This document shows positions 1 to 64,000 of a DNA stretch of 64,000 nt, piece after piece (positions within the stretch are counted from its first letter, which is position 1; each line of letters begins with the position of its first letter). The notes under the pieces are model-generated. The model ran no database searches and was not told the DNA's origin. It worked only from the letters and a program-made list of their open reading frames with translations. Position numbers and translations under genes: made by a program. Source of the DNA: Acidobacteriota bacterium (lineage in GTDB: Bacteria > Acidobacteriota > Terriglobia > Acidiferrales > UBA7541); NCBI GenBank assembly GCA_003225315.1, contig QHZD01000032.1, positions 1 through 64,000 of the forward strand. Reading direction: 5' to 3'.

Positions 1-240
1 CGGGAATTTGTTCGAGGCGCGGGCCAAGATTGGAGCGTGGAAGGAGGAGTACAACGAAGAGCGGCCGCACAGTAGTTTGGGCTATTTGGCGCCGCGGGAG
101 TTTGCGCGACGAGTTGCGGCGCTGCGGTCGCCTACGGCTCCCTGCGCGCCGCAACTCGCAGGACTGGTAGAGGCAGAAATCATGAGTTCAGAAGATTTTG
201 GTGTCGTATGATTCCGTGCGCGGAGCTAGGGGGCAGCTCA
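1..240 (+). mobile_element. Right end of an IS3-family insertion sequence
   Basis: The first 211 bases encode the C-terminal end of an IS3-type transposase. About 20 bases after its stop the sequence agggggcagctca (228-240) resembles the terminal inverted repeat seen at the right end of many IS3 elements (reverse complement begins TGAGCTGCCCCC). The left end lies outside the window, so the boundary at 240 is an inference and no target duplication can be checked. Confidence 0.5.
2..211 (+). CDS. IS3-family transposase OrfB, C-terminal fragment
   Basis: The frame is open from the window edge, so only the last ~70 residues are seen. The motif YNEERPHSSLGYLAPREF is the hallmark end of the rve/DDE integrase core of IS3-family OrfB, around the catalytic glutamate region and the NxxRPHxxLGxxTPxEF signature. 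In the complete element this protein catalyses cut and paste or copy-out transposition together with OrfA. The C-terminal tail after the motif is longer and less conserved than usual. Whether the element is intact cannot be judged here. Confidence 0.85.
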   Translation, partial: GNLFEARAKIGAWKEEYNEERPHSSLGYLAPREFARRVAALRSPTAPCAPQLAGLVEAEIMSSEDFGVV

Positions 241-251
241 CCAGCGCACTG

Positions 252-1169
252 TCAAAATCTGGGGTTGAATGCGATCTTGCTGCCTTCAGCGATTAGCCAT
301 GGGCGCAGTTGCCCCGTCTTTTCAATGCAACAAAAGAATTTATTGCCTTGTCGTCGCAGGACGGGAATGGCATTCAAAGCTTTCTGAATGGTCCTCAAAA
401 CAACAAGGAACGTTTTTGCTCCTATGATCGACGTAATCGCGTGAATTCTAGTTTCTTTTCTCATTGCGAGTTCTTTCTCATCGACATTGAAGTCCCAATA
501 AGGGTACGCATGCGCCTGAAACAAGTATTCTGCTAGGTAGGAAGAAACTGTCTTACGCACCTCGTTCGCGTTCCAACGATAGATGAAGTTTGGCACGCAC
601 GAATCTCTAACCCCACCCGCTTGATACTCATGATAGACGACCGAGAAGATCTCAAAAGGAAACGAGAAACCGGCCCAGGTCAGTGCGCGCATCGACAGAG
701 AATCGTTTGGCTCCAACAGGACGACGTGCCTGCTCGCAACACGCAGCATTTCACACAGGGCTCTGTGCGGGGACCGGCAATGGTGCAAGACTTCGTGAGC
801 GAAGACACAATCAAATGACCCATCTGGCAAATCGATCTGTTCTGCGTCGATCGCCAATAGCTTCACTTTGGCGCTCAGATCAGTATGAGGTTCTTGTTCT
901 TCTTCGAGTTCTGACTGGAAATTCGAGAGCGTTATGTCATTGAATCCTGCGCATTTCAGAAGCTCAACGTCCTGGCAGCTACCTCCGATCACAAGCAGCT
1001 TTTTATTGGTATCAATGTTGCAAGTTTTGACGTGGCGTAGAAGAACGGCCAGGAATTGGTCTCTCCTCTTTTCGGATCCCGCCGTCCGCACCTCTTGTTT
1101 AGTGACTGAAGTTGATCTCATACATTCGCCACCAGGTTGCATCCTCTCATTGCATTTTATATGGAGCAC
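252..1169 (-). CDS. Class I SAM-dependent methyltransferase
   Basis: A 305-residue protein with a Methyltransf_11-type core. The SAM-binding motif I region is LLVIGGSCQDVELL (about residues 58-71). Post-II and motif III to IV regions are DAEQIDLPDGSFDCVFAHEVLHHC (108-131), read as two overlapping pieces, where DGSFD and the HEVLHH stretch are typical of small-molecule methyltransferases. Motif I is GGSCQD rather than the commoner GxGxG, so cofactor binding may be adapted. A start at the second or third Met (1142 or 1121) is possible. It lies upstream of and opposite to an exopolysaccharide cluster, so methylation of a sugar or polymer precursor is a reasonable but unproven role. Confidence 0.7.
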   Translation of the reverse strand: MLHIKCNERMQPGGECMRSTSVTKQEVRTAGSEKRRDQFLAVLLRHVKTCNIDTNKKLLVIGGSCQDVELLKCAGFNDITLSNFQSELEEEQEPHTDLSAKVKLLAIDAEQIDLPDGSFDCVFAHEVLHHCRSPHRALCEMLRVASRHVVLLEPNDSLSMRALTWAGFSFPFEIFSVVYHEYQAGGVRDSCVPNFIYRWNANEVRKTVSSYLAEYLFQAHAYPYWDFNVDEKELAMRKETRIHAITSIIGAKTFLVVLRTIQKALNAIPVLRRQGNKFFCCIEKTGQLRPWLIAEGSKIAFNPRF

Positions 1170-1234
1170 TTTGTATTTCTACTGCCTATGAGCAGCCAAA
1201 TGTGGTTGCCTTGAACCTGACACACTCGGAGCCG

Positions 1235-1243
1235 TGCTATCAT
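1235..1243 (+). promoter_or_regulatory. Extended -10 element TGCTATCAT
   Basis: TGCTATCAT matches the extended -10 form TGnTAnnAT that recurs in this window (13022, 41048, 47767). There is no good -35 at 17 bases; TTGAAC at 1211 is too far. It would start a transcript near 1250 that runs through a long T-rich leader into the glycosyltransferase gene at 1565. Confidence 0.4.
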
Positions 1244-1564
1244 GTGCCATGAACTTCCGTCGTAGCCCCCTCAGAAAGCCCTCCCATAGTTTTGCCTTGC
1301 TCGGAACGGATCCGCATTTCAGATGCCGTTGTTTGTCACACACCTCCACGATCACGTATCTTCTTTTTTTTCATATTCTTACGTACTCTTTTGCGCTCCT
1401 CAAATATCTATCTCTTTTCTTTTCATTAAGTTGCGCACTCTTTGCACAAAACACAGGGGGTGGGGGGTCCAGTTTCAAGTCTCCCTGTCTTTTCAACAAG
1501 TTCCAGACTCTTTGGGAACAACAATGCATTATGGCAGGGCAAGTTTGTGGGGATCACTTTAGCT
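1244..1564 (+). other. Long leader / intergenic region before the polysaccharide cluster
   Basis: About 320 bases lie between the predicted promoter and the start of the glycosyltransferase. The middle is T/C-rich with runs of T at 1370-1380. At 1446-1471 an ACAAAA box is followed by the G-rich tract gggggtggggggtcc, the core of a dispersed repeat seen elsewhere in the window. A 116-codon reading frame begins at an ATG at 1249, directly at the predicted transcript start, and contains one hydrophobic stretch. Its composition is dictated by the T-rich DNA, so I do not call it a gene. Confidence 0.4.
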
Positions 1565-2419
1565 ATGGCGACGCAAGCTCAAACAAAGCAAGCTCTTGAG
1601 GTTAACGCCTGCTTCCAGGTTTTGGGCGTGCGCGTAGACGCTGTGCAGATCACCGACGTGGTCGCTCAGATGAAGGAATGGATTCGTGAGAAAACGGGAT
1701 GCCATGCCATTGCCGCGACCGGGATGAACGGCATCGTAGCAGCCCAGCATGATCCTTCCTTCAAAGAAATTCTGAATTCCACAGACTTGGTTGTGCCGGA
1801 TGGCATGCCACTCGTCTGGCTGGGCCGGCGACGTGGCCATCATTTGCCTCGGCGCGTGTACGGTCCTGACCTGCTGCTTGCGTTTTGTGAAAAAACTGCA
1901 GGGCAGGGATATCGGCATTTCTTTTATGGGGCAGAGCGAGAACCAGATGTCCCGGAACGCCTTGCGGAAACGCTCAAGAATCAATTTCCTGGAATGATTG
2001 TGGCGGGAACCTATTCGCGGCCTCTGCAGCCTCTGAGCCTTGAACAAGAGGATAAAATTGTATCGCTGATCTCGCACGCTGCACCCGATGTGCTCTGGGT
2101 AGGATTGGGTGAGCTAAGACAGGTGCGCTGGATGCACGCCCACAGAGACAAACTACACGTTCCGGTTCTGGTTGGCGTAGGCGCTGCCTTCGACATGCTT
2201 TCGGGGAGAAAAAAACAGGCCCCTCGCTGGATGCGCGAGCACGGCCTCGAATGGCTCTTCCGCTTAATGCAAGAGCCGCGCCGTTTGTGGCGGCGTTATT
2301 TGGTCTACGGAGCCCAATTTATCGCTTACCTTGTGCTGGAGAGCTTGCGGCTGAAGAATTTTGATGCCACGGGCAGCAGCACCCGAGAGGGAACACAAGG
2401 CCGCCAAGCGCGTATTTAA
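1565..2419 (+). CDS. WecG/TagA/CpsF-family glycosyltransferase
   Basis: A 284-residue GT26-family protein that should transfer an N-acetylmannosamine-type or similar hexose to a polyprenyl-linked primer for surface polysaccharide. Family landmarks are ATGMNG (about 50-55), PDGMPLVWLG (78-87) with the catalytic-type Asp, RVYGPDLL, and GVGAAFDMLSG followed by AP.WM...GLEWLFRL. The usual G-x-PKQE-x-W block reads GLGELRQVRW (180-189), keeping only Gly, Gln and Trp. I chose the ATG at 1565; the frame stays open upstream to a TTG at 1442 but that part is T-rich leader. It heads a cluster with Wza-, Wzc- and Wzy-like genes. Confidence 0.85.
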   Translation: MATQAQTKQALEVNACFQVLGVRVDAVQITDVVAQMKEWIREKTGCHAIAATGMNGIVAAQHDPSFKEILNSTDLVVPDGMPLVWLGRRRGHHLPRRVYGPDLLLAFCEKTAGQGYRHFFYGAEREPDVPERLAETLKNQFPGMIVAGTYSRPLQPLSLEQEDKIVSLISHAAPDVLWVGLGELRQVRWMHAHRDKLHVPVLVGVGAAFDMLSGRKKQAPRWMREHGLEWLFRLMQEPRRLWRRYLVYGAQFIAYLVLESLRLKNFDATGSSTREGTQGRQARI

Positions 2420-2527
2420 CTCTTTCCTCTTTGCAAATTTCCGCTCGTTACGCCTCAGGTCTTCACCTGCATTTCAATTCAAGGCTGCACCTTATCGACT
2501 GGCGCTCCTCTGCTTCGTAGTCTGCAT

Positions 2528-3772
2528 TTGCCTGGTCTTCGTTCCGAAGTGGGAGTCAGAGCCATCCAAGTGGAAGGAACTCGGTCCAAGGGGTTGATTC
2601 TAGGCGTCTTTGCATTCGCCATAACTTTTCTCTGCCTGCCGCATAATCTACTGTCCGCCGCCAATCCGGCCATTTCCACTCAAGGCTCCCAGGAAGCTCA
2701 CTCGTCACCGCAATCGGCAAGTCAGAACCAAACTGCGCCTACGCCAAACTTGGAAACTTCCGGGGATTGGAATCACCGCTTGAAAGACCTGCTGGATTCC
2801 CATCCATCGACGCCGGCTCTAAGCGCCCAGGAATATCGCATTGGTCCAGAAGACGTTCTCAACATCAATGTCTTCGAAGCCCAGGAGCTGAATCGCGAAG
2901 TTCGCGTCTCGGCAGGCGGCGAAATTTCTCTCCCCTTGCTCGGATCAGTCCGTACAGCTGGATTGACTCCTCGCGAATTGGAATTTGTCCTCCAGGAACT
3001 TCTTCATCGCACCTACATGAAGGACCCTCACGTCAGCGTGTTTGTGCGCGAGATGCAAAGCCATCCTGTTTCAGTGATGGGAGCGGTCAGGCGGCCCGGC
3101 GTTTTCCAGATCCGTGGAAGCAAGACCCTGCTGGAGGTTCTCTCTCTCGCAGAAGGCTTGGCCGACGATGCCGGCGAAACTGTCATCATTCTGCGAGGCG
3201 CGGCTTTGTCCGCGGAGCCGGATCCACCTGCGGACCACGCCGCCGTAGCCGATCCACCTTCCCCCGGCCCGCAAAGCCCCGGCGAAGCGAACGCCGCGTC
3301 TTCACCCCTCAACGACAATCGTTCAGCATCAGAAGGTGCCGTGCAGGTGAACTTGAAAGATCTTCTGGAGTCGGCTGATTCTCGCAGCAACCCTTTGGTT
3401 CATCCCGGCAACATCGTTAAGGTCACTCGCGCGGGCGTCGTTTACGTGATTGGTGAAGTTCGCAAGCCCGGCGGATTCGTCCTGAAATCAAATGAGAAAA
3501 TTTCCGTCCTCCAGGCCCTGGCTTTGAGCGAAGGACTCACTCCCACCGCTTCAAAGGGCAACGCGCGAATTATCCGCACAGATCAACAGAGTGGTGAACG
3601 AAAGGAGACTCCGATCAACTTGGGCAAAATTCTGGCGGGCAAGGCTCCTGATCCCGTTCTCAGGCCCAAGGACATTCTCTTCGTACCCAACAGCGCCGCG
3701 AAGACCACGTTTGGCCGGGGAGCGGAAGTCGCGGCGCAAACGCTCGCGGGGCTCCTGATTTTCCACTGGTAA
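2528..3772 (+). CDS. Wza-like polysaccharide export protein (Poly_export + SLBB)
   Basis: A 414-residue outer-membrane export protein. A hydrophobic export signal (about residues 22-45) precedes a Pro/Ser-rich linker. The Poly_export domain starts at EYRIGPEDVLNINVF (103-117). SLBB units follow, one from VSVMGAVRRPGVFQI and another near VVYVIGEVRKPGGFVL. A variable Pro/Ala-rich insert separates the two SLBB units. The start is uncertain: TTG 2528, GTG 2570 and TTG 2594 all keep the signal peptide. No convincing lipobox is seen, unlike E. coli Wza. The next gene begins four bases after the stop, so it is coexpressed with its kinase partner. Confidence 0.85.
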   Translation: MPGLRSEVGVRAIQVEGTRSKGLILGVFAFAITFLCLPHNLLSAANPAISTQGSQEAHSSPQSASQNQTAPTPNLETSGDWNHRLKDLLDSHPSTPALSAQEYRIGPEDVLNINVFEAQELNREVRVSAGGEISLPLLGSVRTAGLTPRELEFVLQELLHRTYMKDPHVSVFVREMQSHPVSVMGAVRRPGVFQIRGSKTLLEVLSLAEGLADDAGETVIILRGAALSAEPDPPADHAAVADPPSPGPQSPGEANAASSPLNDNRSASEGAVQVNLKDLLESADSRSNPLVHPGNIVKVTRAGVVYVIGEVRKPGGFVLKSNEKISVLQALALSEGLTPTASKGNARIIRTDQQSGERKETPINLGKILAGKAPDPVLRPKDILFVPNSAAKTTFGRGAEVAAQTLAGLLIFHW

Positions 3773-3776
3773 AAGC

Positions 3777-6176
3777 ATGGACGACCAAAATCAAGTCGAG
3801 CTTTATGGCCGCAGCCATCGCCTCGATCGGCGCGGCCCCGGCGCTCTCGACAGCCGGATCATAGAGCTGCCTGATTCCTACGAAATCCTGGAACCTGGCG
3901 AGGCGCTCGACCTCCGCAGCTATGGCCGCATCCTTCGCAAGCGCTTGCCGGCAATCCTCGTTGTTTTCTTCATTTTGTTTACTGCCATTCTCATCTACAC
4001 GCTCAAGCAAAAGCCCGTTTATCGGGCTCAGGTTTTGCTGGAAATTCAAAAAGAGAATCCGGACATCCCAACCATCAAGGAACTCTATGAACTCGACGCC
4101 GTGTCCGACGCCTATCTCAGGACGCAATACAGCATTCTGGCCAGCGAAAGCCTGGCGCGCCGGGTGATCGATCAGCTCCAACTAGAAACTCTTCCTGAAT
4201 TCAACTCTGCCAAGTGGTGGCAACTTTGGCCAAGGAAGAAAAAATCTCCCGCGCCACAAACTCTTGCAATCGGTCCTGTGCCCGAAGCCCCTGATCGGGA
4301 GCTGTCCCAGCGAGTCCTTGAGCGATTTCAGGATCGCTTGACCATCGATCCCGTCAATCGCAGCCGCCTTGTGGCTGTTCGATTTGACTCGCGCGATCCG
4401 GAACTTGCCGCGCGCGTCGTCAACACTCTTGCCTCGGATTATGTCGATCAAAGCCTGGAAGCGCGCTGGCAAGCCACGCAAAGGGCCGCGGAGTGGCTTT
4501 CCCAGCAGTTGGTGGGCGTGAAAGCGAAGTTGGAAAAATCCGAAGATGAGCTCCAAGGCTACGCGCGGCGCAATGGCCTGGTCTTCCTTGAAACCGATAA
4601 AGGCGCCAGCCAGAACGTCGCGAACGAGCGGCTGCAGCAACTCCAGGAGCAGCTGACCAAAGCGCAATCCGAGCGCTACGAAAAGGAAGCGCTCTACCGC
4701 TTGGTTCAAAATGGTGAGTTCGGAGCCTTGCCTGGAGTCTTCGAGAACAAATTAATTCAGGATTTGAGCGAACGTCTCGCGGAGCTCAAACGCGAGCATG
4801 CCCAGTTGTCGACGACGTTCAGTCCCGATTATCCCCGCGTCAAAGAAATTCAGAGCCAGATCGACGAAATCGAATCCTCGCTTCGGGAGGAGCGTCAGCG
4901 CGCCGCCGATCGTATCGCCAACGATTACTCCGCCGCGGTGCGCCGTGAGGACCTGGTCCATCAGGCCGTGGACGGCCAGCTAAAGCAGGTAAACCTGATC
5001 GCCGAAAAATCAGTCCAGTACAACATTCTGAAACGCGAGGTCGACACGAACAAGCAGCTCTACGAAGGCCTGCTGCAGCAGTTAAAAGAGGCTGGCGTCT
5101 CTGCCGGCCTCAAAGCTAGCAATATCCGTCTCGTGGATTCCGCCGAGCCGCCTGCCAAACCATTTAAGCCGCGAACGCTCTTGAATCTGTCTGTTGCTGT
5201 GTTCCTTGGTTTAGCCCTCGGAATATGTGCCGCGCTCTTCCAGGAACGCATGGACGATACGCTCAAGGGCGATGACGACGTCGAGCGGTTGCTTGGTCTT
5301 CCTTCCCTGGCTTTGATTCCAGTTGTGCCCGCGTCAAATGGTGATCACCTTGGCATCCATAGGTTCCTCCCGCGAGATAGATTTCTCTCGCTCGCAGGAA
5401 ATGGAAACGGCCCAGGCAAGGACCCGCGTCCTTCCTGGCACCTTATAGACCGGGACGGCACACAGCATGCCGCCCTTGGCGAAGCATTTCGCAGTCTCCG
5501 CACCTCGGTTTTGCTGTCGACTCCAGATCGGCCTCCGAGTTCTCTTCTGATCACAAGCACGCAGCCCGCTGACGGCAAAACCACCGTAGCTTGCAATCTG
5601 GCGATTTCCTTGGCGCAGCTTGGTCATCGGGTTTTGCTTGTGGACGCGGATCTGCGTTCTCCTTCTTTGCATAAATTGTTCGGTATCGATCGGACCCTGG
5701 GCCTGGTCAGCTATCTCACCGGCCAGCAAGATTGGCGCGCCGCGGTACACCCTTCCGGCTCGCGCGGGCTTGATCTCTTGGTTTCCGGCCCTGTGCCTCC
5801 GAATCCCTCCGAGCTTCTTTCTTCCCAGAGCATGGGAACTCTGATCCGCTCCGCCTCCGCGGAGTACGGCTTTGTAATCCTGGATTCTTCGCCTATGCTT
5901 GCGTTGGCCGACAGCCGCATCCTTGCCCCGCTGGTCAACGGAGTGCTTCTGGTCGTAAGGAGCGGCGCCACTCCTCGCGAGCAGCTTTTGCACGCGCAGG
6001 CTGGAATCCGCGGCGTGGGTGGCAACTTGATCGGCGTGGTGCTGAACAGCGTCGATATTCGCACCAACGGCTACTACAACTATGGCCCGTATGGTCCCAA
6101 TGCCGGCTCTCCCCCACAAGAAACTTTCGTTCCCGCGAATTTCCAAATGCCGCCGCAACAAAAAGCCAGCGACTGA
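3777..6176 (+). CDS. Wzc-like chain-length / tyrosine autokinase (BY-kinase)
   Basis: A 799-residue inner-membrane polysaccharide co-polymerase. A Wzz domain starts with a transmembrane helix (about 58-78), is followed by a long coiled-coil periplasmic part (about 230-430), and ends with a second helix (about 466-486). The cytoplasmic BY-kinase domain has Walker A STQPADGKTT (about 592-601), Walker A' VLLVDADLRSP, and Walker B FVILDSSP. The tail has a tyrosine cluster, NGYYNYGPYGPN, for autophosphorylation. It starts four bases after the exporter gene and ends 17 bases before the polymerase gene, giving a tight operon for a Wzx/Wzy-type exopolysaccharide. No cognate phosphatase is in view. 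Confidence 0.9.
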   Translation: MDDQNQVELYGRSHRLDRRGPGALDSRIIELPDSYEILEPGEALDLRSYGRILRKRLPAILVVFFILFTAILIYTLKQKPVYRAQVLLEIQKENPDIPTIKELYELDAVSDAYLRTQYSILASESLARRVIDQLQLETLPEFNSAKWWQLWPRKKKSPAPQTLAIGPVPEAPDRELSQRVLERFQDRLTIDPVNRSRLVAVRFDSRDPELAARVVNTLASDYVDQSLEARWQATQRAAEWLSQQLVGVKAKLEKSEDELQGYARRNGLVFLETDKGASQNVANERLQQLQEQLTKAQSERYEKEALYRLVQNGEFGALPGVFENKLIQDLSERLAELKREHAQLSTTFSPDYPRVKEIQSQIDEIESSLREERQRAADRIANDYSAAVRREDLVHQAVDGQLKQVNLIAEKSVQYNILKREVDTNKQLYEGLLQQLKEAGVSAGLKASNIRLVDSAEPPAKPFKPRTLLNLSVAVFLGLALGICAALFQERMDDTLKGDDDVERLLGLPSLALIPVVPASNGDHLGIHRFLPRDRFLSLAGNGNGPGKDPRPSWHLIDRDGTQHAALGEAFRSLRTSVLLSTPDRPPSSLLITSTQPADGKTTVACNLAISLAQLGHRVLLVDADLRSPSLHKLFGIDRTLGLVSYLTGQQDWRAAVHPSGSRGLDLLVSGPVPPNPSELLSSQSMGTLIRSASAEYGFVILDSSPMLALADSRILAPLVNGVLLVVRSGATPREQLLHAQAGIRGVGGNLIGVVLNSVDIRTNGYYNYGPYGPNAGSPPQETFVPANFQMPPQQKASD

Positions 6177-6193
6177 TCCATTGCGAGCCTTCC

Positions 6194-7564
6194 ATGCTTC
6201 GATTGCTTGAAGCTGGCCTCATCCTTGCCGTGTGCGTGGCGGTTTTAGCCTTTGGCGGCACAGCCTCTTCGTTTTTCGCAATAACGCAGGTGATTATCTT
6301 TGGGCTTGGGGTTGTGTTCCTCCTTACAAGACAGTTTTCGCGCGACACTTCCTTCCATATTCCCATCGCCTGCCCTCTTCTCTTGGTCGCGCTGGTTCTA
6401 CTGCAACTTTGCCCGCTTCCTGTTTCCCTGGCGCCCATGTTCGGACGAGCGCGCGACGAACTGCCCTCCGGGTCGTATTTCACCATCAGCATGGAGCGCT
6501 ACCAAACGGTTTCACATCTCCTGCTGCTGGTTACCTATCTGACTGCCTTCTTCCTGACATTGTTCCTCTGCCGCGATCGCAACGCGAAGAAGCGGCTCGT
6601 CTTCGCCCTTGTGTCACTCGGAGCGTTCGAAGCTCTCTATGGCCTCATTCAATACCTCACCGGCTGGCAGCAAATTTTCGCTTATGTAAAAAAATACTAT
6701 TTGGAAGAAGCCACCGGCACGTACATCAACCGCAATCATTTCGCTGGTTTTTTGGAAATGATCCTCCCCTTTGTCATCGTTCTTGCTTTGCGCTGGACGT
6801 ACCTTCTATCCAAAAACACTTCCGGCAGAGCCGGTATGTTCCGCAAATTTGTCTCCCGGACCGAACTGGTCTCAGTCGTGTTCTGGCTCTTTCTTGCCAT
6901 CGTGATTCTTGCCGCTCTTATCCTGTCGCGCTCGCGTATGGGAATCATTTCCGCTCTGGTTTCACTCGTTGCCATTCTGGCGCTCGCTGGAACATCGACC
7001 GTGGGTCCGCGCGCCAGGGCGGCAGTCGCTGCAGTATTTTTTCTCGGCGTCCTGGGACTGGTTGTGTGGATCGGCAGCGATCCTGTCATGAGCCGTTTCG
7101 AAACTCTGGGCCAGGAATACAATCTTAGCGGTCAGAGCCGCGTTTCGATCTGGCATGACACGCTAAGGTTGATTCGCCAGCATCCCTTCCTCGGAACTGG
7201 GCTCGGGTCCTTTTTCGTGGCTTACACCTCCGTTCAAACTGCTTTCCTCAATCTTCTTGTTGAGCACGCCCACTGCGATTACCTGGAAGTAGCCACGGAA
7301 CTTGGCCTGCCTGGTGCGATCTTGGTATTTGGCTCGATCTTCTGGGTTCTTGCCCAGACCGTAAGTCGGTACGGAAAGTTGGAGGAACGTTTTGACAAAG
7401 CCGTTTCGCTCGCTTGTATCGGGAGTCTTGGCGCCATTTTGGTGCATAGCCTGGCCGACTTTAATCTGTATATCCCTGCCAACGCACTGGTCTTCAGCAT
7501 AATTCTGGCGATGGCTTGGTCTGGCGCTCATCCCGAATCAGCGCCGCGACGGGAGATCCCTTAA
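6194..7564 (+). CDS. O-antigen ligase / Wzy-type polymerase
   Basis: A 456-residue polytopic membrane protein with about 10-12 hydrophobic helices. The conserved Wzy_C region includes a large periplasmic loop ending in HPFLGTGLGSF and then EHAHCDYLEVATELGLPG (about 355-372), the usual signature of O-antigen ligase/polymerase proteins. It would polymerise lipid-linked repeat units, or ligate them, in the periplasm. It directly follows the co-polymerase kinase gene and is the last gene of the cluster here; glycosyltransferases and a flippase for a full pathway are not in this window. Confidence 0.85.
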   Translation: MLRLLEAGLILAVCVAVLAFGGTASSFFAITQVIIFGLGVVFLLTRQFSRDTSFHIPIACPLLLVALVLLQLCPLPVSLAPMFGRARDELPSGSYFTISMERYQTVSHLLLLVTYLTAFFLTLFLCRDRNAKKRLVFALVSLGAFEALYGLIQYLTGWQQIFAYVKKYYLEEATGTYINRNHFAGFLEMILPFVIVLALRWTYLLSKNTSGRAGMFRKFVSRTELVSVVFWLFLAIVILAALILSRSRMGIISALVSLVAILALAGTSTVGPRARAAVAAVFFLGVLGLVVWIGSDPVMSRFETLGQEYNLSGQSRVSIWHDTLRLIRQHPFLGTGLGSFFVAYTSVQTAFLNLLVEHAHCDYLEVATELGLPGAILVFGSIFWVLAQTVSRYGKLEERFDKAVSLACIGSLGAILVHSLADFNLYIPANALVFSIILAMAWSGAHPESAPRREIP

Positions 7565-7619
7565 TAAGAAACGACGACGAGATGCCGGTGCAACGAAGAG
7601 CCAGGAAGACGGGTTCCAC

Positions 7620-8195
7620 TCAGCGCGGGCGCGTGGTAAGGCCGGCTTGTTTCCAGAGCTTATCCCATTGCCAGATATTTGGCTCGGGGATGCGGTAGCC
7701 GAGCAGATGGGCCAGCAGCAAAATCTGGCCACGATGATGCGCTTCGTGCGAGAACATGTAAGCGAACATGGTCCCTCCCGCGGGCCACGTGGGCACATAG
7801 CCGTCGCGACGGAACTTTGCAACGCGGCGATTTGGAGCTGCCGAGAGAGCATCCGACAACATGCGCAGGCACTGTGCGGCGCTTCTCCGGTGCGTGGCGG
7901 CAGTTTGCTTCATGGTGCAGCGGTGCGGATCGAGTGGCGGCGGACACTTCAGATGTGGCGCTGAATTCCTCAGCCACGTTAGTCTCCTGTTGTGCAGATG
8001 CGCGAAGATGGCCGCGATCGTCCGGCCTTTGGCTTTTTGACCCGGCGGCTGGGCGCGCCACGCACGCGGGTCGAGATGCGCGAGAAGGAGCTGGTTCATC
8101 GCGTCGTTGCTCGCGTAGGTTTCGAGCAGGCTGTCGCGAATCTCGGCTAGCGCAGCGTAAGGTTGAAATGTCTCCGCGTGGGATTGGTGTGACAT
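7620..8195 (-). CDS. DinB-like four-helix protein
   Basis: A 191-residue protein of the DinB/YfiT superfamily, a metal-binding four-helix bundle linked to damage response or thiol-dependent transferase reactions. The His triad is suggested by IFAHLHNRRLTW (first His) and by FSHEAHHRGQILLLAH (HxxxHR pattern) near the C-terminus. The ATG at 8195 is preceded by GGCGGAG at good spacing, which favours it over an upstream in-frame start at 8279. It is divergent from a second DinB-like gene, with only about 76 bases between them. The physiological substrate is unknown. Confidence 0.7.
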   Translation of the reverse strand: MSHQSHAETFQPYAALAEIRDSLLETYASNDAMNQLLLAHLDPRAWRAQPPGQKAKGRTIAAIFAHLHNRRLTWLRNSAPHLKCPPPLDPHRCTMKQTAATHRRSAAQCLRMLSDALSAAPNRRVAKFRRDGYVPTWPAGGTMFAYMFSHEAHHRGQILLLAHLLGYRIPEPNIWQWDKLWKQAGLTTRPR

Positions 8196-8216
8196 GGAAG
8201 CTCCGCCAATTTTTAA

Positions 8217-8244
8217 TTGATAGCAAGGTATGTGTGTGTAGGAT
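8217..8244 (+). promoter_or_regulatory. Putative sigma-70 promoter in the divergent DinB spacer
   Basis: TTGATA (8217-8222) and TAGGAT (8239-8244) are separated by 16 bases and would start transcription about 20 bases before the ATG at 8272. The GGGAAG just before that ATG serves as ribosome binding site. Confidence 0.4.
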
Positions 8245-8271
8245 AGCAGAGCGAGCCTTGAGGGAAGACGA

Positions 8272-8799
8272 ATGAACATTCCGGAAACCTACGATTACCT
8301 CGTTCGCGCCCGCCGGAACTTGTGGACCGCGCTGGAGCGCGTGCCGGACGAGGTTTTATCCCTCAAGTTGCTGGACGGCGACCGCTTTCACTGCATCAAG
8401 GATCTCGTGTTTCATGTAGTCGCCACAGAGGACTTCTGGATTCGCGAGGAGATCCTGCGCGAACAGCCGGTGCGGCAGACCATTTCCGCCTTGAAGGATA
8501 CCAAGGGCGGCCCAGTTTTTGGGGGTTCCCCGCTCGAAATGCTGCTGGACTACTGGCGCCTTGTCGAGCAGAGCACCCTTGCTTATCTACCTACTCTCGA
8601 TGACGGCGAGTTGAAACGGGTTGTGACCGTGCACGACAGGCCGGGGCAGCGCTTCACAGTGGATGGATTGCTGTGGAACGTGATGTTTCACGAGATGCGC
8701 CACACCTCCCAGATGACCGTCCTCCTGCGCACCCAAGGCATCAAGCCGCCCGCTCTTGACCTGTATTATTACCTGCCAATTGCTGCTGCTTCGGCGTGA
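8272..8799 (+). CDS. DinB-family protein
   Basis: A 175-residue DinB_2-type four-helix bundle. The first metal ligand is in DLVFHVVATEDFW (about 43-55), and the last two are in MFHEMRHTSQMTVLLR (about 138-153), the HxxxH arrangement of the family. It probably binds a divalent metal in the cytoplasm; family members include damage-inducible proteins and bacillithiol or mycothiol transferases. It is transcribed divergently from the other DinB-like gene at 7620-8195 and shares little sequence with it beyond the His motif. Confidence 0.8.
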   Translation: MNIPETYDYLVRARRNLWTALERVPDEVLSLKLLDGDRFHCIKDLVFHVVATEDFWIREEILREQPVRQTISALKDTKGGPVFGGSPLEMLLDYWRLVEQSTLAYLPTLDDGELKRVVTVHDRPGQRFTVDGLLWNVMFHEMRHTSQMTVLLRTQGIKPPALDLYYYLPIAAASA

Positions 8800-8893
8800 G
8801 GTTCCTCGCCCCACGTCCCAGTTTCAGCCTTCCATCACCTTGACATCCCGCCATTCGCGTTGTTAACTCGCCACGCGAGGAGGCTCTTTTCCA

Positions 8894-10957
8894 ATGACAC
8901 GCAAAGCGCGCATCGTCGCCGCTCTTCTCACTGCAACCCTGATTCTTGCTTCCAACCCAAACCTCTTGGCGCAGGATGCTTCTCACAAACTTAGCGCCAT
9001 GGATGAGTTCCAGATTCAGCTTCCCACCGACCCGCAAATTTCTCCTGACGGCAAGCGCATCGTCTATGTGCGCCGCTTCGCCGATCCCATGACCGACAAG
9101 CGCTACTCGAATCTCTGGATCATTAATACCGACGGAACCGACCATCGCCCGCTCACCACTGGCAACCGCAGTGACGCCTCTCCGCGCTGGTCACCGGACG
9201 GCATGCGCCTGGCATACCTTTCCGATGCCGACGGCAAACAACAGCTCTACGTCCGCTGGATGGACACAGGTCAGACCGCACGCATCACCAATCTCGACCA
9301 GGCCCCCGACGCCATCGCTTGGTCGCCCGACGGAAAAATGCTGTCTTTCTCTTCGCTCGTCCTGGGCAAAGGTCCGCACATCGCCGATTTGCCCGTTCCT
9401 CCTTCCGGAGCGAAATGGGCTGACCCTCCCGCCGCCTACAATCGCTTGGTGTATCGCTTCAACGGTGCGGGTTATCTCAAGCCCGGCTTCATGCAGATTT
9501 TTGTCGTCGACAGCGAAGGCGGCGCGCCGCGCCAGGTTTCCAACGGAAATTTCCCCAATGGCGGCAACGAATTCGGCCCGTCACGCGCGTCCTGGACGCC
9601 TGATGGCAAGTATCTGATCGTCTCCGTCAACCGCCATCCCGAATCCGATCACGAATACTTCGACGACGAAGTCTATGAGTTCAGCGTGGCTGATGGCTCG
9701 CTTCGCCCTCTCACCAATCGCAAAGGCCCGGACAATTCTCCCACCGTATCTCCCGATGGAAAACTCATCGCCTACACCGGCTACGATGACCGCTACCAGG
9801 GCCATCAAACGACCAAACTCTACCTCATGAATCGCGATGGCACGAATTCGCATTCCCTCTCCGACAAACTCGATCGCGATATCCAGGACCCCCAATGGGC
9901 TCCGGACAACAGCGGCGTCTATTTCCGCTACGACGATCAGGGCGATTCCAAGATAGGTTTCTATCCCGTAGCCGGCGGCGTTTCCAAGAAAATCGCCGAA
10001 CATCTTGCTTCCACGCTGGGTGCCGCCGGCAGCGGCACCTTTTCTCTGTCTCGCACCGGCACGATCGCTCTCACCTACGGCCGTCCGGACAATCCCGGCG
10101 ACATCGCCATCTCCAACATGGGCGCGATGAAAGTGCTGACCTCTTTGAATCAGGAGTTGTTGACGCAAAACAAGCCCGGCCACGTCGAAGAGATTTCGTT
10201 CGAATCCTCAAAAGACAATCGTAAAATCCAGGGCTGGATCGTTCACCCGCCGGATTTTGATCCTTCCAAGAAATATCCTCTCGTTCTTGAAATTCACGGC
10301 GGCCCCTTCGCCGACTATGGCGATCGTTTTGATTTCGAAAAGCAGGTATTGGCTGCCAGAGGCTATGTGGTTCTCTACATCAACCCGCGCGGCAGCACCA
10401 GCTATGGCGAGGATTTCGCCAATCTCATCCATCACGCGTATCCGGGCGACGATTTTTACGATCTCAACAGCGGCGTCGACGCCGTCGTCGCCAAAGGCTA
10501 CATTGACACCAACAATCTCTTCGTCACTGGCGGCAGTGGCGGCGGTGTCCTCACTTGCTGGACCATCGAGCATACCGAGCGTTTCCGCGCCGCGGCTTCG
10601 CTCTATCCGGTCATCAACTGGTACAGCTTTGCGCTTACCTCCGATATTCCCTTCATAACCAAATATTGGTTCCCCGGTCTTCCCTGGGACAGCACGGACA
10701 ATTACATGCAGCGCTCGCTCACCAATCTCGTCGCCAAGGTTAAGACTCCCACATTAGTCATGACCGGCGAAGCCGACTATCGCACGCCCATTTCCGAAGC
10801 CGAACAGTTTTACGAGGCTCTCAAACTCCTGAATGTGGACACCGTCCTTGTCCGTGTCCCCGAAGAGCCGCATGGTATTGGCCGCCGCCCCAGCCATCAC
10901 ATTGCCAAAATGCTCTATATTGCCGGCTGGTTCGAACAGCACAAGTCGAAGCCGTAA
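8894..10957 (+). CDS. Secreted S9-family prolyl oligopeptidase-like peptidase
   Basis: A 687-residue peptidase with a signal peptide (about 1-26, ending near LLAQ). Residues 35-420 form a WD40-like/TolB-type beta-propeller with repeated SPDGK motifs. The C-terminal alpha/beta-hydrolase has the triad Ser548 in GGSGGG, Asp628 in GEADYRTP and His660 in EPHGIG. It resembles acylaminoacyl peptidase/dipeptidyl aminopeptidase families that cleave short peptides in the periplasm. It stands alone on the plus strand; GAGG at 8878 precedes the ATG. The length is usual for the family and no key residue is missing. Confidence 0.9.
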   Translation: MTRKARIVAALLTATLILASNPNLLAQDASHKLSAMDEFQIQLPTDPQISPDGKRIVYVRRFADPMTDKRYSNLWIINTDGTDHRPLTTGNRSDASPRWSPDGMRLAYLSDADGKQQLYVRWMDTGQTARITNLDQAPDAIAWSPDGKMLSFSSLVLGKGPHIADLPVPPSGAKWADPPAAYNRLVYRFNGAGYLKPGFMQIFVVDSEGGAPRQVSNGNFPNGGNEFGPSRASWTPDGKYLIVSVNRHPESDHEYFDDEVYEFSVADGSLRPLTNRKGPDNSPTVSPDGKLIAYTGYDDRYQGHQTTKLYLMNRDGTNSHSLSDKLDRDIQDPQWAPDNSGVYFRYDDQGDSKIGFYPVAGGVSKKIAEHLASTLGAAGSGTFSLSRTGTIALTYGRPDNPGDIAISNMGAMKVLTSLNQELLTQNKPGHVEEISFESSKDNRKIQGWIVHPPDFDPSKKYPLVLEIHGGPFADYGDRFDFEKQVLAARGYVVLYINPRGSTSYGEDFANLIHHAYPGDDFYDLNSGVDAVVAKGYIDTNNLFVTGGSGGGVLTCWTIEHTERFRAAASLYPVINWYSFALTSDIPFITKYWFPGLPWDSTDNYMQRSLTNLVAKVKTPTLVMTGEADYRTPISEAEQFYEALKLLNVDTVLVRVPEEPHGIGRRPSHHIAKMLYIAGWFEQHKSKP

Positions 10958-11054
10958 AAGCATCCACTCATTTATGTTGCGTTTATCTTCGCCGCTATAT
11001 AGGTAGCTACGCCAAGCTCAAGCTAAACATTGAAAATCAAAGGGAGACGACATC

Positions 11055-12104
11055 ATGCAAAGACGTTTCACCCTTCCCACCATTCTCGGTTCACTCTTAG
11101 TCGTGATCATTTTTTCTACCGCCGCATTCTTGTGCGCCGCGACACCAGCGCCCGCCCCGGCCGGTTCCGGCTATCACGTCATCAAAACCATTCCAATCGG
11201 CGGCGAAGGTGGCTGGGACTACGTCTACGTGGACAGCGACGCCCGCCGCGTTTACGTCTCGCGTGGTACACACGTCGTCGTCGTCGATGCAGACACCTAC
11301 GCTGTCGTCGGCGACATTCCCGACACACAGGGAGTTCACGGCATCGCCGTTGCTTCCGACCTCGGCCGCGGCTTCACCAGCAACGGCCGCGCCGACAGTG
11401 TCACCATTTTCGATCTCAAAACGTTGAAGCCCATCGGCACCGTGAAGACTGACGCCAATCCCGACGCCATCCTCTATGAACCCGTCTCCAAGCGCGTCTT
11501 CACTTTCAACGGGCGCGGCAAAAATGCCACCGCCATCAACGCCGCGGACGGCACTGTCGTCGGTACGATTCCTCTCAATGGCAAGCCCGAATTCGCCGCC
11601 GCTGATGGCAAGGGCACGATCTATGTAAACAACGAAGACACCTCCGACCTCTATCATCTCGACGCGCAAAGCCTCAAGGAACTCCACCACTGGCCGCTCG
11701 CGCCGTGCAAATCGCCTTCCGGCCTCGCCATGGACGTCGCCAGTCGCCGCCTCTTTTCCGTCTGCGACGAAAAAGTGATGTCCGTCGTGAATGCCGACAC
11801 CGGTAAAGTCGTTGCCACGCCCACCATCTGCGAAGGTCCGGATGCAGCCGGTTTCGATCCCTCGACCGGTTACGCTTTCGCCTCCTGCGGCGACGGCAAC
11901 CTTACGGTCATCCATGAAGACTCGCCCGACAAATTCACGGTTGTCGAAAATGTTCCGACCAAGCGCAGCGCCCGCACCATGGGCCTCGACCTCAAGACCC
12001 ACAATATCTTTCTTCCTGCTGCGGATTTCGATCCGCCTGCTCCCGGCGAACGCCGCGGCAAAATGAAGCCTGGCTCCTTCGTCCTCGTTGTCGTGGGAAA
12101 ATAA
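11055..12104 (+). CDS. Secreted YncE-like beta-propeller protein
   Basis: A 349-residue exported protein. A signal peptide (about 1-31) ends in an Ala/Pro-rich stretch. It carries seven-bladed YVTN/YncE-type repeats, seen as recurring units such as YVYVDSDARRVYVSRG and DLKTLKPIGTV. Such propellers bind ligands or proteins in the periplasm; no enzymatic residues can be named. GGGAG at 11041 precedes the ATG. A strong hairpin terminator follows 45 bases after the stop. The specific partner is unknown. Confidence 0.8.
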   Translation: MQRRFTLPTILGSLLVVIIFSTAAFLCAATPAPAPAGSGYHVIKTIPIGGEGGWDYVYVDSDARRVYVSRGTHVVVVDADTYAVVGDIPDTQGVHGIAVASDLGRGFTSNGRADSVTIFDLKTLKPIGTVKTDANPDAILYEPVSKRVFTFNGRGKNATAINAADGTVVGTIPLNGKPEFAAADGKGTIYVNNEDTSDLYHLDAQSLKELHHWPLAPCKSPSGLAMDVASRRLFSVCDEKVMSVVNADTGKVVATPTICEGPDAAGFDPSTGYAFASCGDGNLTVIHEDSPDKFTVVENVPTKRSARTMGLDLKTHNIFLPAADFDPPAPGERRGKMKPGSFVLVVVGK

Positions 12105-12148
12105 CCGAAAATCGCTCACTACTGCCGGGCAAAAACCTCTGTAAATCA

Positions 12149-12186
12149 GAAAGCGTCCCGGTGAGGAGGGGCACCGGGACGCTTTC
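12149..12186. terminator. Rho-independent-type hairpin between convergent genes
   Basis: A perfect 15-bp stem (GAAAGCGTCCCGGTG at 12149-12163 with its complement at 12172-12186) and an 8-base loop sit between the propeller gene and the converging hypothetical gene. The stem ends in AAAG/CTTT, so it can work in both directions, though the T-run is short. Confidence 0.75.
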
Positions 12187-12208
12187 CGTAGGGGGATTGA
12201 GGGAACTC

Positions 12209-12811
12209 TTAGTGCACCACGCCGAGGTTGTGCGTCCCTGACATGAATGAAACGCTCGCGCCCGCGGCCTGCGGCAGCCACCAAATCTTTCGCACCCAGC
12301 CATGCTGGCTGACCATCATGCGCTTGCCGATCAAGTCCATCACCGCCGGGCTCACCTGCGTCGCCGCATAGATCGCGTTCGAACCTGCATACGGGCGCAG
12401 GAACGGGTTCGCTTCCTGCCCGTAGCCGCCAGCTATTGCACGGTGTGTGGTCCATGCGTCAAATGCTGCGCCGCTGTGCGCTGCAATCGCCAGCCCATAC
12501 CAGATTTTCCTTTGGCGGGGTGTCTCGCGGGGCCGCAGGATCACCGGCTTCACCGCCAAAAAGGGCTGTCCTGCCGGGTTCGGAGTAATGTTCGGGGCGA
12601 TCGGCTCCAGGTCGGCTTTCACTTTGGGTGCTGGCGCGGGGGGCAGAGAGGCCACCAGAATCGGCTCTTTCGCCGCGCTCTCAGAAACCACTGCGGGCGA
12701 GTTGTTAACCACTTTCGCCGTGTCGTCCGTCTGCGGCATCGCACAGATCAGGAGCAGCGTTGCAAGAACCATCGGCCACCTCAGTATTGCTTGTGGGTGT
12801 TGCAAATCCAT
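12209..12811 (-). CDS. Hypothetical exported or membrane-anchored protein
   Basis: A 200-residue protein that I do not recognise. It starts with a hydrophobic segment (about 13-26, MVLATLLLICA) suited to export or anchoring. A Pro/Ala-rich, low-complexity linker follows. A compact C-terminal part runs from RQRKIWYGLAIAAHSGAAFD and contains the conserved-looking stretches AWTTHRAIAGGYGQEANPFL and KIWWLPQAAGASVSF. These look like two or three membrane-embedded helices of the kind seen in short acidobacterial membrane proteins. Starts at 12859 or 12772 are also possible. It converges on the propeller gene. Confidence 0.6.
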   Translation of the reverse strand: MDLQHPQAILRWPMVLATLLLICAMPQTDDTAKVVNNSPAVVSESAAKEPILVASLPPAPAPKVKADLEPIAPNITPNPAGQPFLAVKPVILRPRETPRQRKIWYGLAIAAHSGAAFDAWTTHRAIAGGYGQEANPFLRPYAGSNAIYAATQVSPAVMDLIGKRMMVSQHGWVRKIWWLPQAAGASVSFMSGTHNLGVVH

Positions 12812-13021
12812 CCCCACTCGCAATACGGCCAATTTACTGGTCAAAAGGTCAGGCTGCACTGGCCTATTGGTCTCATTCTGTTTAGTACGGCCCTCTAGCC
12901 CCTCCGTTTGCCCTTTTTCAAACGGCGGTACCAGTCCATAAATGTGAAAATGTTTTACATTCTTGCCTCTCTGTACCGCCCTTCCAGCCCCTTAAAGTGC
13001 GCCAAAACTCCGCCCCGACTC

Positions 13022-13030
13022 TGCTATAAT
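13022..13030 (+). promoter_or_regulatory. Extended -10 promoter TGCTATAAT
   Basis: A perfect TATAAT (13025-13030) is preceded by TGC, giving the extended -10 form. No good -35 is seen 17 bases upstream. Transcription would begin about 33 bases before the ATG of the deoxynucleoside kinase gene. Confidence 0.6.
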
Positions 13031-13069
13031 CCGCCTCTGATCCCGGCCACTCTGGGACTACACGAAACG

Positions 13070-13759
13070 ATGCCCGGCAACGACTCTTCCGCCGCCAAGC
13101 GCGCTCGCATCCCGCAGCGTGGTCCCCAGGCTCCCCGCTTTATCGTCATTGAGGGCCCTCTGCGCGTCGGCAAAACCACCCTCGCCCGAGTCCTCGCCGA
13201 ACGCCTCCACGCCCGCCGCATTTACGATTGCGAGGACAATCCCTTCCTCGCCGACTTTTACAAAGCCAAGCCCGGCTCCGCTTTCCGCGCTCAAATGTAC
13301 TTCCTTATCGACCGCCAGAAGCGCCTCCGCGAAGCCCTCGCCGTCGAAGCCCCCGGCCCGGTCCTCTCCGACTTCCTTATGGAGAAGGACCGCATTTTCG
13401 CCAACCTCAATCTCGACGACGCTGAGCTCAAGCTCTACGAGCGCTACTACGAATCCCTCACCGCGGACCTTCCCGCTCCCGATCTGGTCATTTATCTCCA
13501 GGCCAAGCCCGAAGTCCTTCGCGCCCGCATCGCCAAGAAAGCTTCCCGCGACGAGTCCCACATCTCCCCGGAATACATCGAGGAAGTCGCCCGCGCCTAC
13601 GAGCATTTCTTCTTCCGCTACGCCGCCTCCGACCTTCTCGTCATCAACACTTCAGACATCGATTTCGTCGAGCGCAGCGACGACCTCCAGCTCCTCCTCA
13701 AGCGTCTCCAGGAGCCCGTCAAAGGCACGCAATACTTCCTCCCCCTCGGCGCCGAATAA
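13070..13759 (+). CDS. Deoxynucleoside kinase-family protein
   Basis: A 229-residue P-loop kinase that should phosphorylate a deoxynucleoside (dA/dG/dC type) in nucleotide salvage. The P-loop is GPLRVGKTT (29-37), following FIVIE. EKDRIFA matches the catalytic DR/ERS region. The LID-type Arg-rich segment is RARIAKKASRDE, and ISPEYIEEVARAYEHFFF is the conserved dNK C-terminal helix. The frame is open upstream to 12908, but the ATG at 13070 lies just after a good promoter and where homology begins. The N-terminal 22 residues are basic and disordered-looking. Confidence 0.85.
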   Translation: MPGNDSSAAKRARIPQRGPQAPRFIVIEGPLRVGKTTLARVLAERLHARRIYDCEDNPFLADFYKAKPGSAFRAQMYFLIDRQKRLREALAVEAPGPVLSDFLMEKDRIFANLNLDDAELKLYERYYESLTADLPAPDLVIYLQAKPEVLRARIAKKASRDESHISPEYIEEVARAYEHFFFRYAASDLLVINTSDIDFVERSDDLQLLLKRLQEPVKGTQYFLPLGAE

Positions 13760-13763
13760 CACT

Positions 13764-13820
13764 GCTGTAGCTCAGGCCCGCTGTAGCTCAGGCCTTCAGG
13801 CCTTCAGGCCTGAGGCCTTG
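13764..13820. repeat. Short palindromic repeat cluster (REP-like)
   Basis: GCTGTAGCTCAGGCC occurs twice (13764-13778 and 13780-13794) and runs into nested GGCCTTCAGGCC palindromes. The same words occur at 44773-44792 (CTCAGGCC-taaa-GGCCTGAG) and GTGAGCTACAG occurs at 42870. This is a small dispersed palindrome family, not a CRISPR array. Confidence 0.6.
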
Positions 13821-13856
13821 TTCCTCTGGCCACGACGAACCTCCCAGGACATGCGC

Positions 13857-14801
13857 CTACGTTTGGTACAAATCTCCGGCGAGGTATTTAAAACCGCTGT
13901 CTACAGCCACTGTGGCTACGGTGCTGCCGCGCCCGAGCTCCTGTGCCAGTTGCAGCGCAGCCGTCACGTTGAGGGCCGATGACGTGCCCGCGAATATTCC
14001 TTCCTCCTTCGCCAGCCGTCGCGCCATCTCGCGCGCCGAGGCTTCTTCAACCGTCCGCACTTCGTCAAAGACCCCGTCCTTCAGGTGCGGCGGACGGAAT
14101 CCCGCCGCGATCCCCTCGACGCGGTGCGCTCCTCCTTTCCCGGTGGTGAGCACCGCCGACGTTGCAGGCTCGAGCGCCACAATGCGTGCCTTGCATCCGG
14201 CTTCCTTCAGCGCGCGAGACACTCCGGAGATCATCCCCGCCGTGCCCACTCCGCCGCAAAACGCCGCCAGGCCCGTGCCCGCCTGTTCGGCCAGTTCCGC
14301 GCCGATTCCCATGTATCCCCGAATCGCGTCCGCGTTGTGGAACTGGTCGGTGTAGAACGTGCCCGCCTGCTGCGCCAGCTCTTCCGCGCGCTTCTTCATT
14401 CTCTGGTACAGCTCCGGCACGAGCTTGCCGTTTTCGGCCGGAAAAATCTCCAGCTCCGCGCCGAAAAGACGCATGGTCTGCAGCTTTTCTTTCGCGAATC
14501 CGTCCGACGAAATGGGCGTGAAGTGGTAGCCCTTGATCGCGCAGACCATCGCGAGTGACGATCCCGTGCTTCCTCCCGTCCACTCGACCACGCGCATCCC
14601 CGGGCGCAGTTCGCCGCGCGCCTCTGCCCCCTCAATCATCGCCAGTGCCATGCGGTCTTTGTAGGAGCCGGTGGGACTGTAATACTCGAGCTTTACGAGG
14701 ACTTCCGCCATCGACGGCGATACGATTTTCCGCAGCTTCACCACCGGCGTGTTGCCGATCGCCTGCAAAACCGAATTTCGAATTCCATTGCTGTGCGCCA
14801 T
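13857..14801 (-). CDS. Cysteine synthase-family PLP enzyme
   Basis: A 314-residue fold-type II PLP enzyme. The Schiff-base lysine is Lys48 in PTGSYKDRM, the substrate loop is TGGSTGSSLAM and the phosphate-binding Gly loop is GGVGTAG (about 185). It matches O-acetylserine sulfhydrylase/cystathionine beta-synthase-like enzymes that make cysteine in the cytosol. The family usually has TGNTP...SVKDR and TSGNTG; here GNTPVVKL is present but the second motif is GGSTGSS, so the exact substrate could differ from O-acetylserine. The ATG at 14801 follows GGAGAAG at good spacing; an upstream open stretch is spacer. It is monocistronic. Confidence 0.75.
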   Translation of the reverse strand: MAHSNGIRNSVLQAIGNTPVVKLRKIVSPSMAEVLVKLEYYSPTGSYKDRMALAMIEGAEARGELRPGMRVVEWTGGSTGSSLAMVCAIKGYHFTPISSDGFAKEKLQTMRLFGAELEIFPAENGKLVPELYQRMKKRAEELAQQAGTFYTDQFHNADAIRGYMGIGAELAEQAGTGLAAFCGGVGTAGMISGVSRALKEAGCKARIVALEPATSAVLTTGKGGAHRVEGIAAGFRPPHLKDGVFDEVRTVEEASAREMARRLAKEEGIFAGTSSALNVTAALQLAQELGRGSTVATVAVDSGFKYLAGDLYQT

Positions 14802-15260
14802 GATCTTCTCCCCACGTCCCCTATAACCCCTATATCCAATAACCCCTATACTCAATAACCTAATTCCGCGGCAGCTTATGCCCCGTAATGCGTTGCAGCA
14901 AGATCCGCATTGGCCCGCACGCCTCCTTCGCTTTGGCTCGCCCAGATTTTGCATTTGTAGGGGCACGATACATCGTGCCCACTCTTCGGCCTTGTAGATG
15001 CCGGGCGGAATTCATCCCGACTCGGTCGGGAGCCCCGCCTGCTCTTCGATTGCGCCTTTGTCCGCCGTTTGTAGGGCCGGAGCGCCGTAGGCGCGTCAGA
15101 CGTTCGCGCCTTCTGCGTCCCGTGTTCTGTTACCGGGAAGTCCAGCCCGCAAGGGCTGGGAACCGTAAGAATAAAGATTGCAAGCGCCGTAGGCGCGCCA
15201 CATGTTTTGCTTTTCTAAACGGATTCTCTGGCGGGAAGTCGGCGCGGGTTCCAATTCCCG
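14802..15260. other. Intergenic region with small palindromes
   Basis: No gene is supported. It holds a tandem repeat of an ataacccctata unit (about 14822-14855), a perfect hairpin GGGCACGAT-ac-ATCGTGCCC (14961-14980), a CCCGACTCGGTCGGG palindrome near 15017, and several GCGCCGTAGGCGCG words (15072, 15186). These resemble the short dispersed palindromes found elsewhere in the window. Confidence 0.5.
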
Positions 15261-15737
15261 CTACTTCCTTTGCCGCTCCATCCCCGTCAAAACGCGCAAT
15301 TCCCCCACGATCAACATGTCGATGTTCACCGGCTGCTCGTTCCGCGTCAGCCGGATCGCCCGGTCGCTCTGTTCGGGGCCTGTCCGGTATCCTTCGATGT
15401 GCAGGATCACGTCTTTTTCATGTTCCAGCCGCCCGGCGTTCTTCACCGTGATCAAAAGTTTCCGCGAATCATAGTGCACCGTCATTTGTTTCGACCGCGC
15501 CGCGCACCAAATCCGCAAATCTCCCAGCGCCGTTTCCTTGCAGGTGAGCGTTTGTTCCTGCGTCACCGCGTTCCATTCGCGGCACTTCTCGAAAATCGAG
15601 TCTTTCACGCTTTTCCAAACCCATCCAGACCGCGCCACAGCCAATGCCTGGTTCTGCTGCGCTTCGTAAATCTGCTCTTCTTCCGTCAGTTTTGCGGCCA
15701 GGTACTCCTGCGCGGCCTGCTTGGTTATCTCGTCCAT
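15261..15737 (-). CDS. Hypothetical soluble protein
   Basis: A 158-residue protein I do not recognise. No signal peptide or membrane helix is visible. The N-terminal half is helical (TKQAAQEYLAAKLTEEEQIY), the middle has two Cys (KCREWN and TLTCKE) and WC, and the C-terminal half alternates in a way that suggests beta strands (RKLLITVKNAGR, KDVILHIEGYR, VNIDMLIVGELRVL). The ATG at 15737 was chosen over an upstream in-frame start because the extra 37 residues look like translated spacer. Base composition is like the housekeeping flank. Confidence 0.5.
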   Translation of the reverse strand: MDEITKQAAQEYLAAKLTEEEQIYEAQQNQALAVARSGWVWKSVKDSIFEKCREWNAVTQEQTLTCKETALGDLRIWCAARSKQMTVHYDSRKLLITVKNAGRLEHEKDVILHIEGYRTGPEQSDRAIRLTRNEQPVNIDMLIVGELRVLTGMERQRK

Positions 15738-15980
15738 GACTCGGGCCCGTCCCCCCGTGATAACTTTACTGCACGTTCTCGAATAACAAACCCTCCCCCA
15801 TTTGGCAAGTGCGATAAAAAAGCTGCAAGTGACATAAAAAAGCTGCAAGCGCGATCGGCCATGCCGGGTGGGACAGCCATTCTTGGCTGTCCGCTTTTCC
15901 TCAGTCCTTTGTCCTAACGTTTCAACGTTCTAACTTCTGCCTCCTCCGTGTCCTCTACTCCCTCGTCACCCGCCACTCAC

Positions 15981-16040
15981 CACTCGTCACTAATCACCGC
16001 CTTTCTCACCGCCAAACTCAAATTCCAAAATGCCGCCTGA
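15981..16040 (+). repeat. Direct repeat, copy 1 (60 bp)
   Basis: Begins CACTCGTCACTAATCACC and ends GCCGCCTGA. It matches copy 2 at 16156-16215 at 55 of 60 positions with no gaps. Confidence 0.85.
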
Positions 16041-16155
16041 GTCGCCCACCACGCCACCACTGTCATTTGCGTATTTTGCATTCCGGATGGCTCTGCGGAA
16101 CCGAGCACAGCGGAGGATCTGCTTCTCTCTCCAAACTCCTTTTCTCGCCACTCGC

Positions 16156-16215
16156 CACTCGTCACTAATCACTGCCTCTCTCACCGCCAAACCCAAATTC
16201 CAAAAAGCCTCCTGA
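16156..16215 (+). repeat. Direct repeat, copy 2 (60 bp)
   Basis: Second copy of the 60-bp repeat, 175 bases downstream. Both copies are preceded by runs of the 7-base unit CGCCACT/CGTCACT. The same 7-mer, inverted, recurs at 44726-44748. The pair lies just upstream of the methyltransferase-nuclease island. Confidence 0.85.
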
Positions 16216-16333
16216 CTACCGTGCTCCATCCACTAATGAGTCCCGCGATTGAACCTTTTTGCCGCAGCGAGGGCAGGACTTGTGTTACAACCCCTCCTGC
16301 AGCATGCTACCTCTGGACAGGTAAACACACGGA

Positions 16334-17641
16334 ATGTCTTCCTCAATCCAAACAAGACAACTTGAACTCTATGACTCTTCTAGGAAGTCGCCGGACAATT
16401 TCAAGAACACCACATCCACTTTTTCGGACAATTTGTCACTACCGATTCATCGCTGGTTTAGATATTCAGCCGGTTTCTCAGCGACTTGGGCGTATCAGCT
16501 CCTCATGTCTCAACGAAACCATCAACCCGAGAGAGTCCTAGATCCGTTCGCTGGCTCTGGCACGACAATACTCGAAGCAGAAAGATGCGGGTGCGAGAGC
16601 ATCGGTATTGAAGCGCACCCTTTCGTAGCAAGAGTCACTCGGGCAAAGCTGATGTGGCGCTCAGAGGTGAGTGTCTTTCAACGATTCGCGGAACGAATTC
16701 TTGATTATGCTTCTAGGAATCTGATCGCCCCTGAGAACCCGCCAAAACTTATGACCAGGTGTTTCCCTCCCGAATCACTAACTAGGCTTTATTCGATAAG
16801 AAGAGCTTGGGTGAATTTAGCCGATTGTTCCGCTGCCTCCGAACTAACTTGGCTAGCAATGATGTCGATAATCAGAGAGTGTTCGCCCGTTGGAACCGCG
16901 CAATGGCAATATGTTTTACCCAACAAAGCGAAGGCGAAGTCTCTTGATCCCTTCAAAGCCTTTTCAGCGAAGGTCATGATGTTTGCCAAAGACATGCTAC
17001 ATCGTCAAGCAGAACCTCACGGTCCGGCACCCACATTCGAGCTTGACGACGCGCGCCTCTGCAATTCTGTTCCTGACGGTTGGGCCACATTCGTCATTAC
17101 TTCGCCGCCCTATGCTAATAACTATGACTACGCTGACGCGACACGGCTCGAGATGACTTTCGCCGGAGAAGTTGAAAGCTGGGGTGATCTTCAAGAAACT
17201 GTGCGGACGTACCTTGTTAGGTCCTGCTCGCAGCATGTCGCGCCCATTGCAAGTGAAACTGAGGAGCTCATTCGGAATCCAATTTTGAGACCGATTGTTA
17301 AAGAGTTATCTCAAGTGTGCCGCGAACTGGAAGTCCAGCGTGATCATCATGGTGGGAGAAAAACATATCACACGATGATTGCAGCCTACTTTTTGGACAT
17401 GGCAACAGTCTGGACAGCGCTACGCCGCGCCTCGGCTCCAGGTTCTCTAGCCTGCTTCGTCATAGGCGATTCAGCACCCTACGGCATATACGTGCCGGTC
17501 GACCAATGGCTCGGAAATCTAGCAGTGGCAGCTGGCTTCAAATCCTTTCATTTCGAAAAAACGAGAGATCGAAACGTGAAATGGAAGAATCGGAAGCACC
17601 GTGTCCCACTCAAGGAAGGGCGTCTGTGGGTCCAAGGATAG
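16334..17641 (+). CDS. Site-specific DNA methyltransferase (N4-C / N6-A type)
   Basis: A 435-residue amino-methyltransferase. The SAM-binding motif I is VLDPFAGSGTTILEAE (68-83) and the catalytic motif IV is VITSPPYANNYDY (about 253-265). SPPY is most often found in N4-cytosine enzymes. SLPIHRWFRYSAGFSA (35-50) resembles the N-terminal motif of this class. About 170 residues between motifs I and IV could hold the target-recognition region. The gene is AT-richer than its neighbours. The next gene starts 3 bases after its stop and looks like a nuclease, so the two form a candidate type II restriction-modification pair. Confidence 0.8.
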   Translation: MSSSIQTRQLELYDSSRKSPDNFKNTTSTFSDNLSLPIHRWFRYSAGFSATWAYQLLMSQRNHQPERVLDPFAGSGTTILEAERCGCESIGIEAHPFVARVTRAKLMWRSEVSVFQRFAERILDYASRNLIAPENPPKLMTRCFPPESLTRLYSIRRAWVNLADCSAASELTWLAMMSIIRECSPVGTAQWQYVLPNKAKAKSLDPFKAFSAKVMMFAKDMLHRQAEPHGPAPTFELDDARLCNSVPDGWATFVITSPPYANNYDYADATRLEMTFAGEVESWGDLQETVRTYLVRSCSQHVAPIASETEELIRNPILRPIVKELSQVCRELEVQRDHHGGRKTYHTMIAAYFLDMATVWTALRRASAPGSLACFVIGDSAPYGIYVPVDQWLGNLAVAAGFKSFHFEKTRDRNVKWKNRKHRVPLKEGRLWVQG

Positions 17642-17644
17642 CTG

Positions 17645-18508
17645 ATGGCCGAATCTCCATCCCACCAATTCGGTCAAGTCATAGGAGACATTCTGGAAGC
17701 CGCAGTGAAGCCCGTGCTTCAGGAATTCGCTGACAAATATAATCTCTACCTGGACAAACAGGGCCCGAGACCAACCCGCGACGGAAATAAGGTGAGTTGG
17801 GTAGATAAGAACGGCAATAAGCACGACCTTGACTTCGTCTTAGAAAGAAGCGGAACCCCAAGGATAGTAGGCACGCCGGTGGCTTTCATAGAGACGGCTT
17901 GGCGCCGATACACAAAGCATTCCAGAAATAAGGCACAGGAAATACAAGGCGCTATCATGCCCTTGGTTGAGACCTACGGAACAAGTCCGTTCATTGGTGC
18001 GGTGTTAGCGGGGGAGTTTACAGAGGGTGCCCTCTCGCAATTGGACTCCTTGGGTTTCGCGATTGCTTACTTTCCTTACAAAACGGTCTTAGAGGCCTTT
18101 TCAACTGTCGGTATCGATGCAAGTTCTGACGAGCGAACTGCGGACAGCGAGTTCGCCAAAAGAATGCGGAGATGGAATAATTTGGCAGATTCTGACAAAC
18201 AAAAAGTAGGCCGGTTACTGCTTCGACTCAATGCTCGGCAAATGGGCAATTTCATGGGCCGTTTGGAGAAGACCATAAATCGGCAGGTCAAGACTGTCCG
18301 AATATTGCCACTTCACGGCGAACCAAAGGAATGGAAGAACGTAGGGGATGCGATCAAATTTATCTCAAACTATAAAGAAGATTCTCCCTCATCTGAATTC
18401 TGTAGATATGAAGTCACGATTCTCTATATGAACGGCAATCGGATAACCGGCGAATTTCAGAACAAGAAAGAAGCAATACAGTTCTTAGAAACGAATCAAG
18501 GCACTTAA
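17645..18508 (+). CDS. Putative restriction endonuclease partner of the methyltransferase
   Basis: A 287-residue soluble protein with no name I can assign. Residues 59-67 (KHDLDFVLE) and 79-101 (start PVAFIETAWRRYTKHSRNK) look like a PD-(D/E)xK core: acidic pair Asp61/Asp63, then Glu83 on a strand, with the usual Lys replaced, reading E-T-A-W, and Lys91/Lys96 downstream. The helix RNKAQEIQGAI fits the next core helix. The C-terminal 130 residues are charged and may bind DNA. The 3-base gap to the methyltransferase and the shared low GC argue for joint acquisition. Nuclease activity is inferred from context and motif only. Confidence 0.55.
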   Translation: MAESPSHQFGQVIGDILEAAVKPVLQEFADKYNLYLDKQGPRPTRDGNKVSWVDKNGNKHDLDFVLERSGTPRIVGTPVAFIETAWRRYTKHSRNKAQEIQGAIMPLVETYGTSPFIGAVLAGEFTEGALSQLDSLGFAIAYFPYKTVLEAFSTVGIDASSDERTADSEFAKRMRRWNNLADSDKQKVGRLLLRLNARQMGNFMGRLEKTINRQVKTVRILPLHGEPKEWKNVGDAIKFISNYKEDSPSSEFCRYEVTILYMNGNRITGEFQNKKEAIQFLETNQGT

Positions 18509-19292
18509 AGAAGAGACCGGCGAGGCCACCAGATCTCCAACGTCCAAGTTTCGGCAGTGCAAGACGGTTTTTAATTTTTCCTGTCGAGGTTCTTAGAGCG
18601 TCTTTGCCTCAACTTTCTTCGGGGCCTTTGGTTTTCCACAGATTTCCACAATTCTTTCGAACGAGACCCCTCCCGCAAACCCTTTCCCTCCGCCAACTTG
18701 AACCCCACTGTGTCAAATAGCCAACGTCCATTCGAATCACTAACAAGTTATCCTTGAAAAAATATTACTATCGTGCTACCATAATCTTTGAACTTGACGC
18801 TCCATCCTCGCCTTTGGAGTGCGGTGGCAAGCCACCGCTTTTCCTTCTTTCTGGCCCCGCCACCTTCTTCTCCGAATCTCTGTGCCCGGACTCTACCCCA
18901 GTCGCTCCGTCCCGATCTTATCGGTAAGATCCCGGCCCTGTCGGGACTAGGCCGGGACGAACTCTGCGCAAAATCCGACATTGACCTTCGTTATTTCCGT
19001 AACTCCTTTGCTCTCTATCCTTTCGCTGACTCCCACCCTCTAAATCCTATTGTGTCAATCCTTTACAAAAAAGTGGGAGGGAGGGTCCCTTCGCCGTTCA
19101 GACTCCACCCTTGCTTTAACTCCTTTAGCTGCAACATTTATGGACACCCCCGCAACTGTTGCAAACAAAGGACTTACAGTCTAGCTAAGTCTTTTAGATG
19201 CAACACTTACACAAATCACGGGGGAGGGGTCTCAGGTCGCTACGCTGGCTTTCCTTGCTTCGTTACCTCGTTACATCGCTGCTTCATTCTGC
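18509..19292. other. Gene-free region with fragments of dispersed repeats
   Basis: No gene is supported in about 780 bases. It contains a well-preserved copy of a dispersed repeat (18990-19240) and a weaker relative at about 18640-18720 with GACCCCTCCCGC. It also holds a palindrome around 18918-18955 (GATCTTATCGGTAAGATC). It bounds the methyltransferase-nuclease island on its right. Confidence 0.6.
18990..19240 (-). repeat. Dispersed G-rich repeat, copy A
   Basis: Read on the minus strand this stretch shares, in the same order, the words GTAAGTGTTGCATC, GTAAGTCCTTTGTTTGCAACA, TTTTTTGTAAAGGATTGACAC and TTTAGAGGGTGGGAGTC (first and second read loosely) with copy B at 42903-43160. It is a non-coding element about 250 bases long, in inverted orientation to copy B. 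Confidence 0.8.
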
Positions 19293-20402
19293 TCAATGAT
19301 CGTGCGACATGCCGGCCATGTCGTGGGGCATTTTCGTATTCCGCCGCAGCGCCGCCATCTTCGCGTCGTCGCTCGCGGCAAAGTAGCCCACCGCGATTCC
19401 CATTGCGCCATCGCGCAGCAGCTTGCCGGTCGGATTGTCGTACGTCGCGGAAATCTTCAGCACGTCGCCTTTCGCGAATTTGTACCCGCCCTCTTCCACG
19501 AACAATTTTACCGGCACGGATTCCAGATGCCCTTCCGCGTCGGCCGTTGCATCGAGCGTCGCCACGGTTTCTTTGCGCGACATATCCTGCAGCACAATTT
19601 CCTTCCCATAGTCGTGCAGGTGTCCGCCCACTCCAATCAGCACGCCGTCATATTTCACCGTCACCGTTCCGGTCTTTTCGCTTTTTCCCGCCGGAAGGTC
19701 ATAGCCGGAATTCCCGCAAGCCGCTACGTCCATCCACGCGGGATAAACATTCTTTCGCGGCGCAGCCGCATCACTCGCCTCTTGAAACGGAATCGCGACC
19801 TCCAGATACGCCTTGTCATACGACGTGGCCGTTGGGTTGTACATCATCGTTTCGATGCGGATCTGTTCGCCTTTTTGCACGCGATATCCATAGCCGGGGA
19901 TTTCGGCCCAGTCCGTCAGTTCGCTGCCCGCGCCAAAAATGTGCTCTTCCTTATTGGGGCAGAGAAAATCCGCGCGATTCTCGTTCCAGAACGCCACATG
20001 ATGCAGTACCGTTCCCGGCACGGCGTTCCCGGCGGCGTCCACAAGCTTCGGGTGATACGCCAGCAGCCACCCATCGAGCGGCACCGTCCAAATCAGGTCC
20101 GGCGGCTGCGGCATTTTCATGTGCGAGGTGTGCGCCGGCAAATTCATCGGGCCCACGCGCAGCGTAATTGTATGCGTGGCCATGTCGAAATTCGGATCGA
20201 GCTTGACGCCTTTCGCCACCGCGTGGTGCATGCCTTCCTGCATGAATCCGTGATGCTCGTGCTGCATCGGCATCGGTTTCGCCGCGCCTTCGGCTTGTTT
20301 TTCTTGGGCGAGAGCTGTGCTGGCGGCCAGCAAGAACGTTCCGCAGATGGCGATTACTTTGATGATTGCTGTGATGCTCGTTTTGATTATTGGTTTGACC
20401 AT
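19293..20402 (-). CDS. Exported copper monooxygenase-like (PHM/DBH fold) protein, His/Met-rich
   Basis: A 369-residue exported protein with a signal peptide (1-32). The fold resembles the copper type II ascorbate-dependent monooxygenases. The CuA-type motif is VLHHVAFWNE with His134/His135 and the CuB-type motif is GGHLHDYG with His261/His263. Met186/Met187 in ETMMYNP could be the axial Met region. The ends are rich in metal ligands: PMPMQHEHHGFMQEGMHH near the N-terminus and MPHDMAGMSHDH at the C-terminus. This suggests periplasmic copper binding or a copper-dependent oxidation. It has no adjacent copper exporter or regulator. Family membership is better supported than catalysis. Confidence 0.65.
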   Translation of the reverse strand: MVKPIIKTSITAIIKVIAICGTFLLAASTALAQEKQAEGAAKPMPMQHEHHGFMQEGMHHAVAKGVKLDPNFDMATHTITLRVGPMNLPAHTSHMKMPQPPDLIWTVPLDGWLLAYHPKLVDAAGNAVPGTVLHHVAFWNENRADFLCPNKEEHIFGAGSELTDWAEIPGYGYRVQKGEQIRIETMMYNPTATSYDKAYLEVAIPFQEASDAAAPRKNVYPAWMDVAACGNSGYDLPAGKSEKTGTVTVKYDGVLIGVGGHLHDYGKEIVLQDMSRKETVATLDATADAEGHLESVPVKLFVEEGGYKFAKGDVLKISATYDNPTGKLLRDGAMGIAVGYFAASDDAKMAALRRNTKMPHDMAGMSHDH

Positions 20403-20772
20403 TGGACTTCTCCGGGTCTTCCGTCTCCTGGACGGGGCCTTCTTTCATCATACTCCCCGCCGGAAAACGGCGTAATGCAATGGGGCGTACTTCCAAATGA
20501 GCAACAACCCTGCTCAAATGTGGAAGAGGAGAAAAACAGAGACGCCTGGTGTAGAGCGTCTGGGCTTTCAATGAAATAAATAAATGCGCGCCTTATTAAT
20601 ATTGTGTTGTTACGTTTTTCGCATTTTTTCACGGAACAGACACTTGACACCAGAACGACGCAGGCGTAAAAAAACAGGTACTGGGGTAGGATTTCTAAAA
20701 TTTGATGGAACCAGCGTGTTTCGCAGCCGCGACTTCCGCAGTGGAAGTGTGTCGTTAGTCAAAGGAGGCTGT

Positions 20773-21180
20773 ATGCCTGCAAGCCAGCCAGGCCAAGCAC
20801 TTCGCACCCTTTGTTACGAGCACCACGTAGAGATGAGGTTGCAGCAGAGCTTTTCCAACGGCCAAAACACCGGGCAAACGGCAACGTATGCCTGTCCCCA
20901 GCCTGATTGCCTCGTCCACTACAGCATCGATGGTGGATATTTCCTGCCGAGCCAAAACGGACATAGAAATGATCTGGAAGTGATTCCCAGGGTCCGGTGC
21001 CTCGACGATGGGACGCCCATGTATCTCGCTGAAATCGATCTGGACAAAAGAGAATATCGCTTGTGGATATGCCCGCGATGCGGCGGGCAACGCACGCATG
21101 AGCAGGGCTTAGTAGGCGTGGCGCGGAGAGATCAGGATGTCAGCGGGGAAATGCGAAGCAGAAATGAGAACCCGCGGTAG
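20773..21180 (+). CDS. Small zinc-ribbon-like hypothetical protein
   Basis: A 135-residue protein with a very strong ribosome binding site AAAGGAGG (20761-20768) four bases before the ATG. Two possible zinc knuckles are visible: LCYEHH (about 13-18) with CPQPDC (about 41-46), and VRCLDDG with WICPRCGG (about 99-106). It has no signal peptide. The role is unknown; such proteins often bind metal, RNA or protein. Upstream in-frame codons to 20584 exist but lack a binding site. Confidence 0.65.
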   Translation: MPASQPGQALRTLCYEHHVEMRLQQSFSNGQNTGQTATYACPQPDCLVHYSIDGGYFLPSQNGHRNDLEVIPRVRCLDDGTPMYLAEIDLDKREYRLWICPRCGGQRTHEQGLVGVARRDQDVSGEMRSRNENPR

Positions 21181-21218
21181 CGTCCAAGCATAAACTTCCC
21201 GCATCACTCTGGCCACGA

Positions 21219-21518
21219 TTAATTTGGTTTGGTCCACTCTTTTTCCGGCGATAAGAGTTCCAGCCCGACAGCATACTTCTCTTTTTCCACGCGCTCGCAA
21301 TACACGACCCGCGCTTCGGTATGGATGCCAAGTTCGGGAGAGGTCAGCAGAACGACAGAGCCCACGCTCCACACGTGTTCGGTCGCCACGCGTATCCCAC
21401 CCGCACTTACGTTTTCCGCGACGGCTTCCTCTCTGAGTTGAGAAGCATCCGGGCAGCCAAGTTCTACAATGGCTCTTTTTGCAATCCGCGAGCGGGATCG
21501 GCCAGAGCGCTCTGCCAT
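21219..21518 (-). CDS. PilZ-domain protein
   Basis: A 99-residue stand-alone PilZ domain. The N-terminal Arg-rich segment SRSRIAKRA (about 8-16) provides the RxxxR-type c-di-GMP contact and ENVSAGGIRV (about 35-44) is the (D/N)xSxxG motif. The rest follows the PilZ beta-barrel (VGSVVLLTSPELGI, ARVVYCERVEKEKYAVGLEL). It should bind cyclic di-GMP in the cytoplasm and relay it to an unknown target; the polysaccharide cluster in this window would be a natural candidate but is 14 kb away. It converges with the zinc-ribbon gene. Confidence 0.8.
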   Translation of the reverse strand: MAERSGRSRSRIAKRAIVELGCPDASQLREEAVAENVSAGGIRVATEHVWSVGSVVLLTSPELGIHTEARVVYCERVEKEKYAVGLELLSPEKEWTKPN

Positions 21519-21584
21519 AAGACACCGACTCCAATAGCGGGGGCCTCCATTGGAGGCGGGACGGAGTCCCAGTGAGGGCTAGAG

Positions 21585-21596
21585 GATAATATTATC
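21585..21596. promoter_or_regulatory. Perfect 12-bp palindrome GATAATATTATC
   Basis: An AT-rich perfect palindrome lies in the spacer between the PilZ gene and the sugar-catabolism operon, about 100 bases before the first start codon. It is a plausible operator for a transcription factor controlling the operon; no regulator gene is adjacent. Confidence 0.35.
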
Positions 21597-21697
21597 TCGT
21601 ACTGCCACTTGTTGGGTAGCCCCACCGCGACTTCGCAAACATGGCGTCCGTTGCTGTGTCATTGGTAGACTTTCCTGCACTCCGAGGTGGCTTCGAA

Positions 21698-22552
21698 ATG
21701 AAACTGATTCGATTCGGCGAGATGGGGCGGGAAAAGCCGGGCGTGCTTCTTGAGGATGGAACGCGCCTGGATGTTTCCGGGTTTGGTTCCGACTATGACG
21801 AGGCGTTTTTCGCGGGCGGCGGAATTGCCAAACTTCGGACCTGGCTGGCAAGACAGGGCGCTTCCTCGCTACGAGTGCGGGAATCGGTGCGATTGGGGCC
21901 TCCGATTTGCCGGCCGAGCAAGATTGTGTGCATCGGACTGAATTTCCAGGACCACGCGGAAGAGAGCGGAATGGAAATTCCGAAAGAGCCGGTAATTTTT
22001 TTCAAGGCGACTTCCGCGCTGGTGGGACCAAACGATCCGCTGGTCATTCCGAAAAATGCGACGAAAGTGGACTGGGAAGTGGAATTGGCGATCGTGATAG
22101 AGAAAAAAGCGAGCTACGTCAGCAGAGAAAACGCGATGGATTTCGTGGCTGGTTTTACGCTGCATAACGATTATTCGGAGCGCAGCTTTCAACTGGAGCG
22201 CGGAGGGCAATGGGTAAAAGGGAAGAGCGCGGATTCGTTCGCGCCGCTGGGACCATTTTTGGCCACGAAAGATGAAATTCGAGATTTCAATCAGCTGGGC
22301 ATGTGGTTGAAGGTGAATGGAGAGTTCCGGCAAAGAGGCTCCACGTCCAAGATGATTTTTGATGTGCCGGCAGTGGTGGCGTATGTCAGCGAATTCATGA
22401 CGCTGCTGCCAGGAGACGTGATCAGCACGGGGACGCCGCCGGGCGTGGGCCTGGGGATGAAGCCGCCGCAATATCTGAAAGCGGGCGACGTGGTGGAGTT
22501 AGGGATTGATGGGTTGGGAGAATCTCGGCAGGAAGTTGTGGACTATCGATGA
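21698..22552 (+). CDS. Fumarylacetoacetate hydrolase-family (2,4-diketo-3-deoxy-L-fuconate hydrolase-like)
   Basis: A 284-residue FAH-fold hydrolase. Landmarks are VCIGLNFQDHAEE (about 71-83), the metal-binding DWEVELAIVIEK (about 124-135), then FTLHNDYSER and GKSADSFAPLGPF, and STGTPPGVGLG near the C-terminus. In the L-fucose oxidative pathway this family splits 2,4-diketo-3-deoxy-L-fuconate into pyruvate and L-lactate. The ATG at 21698 is preceded by GAGGTGG. It is the first of five same-strand genes, all with matching pathway functions, which supports this specific role over fumarylacetoacetate or ureidoglycolate cleavage. Confidence 0.8.
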   Translation: MKLIRFGEMGREKPGVLLEDGTRLDVSGFGSDYDEAFFAGGGIAKLRTWLARQGASSLRVRESVRLGPPICRPSKIVCIGLNFQDHAEESGMEIPKEPVIFFKATSALVGPNDPLVIPKNATKVDWEVELAIVIEKKASYVSRENAMDFVAGFTLHNDYSERSFQLERGGQWVKGKSADSFAPLGPFLATKDEIRDFNQLGMWLKVNGEFRQRGSTSKMIFDVPAVVAYVSEFMTLLPGDVISTGTPPGVGLGMKPPQYLKAGDVVELGIDGLGESRQEVVDYR

Positions 22553-22576
22553 CAGAATTTGAAGCGGGCCGTAGCG

Positions 22577-23431
22577 ATGCACATTGACGCGCATCAACAT
22601 TTTTGGATTTACGATCAGCGCGAGTATGACTGGATTGATGACTTGATGGCGGCGCTGCGGCGAGATTTTCTTCCGGCCGATTTGAAACCGGAGCTGGAGG
22701 GCAGCGGTTTTCAAGGATGCGTTGCGGTGCAAGCGCGGCAGACGCTGGAAGAAACGCGCTGGCTGCTGGAACTGGCAGAGCGTGCCCCTTTCATCCTGGG
22801 AGTGGTGGGCTGGGTGGATTTGCGGTCGCCGCGATTGCGATTCGAATTGGAATCGTTTGCCGGGAAGTCCAAGCTGGTGGGCGTCCGGCACATCGTGCAG
22901 AGCGAGCCGGATGAGCAGTTCCTGCTGCAGCCGGATTTTCTTCGTGGCATCGCACTGCTGGAAGAATTTGATCTGGCTTACGACGTCCTTATTTATACCC
23001 GGCACCTACCCGTGGCGACGGAATTCGTGGGGCGATTTCCGCGGCAGCGATTTGTGCTAGATCATATGGCGAAACCGCCGATCAAGAGCCGCGGGGTTGA
23101 TGAGTGGGCGCGCGGTATCCAGGGTTTGACGGCATTTCCCAATGTTTATTGCAAAGTGTCCGGCCTGGTCACGGAGGCGGATTGGCAGGTGTGGAAGCCA
23201 GAGGATATACGGCCCTATCTGGACGTGGCGTTCGAATGCTTTGGACCGAGCCGATTGATGGCCGGATCGGATTGGCCGGTGTGCACGGTGGCGGCGCCGT
23301 ATGCGCGCGTCATGAACCTGGTGAAGGATTATCTCGGAAAGTATTCAACGAACGAAAAGGAGGCGGTTCTGGGGGAAAACGCCTCGGCGTTTTGGAGATT
23401 AAAACGGCAGGAGAAGCAGGTCCGCGACTAA
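22577..23431 (+). CDS. Amidohydrolase-family L-fuconolactonase-like lactonase
   Basis: A 284-residue amidohydrolase_2 TIM-barrel protein. It begins with the metal-binding DAHQHFW (HxH, residues 4-10). VRHIVQSEPD, FVLDHMAKP (conserved His) and MAGSDWPVC (catalytic Asp) follow in order, the pattern of L-fuconolactonase and rhamnonolactonase. It would open the sugar lactone made by the dehydrogenase at 25965. The ATG at 22577 fits the family start; a TTG at 22559 in frame is possible. It follows the hydrolase gene by 24 bases. Confidence 0.8.
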   Translation: MHIDAHQHFWIYDQREYDWIDDLMAALRRDFLPADLKPELEGSGFQGCVAVQARQTLEETRWLLELAERAPFILGVVGWVDLRSPRLRFELESFAGKSKLVGVRHIVQSEPDEQFLLQPDFLRGIALLEEFDLAYDVLIYTRHLPVATEFVGRFPRQRFVLDHMAKPPIKSRGVDEWARGIQGLTAFPNVYCKVSGLVTEADWQVWKPEDIRPYLDVAFECFGPSRLMAGSDWPVCTVAAPYARVMNLVKDYLGKYSTNEKEAVLGENASAFWRLKRQEKQVRD

Positions 23432-23514
23432 CCGCGCGGCGTGGTCTACAATGCAGGGGAATTGCAGTGGGCGGCCGCAAGAGGTTGCGTTGGGGGGAAG
23501 TCCTGGGCGATTGA

Positions 23515-25164
23515 ATGCAAAACAAGGTGCTCAAACTCGATTCGAAAGATAACGTGCTGATCGCGCTGACGGATTTGCGCCGAGGCGAGCAGGTTTCTTT
23601 TGACTCCCGAACCTATACGCTGGAATCGGACGTTCCCGCGAAACACAAATTCGCCACGGAAGATCTAGCTGCCGGCGGGCGCGTTGTTATGTACGGTGTG
23701 CTCGTCGGGAAAGCGATGGAGACCATCCGGCGCGGAGGATTGCTGACCACGCGGAACATCCACCACGAAGCCGCGGCGTTTCAAGGGAAAACGGAAGAGT
23801 ATCGCTGGGCGCCACCGGACGTGTCGCGATGGAAGCAACGGGAATTCCTGGGATATCGCCGGTCAGACGGCCAGGTGGGCACGCGCAATTACTGGATCGT
23901 GGTTCCGCTGGTGTTCTGCGAAAACCGGAACATTGCGGTGCTGAAGCAGGCGTTTGAGGAGGAGCTTGGCTTCGCGGCGCCGCAAGTTTACCGGAGACAA
24001 GTGGCGGAGCTGGCGCGGCTGTATGCGGATGGGCGGACGGACGAGATCAAGACACGCGAGTTGACCAGAGACACGGCGAAGCCGCAACGTTCCCGAGTTT
24101 TCGAAAATGTGGATGGTGTGCGGTTTCTGCTGCATGACGGCGGCTGCGGCGGAACACGGGAAGATTCGACCAATCTTTGCGGACTGATCGCCGGGTATAT
24201 CCATCACCCGAACGTGGCGGGAGCGACGGTACTCAGCTTGGGCTGCCAGCATGCGCAGGTCGGAATTTTGCGTGCCGAGTTGCGGAAGCGGAATCCGAAT
24301 TTCGATAAACCACTAGTGATCGTGGAACAGCAGCAGAGCGGCACGGAAGTTGCGATGCTGACGGAGGCTATTCGAAGCACGTTCCTGGGCCTGATGGAAG
24401 CGAACCGGTGCCTGCGGACGCCTGCACCGCTTTCGAGTTTGTGTATCGGACTAAAATGCGGTGGCTCGGACGGATTTTCCGGGCTGTCGGCGAACCCAGC
24501 CATTGGGCACACGTCGGATATTCTGGCGGCGCTGGGCGGAAAAACGATACTTTCCGAGTTTCCGGAATTGTGCGGGGTGGAACAGGAACTGATCAACCGC
24601 AGCAGGCGCAAGGAAGTTGCAGACCGGTTCATTCACCTGATGAAAAGCTATGGAGCCAGGGCGAAAGCGGTTGGATCGGGATTTGAGATGAATCCCAGCC
24701 CGGGGAACATGCGCGATGGACTGTTGACGGACGCGATGAAATCGGCGGGCGCGGCGAGGAAAGGGGGGAGTTCTCCGGTGACGGCTGTGCTGGATTATCC
24801 GGAATATTCGTCCGAAGCAGGACTGAACCTGCAGTGCACACCGGGAAACGACGTGGAATGTGTAACGGCGCAAGTCGGTGCGGGGGCTAGCGTGGTGCTG
24901 TTTACCACAGGGCTGGGGACGCCGACGGGAAATCCCATCGCGCCGGTGGTGAAACTGGCCACGAATTCCGGGCTGGCGCAGCGGATGGGGGATATCATCG
25001 ACATCGACACAGGTGGAATTATTTCCGGAGAAAAGACGATCCAGCAGATGGGCGAGGAAATTCTGGAGTTCGTCATCCGAACCGCCGGCGGAGAGGCGCG
25101 CACGAAGGCCGAAGGCAAAGGCCAGGAAGATTTTATTCCGTGGAAAAGAGGAATCTCACTCTGA
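23515..25164 (+). CDS. uxaA: UxaA-family altronate/fuconate-type dehydratase
   Basis: A 549-residue sugar-acid dehydratase with an N-terminal SAF domain (about 1-95) and a C-terminal D-galactarate/altronate dehydratase domain (about 105-535). Seen motifs are FLGYRRSDGQVGTRNYW (about 116-132), HDGGCGGTRED, LSLGCQHAQ and LKCGGSDGFSG, with the conserved Cys and acidic residues for a metal. It would remove water from an aldonate to give a 2-keto-3-deoxy acid. In this operon the likely substrate is L-fuconate or a related 6-deoxy acid, where an enolase-superfamily enzyme is the more familiar choice. Its end overlaps the next gene by 25 bases. Confidence 0.8.
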   Translation: MQNKVLKLDSKDNVLIALTDLRRGEQVSFDSRTYTLESDVPAKHKFATEDLAAGGRVVMYGVLVGKAMETIRRGGLLTTRNIHHEAAAFQGKTEEYRWAPPDVSRWKQREFLGYRRSDGQVGTRNYWIVVPLVFCENRNIAVLKQAFEEELGFAAPQVYRRQVAELARLYADGRTDEIKTRELTRDTAKPQRSRVFENVDGVRFLLHDGGCGGTREDSTNLCGLIAGYIHHPNVAGATVLSLGCQHAQVGILRAELRKRNPNFDKPLVIVEQQQSGTEVAMLTEAIRSTFLGLMEANRCLRTPAPLSSLCIGLKCGGSDGFSGLSANPAIGHTSDILAALGGKTILSEFPELCGVEQELINRSRRKEVADRFIHLMKSYGARAKAVGSGFEMNPSPGNMRDGLLTDAMKSAGAARKGGSSPVTAVLDYPEYSSEAGLNLQCTPGNDVECVTAQVGAGASVVLFTTGLGTPTGNPIAPVVKLATNSGLAQRMGDIIDIDTGGIISGEKTIQQMGEEILEFVIRTAGGEARTKAEGKGQEDFIPWKRGISL

Positions 25165-25961
25165 AGAGCCCCAGCCGCGGCGCGAAGAATTTCAGGCTCG
25201 ACGGAAAAACCGCCATTGTGACGGGCGGCGGAAGCGGCATCGGGCAGGCAATTGCCTTGCGTTTCGCGGCGAATGGCGCCGCAGTACGAATTGTTGATAT
25301 TAATCTTCAGCAGGCAGAAGTTACGTCGAAACGGATTGCCGATGCCGGCGGGCAGGCGACGGCGCACGCATGCGATGTGACGAACCAGCGGCAAGTACGG
25401 GAAGTGTTCGAGAAGTTCTTTGCCAAAGAGCGTGCGCAAATCCTGGTGAACAACGCGGGAATTTCTCACATCGGCACGGTGGAGAGCACGACGGAGGAGG
25501 ATTTCGACCGGCTCTTTCGCGTGAACGTGAAGGGCGTATACAACGGGATGTTCGCGTGCATCGGGCACATGAAAGTAAACGGTGGCGGCGTGATTCTTAA
25601 TATGGCTTCCATCGCGGGGTCGGCGGCGCTTGCGGACCGGTTTGCGTATTCGATGACCAAGGGCGCGGTGATTGCAATGACGTATTCCGTGGCCAAGGAT
25701 TACGTGCAGCACGGCATTCGGTGCAATTGCATTTCGCCAGCACGAGTACACACGCCGTTCGTAGACGACTACTTGCGGAAGAATTATCCGGGGCGAGAGC
25801 AGGAAATGTTTGAAAAGTTGGCAAAATCGCAGCCCATTGGAAGAATGGGCGAGCCGGAGGAAGTGGCTTCCCTGGCGTTATTCCTATGTTCGGATGAGGC
25901 GAGGTTCATTACCGGGGCCGATTATCCACTGGACGGCGGATTTTTCAACTTGCGCGGCTAA
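25140..25961 (+). CDS. SDR oxidoreductase, 2-keto-3-deoxy-L-fuconate dehydrogenase-like
   Basis: A 273-residue classical short-chain dehydrogenase. The NAD-binding motif is TGGGSGIG (about 28-35), with NNAG at 108-111 and catalytic Ser-Tyr-Lys in MASIAGS and YSMTKG. The C-terminal block is ADYPLDGGF. The acidic residue in VRIVDIN favours NAD over NADP. In the oxidative L-fucose pathway an enzyme of this type oxidises 2-keto-3-deoxy-L-fuconate to the 2,4-diketo acid. The start is a GTG inside the end of the dehydratase gene, implying translational coupling. Confidence 0.75.
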   Translation: MEKRNLTLKSPSRGAKNFRLDGKTAIVTGGGSGIGQAIALRFAANGAAVRIVDINLQQAEVTSKRIADAGGQATAHACDVTNQRQVREVFEKFFAKERAQILVNNAGISHIGTVESTTEEDFDRLFRVNVKGVYNGMFACIGHMKVNGGGVILNMASIAGSAALADRFAYSMTKGAVIAMTYSVAKDYVQHGIRCNCISPARVHTPFVDDYLRKNYPGREQEMFEKLAKSQPIGRMGEPEEVASLALFLCSDEARFITGADYPLDGGFFNLRG

Positions 25962-25964
25962 ATC

Positions 25965-26747
25965 ATGGATCTGCGCTTAAAAGGAAAAGTTGTACTAGTG
26001 ACCGGCGGCGCGAAGGGAATCGGCGCGGCGATTGTGCGGGGTTGTTGCGCGGAAGGCGCGATTCCGGTGATTGTGGACCGCGATGAGCAAGCTGGAGAAC
26101 AGCTACAAGCTGAGTTGCGAACCAACCGAGTCGAAACCGGGCTGATCATTGCCGACCTCACCGACGCGGAAGCCTGCGCGAGCGTCGTAGGCGGGACCAT
26201 TCAGAAATTAGGGCGGCTGGACGCGCTGGTAAACAACGCCGGAATCAACGACGGTGTGGGGCTTGAGAATGGCACAACCGAGAAATTTGTAGCTTCGCTG
26301 GCGTGCAATCTGATTCATTACTATGCGATGGCGCACCATGCGCTGGGGGCGCTGAAGAATTCGCGCGGCTCGATCGTTAACATCAGCTCGAAGACTGCGG
26401 TGACCGGACAGGGAGGAACTTCGGGCTATGTGGCGGCGAAGGGAGCGATCCTGGGGCTTACGCGCGAGTGGGCGGCGGAGCTGCTGCCATTCGGAATTCG
26501 CGTGAATGCCGTGGTGCCCGCGGAAGTGATGACGCCGCTTTACCAGCAATGGCTGGGGACGTTTCCCGATCCACAGCAGAAGCTATTGGAGATTGTAGCG
26601 AAGATTCCGCTGGAAAAACGAATGACCAAGGCGGAAGAAATCGCAGCCATGGTGCTATTCCTGATTTCGGAGCAAGCGCATCATATCACCGGGCAGCACT
26701 TGTTCGTCGACGGCGGATACGTGCATTTGGACCGCGCGTTGACGTAA
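25965..26747 (+). CDS. SDR oxidoreductase, L-fucose dehydrogenase-like
   Basis: A 260-residue classical SDR. Motifs are TGGAKGIG (about 13-20), NNAG (about 87-90), the catalytic INISSKTAV and YVAAKGA, and GQHLFVDGGY. SSKTAVTGQGGTSGY around the active site resembles L-fucose dehydrogenases, which oxidise the free sugar to the 1,5-lactone. It begins three bases after the upstream SDR gene and closes the operon. Together with the lactonase, dehydratase, second SDR and hydrolase it makes a complete route from L-fucose (or a stereo-related deoxy sugar) to pyruvate and lactate. Confidence 0.75.
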   Translation: MDLRLKGKVVLVTGGAKGIGAAIVRGCCAEGAIPVIVDRDEQAGEQLQAELRTNRVETGLIIADLTDAEACASVVGGTIQKLGRLDALVNNAGINDGVGLENGTTEKFVASLACNLIHYYAMAHHALGALKNSRGSIVNISSKTAVTGQGGTSGYVAAKGAILGLTREWAAELLPFGIRVNAVVPAEVMTPLYQQWLGTFPDPQQKLLEIVAKIPLEKRMTKAEEIAAMVLFLISEQAHHITGQHLFVDGGYVHLDRALT

Positions 26748-26791
26748 CGGATACGCGGCAGGCAAATTCTGGTGAACTGCCAGCCAGAGAA

Positions 26792-27568
26792 TTACACCCA
26801 ACCTCCGTCAATCACATAACTCTGGCTGGTTATTCCCGCACTGTCATCAGCAGCGAGAAACAAGACAAGCCGCGCAACTTCTTCCGGAGCCAAGCTGCGC
26901 TTGAGAGCCTGGTTGGCCATGATTTCGGCCTCGTATTGCGGCGTCCACCAGAGGCGGCGCTGGCGCTCCGTAAGAATTGCTCCGGGCAAAACACTGTTTA
27001 CACGAATGTTGGATTTTCCGAGTTCGTGGGCCATCGTTCTCGTGAGCCCGACGATGGCCGCTTTGCACGCGACGTAAGCGGGCATACCGGTTGAAGGAAT
27101 GATCCAGCCGATCGAGCTCATGTTGATGATGGAGCCGCCGCCCGCGGCGATCATGCGCGGAGCTACTGCTTGGATGGCAAAAAACTGATGGCGCAGATTG
27201 ATGGCCATTCGCGCATCCCAGTATTCCGGAGTCACGTCGGCATAAGAGTGGCGGTCGTCGCTGGCGGCATTGTTGACGAGAACGTTGACGGCCCCGAGAG
27301 TCGCCTCGACCTGCGCGATCGCAGATCGCAGTGCAGCGATATCGGTCAAGTCGCAAGCCAAGAATAGAGGTGCGTGTGCGCAGCGCGGAGAGATTTCCGC
27401 GACTAATTGCGAGGAGGCATTTGCGTCGATGTCTAGAAACGCTACCCGGGAACCCTGGAATGCGAACTCTTGGACAATGGCGGCGCCAATCCCGGTCGCG
27501 CCTCCGGTTACGAGAACTACGTGTTCGCGGAGGCTTGGGTACGAAGCGAACTGATCTTTTTCTTTCAT
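26792..27568 (-). CDS. SDR oxidoreductase, D-xylose/L-arabinose 1-dehydrogenase-like
   Basis: A 258-residue classical SDR. It contains TGGATGIG, VNNAASDDRH, PEYWDARMAINLRHQFFA, INMSSIG with YVACKAA, TERQRRLWW and SYVIDGGWV. The NNAxxDDRH and RQRRLW blocks are characteristic of XylB-type D-xylose (or L-arabinose) 1-dehydrogenases of oxidative pentose pathways. The ATG at 27568 follows the family start; the open stretch upstream is spacer. It converges on the deoxy-sugar operon with a 44-base gap, so it may widen the substrate range of the same pathway. Confidence 0.75.
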   Translation of the reverse strand: MKEKDQFASYPSLREHVVLVTGGATGIGAAIVQEFAFQGSRVAFLDIDANASSQLVAEISPRCAHAPLFLACDLTDIAALRSAIAQVEATLGAVNVLVNNAASDDRHSYADVTPEYWDARMAINLRHQFFAIQAVAPRMIAAGGGSIINMSSIGWIIPSTGMPAYVACKAAIVGLTRTMAHELGKSNIRVNSVLPGAILTERQRRLWWTPQYEAEIMANQALKRSLAPEEVARLVLFLAADDSAGITSQSYVIDGGWV

Positions 27569-27741
27569 GTTGAGCAACAGCCTGAGTGTAGAACTGCTGC
27601 ACCTTTTTACTACGTTTTGATTCGAATGGAACCCACAAGTCGCAGAAAACGAAAAAAAGTGGGGAATTGGCGCGCGAGTAAACTGACTCAGCTCCCGCAC
27701 AGCTCCATGAGGTAGCAGGTGAAGGAAGATGGAAAATGTTC

Positions 27742-27747
27742 TAGAAT
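27742..27747 (+). promoter_or_regulatory. -10 element TAGAAT of the tRNA gene
   Basis: TAGAAT lies 15 bases before the 5' end of tRNA-Ala. No convincing -35 is visible at standard spacing. Confidence 0.4.
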
Positions 27748-27762
27748 GATTCGTTGAGGAAT

Positions 27763-27838
27763 GGGCGTGTAGCTCAGCTGGGAGAGCACCTGCTTTGCAA
27801 GCAGGGGGTCGCCGGTTCGATCCCGGTCACGTCCACCA
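27763..27838 (+). tRNA. tRNA-Ala (anticodon UGC)
   Basis: A complete 76-base cloverleaf. The acceptor stem GGGCGTG pairs with CACGTCC including one G-T pair. The D arm contains AGCTCAGCTGGGAGAGC, the anticodon stem CCTGC/GCAGG encloses the loop TTTGCAA with anticodon TGC, and the T arm carries GGTTCGATCC. The CCA end is encoded. No integrase gene or attachment duplication is seen beside it. Confidence 0.97.
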
Positions 27839-28139
27839 ACCATCTGCCCGCAATCTCCATTGCTCACTAGGGCGTTGTCTCGGTGTTTCGTGTGACTGCT
27901 TGAACCTGCCCACACGGTCCGAGTGGCTTCTAAATTGACAACTCAATATGTCCGGTTTCAACTTTCCCATTCGTCATCTAGCTGTAGGCCGTAATCAGGC
28001 TCTGAATAAGAGACGCCAGCCGGCAAGGCGTCGCTCGAATCAATGATCGTTGATGCCCCTGGGGATGGGTTAGGTTTGTCGAGAATCGGCCTCCCGCATT
28101 CCGCGCAAACTCTTGTTGCTAAACGACTTGTGACCGTTT
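27839..28139. other. Gene-free spacer between tRNA-Ala and trehalase
   Basis: About 300 bases in which I see no gene, repeat or strong hairpin. It should hold the trehalase promoter, but no clear -35/-10 pair stands out. Confidence 0.5.
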
Positions 28140-29912
28140 ATGCTCACTCAATACATGCACCCCGGAAGCGTTGCTGCGTCTCCCACGGCCTTGCTTTGGC
28201 CCCCTGCCAAACGACTGCGGCCGCTTTTTTTGACCTTGCTTCTCGTGCTGATTCCTGCCCCCATTTCGGCTCAGCAATCGCACAAAGATGCGAGCGCCGG
28301 GCTCGAGCCGATTCGCTCCTATATCTCCGCCGGATGGAACACACTCTCCCGTTCTCTTTCTGACTGTGCCACCTTCAGCGATACAAAACTGACCACTGCG
28401 CCACAACTCTACCTTCCCGCCGACTTTCCCGTGCCGGAATCCGTGAAACAACTCGAGACTCGTTGCAAGATTCAAGTCAAAAGTTTGGCCGCGTCCGCCA
28501 GTCATCTGGGAATGAGCGCGGCCCAATCCATCGATCCCCCCGGGTTGCTCTACCTGGAGAACCGCTACGTTGTCCCCGGCGGAAGGTTCAACGAAATGTA
28601 CGGATGGGACAGTTACTTCATCATCGTCGGGCTTCTCCGCGATGGCCGGCTCGATCTTGCCCGCGACATGGTGAACAATTTCCTGTTCGAAGTCGAGCAC
28701 TACGGCGCCGTTCTGAACGCCAACCGGACCTACTACCTCACGCGGTCCCAGCCTCCTTTCCTGACTTCCATGATTCTGGGCGTCTACGGTGCGCAGAAGG
28801 CCGCAGGCCATGAAGATCGCAAGTGGCTCGAAAAGGCTTACCAACTGGCTGTCAAGGATCACAGCCTGTGGGTTGCGGAACCTCATCTCGCTGGTTCCAC
28901 GGGACTCTCGCGTTATTTCGATTTTGGAGACGGCCCCGCGCCCGAAAGCGTGAAGGACGAGACAGGTCACTATCGAGAAGTGGTTGCCTACATCGTGGCT
29001 CATCCGGATGTGGACCAGAGCCTCGTCGTTAGAAAAGCGCCCGGGCAAACTGCTTCTCCCAGCGCCGGCTCGACGTACTCCCTTCAGGTTTGCGACGTTG
29101 CCCGCACGATAGCCAAGACGGATTGCACCGTCGCCGCAGACGTGGCGTTGACCGCGGACTTTTACAAGGGCGACCGCTCCATGCGCGAATCCGGCTATGA
29201 CATTTCCTTTCGCTTTGGCCCGTACGGAGCGGGAACGCATCACTTCGCCCCGGTCTGCCTCAATAGCCTGCTTTATAAGTCCGAAAAAGATCTCGAAGAG
29301 ATAAGCAAGCTTCTGGGCCGCAGAGAAGACGCGGAACAGTGGCAGAAGCGCGCCGAAGAACGCAAAGCAGCCGTCCAGAAGTATCTTTGGAATAGCCAGC
29401 GCGGCCTGTTCGTGGACTACGACTTCGCGCATCAGGCGCAATCGTCCTACGATTATGTAACGACCTTCTTCCCGCTGTGGGCGGGCATCGCGACGCCGGA
29501 GCAGGCGCAAGCGCTGGTGAAGCACCTCCCCACGTTTGAGCAGCCCGGCGGACTGGTCATGAGCCCTCACGAAACGGGCGGCCAGTGGGACTTCCCGTAC
29601 GCCTGGGCGCCCGATCAGCTGATTGCTGACGAAGGCTTGCGGAAATACGGATTCAACAAGGAAGCCGACCGCGTATCCTACGAATTTCTCTCCACCGTGG
29701 CGGAGAATTTCCGGCGCGACGGAACCATTCGGGAAAAATACAACGCGGTCACGCGCTCGTCCGAAACCCAGGTGACCGCAGGCTACCACATGAACATTGT
29801 GGGCTTTGGCTGGACGAACGGAGTGTTCCTGGAGCTCCTGCACGAATTGCCCGCGGAGATGGTACAGAAGCTCGCTGGCGAGCAGGGTAGCAGCGCGGCG
29901 GCGACGCATTAG
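28140..29912 (+). CDS. treA: Secreted alpha,alpha-trehalase (GH37)
   Basis: A 590-residue glycosidase that splits trehalose into two glucoses, probably in the periplasm. A signal peptide ends near PISAQQ (about 43-46). GH37 signature 1 is PGGRFNEMYGWDSYF (146-160) and signature 2 is QWDFPYAWAPDQ (about 482-493). The region ESGYDISFRFG contains the general-acid Asp in place of the usual ESGWDFSSRW, and REKYNAV carries the C-terminal Glu. It is on the plus strand and converges on a TPR gene. It fits with the other glycosidases at 44848-52260. Confidence 0.9.
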   Translation: MLTQYMHPGSVAASPTALLWPPAKRLRPLFLTLLLVLIPAPISAQQSHKDASAGLEPIRSYISAGWNTLSRSLSDCATFSDTKLTTAPQLYLPADFPVPESVKQLETRCKIQVKSLAASASHLGMSAAQSIDPPGLLYLENRYVVPGGRFNEMYGWDSYFIIVGLLRDGRLDLARDMVNNFLFEVEHYGAVLNANRTYYLTRSQPPFLTSMILGVYGAQKAAGHEDRKWLEKAYQLAVKDHSLWVAEPHLAGSTGLSRYFDFGDGPAPESVKDETGHYREVVAYIVAHPDVDQSLVVRKAPGQTASPSAGSTYSLQVCDVARTIAKTDCTVAADVALTADFYKGDRSMRESGYDISFRFGPYGAGTHHFAPVCLNSLLYKSEKDLEEISKLLGRREDAEQWQKRAEERKAAVQKYLWNSQRGLFVDYDFAHQAQSSYDYVTTFFPLWAGIATPEQAQALVKHLPTFEQPGGLVMSPHETGGQWDFPYAWAPDQLIADEGLRKYGFNKEADRVSYEFLSTVAENFRRDGTIREKYNAVTRSSETQVTAGYHMNIVGFGWTNGVFLELLHELPAEMVQKLAGEQGSSAAATH

Positions 29913-29948
29913 GAGTAGTTGCCAGCGTGTGCTGGCAAAGCTGCTCCG
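29911..29948. terminator. Hairpin between convergent trehalase and TPR genes
   Basis: TTGCCAGC (29919-29926) and GCTGGCAA (29931-29938) form a perfect 8-bp stem with loop GTGT. The stem extends imperfectly to GGAG...CTCC. There is no long T-run, so bidirectional termination is a guess. Confidence 0.5.
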
Positions 29949-29977
29949 GTGATTTTCCCAAGCGGTAAATACTCTGC

Positions 29978-31063
29978 TCAGGGTTTCGCGTCCTTCTGCA
30001 CTTGCAACTGTTCCGATAATTTCAGTTCGCGCTCCGCGTCTTCCATCCTGCCTAGCTCCCTGTAAGCCTGCCCAAGCAAATGGTGAGGAATCGGATTGTT
30101 GGGATCCATGGCCAGCGCGCGTTGCAAGGCGCGCACCGCAAGCGCGGTTTCGCCTTTTTTCTCCAGCACCTTGCCCATGAGGATGTATGGCCCCGTCGAC
30201 GTCGCATCCAGCCAAATGGACCGCTGCAAAAGTTTTTCCGCCTCCTCGTACTTTTGCTGCCGCGTATAAGCATCCGCCAATTTGTAATAGACGGCAGCAT
30301 CTCCCGGATTGAGCTCCAGTTCCTTCTGAAATTGTTCGGCAGCTTCCGGCAGGCGCGATTTGTAGAGATAAAGTTCGCCGAGCAGCAGGTGTACGCGCGG
30401 CAGCTTCGGGTCGAGCTCCATCGCCTTCTTCGCGTATTCCTCGGCGACGGGATCGTAATCTTGCCGGAGCAGCATGCGCGCGGTGAAGAGGTAGCTGGCC
30501 GCCGAGTCCGCCGCCACGCCAAACATCTTTGCGAATGCCTTGCGCGCGCTGGCGTAGTCTTTCGTCTGGATGTAGCAAATCCCCAGAATGTAGGAAGCAT
30601 CTACGTTCGCGCTGGGATACCACGTCTGCACCTTTTCCAGCGGCCCAATGGCTTCCGCGGGCCTTCCCGCCAGGTAATACGAGAGCCCCATCAGCTGAAT
30701 TGCTTCGCTATCACCCGGATCTTCCTCCAACGCCTTCTTGAAGCTCGCCACCGCCTTCAGATAGTCGTTCTTCTTATAGTAGGTAACCCCCAGCTCGCGA
30801 GGAATCCCCTTCGATGCAGGCTCTTGCAGAGCCAATGCCTGAAGTCTCGTAATTGCCTCATCAAATTTGCCCTGCTCTGAAAGCCGGCGTGATTCGGCGA
30901 ACGCCGGGTCTTGTGAACTGCCCGGCACTTGCTGGGCTGCCATGCCTGACCGCGTGGGCACTCCACAAAAAATCGTATGCGCCGACACTCCGCCACAGGC
31001 GTGCACAAGATCACCGATTAGCCCCACGGCTAGAATGGCGATGATTTTCCAGACCTTGCGCAC
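29978..31063 (-). CDS. Exported TPR-repeat protein
   Basis: A 361-residue protein with an N-terminal hydrophobic export segment (about 5-24, KIIAILAVGLIGDLVHACGG, possibly a lipobox region) and about eight TPR units from residue 60 to the end. Clear units include GIPRELGVTYYKKNDYLKAV and AAVYYKLADAYTRQQKYEEA. The GTG start at 31063 is preceded by GAGGG at seven bases; a TTG at 31138 is a weaker alternative. It lies downstream of the heme-copper-TPR gene, with an 81-base gap, so the three genes 33585 to 29978 are likely one transcript. TPRs suggest a scaffold role. Confidence 0.75.
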   Translation of the reverse strand: MRKVWKIIAILAVGLIGDLVHACGGVSAHTIFCGVPTRSGMAAQQVPGSSQDPAFAESRRLSEQGKFDEAITRLQALALQEPASKGIPRELGVTYYKKNDYLKAVASFKKALEEDPGDSEAIQLMGLSYYLAGRPAEAIGPLEKVQTWYPSANVDASYILGICYIQTKDYASARKAFAKMFGVAADSAASYLFTARMLLRQDYDPVAEEYAKKAMELDPKLPRVHLLLGELYLYKSRLPEAAEQFQKELELNPGDAAVYYKLADAYTRQQKYEEAEKLLQRSIWLDATSTGPYILMGKVLEKKGETALAVRALQRALAMDPNNPIPHHLLGQAYRELGRMEDAERELKLSEQLQVQKDAKP

Positions 31064-31144
31064 GTTCAAGCCCTCAAGTGCCGCTGCCGCGAGTCCGATC
31101 TTTAATCCCGATACTTTTTCAACCTCAGGGATAAGCAACTCCGT

Positions 31145-32992
31145 TTACTGCTTAAGATACTTCGGATCTCGGCTGATTTGTTCGAGATTCTCGCGGGCTA
31201 GCTTGTGACTGGGATCAATCTGCAGGGCGCGCTGAAAATGCAGCTTCGCTTCGGGCAGGTTGCCCGTTTCGGCCAGAGCGCTGCCCAAGTTGGCCTCCGC
31301 GTTAGCATCGTTTGGATGCAGGCGGATAGCCGCGCGATAGTGCTCAATTGCTTCGACGAATCTATCCTGAGAGGCAAGAGCATTTGCCAAATTGTAATGA
31401 GCGTCGAAGTTGTCTGGCTGCGCCCGAAGGGCAGCATACAGATATGGCAGAGCCTCGCCAATTCGTCCCGCGGCCAGGAGAGAGGCGCCTAGGGCGTTGT
31501 TGGCAGTCGCATCTTGTGGGCGAAGTCGCACTGCAAGTCCGAAGTGCTTGATCGCCTCGCCTTGCACACCGCGAGTCTGAAGCATGGCTGCGAGGTTGTA
31601 GTGCGCCTCGAAATCCGCGGAGTTTTTTTCTAAGTTGTGCCGCGCCATGGCTTCCTGCAGCAACATACGCGGATCGAAGGTTGCCTCGCGCGAGGCATGC
31701 GGGAGGACCTGAAGCCACAAGTGAGCCATCTCATCGCTGGAGCGATTTCCGGCGACGACGCGGCGTGGAGGGTCGTTTGGGTTAGCGGGATTATCGCTGG
31801 AGTTGTCGTAGAGATAGCGCATGGTGATTGTGGTTCCCTTCGGTAAAGACACTGGATCCGCATAGCGGTAGACAGCTTGCCAGTTCAAGTCCCATTGCGG
31901 AATATGAATCAGTGTTCTTGCCGAGCCGTCCGGCAGAATGGCAAGAGCTTGCAGATCCTTGCCGAGATAATGCGCGTGCGGATAGATCGCGAGCACATCT
32001 ACATCGACCGGAAGCGTGAATTCGTCCGTGACCAGGAAACGCCTTTCACCGGGTGGGATGTCCAGCTGCCTGTCGTTTTCCAATTGGAGCAGCAGCGGGA
32101 AAAGAGTCGCGGTTCTATCGGTGAAGTAGAGACCAAGACTTGGCTGGATCTTCTCCGGCTTGCCCGAAGGCTGTAAGTGGATGTTCAGAACGAGGTCAGT
32201 GTCCTTGTCCAGGCGCAGAGACATGCCTTCGGGTTCCGGCCTGGGCACGGTCCCCGGCTTCCAGAAAAGGAAGTGACTGTCCGGATCGAAGGCTTCCGAT
32301 TCAATCTTCAGCTCCATTCCAGCGAAACCCGCGCCACGCTCTGACTCCTGGCGACGCGCGGCTTGATTGCGATCCACAAGGATGTTCGCGTGATGAACAA
32401 CGCGTTTGTCGCCGGGTCGAATCTCGATGGCTTTCAGCCAACGCGTTCGATCAACGGGCGCTCGAAAGATGAAATTCCAATAGGTGTCGGAGCCACTCGG
32501 GGGAAGGATGAATGGTTTTTCCGCTTCTACAATTTCATCCGGACGGCCGAGCTGCCAGCCGGGGACAAATTGTGGCGCGCGAGGCAGATCGGTGGGAGCG
32601 CCCTCGACAGCTCCTTGCTCGACCCACCTTTGAATAAGGGCAATTTGCTCGTCGGACAGGCGGAGTTCGTCGACAAATCTCAACTCCTGCGGCTCCGGGA
32701 GCCACGGGGGCATGAAGCGTTTGGAAGTTACGACGGCGATCTGCCGCGCGCGCGCCTTTGCATCTCCATACGTAAGTAGCGGAAAAGGGCCAGCTTCGCC
32801 GGGCCGGTGGCACGGCGCGCAGTACCGGAAAAAGATGGGAGCGATATCGCGATTGAAAGTGGTCTGCTGTCCGATGGACGGGGGGGACTGCCAATCGGCA
32901 CTCATGTGTGAGGCATAGGAGGCATAGGCCGCCACGGCAGCAGAGCCCAATCCCACTATGCATGCAACGATGATTCGGCCCGAAGAGGTCAT
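31145..32992 (-). CDS. Fusion: c-type heme + copper monooxygenase-like + TPR protein
   Basis: A 615-residue exported protein with three parts. A signal/anchor (about 6-25) precedes a cytochrome c-type domain with FRYCAPCHRPGEAG (CxxCH at 58-62) and RFMPPWLPE, where the Met may be the axial ligand. The middle, about 150-420, resembles copper type II ascorbate-dependent monooxygenases, with KRVVHHANILVD and YPHAHYLGKD as His-His and HxH copper sites. The last 190 residues hold about five TPRs. The ATG at 32992 overlaps the stop of the upstream redoxin gene (ATGA). Oxidation of an unknown periplasmic substrate is the inferred role. Confidence 0.75.
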   Translation of the reverse strand: MTSSGRIIVACIVGLGSAAVAAYASYASHMSADWQSPPSIGQQTTFNRDIAPIFFRYCAPCHRPGEAGPFPLLTYGDAKARARQIAVVTSKRFMPPWLPEPQELRFVDELRLSDEQIALIQRWVEQGAVEGAPTDLPRAPQFVPGWQLGRPDEIVEAEKPFILPPSGSDTYWNFIFRAPVDRTRWLKAIEIRPGDKRVVHHANILVDRNQAARRQESERGAGFAGMELKIESEAFDPDSHFLFWKPGTVPRPEPEGMSLRLDKDTDLVLNIHLQPSGKPEKIQPSLGLYFTDRTATLFPLLLQLENDRQLDIPPGERRFLVTDEFTLPVDVDVLAIYPHAHYLGKDLQALAILPDGSARTLIHIPQWDLNWQAVYRYADPVSLPKGTTITMRYLYDNSSDNPANPNDPPRRVVAGNRSSDEMAHLWLQVLPHASREATFDPRMLLQEAMARHNLEKNSADFEAHYNLAAMLQTRGVQGEAIKHFGLAVRLRPQDATANNALGASLLAAGRIGEALPYLYAALRAQPDNFDAHYNLANALASQDRFVEAIEHYRAAIRLHPNDANAEANLGSALAETGNLPEAKLHFQRALQIDPSHKLARENLEQISRDPKYLKQ

Positions 32993-33585
32993 TCGGCTTC
33001 CGCGATAAAGCATCCCACGCCGGGAGTATTGGGTGGCGGTGTTTTCCCGGTCAGTGCGGCCTGGATGGCATCGTCGAGTTCGTGCGTGGTGGCGGCGGGA
33101 CGGGCGCGTCCGAAATCCTGGTACAAGTCATCAATACGGCCGTGATAGAGCAAGTGGTGATTGGCGTCGAAAACAGCCGCCTCCGGCGTGACCTGCACTT
33201 GGGCCTGGGCGACAAGTGCGTGCTGTGGATCGCGCAGCGTGGGGAGCTTGTAGCCATATTCGTGTTCGTGTTGGCGGATTTTCTCAGCGGTGGATGTCCT
33301 GCTGGGATAGACGAGCCACACGGCTACCTTGCCGCTGTACTCCGAGCTGATTCGCTGAATCAACGGCGCATACCGGTTGGAGATCGGGCAGTCCGTACGC
33401 ACGAAGATGAGCACAACAGGCTTCCCTGAAGCTGTCAAAAAGGGATCTGCCCGCGTACCGTCGAGATGCAGGGCCGTCTTTTGGGGGGCTGCCGAACAGG
33501 CCAACGCTAGCAGAAGAAATGCTGCCGCCAGACGGGACGGGAGGATGAATAACAGTCTCGGCGAAGTAAGGCCAGGGCGATGCAT
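32989..33585 (-). CDS. Exported redoxin/thioredoxin-fold protein
   Basis: A 198-residue protein with a signal peptide ending near LLALACSAA (about 25-33; Cys30 could be lipidated). A thioredoxin-fold domain follows, with VVLIFVRTDCPISNRYAP (57-74). Cys66 is in the active-site position but the second Cys of a CxxC is absent (DCPIS); another Cys sits in GVGCFIAE near the C-terminus. The pattern resembles AhpC/TSA- or SCO-like redoxins. Its stop overlaps the start of the heme-copper-TPR gene, so the two are translationally coupled and may act together, for example in copper or electron delivery. Confidence 0.75.
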   Translation of the reverse strand: MHRPGLTSPRLLFILPSRLAAAFLLLALACSAAPQKTALHLDGTRADPFLTASGKPVVLIFVRTDCPISNRYAPLIQRISSEYSGKVAVWLVYPSRTSTAEKIRQHEHEYGYKLPTLRDPQHALVAQAQVQVTPEAAVFDANHHLLYHGRIDDLYQDFGRARPAATTHELDDAIQAALTGKTPPPNTPGVGCFIAEAE

Positions 33586-33689
33586 GAGTATATTCCGGGG
33601 ATGAGCACGAAGATTCTACTTCGCCGTAGAGCGCCCTGTCTAATACCCAAGCCTCTTTGCTAGCCGTTCTGCACAAGCCAAGAGTCAAA

Positions 33690-33715
33690 ACGGGGAGCCT
33701 GTGAAGGCTCCCCGT
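33690..33715 (-). terminator. Rho-independent terminator of the TonB receptor gene
   Basis: Read on the minus strand, ACGGGGAGCC pairs with GGCTCCCCGT over 10 bp with a 6-base loop and is followed by TTTT. It lies about 30 bases after the receptor stop codon. Confidence 0.85.
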
Positions 33716-33743
33716 CGGGGTGGTAAGGCGTCTTTTGTCTTTG

Positions 33744-36700
33744 TTAGAAAGAGAATCTCAGTCCAAACGTCAGCAGCCGCATCGACGTATTGTTTTCGAT
33801 GTTGGTAATCCGTCCTGCATCGCCAGTGCAATCGATACAGGTATTGCCTTGGGTGTAGTTGAAGCCCAGGACTGGGTGGTTGAATATATTGTTGGCGTCC
33901 ATGCGGAACTCTCCCTTGAACCGCTCGGTGATGCGGAAGTTTTTTGCGAGCGAGAGATTCGACGTAAATAGGTGGGGTCCGCGGAATGGGTCGTACCCGA
34001 TGTTTCCGAGTGTGCCGCAAGCCGGACGAGAGAATCCCGCTATGGTCGGCCTTGCGTAGGTGCATTCGTTGGGCTGTGCAACTGTAGTAGTTATATGAAG
34101 CCCCGCGTTCGCACCATTGTTGATCGGAGTAAACCAAGTAAGGAACCCGTTCGAGTCCCGCTTCGCACCGAGCGCAAATGCGCCAGAGCCTTTGTTGGGA
34201 CGGCAGATGCTGACATTCTCGTCCTGGCCGCAGTCACTATAGCTGGGCGTCCACGGCAGACCCCCGCTCCAGTTGGTAATGCTCGTCAATCTCCATCCGC
34301 CAATGACGTAATCCGTCAAAGTGTTGGCGCCGCCCATGTATTTCTTGCCCTTGCCGAACGGCAGTTCATAGAGGATGTTCGTTATCCACACGTGATTCCG
34401 GTTCACATTCATGGGGCCATAGCCGACTGAGGGGTCGACGGAGTAATAGTTGTTGTCATGGAATCTCGCGCGCGAAAAAGTGTAATGCGAGACGAATTGC
34501 AGTCCCTGGGAGATTCGCTTTTCCACTTTGAGTTGCAACGCATTGTAGTTGCTGCTTGCATCCATCCCAAAGTAGTTGTTCAGGTCTGACGAGCAGCAAG
34601 TCAGCTGATCTGCCAGCGGAACATTAGCCAGCCCACAAACTCCCTGCGAGACGGAGCAATCAGAATAAGTGTAACGGTTGAAGAAGGGACGGAAGTTGTC
34701 CGGATTCGCAGTGCCATACCCGGCGATGCTTTTCTCATTGGCGTTATAGGCCGGTCCGTCACCCGCGAATCCGTGCGTGCCCTTATTTCCGACGTAAGCC
34801 ACTTCCACTGTCATCGTGGATGTCAACTGGTGCTCAACCGTTGCGTTCCACATATCTATGGCAGCGGGGCGTTGAACCGTCGGACGAATTCGCGGATCCA
34901 CGCTGTTTGTCGGTCCACGCAATGGAATCGTGCCGTCAGCACGGGGAACTGGGAACGGAGCGGGCTGTGGTCCTGTGGCAGAGTCCATCTGATATACGGG
35001 AACGTTGTCGTTGATGGCTGCGGAATTCAGGTCATGCGCTTGGATGGATTGGTGAACAAGGACGGGGAGGTTCTGCGTCACCGCATGGCCAAAGTTCGAG
35101 CCGAATACTCCTATGTCGAAACTGCGGCCGTAGCCGATGCGAACGACCGTCTTCGGACGTAATTGATAGGCGATGCCCAGTCGCGGCCCGAATGCGCCGA
35201 GATAGTTTCTGATGTTGCCGTTTGATCCGTACGGGCCGAAACCGTTCACCCGGATGACGCCTTGGTCGAGGTTTGCAAAACCTCCGTTGCCCTTGGCATT
35301 CACAGACTCCGGCAAATAGTCCTCCCACCGCATGCCATAGGTAAACGTCAATTTGCTGCTCATCCGGAATTGGTCCTGGGCATACAGGAAAAAGCGCTTC
35401 TGACTTTCGGCGGCATTTTGGCTAACGCTGGCGAAACGCTCGAATTTGGAAACATCACCCAATAAGAACGAGGCTAGATCCAGCCCCCCGCTGTTGCTCC
35501 CCGAAACCGGATCGTAAAGCGAAGTTTCTTTGTGGTTGAAGACGAGTTGCCCCGTTCGATTGGCGTCGCTCGGGAAGCGCAGGTTGTGCGCAAAGCGCAG
35601 GTCCACTCCAAACTTCATGGCATGATTGCCTGCTATCTTGGTCCAGTTATTGACAAACTGGTATTGGTGCTCGTTTTCAATCAGCGGGCAGTTGCAACGG
35701 GAAGGATCCAGGCCGTCTCCAAAGTTAGTCAGCGTGCCGTCAAACTGGAAAGACGGGAGGCCTCCGGTGGACGTATCGCTGGTGTTTAGTCCGTTCAGTC
35801 CCAGAGCTTGCGCGGCCGCGACGTTAGCATCCGGCTTGATCGAATGCGGATTGTATTTGAACCAGCCGAAGCGGAAGTCTGTAAGCAGTGTGGTACTGAT
35901 GGCCTTGTCGAATCCCGCCGCCAAGCTGTGGTTCTTAATGTTGGAGCTGCCGCTCAAGCCCCCGACTCCAGTACCTTGCCCGCCAAGCCCGATACCCAGA
36001 ATGGGTTGCCCAGTTAGGCTATAGTAGGCACGGGTGTAACGGCCAAAGATGTGGAGATTTCCGGGGGCCTGATAGTCACCCCGCGTGTCAAACGCATTTC
36101 CGTGGAATGGGCCAGAACCGTTACCGAAGAAGTTAAAAGCCTTCACGTTCCCGTTTGCCGGCTGCGGAAAGAGTTTCAATAATTTTACAGCCACGGGAGA
36201 GAGTCGGCCCACAGGAATCAAATTGCCCGCGAAGGCCGTGCGTCCCGCACCCGTATTGGCGTTTCCAGTCGCAGGGTCGTAGACTTGGCCGCCTCCGGTG
36301 ACCCCTGCCGTGAGGTACTCGCTCAAATCGCAGTTACCCGTTGTCGCCGTGCAGGTGCTGAGGACCTTGGATGTGGGTATCACTATGCTATCTGTGACGC
36401 CGTTGGCCTGCCGGGTTCCTTGATAGTCGGCAAAATAGAACAATTTGTTCTTAATGACTGCGCCGCCCACAGAACCTCCAAATTGATTCCACTTCGAGTG
36501 GGGCAGTCCCGCGCTAGGTGACTGGGTGAAGGGGTTGCGCGCCTGTGTGGCATCGGAATTTCGGAACCAAAAAGCACTTCCATGGATGTCATTGGTGCCC
36601 GACTTGGTTGACGCCACCATTAAGCCCGCGATGGACTTGCCGAATTCGGCGTCATAGTTCAACAGCGTAATCTTCGCTTCTTCCACCGAGTCCAAATTGG

Positions 36701-37346
36701 GGTTGATGATGATGATACCTAGGATGGGGTCCTGATTGTCCGTTCCATCCAATTCATAGCCTGTGCCGCTGAAGTGCTGGCCTTGGACGAATGTCTGCTG
36801 CGAACCTTGCGGGTTCTCCGTGGCCGCGTGGCTCCAGCCTATTTGCTGCGTCCCGGGAGCCGAAAGCAACAGCGACTGAAAGTTGCGGTTTACAAGCGGG
36901 AGTTTCTCAACGTAATCCGCACTGAAATCGAGCGAAACGTCGGCACGGTCGGTCTTAAGCTGAGGTACCTCGCCAGTGACTTCAACCGACTGCGTGACCT
37001 CGCCAACCTGCAACTGCGGATCGACGCGCGTCGCCGTATCCACCTGCACCAGGACGCTTGGCACGGTATAAGCCTTGAAACCCGTTGCCTCGACTTTGAC
37101 CCTATAGGTGTCGGGGATCAGGTGGATAACGGAATAATTTCCGCTATCATTTGTCGTGGTTTCATCAGTCGTGTTCTTCGTCACCGATGTCACAGTGACC
37201 TTGGCCCCCGCTACCGCATTGCCTTGCGGGTCCGTCACCGTGCCAATGATGCTTCCGTACACCGCTTGTCCGGATGCCGTGCTTGCGCCAAGCCCTACCG
37301 CGAGACAAAGAACGAGAATCCCCCCCACCATCGCTAGCCTTCTCAT
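33744..37346 (-). CDS. Oar-like TonB-dependent receptor with carboxypeptidase-regulatory domain
   Basis: A 1200-residue outer-membrane receptor. A signal peptide ends at STASGQA (about 20-27). A CarboxypepD_reg-like beta-sandwich follows (about 30-110, starting GSIIGTVTDPQGNAVAGA). Next comes a plug region with DRADVSLDFSADYVEKLPL and a large beta-barrel ending in an aromatic residue (LLTFGLRFSF), as barrel proteins do. The ATG at 37346 is preceded by AGGAGGGG with four bases between. Such receptors in Acidobacteriota probably import oligosaccharides or other large nutrients. The gene is divergent from a putative regulator at 37811. Confidence 0.9.
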   Translation of the reverse strand: MRRLAMVGGILVLCLAVGLGASTASGQAVYGSIIGTVTDPQGNAVAGAKVTVTSVTKNTTDETTTNDSGNYSVIHLIPDTYRVKVEATGFKAYTVPSVLVQVDTATRVDPQLQVGEVTQSVEVTGEVPQLKTDRADVSLDFSADYVEKLPLVNRNFQSLLLSAPGTQQIGWSHAATENPQGSQQTFVQGQHFSGTGYELDGTDNQDPILGIIIINPNLDSVEEAKITLLNYDAEFGKSIAGLMVASTKSGTNDIHGSAFWFRNSDATQARNPFTQSPSAGLPHSKWNQFGGSVGGAVIKNKLFYFADYQGTRQANGVTDSIVIPTSKVLSTCTATTGNCDLSEYLTAGVTGGGQVYDPATGNANTGAGRTAFAGNLIPVGRLSPVAVKLLKLFPQPANGNVKAFNFFGNGSGPFHGNAFDTRGDYQAPGNLHIFGRYTRAYYSLTGQPILGIGLGGQGTGVGGLSGSSNIKNHSLAAGFDKAISTTLLTDFRFGWFKYNPHSIKPDANVAAAQALGLNGLNTSDTSTGGLPSFQFDGTLTNFGDGLDPSRCNCPLIENEHQYQFVNNWTKIAGNHAMKFGVDLRFAHNLRFPSDANRTGQLVFNHKETSLYDPVSGSNSGGLDLASFLLGDVSKFERFASVSQNAAESQKRFFLYAQDQFRMSSKLTFTYGMRWEDYLPESVNAKGNGGFANLDQGVIRVNGFGPYGSNGNIRNYLGAFGPRLGIAYQLRPKTVVRIGYGRSFDIGVFGSNFGHAVTQNLPVLVHQSIQAHDLNSAAINDNVPVYQMDSATGPQPAPFPVPRADGTIPLRGPTNSVDPRIRPTVQRPAAIDMWNATVEHQLTSTMTVEVAYVGNKGTHGFAGDGPAYNANEKSIAGYGTANPDNFRPFFNRYTYSDCSVSQGVCGLANVPLADQLTCCSSDLNNYFGMDASSNYNALQLKVEKRISQGLQFVSHYTFSRARFHDNNYYSVDPSVGYGPMNVNRNHVWITNILYELPFGKGKKYMGGANTLTDYVIGGWRLTSITNWSGGLPWTPSYSDCGQDENVSICRPNKGSGAFALGAKRDSNGFLTWFTPINNGANAGLHITTTVAQPNECTYARPTIAGFSRPACGTLGNIGYDPFRGPHLFTSNLSLAKNFRITERFKGEFRMDANNIFNHPVLGFNYTQGNTCIDCTGDAGRITNIENNTSMRLLTFGLRFSF

Positions 37347-37770
37347 TACACCCCTCCTGACTGCTTCTTCCTGCTCGAAAGCCCTTGCCAATTTCATTTC
37401 GATCACTTGCCTCACCGCAGCTGATGCATTGCTCTCGTCAATTCGTTCGGCAAACGGCACGTTGTTGCGCCCACATAAATCTACACAAACAGGTGCGCTT
37501 CAGTATGAAAATGGAAAATGCGGCAGCCGAACCAACCGACCAGTTAGCAGTGAACAGCCCCCAAACTCCTCGACCTACATCTCGCTACGCCATCCGCGCA
37601 CGCTCCCACACTCAACTGCGTGCACATACAATGCACAGGAAGCGCGGACACCAAACCGGAGTCAGCGTGTATTTGTGATGGCTTCTATCAGTTTTTCGGT
37701 TACAAGGGTAGTCTCCAAGGGTCTGATACGGTTACGCGACGTAAGCTGTGTCTTCGCAAAGAGATGCACG

Positions 37771-37792
37771 GGTGTTACTTTGGTGTTACAAT
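37771..37792 (+). promoter_or_regulatory. Tandem GGTGTTAC operator-like repeats with -10
   Basis: GGTGTTAC occurs at 37771-37778 and again at 37782-37789, exactly 11 bases apart, i.e. one helical turn. The second copy overlaps a possible -10, TACAAT (37787-37792). The site lies 19 bases before the regulator's ATG, so autoregulation is a possibility. Confidence 0.4.
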
Positions 37793-37810
37793 CCCTCGCG
37801 GTGGTTTCCA

Positions 37811-39061
37811 ATGACTGAGAAAGCTCTGTTCCATGAGCAAATCGAAAAACTTCTCAGCAGCCATGCCCTGCACGGTTCCGAATCTCTTTGCAAGCTGCTC
37901 CGCTATCTGGCAACTCATTCCTTGGAGCATCCTGGTGCCTCTCCAAAGGAGTATCAAATCGCGACGGAAGTATTCGGGCGCCAGCAGGACTTCGATCCCC
38001 ACGTAGATTCCATGGTGCGGGTCCAGGCTGGCCGCCTTCGCACCAAGCTCGCCGAGTACTACGCCTCCGAGGGAGCAGAAGACAGTGTGGTCGTGGAGCT
38101 GCCCAAAGGCACCTACGGCCTTACCTTTCATCCCCGCCCACACGGGGCCGCACGCAACCACGCGGCTACTGCTCACGAGTCAACGATCAATCTGGACGCG
38201 AATGGCCGGACCTCGCGTACTTTGGTCATCGCCGTCATTGCGCTTTCCGTTGTGCTCGCTTCCGCCGTCGCCGTGGCGACGGACCGTTTCTTGAATCGCA
38301 GGGTCGCGGAAGCCCGGGTGGCCGGCGATGTCTCTGATCTGCCGGTTGCTTTTCACGTTTTCTGGAAAGGGTTTCTCACCGGGCAGCAGGAACCCTGGGT
38401 CATTTTCAGTAACGCGGCCTTCGTCGGCCGGCCTTACGTGGGCATGCGCTACTACAATCGTGCTAAGGATTCCGGTGCGGTGATCCTGGATCATTACACC
38501 GGAGTAGGCGAAGTGCTGGCAGTGCACGCTCTCGATAGCGTTTTTGAGAGGCTTCATCAGCAAATTCGCGTGAAGCGCGGCAGCCTGTTTTCCCTGGACG
38601 ACGCCAAGAATAACGATCTCATCTTCATTGGCTCTCCCTCGGAGAATCTAACCCTGTTGGAGTTGCCCAACACGCAGGAATTCGCCTTCAAGCAGATCAC
38701 TTCCGGGCCGCGCACGGGCACTATGGAAATAATTAATTTTCATCCGGAATCGGGCGAACCAAAGGAGTTTCTTCCCACTCTTCCTGACGAGGCGCTGACT
38801 GCCGACTATTCGGTCATAGCGCTAAAGCGAGGATTGAATCCTGCGCACTCGATCCTGATTCTGGCGGGCGCCACGACCATTGGCACGCAGGCTGCTGTCG
38901 AATACGTATGCCAGCAGGATTCTCTCGAACAACTGCTACTGCGGCTCTCGGTTTCTAACTCCGGCGAGCTGAAACCGTTTGAAGCGGTGATTCACGTGAA
39001 AGTCGCCAAGGGCGTGCCAGTCAGCTCGGAGTTGGTCGCTCTGCGCAAAGGGCCTGCGTAG
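37811..39061 (+). CDS. Membrane-anchored regulator-like protein with acidobacterial N-terminal helical domain
   Basis: A 416-residue protein. The N-terminal 100 residues form a conserved-looking domain containing LCKLLRYLATHSLEHPG, KEYQIATEVFGRQQDFDPHVDSMVR (in pieces), QAGRLRTKLAEYY and ELPKGTYGLTF. I recall this arrangement from many acidobacterial proteins, where it is thought to be winged-helix-like. A transmembrane helix (about 140-160, TLVIAVIALSVVLASAVAVA) separates it from a 250-residue extracytoplasmic domain of unknown type. It is divergent from the TonB receptor, suggesting a sensor or one-component regulator for that receptor. Confidence 0.6.
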   Translation: MTEKALFHEQIEKLLSSHALHGSESLCKLLRYLATHSLEHPGASPKEYQIATEVFGRQQDFDPHVDSMVRVQAGRLRTKLAEYYASEGAEDSVVVELPKGTYGLTFHPRPHGAARNHAATAHESTINLDANGRTSRTLVIAVIALSVVLASAVAVATDRFLNRRVAEARVAGDVSDLPVAFHVFWKGFLTGQQEPWVIFSNAAFVGRPYVGMRYYNRAKDSGAVILDHYTGVGEVLAVHALDSVFERLHQQIRVKRGSLFSLDDAKNNDLIFIGSPSENLTLLELPNTQEFAFKQITSGPRTGTMEIINFHPESGEPKEFLPTLPDEALTADYSVIALKRGLNPAHSILILAGATTIGTQAAVEYVCQQDSLEQLLLRLSVSNSGELKPFEAVIHVKVAKGVPVSSELVALRKGPA

Positions 39062-39122
39062 AGCGAACGGGTTCGAACTAAACTCTGACACAGTCAGCTT
39101 CGCAATCGCACTCTGAGTATTC

Positions 39123-40931
39123 CTAATTCTTCCTCGACGCTGGCGCCTTCAAACTCGGATCGAGCGTGGCAGCCTTCTGGAATTCCTCTTGCGCCTCTTT
39201 TGGTTTTCCTTGCTGACGCAGAGCCAGTCCCAGCTCAAAATGTGCCGCCGCGTAATTTGGCGAAGAGTTGATCGCCGTCCGGAACTGCGAAATCGCGCCA
39301 TCGAGGTCCCCCGCGTTGAGAAGCCGGCGCCCCGAATTTGTGGCGAAGAGCGCCGCCTGCTCGCTCGTCTTCTGTTTTGCGATTTCCGCTCCTGCTTTAT
39401 TTTCCGCCGCAGCGCCTTCCGCGTCTCCGAGCTGGCGGAGCACGGTTGCCAAAGTGGTATGAGCGCCCGCGAAGTCCGGCCGCAGCCGGATGGCCTCTCG
39501 CAAAGCCGCCGCGGAATCATGAAGCTCGCCCTTCTGTTTCAGCACCGTTCCCAGTGTGTAATACGCCTCCGCATAATCCGGCTTGGCGCGAATCGCAGAG
39601 CGGAGTTCCTCGGCGGCCGCGGCAAAATCTCCTTGCTGCCAGAGCGTCACTCCGAGCGTGTAATGCACGTCCGCTTGTCCGGGATCCAACTCCGCGGCCT
39701 TGCGCATCTCGGCCATGGCTTCCGGCAATTTGTCTTTCAGCTTGAGCGCGAGTCCCAGATCGTAATGCAGCGTTGCATCCTGCGGGGAAAGCTTAAGCGC
39801 TGCTTCGAATTCTGAAATAGCGGCGTCGAAATCCGCCACTTGCAAATGTGCCGCGCCCAGGTTGCCTTTGTATCCGCTGTCGTCGGGGCGCAAACGGATT
39901 GCGGTTTGGAATTCAGCGATGGCGCCGTTGCCATCGCCTGTCTGCAAGAAGGCCAGCCCAAGATTATTGTGCGCGTCGGGATTTTGCGGCTGCAATTTCA
40001 CCGCCTGGCGAAATGCTTTGACGGCTTGCTCCATCTCGCCGTTGTGCTGCAGCAGCAGGCCCAGGCTATTTTGCGCGTCAGGATAATCTGAATTTAGTTC
40101 GACACAAGCCTGCAACTCACGGATCGCCATAGCCGTGTCGCCTTTGGTCTTCAGAACTTGCGCTAAATAATAGTGACCGCCCGGATCCGCGGGATTTAGT
40201 TGCACTGCTGTCTGAAGATGCTGCGCGGCTTCTTCCAGAGATTTGTCCTGGTAACGCATAACGCCAAGATGAAAATGCGCTTGCGCGAAATCAGGTTGCA
40301 GCCGGAGCGCTTCGGAAAACTCCGCGGCCGCCCTTTGCGCGTCAGCCTTCTGCACCAGCACGGCTCCGAGATCGTCGTGCAATTCCGCCCTTTGCGGCTC
40401 CAGTTTGATCGCGCGCCGAAACTCGCCGATAGCGCCGTCGAGATCCCCGGAAAAATCGAGCGTGCGCGCCAAAATATGATGAGTCTCGGAATCGTTTGGA
40501 GACAGTCGCACAGCCTCCCTCGCTTCCCGCAGCGCAGCGGCCAGGTCTCCTTTTCGGTAAAGCGCCGTCGAGAAATTCATGTGCGCCAGCGCAAAACCGG
40601 GATTCAGTTTCACCGCAGAACGGAAATGAATGATCGCGGAATCGATCTCTCCCTGCGCGAGCAAAACCCAGCCCAGCGAGTTGTGTCCTTCCGGGCTGCT
40701 CGGCGCCAGCCGCACGACTTTTTCGAAATCCGCGCGCGCGGAAGCGAGATTGCCCTTTTGCAGCGCCGACATGCCGTGCTGATAGGTGGCGCTCGCCCGC
40801 GAAACTGTATCTGCCTTCGCAGAACTCGCGGATTGGGCAGCGCCCTTTTCTGGAACAACGCAGCAAAAAAACAGCAGCGCAGCGCAGAGTCTGAATAGCG
40901 GCGTCCGGCGAAGAATGAGAACGAATTTCAT
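39123..40931 (-). CDS. Exported TPR-repeat protein (about 15 repeats)
   Basis: A 602-residue protein with a signal peptide (about 1-33) followed by near-continuous TPRs to about residue 590. Units such as AEGHNSLGWVLLAQGEIDSA-type, FALAHMNFSTALYRKGDLAA and AHNNLGLAFLQTGDGNGAIA repeat every 34 residues. It is probably a periplasmic or lipoprotein-type scaffold. It is divergent from a CRTAC1-family gene with about 130 bases between. TPR and CRTAC1 genes often lie together in Acidobacteriota and Planctomycetota, but their joint function is not known to me. Confidence 0.8.
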   Translation of the reverse strand: MKFVLILRRTPLFRLCAALLFFCCVVPEKGAAQSASSAKADTVSRASATYQHGMSALQKGNLASARADFEKVVRLAPSSPEGHNSLGWVLLAQGEIDSAIIHFRSAVKLNPGFALAHMNFSTALYRKGDLAAALREAREAVRLSPNDSETHHILARTLDFSGDLDGAIGEFRRAIKLEPQRAELHDDLGAVLVQKADAQRAAAEFSEALRLQPDFAQAHFHLGVMRYQDKSLEEAAQHLQTAVQLNPADPGGHYYLAQVLKTKGDTAMAIRELQACVELNSDYPDAQNSLGLLLQHNGEMEQAVKAFRQAVKLQPQNPDAHNNLGLAFLQTGDGNGAIAEFQTAIRLRPDDSGYKGNLGAAHLQVADFDAAISEFEAALKLSPQDATLHYDLGLALKLKDKLPEAMAEMRKAAELDPGQADVHYTLGVTLWQQGDFAAAAEELRSAIRAKPDYAEAYYTLGTVLKQKGELHDSAAALREAIRLRPDFAGAHTTLATVLRQLGDAEGAAAENKAGAEIAKQKTSEQAALFATNSGRRLLNAGDLDGAISQFRTAINSSPNYAAAHFELGLALRQQGKPKEAQEEFQKAATLDPSLKAPASRKN

Positions 40932-41047
40932 TCGATATAGTTCCGTAGAGCGTCCTCAAAAATACTAGCACGTTCACATTCACGAACCATTCCACAAGCT
41001 TCTTTGCAGAGATTCTCTTCAAGTAGACTTCATCTCCGACCAGACCT

Positions 41048-41056
41048 TGCTATCAT
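41048..41056 (+). promoter_or_regulatory. Extended -10 promoter TGCTATCAT, nearly leaderless
   Basis: TGCTATCAT ends only 9 bases before the ATG at 41066, so a transcript would start at about 41063 with almost no leader and no ribosome binding site. Confidence 0.5.
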
Positions 41057-41065
41057 TAAACATTG

Positions 41066-42865
41066 ATGATTCCCGAGTCTCCCTTTTTCCGGCTTCTCTC
41101 CTTCTTTGGTCTTTGCGCTTGGCTCTTCTTGCAATCACCAAACTCTCCCAAGGCCGACGCTGCCAAATCCCAGAGTGCAAACAGCAAAGCGATCGTGCAT
41201 TTCACTGACGTTGCCCAGAAGGCCGGGCTCGTTGCGCCGGTGATTTTCGGCGGCGAAAACACAAAAAAATACATCATTGAAACAACGGGCACGAGCGTCG
41301 CCATTTTTGATTACGACAACGACGGCTGGCCGGATATTTTCGTCGTGAACGGCACCAAGCTGGAACCTTTGCCGTCGGGCAAGGTGCCGACGAGCCACCT
41401 GTACCACAGCAATCACGACGGCACGTTCACCGACGTCACCGAAAAAGCCGGCCTGACTCACACCGGCTGGGGCCAGGGCGTGTGCGTCGGCGATTACGAC
41501 AATGACGGCTTCGAAGATCTGTACGTGACCTACTACGGCAAAAATGTTCTCTACCACAACAACGGCGACGGAACATTTACCGATGTCAGCGAAAAGGCGC
41601 ATGTCGCGGGCAGCGGAAAATATTGGGGCACCGGCTGCGCTTTCGTCGATTACGACCGCGACGGCAAGCTCGATCTAATCGTCGCCAACTACGTCGACTA
41701 CGATTCAGCCACTGCTTTTGCGCCGGGCGCGCAGCCTTCCTGTATGTGGAAAGGCGTCCCAGTGATGTGCGGGCCGCGCGGGCTGCCGTGGGCGAAAAAT
41801 ATTCTTTATCACAATCTCGGCAACGGCACGTTTGAAGACGTCACCAAAAAGGCGCACATCGATCAGACCAACGGCCACTATAGCTTCAGCGTGTCCACGC
41901 TGGACTATGACGACGACGGGTGGCCGGATATTTTCGTGGCGTGCGACAGCACCGCCAGCATCCTGTACCACAACAATCATGACGGCACATTCACCGATGT
42001 CGCGGTTGTCGCCGGCGCGGCGTTCAACGATGACGGGCGCGAGCAGGCCGGCATGGGCTCCACCGTTGGCGACTATGACGGCGACGGCAAGCTCGATATT
42101 TTCAAAACAAATTTTTCAGACGACACCTCCACGCTCTACCACAACAACGGCGACGGCACGTTTGACGACAAGACTTTTCCCGCGGGATTCGGCTTGAACA
42201 CCCAGTATCTCGGCTGGGGCGTGACGTTCCTCGATGCAGACAATGACGGCTGGCCCGATCTGCTGCTGGTGAATGGCCACGTTTACCCGGAAGTGGACAG
42301 CCAGCACCTGGGCAGCAATTTCAGAGAGCCGAAGATTTTCTATCACAACAACGGCAACGGAACGTTCACCGATATTTCCGCCAACGCGGGGCCGGGAGTC
42401 ACGGCGGTGAGTTCTTCGCGCGGGCTGGCCGTGGGCGATTTGTGGAACGACGGGCGCATGTCCGCGGTGATCAGCAATATGAACGCGCCGCCGATGCTGC
42501 TGGTAAACGACGTTCGCAACGGCAATCATTGGATTGCGTTTCGGACGATTGGAACATCGTTTTCGTCCGGACCTTCTTCCGGATGGGGCGGCACGAAATC
42601 GAATCGCGACGGCATTGGCGCGAGAATCACCGTGAAGGCCGGCACACGCATGCTTGTCGACGAAGTGCGCAGTGGTTCCAGCTATATGTCGAGCAATGAT
42701 ATGCGCGTTCACTTTGGCCTCGGATCCGCCGCCAAGATCGATTCGGTGGAGGTGCGTTGGCCGAGCGGCTTGGTGGAACGCTTTGAAAACTTGCCCGTCG
42801 ACAGCATCCACACGCTGAAAGAAGGTTCCGGCACGCTGGCCGACAGGCAGAAACCTCACCCCTGA
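41066..42865 (+). CDS. CRTAC1-family secreted protein (VCBS/FG-GAP repeats + ASPIC/UnbV)
   Basis: A 599-residue exported protein. A signal peptide (about 1-30) precedes repeated calcium-binding DYDNDGWPDIF / DYDNDGFEDLY-type motifs spaced through residues 75-440, forming a beta-propeller. The C-terminal ASPIC/UnbV domain covers about 505-580 (DGIGARITVKAG, DEVRSGSSYMSSNDMRVHFGL, DSVEVRWPSG). These proteins are extracellular; in animals and bacteria they bind calcium or matrix components. The enzymatic role, if any, is unknown. It has a paralogue in this window at 45901-47736, with near-identical repeat wording. Confidence 0.9.
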   Translation: MIPESPFFRLLSFFGLCAWLFLQSPNSPKADAAKSQSANSKAIVHFTDVAQKAGLVAPVIFGGENTKKYIIETTGTSVAIFDYDNDGWPDIFVVNGTKLEPLPSGKVPTSHLYHSNHDGTFTDVTEKAGLTHTGWGQGVCVGDYDNDGFEDLYVTYYGKNVLYHNNGDGTFTDVSEKAHVAGSGKYWGTGCAFVDYDRDGKLDLIVANYVDYDSATAFAPGAQPSCMWKGVPVMCGPRGLPWAKNILYHNLGNGTFEDVTKKAHIDQTNGHYSFSVSTLDYDDDGWPDIFVACDSTASILYHNNHDGTFTDVAVVAGAAFNDDGREQAGMGSTVGDYDGDGKLDIFKTNFSDDTSTLYHNNGDGTFDDKTFPAGFGLNTQYLGWGVTFLDADNDGWPDLLLVNGHVYPEVDSQHLGSNFREPKIFYHNNGNGTFTDISANAGPGVTAVSSSRGLAVGDLWNDGRMSAVISNMNAPPMLLVNDVRNGNHWIAFRTIGTSFSSGPSSGWGGTKSNRDGIGARITVKAGTRMLVDEVRSGSSYMSSNDMRVHFGLGSAAKIDSVEVRWPSGLVERFENLPVDSIHTLKEGSGTLADRQKPHP

Positions 42866-42902
42866 AGGGGTGAGCTACAGGTTCGCGAGGCGATTTCTGG
42901 TT

Positions 42903-43160
42903 AACCATAACGACCCCCCACCCCCCCTCGTGTTTTTTGTAAGTGCTGCATCCAGAGGGCTTAGCCTGGGCGTAAGTCCTTTGTTTGCAACACTTGCGGA
43001 CTGCCGTGCAAGTGTTGATTTTAAAGGGGTTGGCACATGGGCGCTTGACTGCCTCGACCCCTTCCCCCCCCCAGTTTTGTAAGAGATTGACACGGTAAGG
43101 TTTAGAGGGTGGGAGTCGGATAAAAGTGTGATAGGAAAGGAGTTAGACGCGAGCGACTTG
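42903..43160 (+). repeat. Dispersed G-rich repeat, copy B
   Basis: This is the plus-oriented copy of the element described at 18990-19240. It contains the C-tract CGACCCCCCACCCCCCC (42912-42928), GTAAGTCCTTTGTTTGCAACA (42971-42991, read as two words), the tract CCCCTTCCCCCCCC and GAGATTGACACGG followed by TTTAGAGGGTGGGAGTC. The C-tracts are G-quadruplex-prone on the minus strand. The remaining 330 bases up to 43496 show no gene. Confidence 0.8.
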
Positions 43161-43496
43161 AGGGCCCAAGAGATCGTTGAGAATGGAAGGCTTCGGCAAG
43201 AGTGGCGTCTGAGTATCATTCAATATGTTACCACAAAGTACCGTACTTGTCAATAAAAATTTGGAAGTGGTTTAGGCTGAACGGGATAGCGCGAGACGGT
43301 TCGTATGCGATGAAGTTGACTCTAAACCCGCACACGCAAACCCAGCGTATGCGGCACCCAGAATCGCCTTACTATCTATCGCGTGTACCACCCGCCGGTT
43401 GCTTAGAGAGGATTGCTCGGTAGAGAACAAAACGGTTACGCACTGCCGTAGATCTCATCGGTACCGAATACACTAGTCATAAGGGGGGCCACAGAC

Positions 43497-44147
43497 ATGG
43501 AGACGTCTTTCGTATTGCCGGCGTCATGGCCTTACGTCGGGCCCAAATACTGGAGTGTCTCACCATTCGGATTACGAATCCTGATTCTGGGCGAGTCACA
43601 TTACCGCGATCGGCCATTAAGCAGGGAATTCACAAGCGATGTGGTGGAAGCGGCAATGGATGGTGACACTAGTCCGTCCCTGCGGTTTTTTGCAAGAACG
43701 GTCGGTGCTTTTTTGGGTGGATTACAGGATCTGGAGTCCCGTAAGGCCTTCATGGAGACAGTCGCGTTCTACAATTTTGTACAGGAGCCTGCGGGAACGG
43801 GGCCAAGAATGCGACCTTCGGCGGAAATGTGGAGCCGCGCCACACCTGCTCTTATCGAGGTTCTGGACCGGCTCGGTCCCGAGTTCGTGCTGGTCCTGGG
43901 CAAGGAATTGTGGAGAAATTTGCCGCTTCGGTTTGGACTTGGACCTGCCATCAAAGTAGCGGAAAACGACACCCTAGAGAGCCGCGTATATTTTTCGGAT
44001 TCGGAGTTACGTACATTGCTCTTTCCGATTGCACACCCCAGCAGTGTTGGCTGGAGCTACGAGCGCTGGTGCCCGTACGTGAAGGCTGCATTAAAACAAG
44101 CGGCAATCTCCACGAATCGGAAACCCGTAGACCTCATTAGGGAGTGA
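43497..44147 (+). CDS. Uracil-DNA glycosylase-superfamily-like hypothetical protein
   Basis: A 216-residue soluble protein. Its layout resembles the UDG fold: a first motif ILILGESHYRD (about 29-39) where UDGs have a GExPG loop, FYNFVQEP in the middle, a strand-helix VLVLGKELW, and a final PIAHPSSVGWSYERW (about 182-196) comparable to the HPS loop of UDGs. Catalytic Asp or Asn residues cannot be assigned with confidence, so activity on DNA is doubtful. The gene is AT-richer than its surroundings and sits in an accessory patch with a broken helicase 8 bases downstream. Confidence 0.5.
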   Translation: METSFVLPASWPYVGPKYWSVSPFGLRILILGESHYRDRPLSREFTSDVVEAAMDGDTSPSLRFFARTVGAFLGGLQDLESRKAFMETVAFYNFVQEPAGTGPRMRPSAEMWSRATPALIEVLDRLGPEFVLVLGKELWRNLPLRFGLGPAIKVAENDTLESRVYFSDSELRTLLFPIAHPSSVGWSYERWCPYVKAALKQAAISTNRKPVDLIRE

Positions 44148-44154
44148 ATTTTGC

Positions 44155-44357
44155 GGCGCAAACCGCAAGGCGCTGATTTTCACCGAATCACGGCGAACGC
44201 AGCTATACCTCAAGACATTTCTTGAAGCAAACGGCTACGCTGGCCAAATCGTTCTGTCCAGTGACACGAACTCCGATGCTGAATCCCAGCTCTCTATCAG
44301 CGTTGGTTAAAAGAGAATCAGGCGACAGGGCGAACTACTGGTTCCCAGCGCGATTAG
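44155..44357 (+). pseudogene. Remnant of a SNF2/DEAD-type helicase C-terminal domain
   Basis: Translation from 44155 gives NRKALIFTESRRTQLYLKTF followed by LEANGYAGQIVL, the start of the Helicase_C domain of large SNF2-like helicases. After about 44290 the frame shifts by one and continues as YQRWLKENQATGRTTG with a stop at 44355-44357. Upstream and downstream helicase motifs are missing. It is a deletion remnant carrying a frameshift and was probably part of a defence or DNA-modification locus. Its 5' edge lies 8 bases after the UDG-like gene. Confidence 0.7.
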
Positions 44358-44847
44358 GGGTTGACGTAGTGGGCTAGAGGTTCGAGGACTACCCTTTGTC
44401 TGACGTTCTATTTGACGGGCCGTGACTGCCAAAGCAAGCTCTTGTCGGAGGGCAGGATATAGGGATTCGGGGGATGGTCAATCAGTAGAATACTGGAATT
44501 GAGAGCAGAGCGGATTAGCGAGTTCAGTTATGGACCGGCTAGATCATGTAATTCTAGGTTGAGCCAGAAAGTAAGAATGCCGGGCTGAAGCCCGGCGCTA
44601 CGTGAAGCTACAAGCTTTGCTTTCGCCAAGATTGGGAACTAGTCTCGGTTCGGATCATTGCTCATGGCATAGGTCTTGGCTTGCCTGGTGCCTCGGCGAC
44701 ACCGACGTATTTGTCGGCGGCGCCAAGTGGCGAGTGACGAGTGGCGAGTTCCAGACAAAACCGAAGAGATTCCTCAGGCCTAAAGGCCTGAGCTACAACT
44801 CGGAATGACGGAGCTGGTGGATGCATCGACGGAGGGAACTAGGACCC
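44358..44847. other. Gene-free region with small palindromes
   Basis: About 490 bases with no supported gene. It contains the hairpin GCCGGGC-tgaa-GCCCGGC (44579-44596), tandem copies of a 7-base unit agtggcg/agtgacg (44726-44748) and the palindrome CTCAGGCC-taaa-GGCCTGAG (44773-44792). These words recur at 13764 and, inverted, at 15971-16165. Confidence 0.55.
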
Positions 44848-45894
44848 TTACTTCATACTAGCTTCCGCGAGGCCGACAAACTTGTCCGCACCGCCGTAGT
44901 AAAAGAGCCAACGATTGCCCTGTCGCACCATTCCTTCTACAAAGACTACGTTGGGGACTTGGCCGACTTTTTCCCATGGTTTTTCGGGGGCGAAGAGGGG
45001 GGCGTCGGAACGGTAAAGGAGCTTGCGCGGGTCGCGGCGGTCGAAGACGGCGACGGTGGTGCGATAGACGAGCTGGTCGTCGGCGCCGTTGTAAATGAGG
45101 ACGATGCCACCGTCAGTGAGGATGGGCGGAGGGCCGGGCTCGACCACGCGGGAGTCAAACATTCCCGGGCGGCGGGGGAGGATGGGAGTAGCGGTGGCTT
45201 CGGTCCAGTGCAGGAGATCTGTGGACCAAGAGAGGCCCATCTGGTCGGTCTTGTACGTTTCGCCGGTCTCGCTGGGGGCGGTGCCGAGCCAGTACATCCA
45301 ATACTTGCCGTCGATTTTTTCGGGGACGATGGCGCCGGACTTGGTCCAACCTTTGTTCCAGTTTCCTTTGTAGGAGGGAAGGATCACGCCTTTGCGGTCC
45401 CAGTGAATGAGATCGCGCGAGGTGGCGAGGCAAAGCTGGGCGTCTTTTTTGTTGTAGCCGGTGTAGGTGAGGTAGTAGGTGTCGCCGAATTTCTGGAGGC
45501 GCGGATCTTCGACGCCGCCGTCTTTTTCGTAGTCGGCTTCGGGGGAGAGGACAGGATCGTGGCGGCGAATGAAGTGGAGGCCGTCAGTGCTTTCGGCATA
45601 GCCGAGACGGGAAGTGCCCGAGGCATCCTGGGCGCGGTAGAGCATGACGAATTTGCTGTTGTGAAAAACGACCGCGGGATTGAAGGTGCCGGCGGATTCC
45701 CAGGTGGAGCCTTGCGGAGAAAGGATGGGCTCGTTGGCGGCGCGGGTCCAGGGGCCGAAGGGGAGGTCGGCGGTGGAGGCGGGGAGGGCGAGCGTCCACA
45801 CGGAAGCGATCAAAATCAGCGAGGACAAGGCGAAGAGAGATTTCTCGCTTCGCTCTAAATGACGGGACGCGCTGTTTCTGCGATTAATGATCAT
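44848..45894 (-). CDS. Exported GH130-like glycosidase/phosphorylase
   Basis: A 348-residue five-bladed beta-propeller enzyme with an N-terminal hydrophobic segment (about 18-42) for export. GH130 landmarks are TFNPAVVFHNSKFVMLYRA (about 69-87), GGVEDPRLQKFGDTYYLTYT (about 125-144) and MYWLGT. GH130 enzymes act on beta-mannosides by phosphorolysis or hydrolysis; export favours a hydrolase. The region ALPASTADLPFGPW marks the mature start. It lies 6 bases downstream of the CRTAC1 gene on the same strand and is therefore cotranscribed. Confidence 0.75.
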   Translation of the reverse strand: MIINRRNSASRHLERSEKSLFALSSLILIASVWTLALPASTADLPFGPWTRAANEPILSPQGSTWESAGTFNPAVVFHNSKFVMLYRAQDASGTSRLGYAESTDGLHFIRRHDPVLSPEADYEKDGGVEDPRLQKFGDTYYLTYTGYNKKDAQLCLATSRDLIHWDRKGVILPSYKGNWNKGWTKSGAIVPEKIDGKYWMYWLGTAPSETGETYKTDQMGLSWSTDLLHWTEATATPILPRRPGMFDSRVVEPGPPPILTDGGIVLIYNGADDQLVYRTTVAVFDRRDPRKLLYRSDAPLFAPEKPWEKVGQVPNVVFVEGMVRQGNRWLFYYGGADKFVGLAEASMK

Positions 45895-45900
45895 GCGAAC

Positions 45901-47736
45901 TCACTTTGGAGGCTTGGGGGACTTGGGAGGATCGAATTGCTGGGTGCGGATGATGCCTTCGCCCTCTTTGACGAAGATGACTTGATTGGGCTTGATGTCT
46001 TTCAGCGTTTCGATGAGGCCGCTGGGCCAGCGGATTTCGAGAAGCTCGATGGATTCGGCTTTGCCGATGCCGAAGTGGAGGCGTAGATCGTTCTGCGAAA
46101 AATAGCCGCCGCCGCTGCGGACTTCGTCGATTTGGGGATGGAGACTTTTTTCGCCGGGGAGATGCGTGACGCATTTGATGCGCGCGCCAATGCCGCTGCG
46201 ATTGGATTTTGTGCCGATGGTTTTGATTTTGATCCAATTGTTGGCGGTGCGTGAATCGCAACGCAGAAGCTGCGGAAAATCGTTGACCGTGTTGACGACC
46301 ACGTCGAGGTCACCGTCATTGTCGAAATCGCCGAAGGCGCAGCCGCGCGCGGCGACAGGCGCGGAGATTCCAGGGCCGGCATCGTTGGAAACGTCGTCGA
46401 AGCGCCCGTTGCGGAGATTCTTGTAGAGCAGCTTACGCTGCGGATAACCCGCTTCCGTCTTCAGCTGCTCGACTTCGGGATAGACGTGGCCGTTGCAGAT
46501 GAGGATGTCGGGCCAGCCGTCGTTGTCCATGTCGAAGAAACCGCAGCCCCAGCCGAGATATTGCGTGTGCTTGCCGAGACCGCCCTGATAGGTGGTGTCC
46601 TCGAAATTCGCGCCGCCGAGATTGTGGTAGAGCGAAGGGGTGTCTCCCGCGAAATTGGTTTTGACCAGATCGAGATTGCCGTCGAGATCGTAATCCGCGG
46701 TGGAGATGCCCATGCCGGCTTGTGGCTTGCCGTCGGCGCTGAGAGCGCAGCCGGCCTCGATGGCGATGTCGGTGAAGGTGCCGTTCTTTTTGTTTTGATA
46801 AAGCGCGCTAGCGGTGGAATCGTTGGCCACGTAAATGTCGGGCCAGCCGTCATTATCGAGATCGGCGGTGAGCACGCCGAGGCCAAAAGTGCCATTGGCT
46901 TTCAGGATGCCGGATTTTTCGCTGACGTCGGAGAACGTGCCGTCACCGTTATTGTGATAGAGAATGTTTTTTCCGCCGTTGAGACCAGGCGGGCCGCAAG
47001 CAACCATAACGCCTTTGTAGAGGCACGGGCCGGATTCGGGAACGGGCGCGGTCTTCAGGTCGAGATCGATGTAGTTGGCGACGAAGAGATCGAGGCGGCC
47101 GTCGCGATCGTAGTCGACGAAAGCGCAGCCGGTGTTCCAGCGCTTGCCGGTGCCGGCGACGCCGGCTTTTTCGCTGACGTCGGTAAAGGTGCCGTTGCCG
47201 TTGTTGTGGTAGAGGACGTTTTTCCCGAAGTACGTGACGAAGAGATCGTCGAAGCCGTCGTTATCGTAATCGCCGACGCAGACGCCTTGTCCCCAGCCGG
47301 AATGAAGCAGGCCAGCTTTGTCGGTGACGTCGGTGAAAGTGCCGTCGCGATTGTTTTTGAAAAGATGATTGGTGGGTTCCTGGCCAGCGGGAAAACCTTC
47401 GAGGCGCCAGCCGTTGACGAAGAAGATGTCCAGCCAGCCGTCGTTGTCGTAATCGTAAAACGCGACGCCACAGCCGGTGGTTTCGAGAAGATACTTATTT
47501 TTGTGCTCGCCGCCAAAAATGGTTTTGGCGTTGAGGCCGGATTCGCGCGCGAAGTTGAGGAAGGAAACGCCGAGATCGCTGTGGGGAGGAGGGGCGGCTT
47601 GTGGAGAAACGTTGCTTTGAGAAGAGAATCGGGGCAGCCAATTTTTCGGGAGCGCTAGTGCGAGAGCTTTCTCCAACGGGAGCACGATGGCCGAACGGCT
47701 AAGGGATCGGAGAAACGCGCGGCGTGTGAAAGACAA
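45901..47736 (-). CDS. CRTAC1-family protein with Tat-like signal
   Basis: A protein of about 611 residues. The N-terminus contains TRRAFLRSLSRSAIVLPL, a twin-arginine-type export signal. A propeller with DYDNDGWLDIFF, DYDNDGFDDLF and similar calcium-binding loops follows, and an ASPIC/UnbV domain closes the protein (SGIGARIKCV, DEVRSGGGYFSQNDLRLHFG, LEIRWPSG). The frame is open to a GTG at 47820; a TTG at 47736 places the Tat motif near the N-terminus and is preferred, but this is uncertain. It is divergent from the glycoside hydrolase at 47811 and followed closely by the GH130 gene. The paralogue at 41066 uses a Sec-type signal. Confidence 0.85.
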   Translation of the reverse strand: MSFTRRAFLRSLSRSAIVLPLEKALALALPKNWLPRFSSQSNVSPQAAPPPHSDLGVSFLNFARESGLNAKTIFGGEHKNKYLLETTGCGVAFYDYDNDGWLDIFFVNGWRLEGFPAGQEPTNHLFKNNRDGTFTDVTDKAGLLHSGWGQGVCVGDYDNDGFDDLFVTYFGKNVLYHNNGNGTFTDVSEKAGVAGTGKRWNTGCAFVDYDRDGRLDLFVANYIDLDLKTAPVPESGPCLYKGVMVACGPPGLNGGKNILYHNNGDGTFSDVSEKSGILKANGTFGLGVLTADLDNDGWPDIYVANDSTASALYQNKKNGTFTDIAIEAGCALSADGKPQAGMGISTADYDLDGNLDLVKTNFAGDTPSLYHNLGGANFEDTTYQGGLGKHTQYLGWGCGFFDMDNDGWPDILICNGHVYPEVEQLKTEAGYPQRKLLYKNLRNGRFDDVSNDAGPGISAPVAARGCAFGDFDNDGDLDVVVNTVNDFPQLLRCDSRTANNWIKIKTIGTKSNRSGIGARIKCVTHLPGEKSLHPQIDEVRSGGGYFSQNDLRLHFGIGKAESIELLEIRWPSGLIETLKDIKPNQVIFVKEGEGIIRTQQFDPPKSPKPPK

Positions 47737-47766
47737 AAGTAGCGATACCTTTCCTTGCGAGCGCCG

Positions 47767-47775
47767 TGCTAGAAT
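47767..47775 (+). promoter_or_regulatory. Extended -10 promoter TGCTAGAAT
   Basis: TGC-TAGAAT with the -10 hexamer at 47770-47775 would start a transcript near 47782, about 29 bases before the chosen start of the glycoside hydrolase gene. No good -35 is present. Confidence 0.45.
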
Positions 47776-47810
47776 CCGGCGCTTTCCTTTATAGTAAGGC
47801 CAACGAGGCA

Positions 47811-50498
47811 ATGCAAGCACACCACGCAGCGGGGGCCGTCAGAATGCACACCACACAGGGAACAGTTGTGCACTTTCAAAAACTATTTCATGGTATGTGG
47901 CTGAGATTGTTTGGCGTGTGTTTTGTGGCGGCGTTAATGTTAGGAATCGGAGTACCTAAAGGCTGGAGCCAGCAAACGCATCAGAAGACGCACGAACTGG
48001 AGCTTTCGCGCGCAGTGCGTCCATGGGAATTTCTGCCAATCACGGGAACACGCGCGGGGCTGCTGGGAAATGAATCGGGCAGCATGGAAGCGTGGGTGTA
48101 CCCGCTGAAGATTTTCCGCGAGTTTCACCTGAAATTTCATACTGAAGGACGAGTCCTGGCGGCGGAGGCATTGGCGAGGACGGTTACGGTGCGGCCGGAA
48201 TCCGCCACGATTCTGTACGCGGGAGATACGTTCAGCGTGCACGAAACATTTTTCGTTCCCGTGGGCGAACAGGGCGCCGTGATCCTGCTCGACGTGGAAA
48301 CGGAGCACCCGTTGGAGATTGAGGCGGTTTTTCACAGGGACTTTCAGTTGGAATGGCCGGCCGCGCTCGGAGCGACGTACTTGGACTGGACGGCGGCGCA
48401 GCATGCATTTTATTTTGGCGAGGAGCAGAGAAAATTCTCGGCGCTGGTGGGCTCGCCAACGGGGACGGAGCCTCACGCAGAATTCCAGACGAATTATTCG
48501 GAATCGGAGGAGAGTTCGGTTCGGCTGGGGCCGACGGCGCGAGGCAAAGAGAGGAAGTTGATCGTTATTGCGGGGTCGCTGGATGGACGGGCGGCAGCGG
48601 AGAAAACGTATGCACATCTGACGTCCGATTACGCTGCACTTTGGAAGGAATCCGCGGAATACTACCGCGACTATCTTGGAAAAACGGTGAGCGTGGAACT
48701 TCCCGATGCGCAGATCCAGGAAGCTTACGATTGGTCGCGAGTGAGCGTGTTGCAAGGCATGGTCAACAATCCTTACCTGGGCACAGGACTCGTGGCGGGA
48801 TACCGCACTTCGGGCGAGAGCCAGCGGCCGGGATTTGCGTGGTTTTTCGGGCGTGATTCGTTTTGGACTTCTTTCGCGCTGAATGCTTCCGGAGATTTTT
48901 CCAATTCGCGCGCGGCGCTGGCCTTTATCAGCAAATATCAGCGGGAAGACGGCAAAATTCCGCACGAAATTTCGCAGGGCGCGAATTTCGTGGACTGGTT
49001 CAAAGGCTATCCCTATCCCTACGCCTCCGCCGATGCGACGCCGCTATACATCATCGCGATGAATGATTACGTCGTGGAGAGCGGCGACGCCGCATTTGCA
49101 AAGGAAAAGTGGGAGAGCCTGCGGAAGGCTTATGAGTTTCTGAAATCCACTTATGACGCGCGGGGCCTACTGCAAAACCTTGGCGTGGGGCACGGCTGGG
49201 TGGAGGGCGGGCCGCTGCTACCCGTGAAGACGGAGTATTACCAAAGCGGGCTGGGGGCGGAAGCTCTGCGGGCGCTTGCGAATCTGGCGCGCGCGACGGG
49301 TCAGGAGGAATTGAGCAAGGCGCTGGAGAAGGATTTTGAGAAGCAGCGCGCGCTGGTGAATGAAAGTTTCTGGATCGCACTCGAAAAACGGTTTGCCTTT
49401 GCGCTGGACAAGAACGACCAAAAAGTGGATGAGCCAAGCGTGCTCGCGACGGTGCCGATGTGGTTTGGCCTGCCCAGCGAAACAGATGCGACGTCGATGA
49501 TCCAGCAACTGGCCGGGCTTGACCACCAGACGGACTGGGGCATGCGGATTATTTCAGCGAATTCGCCGAAATTCAGCGGCGGAGGCTACCATTACGGTTC
49601 CGTGTGGCCGCTGTTTACGGGCTGGGCGTCGGTTGCGGAGTATCGGTATCATCAGGCGTTTCCGGCCTACGCGAACCTGCGTGCCAATGCGCTGCTGGGG
49701 CTGGATGGTTCGCTGGGACACGTTACGGAAGTGCTTTCCGGAGATTATTACCAGCCGCTCTCGACGAGCTCGCCGCACCAGATTTGGTCGGCGGCGATGG
49801 TGGTGAGCCCGCTGCTGAGAGGAATGTTTGGATTGCACGCGGACGCGGGCAAGCGCACGCTGACTTTCGCTCCGCATGCTCCTGCGGACTGGACTGCGTT
49901 TTCGATTCGCGGGATTGCCGTGGGTACGGACACTTTGGACTTGAGTTACAAGAAAACTGCGGACGCGATTACGCTGGAGATCGGCCGTAAGGGCCCCGCT
50001 GAATGCACGATGGATTTCGAGCCCGCCGTGAGTCTGCGAGCCGAAATACTCGGGGCGGAATTGAATGGGCGGGCCGTCCCATCCAAGGTTGAAGCGAGCG
50101 GAAGCGATCAACATGTACTGGTGCATTTGGGTGTGAACGGCGGGTCGAGCACTCTGCGGATACGGCTGCGAAATGATTTTGGAGTGAGCTACTCATCTGA
50201 TCTGCCTGCGCTAGGCAGCGCCAGCGAAGGTATCCGGATTCTCTCGGAGACTTGGACCGGCCCGCATAACTTGGCTTTTCTCAAACTGGAAGGAAAAGTG
50301 GGACGCACGTATGAACTTTCCGTTTGGGGAGGGGAACAACTGACGGCCGCTGAGGGCGCTGAACTGGTCAAGATGTCGGATGGATCGGTGAAACTTCGGG
50401 TTTCTTTTGTTGAGGGCAGTTCGAAAGCGCCCCAAATGAAGACTGTAACGTTAGACTTCAGAGCAAAATCCGGGGAACATAAGGCAAAGAAACCGTAG
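47811..50498 (+). CDS. Exported (alpha/alpha)6 glycoside hydrolase, debranching-enzyme-like
   Basis: A protein of about 895 residues. An export signal (MWLRLFGVCFVAALMLGIG, 29-47) precedes an N-terminal beta-sandwich (about 55-280) and an (alpha/alpha)6 barrel (about 300-690). WFFGRDSFWTSFALNASGDF, HGWVEGGP and GGYHYGSVWPLFTGWAS match the barrels of amylo-alpha-1,6-glucosidase and related families (GH63/GH133/GH15-like). The catalytic acids are probably the Asp of FFGRDSFW and a Glu or Asp in the WVEGG loop. A C-terminal beta domain follows. ATGs at 47844 and 47895 are alternatives, the last giving a minimal signal peptide. A GH13 gene follows 55 bases downstream. Confidence 0.75.
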   Translation: MQAHHAAGAVRMHTTQGTVVHFQKLFHGMWLRLFGVCFVAALMLGIGVPKGWSQQTHQKTHELELSRAVRPWEFLPITGTRAGLLGNESGSMEAWVYPLKIFREFHLKFHTEGRVLAAEALARTVTVRPESATILYAGDTFSVHETFFVPVGEQGAVILLDVETEHPLEIEAVFHRDFQLEWPAALGATYLDWTAAQHAFYFGEEQRKFSALVGSPTGTEPHAEFQTNYSESEESSVRLGPTARGKERKLIVIAGSLDGRAAAEKTYAHLTSDYAALWKESAEYYRDYLGKTVSVELPDAQIQEAYDWSRVSVLQGMVNNPYLGTGLVAGYRTSGESQRPGFAWFFGRDSFWTSFALNASGDFSNSRAALAFISKYQREDGKIPHEISQGANFVDWFKGYPYPYASADATPLYIIAMNDYVVESGDAAFAKEKWESLRKAYEFLKSTYDARGLLQNLGVGHGWVEGGPLLPVKTEYYQSGLGAEALRALANLARATGQEELSKALEKDFEKQRALVNESFWIALEKRFAFALDKNDQKVDEPSVLATVPMWFGLPSETDATSMIQQLAGLDHQTDWGMRIISANSPKFSGGGYHYGSVWPLFTGWASVAEYRYHQAFPAYANLRANALLGLDGSLGHVTEVLSGDYYQPLSTSSPHQIWSAAMVVSPLLRGMFGLHADAGKRTLTFAPHAPADWTAFSIRGIAVGTDTLDLSYKKTADAITLEIGRKGPAECTMDFEPAVSLRAEILGAELNGRAVPSKVEASGSDQHVLVHLGVNGGSSTLRIRLRNDFGVSYSSDLPALGSASEGIRILSETWTGPHNLAFLKLEGKVGRTYELSVWGGEQLTAAEGAELVKMSDGSVKLRVSFVEGSSKAPQMKTVTLDFRAKSGEHKAKKP

Positions 50499-50553
50499 CC
50501 GCCGCAGCGAAAAGACAACGCATTTAAGTTCGGGGACGAGGAGTCGATTCACA

Positions 50554-52260
50554 ATGTTTAAGAGAGTAATCCGGTTTGCATTGGCTGGGCTGTGCTGCTT
50601 GAGCGCAGCTCTTGTCGCGGCGGCACAGACAAAGCCGGTCGACGCGGAAGGGCACCCGTGGTGGCAGCACGCGGTGTTCTATGAGATTTATCCGCGAAGT
50701 TTTGCGGACAGCAATAACGATGGGATTGGCGACCTGAACGGCATCGTGTCGAAATTGGATTACTTGAAGGATCTCGGCGTGGACGCCATATGGATCACGC
50801 CATGTTTCCCGTCGCCGCAGGTGGATTTCGGATACGACGTGTCCGACTACGAAGCGATTGATCCGATGTATGGAACGATGAAGGACTTCGACCGGATGGT
50901 GAGCGAGGGACAGAGGCGCAACATCCGGGTCATCCTCGACTTCGTAGTGAATCACACGTCGGACCAGCACAAATGGTTCGTGGATTCGAAGTCGTCGAAA
51001 ACTTCGGAACATCGCGACTGGTATATCTGGCGCGACGGCAAAGCTCCAGGCGAACCGCCCAACAACTGGCTCTCCACGTTTGGGCTTTCCGCCTGGAAAC
51101 TCGACCCGAAGACGAATCAGTATTACTACCACTACTTTTATCCGGAGCAGCCGGACTTGAACTGGCGGAATCCGGCGGTGGAGAAAGCCATGCTGGACGT
51201 GACGCGCTTCTGGTACAAGCGCGGCGTGGCAGGATTCCGCCTGGACGCCGTGGACACTCTTTTCGAGGATCCGAAGCTTACGGACAATCCGGTCCTGCCG
51301 GGCACGGACAAGTTTGGGCGGCCGAACATGGAGGAGAAGTACGACAAGAAACTGCCGGAAGTACACGACGTGATGCGCAAATTGCGCAGTGCGGCGGACG
51401 AGTTTGGTTCCGTGCTGATCGGCGAAACGTGGACCTCCAACGTTTCTGATCTGAAGGATTACTACGGCGAGCACAACGACGAACTGCAGTTGCCCATGGA
51501 TCTGATGATGACGGAGTTCAAAGGGCTCTCCGCGGATCAATACCGCAAGCACATTGCTGCCGTGAATGCCGCCGGCCACTGGCCCGTTTATGTGATCACC
51601 AATCACGACATCGTGCGTTCGTACACACGCTACGCCGATGGAACGCACAACGACGACATCGCCAAGATGATGGCAACGCTGTACCTGACGCTGCGCGGCA
51701 CGGCGATCATGTATTACGGCGAAGAAATTGGCATGGAGAACAACGACCCGAAAAGCAAAGATGACGTGCAAGACCCGATTGGGAAGCTCGGATGGCCGCT
51801 GGAAAAAGGCCGCGACGGGGAACGCACGCCGATGCAATGGAACGAAGGCCAGAACGCCGGGTTCAGCAAGGCCAAGCCGTGGCTGCCGGTTCCGGCGAGT
51901 TACAAGGCCCACAACGTCGCGAGCGAAATGAAAGACTCAAATTCCCTGCTCAGCTTTTACCGGCAATTACTTGTGCTGCGCCACAAGGAACCCGCGCTGC
52001 TCGAAGGCGATTTCCAGTTGCTGAATGAGAACGACCCGAACGTGCTGACTTATGTGCGGCGCTACAAGGACGAAGCGATCCTTGTAGTACTAAATATGTC
52101 GGCTTCGAACCAGAACGTAGGGCTCGATCTTTCCCCGCTTGGGTTTGCCCAGCCGAGGCTCAGCGTTCTGCTGACAAGTTTCCACAAGCCCCTACCCGCG
52201 ATGGCGGCGGAATTGCCGATGGAGCCTTACTCGGCATTCATCGCAAAGATAACCAAATAG
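50554..52260 (+). CDS. Secreted GH13 alpha-glucosidase / oligo-1,6-glucosidase
   Basis: A 568-residue alpha-amylase superfamily enzyme with a signal peptide (1-24, ending AAAQ). The TIM barrel begins WWQHAVFYEIYPRSFADSN. The catalytic triad is Asp231 in GFRLDAVD, Glu291 in LIGETW and Asp352 in ITNHDIVRS. NDGIGDLNGI and the ESW/ETW region point to GH13 alpha-glucosidases acting on short alpha-glucans rather than amylases. A C-terminal beta domain closes the protein. GACGAGGAG precedes the ATG. It follows the debranching-type gene on the same strand, so both probably degrade alpha-glucan outside the cytoplasm. Confidence 0.9.
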   Translation: MFKRVIRFALAGLCCLSAALVAAAQTKPVDAEGHPWWQHAVFYEIYPRSFADSNNDGIGDLNGIVSKLDYLKDLGVDAIWITPCFPSPQVDFGYDVSDYEAIDPMYGTMKDFDRMVSEGQRRNIRVILDFVVNHTSDQHKWFVDSKSSKTSEHRDWYIWRDGKAPGEPPNNWLSTFGLSAWKLDPKTNQYYYHYFYPEQPDLNWRNPAVEKAMLDVTRFWYKRGVAGFRLDAVDTLFEDPKLTDNPVLPGTDKFGRPNMEEKYDKKLPEVHDVMRKLRSAADEFGSVLIGETWTSNVSDLKDYYGEHNDELQLPMDLMMTEFKGLSADQYRKHIAAVNAAGHWPVYVITNHDIVRSYTRYADGTHNDDIAKMMATLYLTLRGTAIMYYGEEIGMENNDPKSKDDVQDPIGKLGWPLEKGRDGERTPMQWNEGQNAGFSKAKPWLPVPASYKAHNVASEMKDSNSLLSFYRQLLVLRHKEPALLEGDFQLLNENDPNVLTYVRRYKDEAILVVLNMSASNQNVGLDLSPLGFAQPRLSVLLTSFHKPLPAMAAELPMEPYSAFIAKITK

Positions 52261-52298
52261 GCGGACTGCCTGCCGGAGTAAGCCAGTTTTGAGGTGGG

Positions 52299-54947
52299 CT
52301 AGACCAAAGTTCCCTGGAGAACTTCGCGAAGGAGCTCCTGCTTCTGCGTGGTGAGCTTCTTGCCTTGCCCGGTGAGGTAGAAGACATCGATAGCCTTGTG
52401 ACCCTCCGTGTCGATCAGCGCGACTTCGATATTGCATTCCAGGCGCGCCAGCGCCGAGCCAATCTCATGGAGCAATCCCGGATGGTCCTGCGTAACGATT
52501 TCCATTAGCGTGCTGTGCGCGGATGAGGCATCGTCGAAGTTGATGCGCGTTTCGACGGTGACCTTCGGCGCCCGTGCGCGGCTGGCGCTTACGCGGCTCT
52601 TCAATAGCGGTTCCAGCGGCGCCTTTCCATTCAGGACATCGGCAAGACTCTTCCGGAAGCGCTCGGCCTCGCTGGGGTTCAGCTCCAGCGTGTGGTGCAA
52701 ATCCGCAAAGTGAAAAGTGTCCAGGATGACGCCCGCGGCGTTGGCGAAAGCGTCCGCCTTGTTGATGTTCATGCCCCATCCGGCCAGTACGCCCGAAATC
52801 GTGGCGAAAAGCGCGGGGCGATCCGCCGTCAGCACTGTCAGAGAGAACCCATGGCGCGTGGCGAGGAGCTCCGTTTGCACGGGAACGGTGCCCAGCTTGC
52901 GATAAAGCTCGAAGTGCGCCGCAATCTCGGCCGCGGAATGCACGGCCAGATACCGGCGCGGGAATCCTTCGAGGAAGCGCTCGATCTCCTCGATTGTGGC
53001 GTCACCCGCTTTGGCTTTAACGCGCTGGAGGAGCGAGCCTTCATCCGGGGCGTGCAAGCGGTCGCGATCCAGCGTGCGGCTAAAGTGGTTGGAAGTGGCA
53101 ACGAAAAGCTGCCACAGCATTTCTGCTTTCCATGGTGTTAGCGCTTCGGGGTTGACGGAGTGAATGTCCGCATAGGTCAGCAGGCACAATCTTTGCAAGC
53201 GCTCAAGCGTGGTGACGGACTGCGCAAACGCGGAAACCGTGGCGGGATCGAAGATATCTCTCCGTTGCACCGTGGCGGACATGTCCAAGTGGTGTTCGAT
53301 CAGGAAGTGGACTTCTTCCTTTTCTTCCGGCGAAAGTTGCAATCTCTTGGCGGCGCTGTCGAGCGCGGCGAGGCTGCCGGTGACGTGATTCTCCACCGGC
53401 ATCCCCTTTCCCACGTCGTGCAAGAGCAGCGTCAGGATCAGCAAATCCCGCCGCTCAGCGGTCTTCCAGAGCGGCACGAAATGCGCTCCACGCTCATCCG
53501 GTGGCGCCGCCAATTCCTGCAGGTGCTCGATGGTGCGCAGAGAGTGCTCATCGACGGTATAGCGATGATAAAAATCGCGCACCACCAGCGAGTCGATCAT
53601 CGCGAATTCCGGCAGGACTTCCGTCAGCAACCCCAGCCGCTGCATCGAGCGCAACGCCACTCCCGGATAATCGGAGCCCAGGATTTCGCGCAGAGTGGCC
53701 CAGGAAATCTGCGTATTCTTCGGGGGGAGTTCCGGATGGGTAAGGATGTAGCCTATGCTGCGCTCCGCCTCGCGGCTCAGTGGAGTTCCGGTGCGGGCCG
53801 CTTCCGCGAAAAGGGAATAAGTGATTGCGCGGTCCGACAACGATGGCAGGTCCACAGCCTCCAGCAGCCCGTCTCGCACGGAGGAATATCTGCCGCCTGC
53901 CGGCTCGCTCTTGGCGGAGCGCGCCGCATTGAACAAGCGCTGCCGCAACGATAGCGGCACAGGGGCTTTTTGCTCGAGGTAGCGCAGAAGTTGCCGGTTC
54001 AGCGTGCGAGCGTGGCGAAAATATTGGCGCATCCATTCCGCGGGTGCTCGCGCCACGCCGTCACCTATGCCGAGAGCGCGTTCTGCTGCCGCCGCCTGCA
54101 GCTCATAAGTGAGCGTGTTATCGTTCCGGGCGTTGCTGTAATGCAGGAAACATCGGATGGCACTGAGAAAATCGACGGCCGCTGCGGAAAGTTCTTCCTC
54201 CGCGGCGGTGACGTTTCGAATCCCCCTCTTTTCCTCCACGATCTGACGCAGCCAAATGGTCGCCTGATAATCCCGCATGCCGCCCGGCGATTCCTTCACG
54301 TTGGGCTCGAGGTGAAAAATCGTATTTCCGAAGCGGGTCAATCGTTCCCTGGTCAGCAGGTGGATTTGCGCCAGCAGGAAAGGACGTGCCTGCTTTTCCG
54401 ACGCGGGCAAAACTTTCGCGTCGAGCTTTTCAAAGAGCGCTGCGTCCCCGGCCAGGAACCGGCGATCCAGCAAAGCCAGATGAAACTCGGCGTTGTCCTC
54501 TTCGATGCGCTTGCACTCTTCCAGAGTGCGCCCGGCCGAACTGACGCGGAATCCGATGTCCCATAACGTGCGCGAGAATTCGGAGATGAGCGGCCGCAAT
54601 TCCTGCTCCACTCTTTCGTTGCCCAGCAAAAATAGAATGTCGAGATCGGAGTAAGGGAAGAGCATCCGCCGCCCGTAGCCGCCCAGCGCCAGCAGGCAAA
54701 GTCCTTGCGCATCGCGGTTGTGGACGCGCAGCAGTTCTCCAAAAATTTGTTGGACGTTGTGGTCCGCCAGCTCGCACAACGCGCGCAGAGTTTCTCGCGC
54801 ACTGGTCCCGGCCTCGAATTGTTGACGGATGCGTTGCCGTTCAGCCTCGGCCTGCGGGCCGAGCACGGACAAGGGCGTTGGGGAACCTTGCATGTTCTTT
54901 TCGGGTGGGATGCCCGGAGTAAGACTGGGGCGTGCAGCGGTAGTCAC
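52299..54947 (-). CDS. glnD: PII uridylyltransferase / uridylyl-removing enzyme
   Basis: An 882-residue bifunctional nitrogen sensor. The nucleotidyltransferase domain has GGYGRRMLFPYSDLDILFL (89-107). It is followed by the GlnD linker domain, an HD domain with LILTLLLHDVGKGMP (about 495-510) for UMP removal, and two ACT domains (about 697-765, TVLTADRPALFATISGVL, and 815-880, LMEIVTQDHPGLLHEIG) that bind glutamine. The GTG at 54947 has AGGA upstream; an ATG at 54893 is possible. The upstream PII and Amt genes form an operon with it, which identifies its substrate as the PII protein at 55001. Confidence 0.92.
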   Translation of the reverse strand: MTTAARPSLTPGIPPEKNMQGSPTPLSVLGPQAEAERQRIRQQFEAGTSARETLRALCELADHNVQQIFGELLRVHNRDAQGLCLLALGGYGRRMLFPYSDLDILFLLGNERVEQELRPLISEFSRTLWDIGFRVSSAGRTLEECKRIEEDNAEFHLALLDRRFLAGDAALFEKLDAKVLPASEKQARPFLLAQIHLLTRERLTRFGNTIFHLEPNVKESPGGMRDYQATIWLRQIVEEKRGIRNVTAAEEELSAAAVDFLSAIRCFLHYSNARNDNTLTYELQAAAAERALGIGDGVARAPAEWMRQYFRHARTLNRQLLRYLEQKAPVPLSLRQRLFNAARSAKSEPAGGRYSSVRDGLLEAVDLPSLSDRAITYSLFAEAARTGTPLSREAERSIGYILTHPELPPKNTQISWATLREILGSDYPGVALRSMQRLGLLTEVLPEFAMIDSLVVRDFYHRYTVDEHSLRTIEHLQELAAPPDERGAHFVPLWKTAERRDLLILTLLLHDVGKGMPVENHVTGSLAALDSAAKRLQLSPEEKEEVHFLIEHHLDMSATVQRRDIFDPATVSAFAQSVTTLERLQRLCLLTYADIHSVNPEALTPWKAEMLWQLFVATSNHFSRTLDRDRLHAPDEGSLLQRVKAKAGDATIEEIERFLEGFPRRYLAVHSAAEIAAHFELYRKLGTVPVQTELLATRHGFSLTVLTADRPALFATISGVLAGWGMNINKADAFANAAGVILDTFHFADLHHTLELNPSEAERFRKSLADVLNGKAPLEPLLKSRVSASRARAPKVTVETRINFDDASSAHSTLMEIVTQDHPGLLHEIGSALARLECNIEVALIDTEGHKAIDVFYLTGQGKKLTTQKQELLREVLQGTLV

Positions 54948-55000
54948 GTTGAGCGTCCTGCGGTCAGTAAATCGGCTGCTGGGCGGCCAAGAGTGAATGG

Positions 55001-55387
<387 letters not shown>

Positions 55388-56848
55388 CTACGATTCAAGG
55401 TTATAAGCCTCTTCACCATGTTGCGTAATGTCCAAGCCCTCGATTTCGTGCTCTTCCGGCACGCGCACGCCGGTGATCAAATCCACGATCTTAAGGAGCA
55501 CCAGCGTTCCCACTAGTGCAAAGACCCAGGCAATCACAACGCCGACAAGTTGGTTGCCGACTTGGCTCCAATGCCCGTCCAAACCGCCGACCGGTTTGTC
55601 CGCTCCAAAGATGGGGTTGATCACCTGTTGAGCGAAAACTCCGGTGAGCAAAGCTCCGATCGTCCCGCCCGCGCCGTGTACTCCGAAAGCATCCAGCGCG
55701 TCATCATACCCGAAGACGGCCTTCACCTTCGTTACCATCCAATAGCACGCAGCCCCGGCGATAATGCCGATGGCCAGCGCAGGCATTGGACCGACAAATC
55801 CGGCTGCCGGAGTAATCGCCACGAGTCCCGCCACCGCGCCGGAAATCGCGCCCAATGCGCTGGCGCGGCCGTTCTTGATCCATTCCGCCGCGCTCCAACT
55901 CAGCGCCGCAGCCGCCGCCCCGAAGTGCGTCGCTACAAACGCGCTGCTGGCCAATGAATTTGACGCCAGCGCGCTGCCCGCGTTGAATCCGAACCATCCA
56001 ACCCACAGCAAGCAGGCGCCGATGAAACTCAGAACCAGACTATGCGGCGGCATCGGTTGCTTGGGATATCCGGTGCGCTTGCCGAGATACAGCGCGCACA
56101 CCAGCGCGGAAACTCCGGAAGAAATGTGCACGACCGTGCCGCCGGCAAAATCCAGCGTCGGAAATTTTCCTCCAAGCGACGCGTTTAGCAGCCCGCCTTT
56201 TCCCCACACCATGTGCGCGAGTGGCGCGTAAACAACCAGGAACCACAGCGTAAGGAACAGGACTGTGCCGCTGAATTTCATCCGCTCCGCGGTTGCGCCC
56301 GTTATCAAGGCAGGCGTGATGATGGCGAACATCAGCTGGTAGACCATGAAAGTCAGTTGCGGAATCGTTCCGGAATAATCGGGATTCGGGTCCGCACCCA
56401 CGCCGCGCAGGAAGGCGTGCTCGAAGCTGCCGATAAAATGTCCGTCGCCGCCAAAGCACAGGCTGTATCCGACCAGCGCCCACATCACGGTGATCAACGC
56501 CATCAGCGCGAAGCTCTGCATCATGATCGCCAGAGTGTTTTTCCGCCGCACCAGACCACCGTAGAACAGCGCCAGCCCTGGTCCGGTCATCATCAAAACC
56601 AGCGCCGCGCTGACCAGCATCCATGCGTTGTCCGCGGAGGACTGCGCCGCTTTCACATCTTTATCCAGTTGCGCCAGTTTTTCGGAAACAGTTTTGGCGG
56701 TTTCCGGTGCGGCAAGGGAGGCCATCATCGTTACTGGAGCGGTGGAAGAGGCGGGCGTTTGTTGCGCGGACAGGGGAATTGCAGTGAATAGGACGGCTCC
56801 AAGCCACACGAGAAGGCTGAAACTACACTTCCATCCCACGCACTTCAT
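55388..56848 (-). CDS. amt: Ammonium transporter Amt
   Basis: A 486-residue ammonium channel. A cleavable signal peptide (1-29, ending PLSAQQ) and an unusually long N-terminal periplasmic segment (about 30-75, including TVSEKLAQLDKDVKAAQSSA) precede eleven helices. Family motifs include MMTGPGLALFYGGLVRRKN, GGTVVHISSGVSAL (pore His) and GVHGAGGTIGALLTG (second pore His). The C-terminal cytoplasmic tail EEHEIEGLDITQHGEEAYN is the PII-contacting element. Promoter on the minus strand may include TATAAT at 56917-56912. It is the first gene of the amt-PII-glnD operon. Confidence 0.93.
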   Translation of the reverse strand: MKCVGWKCSFSLLVWLGAVLFTAIPLSAQQTPASSTAPVTMMASLAAPETAKTVSEKLAQLDKDVKAAQSSADNAWMLVSAALVLMMTGPGLALFYGGLVRRKNTLAIMMQSFALMALITVMWALVGYSLCFGGDGHFIGSFEHAFLRGVGADPNPDYSGTIPQLTFMVYQLMFAIITPALITGATAERMKFSGTVLFLTLWFLVVYAPLAHMVWGKGGLLNASLGGKFPTLDFAGGTVVHISSGVSALVCALYLGKRTGYPKQPMPPHSLVLSFIGACLLWVGWFGFNAGSALASNSLASSAFVATHFGAAAAALSWSAAEWIKNGRASALGAISGAVAGLVAITPAAGFVGPMPALAIGIIAGAACYWMVTKVKAVFGYDDALDAFGVHGAGGTIGALLTGVFAQQVINPIFGADKPVGGLDGHWSQVGNQLVGVVIAWVFALVGTLVLLKIVDLITGVRVPEEHEIEGLDITQHGEEAYNLES

Positions 56849-56911
56849 AGATGTGTCTGCTCCGCTGGCTCTGGATTCTACTACGGGGGACCCGCTACTT
56901 TGACGGCTCGC

Positions 56912-56917
56912 ATTATA
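56912..56917 (-). promoter_or_regulatory. Possible -10 (TATAAT) for amt
   Basis: The reverse complement of ATTATA gives TATAAT, about 65 bases upstream of the amt start on the minus strand. No clear -35 or sigma-54 site was recognised, so confidence is low. Confidence 0.3.
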
Positions 56918-57033
56918 CGCGTGCGCGCACTTCGTCAGAGTTTGAAATTTTCATTGACTAGATTTGTTTTTCTGATACGACAGCTTCTGCAGATTCGGCC
57001 GACTTGGCCTGTAACCTTGTGGAACAGTTCCCT

Positions 57034-57061
57034 TTGTGCAACTTACGCTCCAGCGTATAAT
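57034..57061 (+). promoter_or_regulatory. Sigma-70-like promoter for the STAS gene
   Basis: TTGTGC (57034-57039) and a perfect TATAAT (57056-57061) are separated by 16 bases. The transcript would start near 57068, about 50 bases before the ATG at 57120. Confidence 0.5.
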
Positions 57062-57119
57062 GCCGTCCGGCCTGGCGAACCACCGTCGCCGCCCAAGTAC
57101 GATAGATTGACGCATTCCA

Positions 57120-57476
57120 ATGACTGACCGGCTACCGATGGAAATCAATGTCCGCGAAACCTATGGAGTGCCTGTTCTGGAAGTTCATGGCCGGCTCACC
57201 ATCGGCGAACCTGCCGAGCAGCTCCACGACGCTCTTGAATCCGTGGTTAAGGGTGGCGCGAAGAGAGTGGTTGTGGTCCTGAACGGCATCCCGCAGATCG
57301 ACAGCTCCGGCATTTCCACGCTGGTGCGCATCTCCATCAAGCTGGCGCGCGAAGGCGGTGTCCTGCGTCTCGTCTGTGGCCCCGGCCGCGTGCGCGACGC
57401 GCTCACCGTCACGCGGCTCATCGAAGCCATCCCCACCTTCGAATCCGAATCCGCCGCCCTGGCAAACTTCGCGTGA
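57120..57476 (+). CDS. STAS-domain protein, anti-sigma-factor antagonist-like
   Basis: A 118-residue single STAS domain. The conserved phosphorylation motif is QIDSSGISTL with DSSG at 61-64, followed by the usual helix and LRLVCGP strand. Such proteins are phosphorylated on Ser by an anti-sigma kinase and release a sigma factor. Neither kinase, phosphatase nor sigma gene is adjacent, so the partner is unknown. A TonB-domain gene starts 16 bases downstream, possibly in the same transcript. Confidence 0.85.
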   Translation: MTDRLPMEINVRETYGVPVLEVHGRLTIGEPAEQLHDALESVVKGGAKRVVVVLNGIPQIDSSGISTLVRISIKLAREGGVLRLVCGPGRVRDALTVTRLIEAIPTFESESAALANFA

Positions 57477-57492
57477 TTCGTATAGGTGTCAA

Positions 57493-57897
57493 ATGATCTC
57501 GACCATTAGGAGCATCATATTCTTCAGGTTGGCAACCCGCCTATTCATTCTGCTGGTCGCTCTGCACCTGCAAGCCGTTGCTCAGGAGAAGGAAAAAGCC
57601 ACACCTGCTGTTCCACCTAACGCTGCTTCGGGCCCGGTCTGCATCGACTGTCCCCCTGCCCGTTTCCCTCCAGAGGCTCGCAGAGCGAAGATATTGGAAG
57701 GAAATGTGCTCCTCGAAATCACGGTCTCGGAAAAAGGTCGCCCAAGCGACATTAAGGTTTTGTCTGACCCAGGGAATGGCTTCGCTAGGGAGGCTGTAGA
57801 TGCCGTCAAGCGCTGGAAATTCAAGCCTGCAAATGCAAAGGACGGGACGAAAATTTCTACGCGCATCCAGGTAAATGTAGTGTCTCGGCAGATGTGA
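57493..57897 (+). CDS. Small TonB C-terminal-domain (energy transducer-like) protein
   Basis: A 134-residue protein with an N-terminal hydrophobic segment (about 5-31, ATRLFILLVALHLQAVAQ) and a TonB_C domain (about 68-130, GNVLLEITVSEKGRPSDIKV and EAVDAVKRWKFKPA). It lacks the Pro-rich spacer of full TonB proteins, and the hydrophobic segment looks cleavable, so it may be a periplasmic TonB-box-domain protein rather than a transducer. The two Cys in VCIDCPP could form a disulfide. I chose ATG 57493; the frame is open further upstream inside the STAS gene. Confidence 0.75.
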   Translation: MISTIRSIIFFRLATRLFILLVALHLQAVAQEKEKATPAVPPNAASGPVCIDCPPARFPPEARRAKILEGNVLLEITVSEKGRPSDIKVLSDPGNGFAREAVDAVKRWKFKPANAKDGTKISTRIQVNVVSRQM

Positions 57898-57928
57898 ACC
57901 CTGAGCAGACTCCCAACTTGCGCCAGTC

Positions 57929-58516
57929 CTACCCGCCCTTTTTCAATTCCGCGAGCACCAGCTTGGCGACTTCCTTCAGCGTTTCAAACACACCCACTCC
58001 CTGAATCGCCACGCCTTCCAAAACCGGCTCGCCTTTTTTCTGCAAATGCTTCGTCAGGTCCGCAACGGACATGGCATTCGGCAAGTCACGCTTGTTCAGC
58101 ATCAGCACGTAGGGAATCGTAGTGAAATTCAGGTTGTGCTCTTTCAAATGTTCCTGCAGGTTTTCCATGGTTTCAAAATTCGCGTCCAGGCGTTCTTCCT
58201 GCGAATCGGCCACAAACACCACGCCGTCCGCGCCTTTCAGGATCAGCTTCCGGCTAGCCTCATAGAACACCTGTCCGGGCACCGTATATAAATGAAAGCG
58301 CGTCTTGAACCCGCGCACCGTTCCTAGGTCCAATGGCAGGAAGTCGAAGAACAGCGTGCGGTCCGTCTCCGTCGCCAGAGACACCATTTTGCCCTTCTGA
58401 TTCTGTCCCGTGTGGTCGTAGATCCACTGCAGGTTGGCGGTTTTTCCGCCCAGACCTGGACCGTAGTACACCAGCTTGCAGTTGATTTCGCGCGCAGGAA
58501 AATTGATGAAAGGCAC
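57929..58516 (-). CDS. MglA-type small Ras-like GTPase
   Basis: A 195-residue bacterial Ras-like GTPase. It starts [20 protein letters not shown] with the P-loop GPGLGGKT, the switch region [19 protein letters not shown]3 [10 protein letters not shown] (MglA-type, not DxxG) and G4 NKRDLP. In Myxococcus the MglA family sets cell polarity and motility; in other phyla, gliding or pilus control is inferred. The GTG at 58516 matches the family start; a TTG at 58543 is an alternative. No MglB-like roadblock gene is adjacent. Confidence 0.88.
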
Positions 58517-58711
58517 TTTGTCGTTAACCAGAATTGGCCACAAACTTATAGCATACGCGGCGCAAGCAGGCCACTTTTCCCGCCCCGCGTGTCACGTTGC
58601 ACGAACTGCATATAGTTTCCGCGATTCCGCGCTGAACTCCACGCCCTATTTTTGGCCATGCCTCCGTTCGGTAACGCCTGATGGGCCCCCAAGTGCCTCC
58701 GTTCACATGAT

Positions 58712-58740
58712 TTGACGCGAGAATCCTGCTCTGCTAGCAT
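58712..58740 (+). promoter_or_regulatory. Promoter of a leaderless transcript
   Basis: TTGACG (58712-58717) and extended -10 TGCTAGCAT (hexamer 58735-58740) are separated by 17 bases. The -10 ends only 7 bases before the ATG at 58748, so the mRNA should start at or within a base or two of the start codon. Confidence 0.6.
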
Positions 58741-58747
58741 TCGCCCA

Positions 58748-59383
58748 ATGGCAAAAACGCACAAGTCTCATTCAGGCTCGTCGAGCCGCTCCAAAGGGAC
58801 GGCCCACAGTCAATCTAAGCTACAGAAAAAGAAGCCTTTAGGCCCGCCACCGCCAGCACAGCGTGGGGGGGTCGAGCTGGTGGACCCGCTCGTCCAGGCA
58901 CAGCTCAAACTTTACGATGAGGCTCTCTCGCTCTTCCATCAGCAGAAATTCGCGCGCGCCAAGCAGGAACTGGAAAAAGTTCTCGAAGGTCCCAGCAAGG
59001 AACTCGCGGATCGCGCGCGCATGCACGTGAAAATCGCCGAGCAGCGCATGAAACCGTCGCACGAGCAGAATCCGCGCACCGCCGAAGAGCACTATCAGCG
59101 CGGCGTTGCGATGATGAACATTGGCCGGTGGGACGATGCGCGAGAAAGTCTCGACAAAGCCCGCAAGGCCGCGCCCAAGGCGGACCACATTCATTACGCG
59201 CTGGCCGCGCTCGATTGCCTCACCGGTGAAGCCGATTCCGCGCTTGCCAATCTGAAGGTCGCCATCCACTTGCGCCCGGAAAATCGCTATCACGCGCGCA
59301 ACGACGAAGATTTTGCGTTCCTCCAGGAAGACCCACGTTTCACCGAGCTGCTTTATCCTGAAAAAGACGGCCTCGCCAGCTAG
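58748..59383 (+). CDS. Cytoplasmic TPR-like protein
   Basis: A 211-residue protein. The basic, Ser/Lys-rich N-terminus (1-40) includes KKPLGPPPP. TPR-like helices follow (LYDEALSLFHQQKFARAKQE, HYQRGVAMMNIGRWDDARES and LAALDCLTGEADSALANL). The C-terminal FLQEDPRFTELLYP is like a terminal TPR capping unit. There is no signal peptide. The promoter analysis indicates a leaderless mRNA, which fits the absence of a ribosome binding site. A hairpin terminator follows immediately. Function is unknown beyond protein-protein interaction. Confidence 0.75.
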   Translation: MAKTHKSHSGSSSRSKGTAHSQSKLQKKKPLGPPPPAQRGGVELVDPLVQAQLKLYDEALSLFHQQKFARAKQELEKVLEGPSKELADRARMHVKIAEQRMKPSHEQNPRTAEEHYQRGVAMMNIGRWDDARESLDKARKAAPKADHIHYALAALDCLTGEADSALANLKVAIHLRPENRYHARNDEDFAFLQEDPRFTELLYPEKDGLAS

Positions 59384-59385
59384 TA

Positions 59386-59414
59386 GGATAGGCTTTAGCC
59401 TGTCCGCTTTTTTT
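59386..59414 (+). terminator. Rho-independent terminator
   Basis: GGATAGGC (59386-59393) pairs with GCCTGTCC (59398-59405, one G-T pair) over loop TTTA and is followed by GC and seven T. It ends the TPR gene. The following 100 bases contain related palindromes (GTCCCGACCCGG, CCCCGATCCCGTCGGGG). Confidence 0.8.
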
Positions 59415-59585
59415 CCGCCAGTTAGTGGGACAGGCGGAACTTGTCCCGACCCGGTCAGGAGCCTGTCCGGCTTATTCTTCTCCGTGCTTCCTGCGTTCTC
59501 TGTGTTCGGCGTTTACCCCGATCCCGTCGGGGTGTTAGATTCTTTTCCATGAAGTGAAGCCGCTTCTGCGATCCCAAATATCTTT

Positions 59586-60611
59586 ATGAAAAAGCGTGCC
59601 TCCAAATCGAAAACTCTTTCCCCCGGCCTCCGCGTAGTCGCCCTTGGAGGCGGCACCGGGCTTTCCACGCTCCTACGCGGACTCAAGGAACACGTGATTC
59701 GCCGCACGGACGACCGTGCCACCGCTGAACGGCCCATCGCCGATCTCGCTGCCATTGTTACCGTCACCGATGACGGTGGCAGTTCCGGCCGCTTGCGCCG
59801 CGAGAACCGCATCCTCCCGCCCGGCGACATTCGCAACTGCATGGTCGCTCTCTCGAAGGATGAAGCGCTGCTCGGCCGCCTATTTCAATATCGTTTTCAT
59901 GCCGGTCACGGCCTCATCGGCCACAATTTCGGCAATCTTTTCCTCGCCGCGCTAACGCACGTGACCGGAGATTTTACGGAAGCGATCCGCGTCAGCAGCA
60001 AAGTGCTGGCGATTCGGGGCAGGATTTTTCCCTCGACGCTTTCGAACGTGCATCTCGTCGCCACGCTCGAAAACGGCCGCACCGTCCACGGCGAAACGCG
60101 CATCACCGCCAGCCGCGCGCCCATCAAGAGGCTCAAGCTTTCTTCGCGGCGCGTGCGTCCGCTGCCCAGGGCCATCGAGGCCATCAAGGAAGCTGACCTG
60201 ATCCTGCTCGGTCCGGGCTCGCTCTACACCAGCATTCTTCCGAACCTGATGATTCCGGAAATTGCCAGCGCCATCGCCAAGTCCAAGGCCCCGCGCGTCT
60301 ATGTCGCCAACCTGATGACCCAGCCCGGCGAAACCGCCGGCTACGCCCTCGCTGATCATCTCCGCGCCATCCAGAAGCACGTCCCGCAGCGTGTCATCGA
60401 TTTCGTCGTTGCTAATCGCCAGCCCGTGTCGCCCGATGTGGCCCGCCGCTATCGCGCGCAGGGCGCGGAACCGGTGGCCGTCGATCTCCCCGCCCTCCAG
60501 GAGCTCGGCTTCCGCGTCATCCTCGACAATCTCCTCGAAGAACACGGCGTCCTTCGCCACAACACCCGCCGCCTCTCCCGCCTCCTCCTCGAAGAATTCC
60601 TGCGCCGCTAA
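59586..60611 (+). CDS. YvcK/CofD-like protein (gluconeogenesis factor family)
   Basis: A 341-residue protein of the CofD/YvcK family. It has GGGTGLSTLLRGLK (about 19-32), VTVTDDGGSSGRLR, LPPGDIRNCMVAL, GHNFGNLFLAAL and the late motif LGPGSLYTSILPNL. YvcK proteins bind UDP-sugars and affect cell shape and carbon use; they do not make coenzyme F420. The basic N-terminus (KKRASKSKT) is an extension. No rapZ (yvcJ) or whiA gene is adjacent, unlike in Firmicutes and Actinobacteria. The gene stands alone on the plus strand. Confidence 0.88.
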   Translation: MKKRASKSKTLSPGLRVVALGGGTGLSTLLRGLKEHVIRRTDDRATAERPIADLAAIVTVTDDGGSSGRLRRENRILPPGDIRNCMVALSKDEALLGRLFQYRFHAGHGLIGHNFGNLFLAALTHVTGDFTEAIRVSSKVLAIRGRIFPSTLSNVHLVATLENGRTVHGETRITASRAPIKRLKLSSRRVRPLPRAIEAIKEADLILLGPGSLYTSILPNLMIPEIASAIAKSKAPRVYVANLMTQPGETAGYALADHLRAIQKHVPQRVIDFVVANRQPVSPDVARRYRAQGAEPVAVDLPALQELGFRVILDNLLEEHGVLRHNTRRLSRLLLEEFLRR

Positions 60612-60708
60612 CTCCTGCGCCAAACCTTCCGATCCCGCCAAGGGAACACTTTTATCGAGTTAAGAAAGGGGACATTTCTAATGAGGTTGACACTACCTAA
60701 AGTTTCCT

Positions 60709-60736
60709 TTGACCTTCCATTATTTCGTGGTAAACT
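60709..60736 (+). promoter_or_regulatory. Promoter of an orphan short transcript
   Basis: TTGACC (60709-60714) and extended -10 TGG-TAAACT (hexamer 60731-60736) are separated by 16 bases. No coding sequence follows within 50 bases; instead a strong terminator lies at 60762-60793. Confidence 0.55.
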
Positions 60737-60742
60737 CTGTTT

Positions 60743-60793
60743 TGTAGAAGACTGTGTCTGGAAAGCGGGAGCTTGCTCCCGCTTTTCTTTTTT
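60743..60793 (+). ncRNA. Candidate ~50-nt small RNA
   Basis: The region between the promoter at 60709-60736 and the terminator would be transcribed as about 50 nucleotides. It has a 19-nucleotide single-stranded 5' part (TGTAGAAGACTGTGTCTGG) and then the terminator stem. I recognise no known RNA family. It could also be a prematurely terminated leader, but no gene lies downstream on this strand. Existence rests on sequence signals only. Confidence 0.45.
60762..60793 (+). terminator. Strong Rho-independent terminator
   Basis: AAAGCGGGAG (60762-60771) pairs perfectly with CTCCCGCTTT (60776-60785) over the tetraloop CTTG and is followed by TCTTTTTTT. Confidence 0.85.
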
Positions 60794-60883
60794 CGAGCCG
60801 CCTATTTTCAGTTAGCTAGTCCAAAACAACAAAGATCGCGTCCTTTAGATTCAATCAGTTACGAAATGCAAATTTTGTAAACC

Positions 60884-60940
60884 CTTTCTTTTGACATTCA
60901 TACAAAATGATGGGGGGGTAGGGGGGTAGCAGGTGCCCCT
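60884..60940 (+). repeat. Partial dispersed G-rich repeat
   Basis: CCCTTTCTTTTGACATTC, then ACAAAATGATGGGGGGG and TAGGGGGGT, resemble the core of the dispersed repeat (GTCAATCTCTTACAAAACTG followed by a G-tract in the reverse of copy B). Only about 55 bases match, so this is a fragment or distant relative. Confidence 0.5.
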
Positions 60941-60971
60941 ACCAAGTAGAATCCGGGCGACTATCCAACAC

Positions 60972-61012
60972 TCCAAAAAAGCAAAAAGGCGCCCCGACAG
61001 TGTCGGAGCGCC
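60972..61012 (-). terminator. Rho-independent terminator of the second TonB receptor
   Basis: Read on the minus strand, GGCGCTCCGACA pairs with TGTCGGGGCGCC (one mismatch) and is followed by TTTTTGCTTTTTT. It lies 25 bases after the receptor's stop codon. Confidence 0.85.
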
Positions 61013-61036
61013 CTCTTGGTGATGGGTTTCGAGCCG

Positions 61037-64000
61037 CTAAAAGATGATCTTGGCCACGAGCTGGATGTTGCGGGCTTCGCCGGGGCCGATGGCCGGGGCA
61101 CCGTTGAAGTCGCCGATGGTGTCCGTCACTTGGCCAAAGCCACTGTTTGTGGTGCATATACCGGTTACAGCGGCTGGAGCGCAAACGCCGCCCACGGAGC
61201 CAACTCCAGACGCCAGGTTGATGCGGTTGAACAGGTTAAAGAAGTCCGACCGGAGCTGGATTTTGACCCGTTCGGTGATTAGGACGTTCTTAATAAACGA
61301 CAGGTCCACATCCCCAAAGCCCGGCCCGGTAAATTTGTTTCTTGAGAGGTTTGCCGCGCCTGGACACGCCGTCCCGCCCGGAGAGCAGAACGCCGCGGGA
61401 TTCCACCATTGCGTTCCAAAGCTTGGGTCGAATTTGTGACTGACTCCGGCATACGGGTTGCCGATTAGAGACAATCCCGAGAGTGTCTCGTCGGAGGGCT
61501 GCCCGCGGTGCCAATTCATTACGCTGCTGATTTGCCAGTCGTTGAACGCGCGCTTGGACCAGCCAGAGGTAGCCCAAGGCGCCTTGGGCACATCATAGGT
61601 ACCACTAATAGTGAAAAGATGTCTTGTGTCGAAATCACCGTTTCCATAGCCCGCCTTAAGGTTGAAAGCATCGTCCAGAACTTGACCGCGGTACTCGCTG
61701 ACTTCATCAAGAGCGTGCGACCAGGTGTAAGCGAACTGGGTGCTTAGCCCGCGCCAAGCCCTTGTCCGGAAAATCGTCTGCAAGGCATTGTAGTTTGAAG
61801 TGCCAATGGTGTTGAGCTGGAGAATGTTGCCCATTGTAGGAAAGATGGTGTGGACCCCAGCAGCATTTGCTGGATTGATGTTGGATACGATATTCAGCTT
61901 GCGTCCCTGGCTGCCAACATACCCGATCTGGAATATAGCGGAGTTGCCCAAGCCCTTCTCGACCTGTAGGTTGTAGTTATAAAAATACGGCGTGCGAAAG
62001 TTGTGGCTAACGGAATAGGCGGCCAAGCCCTTGGGGTCGGTTAGAGCAGCACACTTGGGATCCACGCAGGCCTGAACTGCAGGGAAGATCGAAGCCCCTC
62101 CAGTTTGAGCGGCATCCCAATTGTAACCATCGCGAGAATACGTGGAGACGGGCGTTGCGCCGAATGGGTTGCCCTGAATCCCAGAAGGTGCCGAGACGGG
62201 TGGCCGGAAATCCAAGAAGGGGTTTAGGTTGATCTGGTCATAGAAGACGCCGAAACCGCCACGGACAACGAGATCACCCTTCGCAGTGGGTTGATAAGCG
62301 AAGCCGAGTCGGGGGCCGAAATGATTCTTACCGGGGTTGAAGAGAGGATGGCTGCCGTCCTGAACCACGAATCCAGTGCCAGAACCATCCAACGCTCCAA
62401 CAAAGTTGGCGATGTCTTTCTTGTCGCTTTGCATCGGACCAAAGTATTCATAGCGCAAGCCGTAACTAAGGTTGAGCTTCTTGGTGATCTGCCAAGAATC
62501 CTGGATGTACGCGTTGAACGCGTTGACGTGCACCCAGCGCTCTGGATCACCGACGGCAATTGTGGAGCCGCACGTAAAGCCATTGTTGACGTGGAGGGCG
62601 TCGCTGCACGAAGAGACGTCACCAGCGAGAAAGTCGCCAAGGGCTTCAGCGAGGGGAAGCTGACCGCCGTTGATTAGGGCTTGGCATCCTGAAGGACCAG
62701 AAGTACCGGTCGCTCCAGCGCATCCTGTAGCGCCGAACCAAGGTCCAAACGAGCCATCAAAGACGAACTTTCCGGTCCCGCGGCGGTGATAGAACTCATT
62801 GAGTTTCCCGTGGCGGAATTCGGCTCCATAGCGGAACTGGTGCTTTCCGACGCTGTAGGAAACGATGTCCGTAAAGTGCAAAGTCAGGTCGCTTCGGCCC
62901 TCGGGTGGAGTCAGACCAATTTGTTCAAATCCCCCCGAACCGCCCTTGGAAGGAGGCGCGATGACGATATTGGGAGCGCCGTGGATGGGTTGTCCGTGGG
63001 CGGTCGCGTCCGGGCTAAGGAATATTCCCATGGCCTTGGTATCAAAGCCATTGTTGTTGTCGTGGAAGAGCTGATTGAAGTAGCTGGCGCCAAAAAGGAA
63101 TTGATTGGTCCACCTCGACGACAACGCGGAGTTCAAGACCCCGCCATAGTTTCCGTCGTGGAGCGGCGCCACCTCGAAGTAGTACGCCAAATTGGAGCTG
63201 GCCGTTCCCAGCGCTGGGCTGCCGCCCAGCGGTGCAGTCTGGTTACCTTGACCGATGATGGCGTGCAGAGAAAGATGATGTTTGTCAGAAATCTGGTGAT
63301 CGACCCGAGCTACGCCGTTGTAGCTATATCCAAACTCGGAACTGGGGCTGAAGAAATTGCCGGCAGTAGCTGAGAGGCCTGCGATGCTTGAGCTTCCGCT
63401 CCTGGGCCAGAAACCGCTTGTTCCAATTGCGTTTGTTGAAACAGCGCTCCGCGTCACGGGGTTGTAGTTGCCATACTTCCGAGTAGTACAGGTGGCCGTA
63501 ATGGGTGCGCAAACTGGGTTGTTGAGGAGGTCGGTAGCTAACGTGACCCAGGCATCCGAAGGTTCTGTCGCAATTCCGGAAAGACCAAATACGAAGTCGT
63601 TCTTCTCGTAATTGACAAAAACAAACGTTTTGTTCTTGATGATCGGGCCGCCCGCAGAGAATCCGTAGTTTTCGTTGCGCTCTCTTGGCGCCTTGGTGCC
63701 AGGTGCGGGAACAAAGAAGGGAGAGGGGGAAGCGAAGTATTCGTTCCGATTATAGTAATAAAGTGAACCATGAATGTCGTTAGTCCCGGACTTCAGGACA
63801 ATGTTGGCTGTGCCACCTGCGTTGCGCCCGCCTTCGGGTCCCGAGGAGGTCTGCACTGAAAATTCCTCAGTCGCGTCAATCGGTAGGACAGTGCCGGCAA
63901 TCCCGGAAACGCCGCCCTGATTGATAGCCGGGATGTTGTGCCAGAAGTCGTTGTTGTCCACTCCGTTGATCTGCCAGTTGATCTGGTTAGGCCGCGTGCC
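61037..64000 (-). CDS. Oar-like TonB-dependent receptor, 3' part
   Basis: The frame is open from the window edge (64000) to the stop at 61037, about 987 residues. The first residues, NQINWQINGVDNND, are in the plug domain, so the signal peptide, carboxypeptidase-regulatory domain and part of the plug lie beyond the window. Barrel strands follow, and the C-terminus NIQLVAKIIF ends in Phe as expected for outer-membrane barrels. IVLKSGTNDIHGSLYYYNRN and NYGFSAGGPIIKNKTFVFVNYE match the other receptor at the same places. Substrate is unknown; oligosaccharides are typical for this group. Confidence 0.9.
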   Translation of the reverse strand, partial: GTRPNQINWQINGVDNNDFWHNIPAINQGGVSGIAGTVLPIDATEEFSVQTSSGPEGGRNAGGTANIVLKSGTNDIHGSLYYYNRNEYFASPSPFFVPAPGTKAPRERNENYGFSAGGPIIKNKTFVFVNYEKNDFVFGLSGIATEPSDAWVTLATDLLNNPVCAPITATCTTRKYGNYNPVTRSAVSTNAIGTSGFWPRSGSSSIAGLSATAGNFFSPSSEFGYSYNGVARVDHQISDKHHLSLHAIIGQGNQTAPLGGSPALGTASSNLAYYFEVAPLHDGNYGGVLNSALSSRWTNQFLFGASYFNQLFHDNNNGFDTKAMGIFLSPDATAHGQPIHGAPNIVIAPPSKGGSGGFEQIGLTPPEGRSDLTLHFTDIVSYSVGKHQFRYGAEFRHGKLNEFYHRRGTGKFVFDGSFGPWFGATGCAGATGTSGPSGCQALINGGQLPLAEALGDFLAGDVSSCSDALHVNNGFTCGSTIAVGDPERWVHVNAFNAYIQDSWQITKKLNLSYGLRYEYFGPMQSDKKDIANFVGALDGSGTGFVVQDGSHPLFNPGKNHFGPRLGFAYQPTAKGDLVVRGGFGVFYDQINLNPFLDFRPPVSAPSGIQGNPFGATPVSTYSRDGYNWDAAQTGGASIFPAVQACVDPKCAALTDPKGLAAYSVSHNFRTPYFYNYNLQVEKGLGNSAIFQIGYVGSQGRKLNIVSNINPANAAGVHTIFPTMGNILQLNTIGTSNYNALQTIFRTRAWRGLSTQFAYTWSHALDEVSEYRGQVLDDAFNLKAGYGNGDFDTRHLFTISGTYDVPKAPWATSGWSKRAFNDWQISSVMNWHRGQPSDETLSGLSLIGNPYAGVSHKFDPSFGTQWWNPAAFCSPGGTACPGAANLSRNKFTGPGFGDVDLSFIKNVLITERVKIQLRSDFFNLFNRINLASGVGSVGGVCAPAAVTGICTTNSGFGQVTDTIGDFNGAPAIGPGEARNIQLVAKIIF

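Follow-up and report, generated by a model that had tools for sequence, protein, structure and literature searches.

In the window analysed here, a 64,000-nt stretch of an Acidobacteriota genome, two adjacent genes on the + strand encode a 435-aa type II DNA methyltransferase of the N4-cytosine/N6-adenine class (N6_N4_Mtase; 16334..17641) and, after a gap of 3 bp, a 287-aa type II restriction endonuclease of a PamI-related family with a predicted PD-(D/E)xK fold (17645..18508). The former was assigned by Pfam PF01555, PADLOC PDLC03306 and its homologues located upstream of the nuclease, and the latter by PADLOC PDLC03525 and PDLC03541, an AlphaFold2 model, VIA-align and residue conservation. 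Rechecking the ORF list and translations of the window reproduced the coordinates, the two-gene layout, the 3-base gap and the motifs DPFAGSGTT, TSPPY, D61-x-D63 and E83-T-A-W given in an earlier note on this DNA. The AT-richness of the genes relative to their flanks, also described there, was borne out by a GC content of 49.2% for the pair (50.2% and 47.6% for the methyltransferase and nuclease genes, respectively) versus 56.7% for the whole window; windows of the same size that are equally AT-rich make up only 0.24% of the total.

Comparison with two sister genomes, G013 and G028, supported the proposed horizontal acquisition of this pair. The two flanking genes have orthologues in the sister genomes; one encodes a cysteine-synthase-like, PLP-dependent enzyme (PF00291) and the other a 369-aa protein that belongs to no Pfam family. 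They are 4492 bp apart in the window, whereas the distance is 1908 bp in G028 and reaches 7143 bp in G013. Blastn against both genomes showed that a segment at approximately 16217..18631 (no strand assigned), bearing the gene pair, is missing from each of them at the orthologous site; its limits, set by blastn and the flanking-gene distances, are approximate. The site is empty in G028, and in G013 it is occupied by a gene for an M48 peptidase and a 144-aa ORF; an IS110-type transposase is located nearby. The nuclease is carried by 4 of 101 relatives (the window's genome counted) and by one further genome among 395 sampled in the phylum. Judged from these sequence comparisons, the gene pair is a recent gain at a variable chromosomal site.

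Just upstream of the insertion, a direct repeat of 70 nt is present twice (15971..16215, no strand assigned; copies at 15971-16040 and 16146-16215, 91% identical). In G013, copies of this repeat (65-70 nt) flank the 144-aa ORF (repeat region 5735-6874 of L059). The presence of several copies of a 65-70 nt repeat around differing cargo at one site in two sister genomes suggests a variable-gene site, and exchange of cargo mediated by this repeat is plausible. Downstream, a dispersed repeat of ~110 bp (19117-19230) has ~35 core copies in the genome that are about 70-83% identical; it contains TGCAAC/GTTGCA inverted elements, folds only slightly better than its shuffles (z −1.5 to −1.8) and matched no family in Rfam. 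Both flanking repeats described in the earlier note are thus real, but the dispersed repeat was rejected as a boundary of the island, because G013 has it at the same place without the gene pair; it therefore predates the insertion, or at any rate is unconnected with it.

In the 435-aa methyltransferase, motif I (DPFAGSGTT) precedes motif IV (TSPPY), and the protein matches PF01555 (E 1e-10) and the PADLOC MTase_II model PDLC03306 (E 1e-136, residues 26-435); the SAM-binding and catalytic motifs expected of a DNA methyltransferase are present. As far as motif type can tell, TSPPY and the order of motif I then IV suggest N4-cytosine methylation. The 287-aa protein matches two PADLOC REase_II models, PDLC03525 (E 1e-67, residues 1-283) and PDLC03541 (E 5e-36, residues 4-208). 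PDLC03525 and PDLC03306, which we take to represent NcoI/StyI-type enzymes, are matched nearly full length by the nuclease and the methyltransferase of the window, respectively. PDLC03541 is in effect R.PamI, because the nuclease of plasmid pAMI7 from Paracoccus aminophilus matches it end to end (308/308 positions, 734 bits). In tblastn, the window nuclease aligned with R.PamI at E 7e-31 and 31% identity, the homology spanning 91% of its length with identical core residues.

The search for conserved pairing suggested in the earlier note found the same methyltransferase family beside the nuclease in 17 other loci. In 17/17 of the homologous loci examined other than PamI, a window-type methyltransferase lies 1-8 bp upstream of the nuclease start (with an 8-bp overlap in one), and these methyltransferases are 43-62% identical to that of the window. 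The loci originate from Bacteroidales, Treponema, Gemmataceae, a Methanocellaceae archaeon, an unclassified rumen-type bacterium and an Erwinia plasmid, the remaining ones being from relatives of the window's genome and from six contigs labelled viral. The six homologues in viral contigs were found by a profile scan, whereas a single-sequence scan found none there, and a search of the annotated phage collection yielded no relative of the gene pair. Nuclease and methyltransferase identities across loci were correlated, with a Spearman coefficient of 0.49 for pairs that are not independent of each other. PamI is the exception in pairing: its methyltransferase gene is directly upstream of the nuclease gene, as in the window pair, but the partner is a C5-cytosine methyltransferase, whereas that of the window is of the N4/N6 type. 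In locus L012, the nuclease is 51% identical to PamI and the methyltransferase is ~55% identical to that of the window; the L012 pair and PamI together therefore show that one nuclease type adjoins two methyltransferase classes.

Some of these loci are disrupted or rearranged. In L004 (1501-2345) and L038 (4001-4306), the nuclease gene is broken by stops and the neighbouring methyltransferase remains alignable along its length, which looks like decay of the system toward an orphan methyltransferase. In the Erwinia plasmid locus (L015, 2093-2569), the full methyltransferase gene is preceded by an additional methyltransferase fragment of 158 aa, which represents a partial duplication.

PamI has been reported as a functional type II restriction-modification module of plasmid pAMI7 with NcoI specificity, CCATGG (PMC3925955). 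Since L012 pairs a PamI-type nuclease with a window-type methyltransferase, CCATGG, or a closely related sequence such as CCWWGG, is our best guess and, going by homology, most likely the site of the window pair. A 2025 review table gives M.NcoI as m5C (PMC12114051); this entry was left unused because the table seems unreliable in other rows. Avoidance of CCATGG was not found in 464 kb sampled from the window's genome (L039-L058 and the window; obs/exp 0.90, rank 40 of 64 palindromes) or in the window itself (17 occurrences versus 16.8 expected), and therefore the genome lends this site no support; recent acquisition would explain the missing avoidance. In the same sample, the most avoided palindromes by z-score were CAGCTG (obs/exp 0.42), CTCGAG (0.61) and AAGCTT (0.59). 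The pair could also be a true restriction-modification system whose site is unrelated to CCATGG, its specificity having been altered by divergence from PamI, a reading that we consider a real possibility without favouring it. The identity to PamI of only 31%, the other class of the PamI partner methyltransferase and the lack of CCATGG avoidance are consistent with such a change, whereas the joining of a PamI-like nuclease (51%) to the window methyltransferase family (55%) in L012 and the common D61-D63...E83-W-R-R..H-S..K core of 13 aligned nucleases argue against it.

As to the fold of the nuclease, AlphaFold2, run with six homologues, gave a model with a pLDDT of 84.9 and a pTM of 0.74. Foldseek matches of the model were weak, the single one below 0.001 being AF1548 (1y88), a protein of unknown function, followed by MspJI and other nucleases. 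In VIA-align, the top match was BstEII (Z 10.2, 135 residues, 2.8 Å) and the second was BsoBI (Z 9.5), with Can2/Cdn1, NucC, SgrAI, BsaWI, PspGI, BbvCI and EcoRI among further matches. The structures leading this list are nearly all PD-(D/E)xK nucleases, and the fold is therefore firm at the superfamily level; structure prediction for 17645-18508, which the earlier note had suggested, thus assigns the 287-aa protein a PD-(D/E)xK fold with its characteristic alpha/beta core. BstEII (PDB 9ibq) and BsoBI (1dc1) have this fold in common with the model, but they are only 10-13% identical to the window nuclease in sequence and the recognition sites of both differ.

The usual position of the catalytic Lys in PD-(D/E)xK enzymes is two residues after the second acid (E+2), although this is known to vary; BsoBI retains E-x-K. 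Among 13 aligned nucleases including PamI, D61, D63, E67, E83, W86, R87, R88, H92, S93 and K96 are invariant, and D61, D63, E83, H92 and K96 are also invariant in a second set of 18 sequences. The E+2 position after E83 is Ala85 in the window nuclease and Phe in PamI and L012, and the canonical Lys was absent from all homologues aligned, PamI included. The modelled fold and the invariant D61, D63 and E83 with Ala85 at E+2 agree with the possible PD-(D/E)xK core with a replaced Lys that had been noticed in the translation, and the alignments indicate that a D61-D63...E83 core without the E+2 lysine is the norm for the PamI-related family. K96 is located 13 residues past E83 within helix 90-111 of the AlphaFold2 model, and this lysine, in the helix that follows the strand bearing E83, is a candidate that may replace the one usually found at E+2.

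Ala at E+2 (Phe in PamI) and the stops that break the homologues L004 and L038 might instead be taken to mean that the second protein is an inactive remnant after loss of its catalytic lysine, and that the methyltransferase works alone; we consider this very improbable, since the E+2 lysine is absent in all homologues, including PamI, which is reported functional, and since the remaining core residues do not vary even between distant lineages, the frame in the window being intact as well. Least probable is the genuinely new nuclease family that the earlier note had ventured: Pfam, NCBIfam and PDB sequence searches returned no family and no relative for the nuclease, but existing PADLOC type II REase models cover the protein, one of them over its full length, it is homologous to R.PamI, and the E+2 lysine, missing also from PamI, which is reported functional, is therefore lacking as a family trait and not as a sign of a new family.

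Family models, fold and conserved pairing agree with the restriction-modification system with a PD-(D/E)xK nuclease that had been suspected at this locus. Homology, fold and pairing, together with the empty or differently filled site in the sister genomes, support our reading of the pair, held with high confidence, as a type II restriction-modification system that is complete, was acquired recently and includes a PamI-related PD-(D/E)xK nuclease. In this system, the methyltransferase would protect the host's DNA through methylation of a short palindrome, its product probably being N4-methylcytosine, and the downstream nuclease, presumably acting as a dimer, would cut that palindrome wherever it lacks the methyl mark. 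More speculatively, the catalytic lysine could have moved from E+2 to K96 on the helix, and nucleases of this family could have swapped C5-cytosine and N4/N6 methyltransferases while keeping their target site, a combination to which we give tentative credence only. The window pair is a complete, intact chromosomal addition to the PamI-related restriction enzymes, a family already known, and provides useful detail for restriction-modification specialists rather than a surprise: the active site of this family is unusual yet conserved, and one type of restriction endonuclease is found with two classes of methyltransferase.
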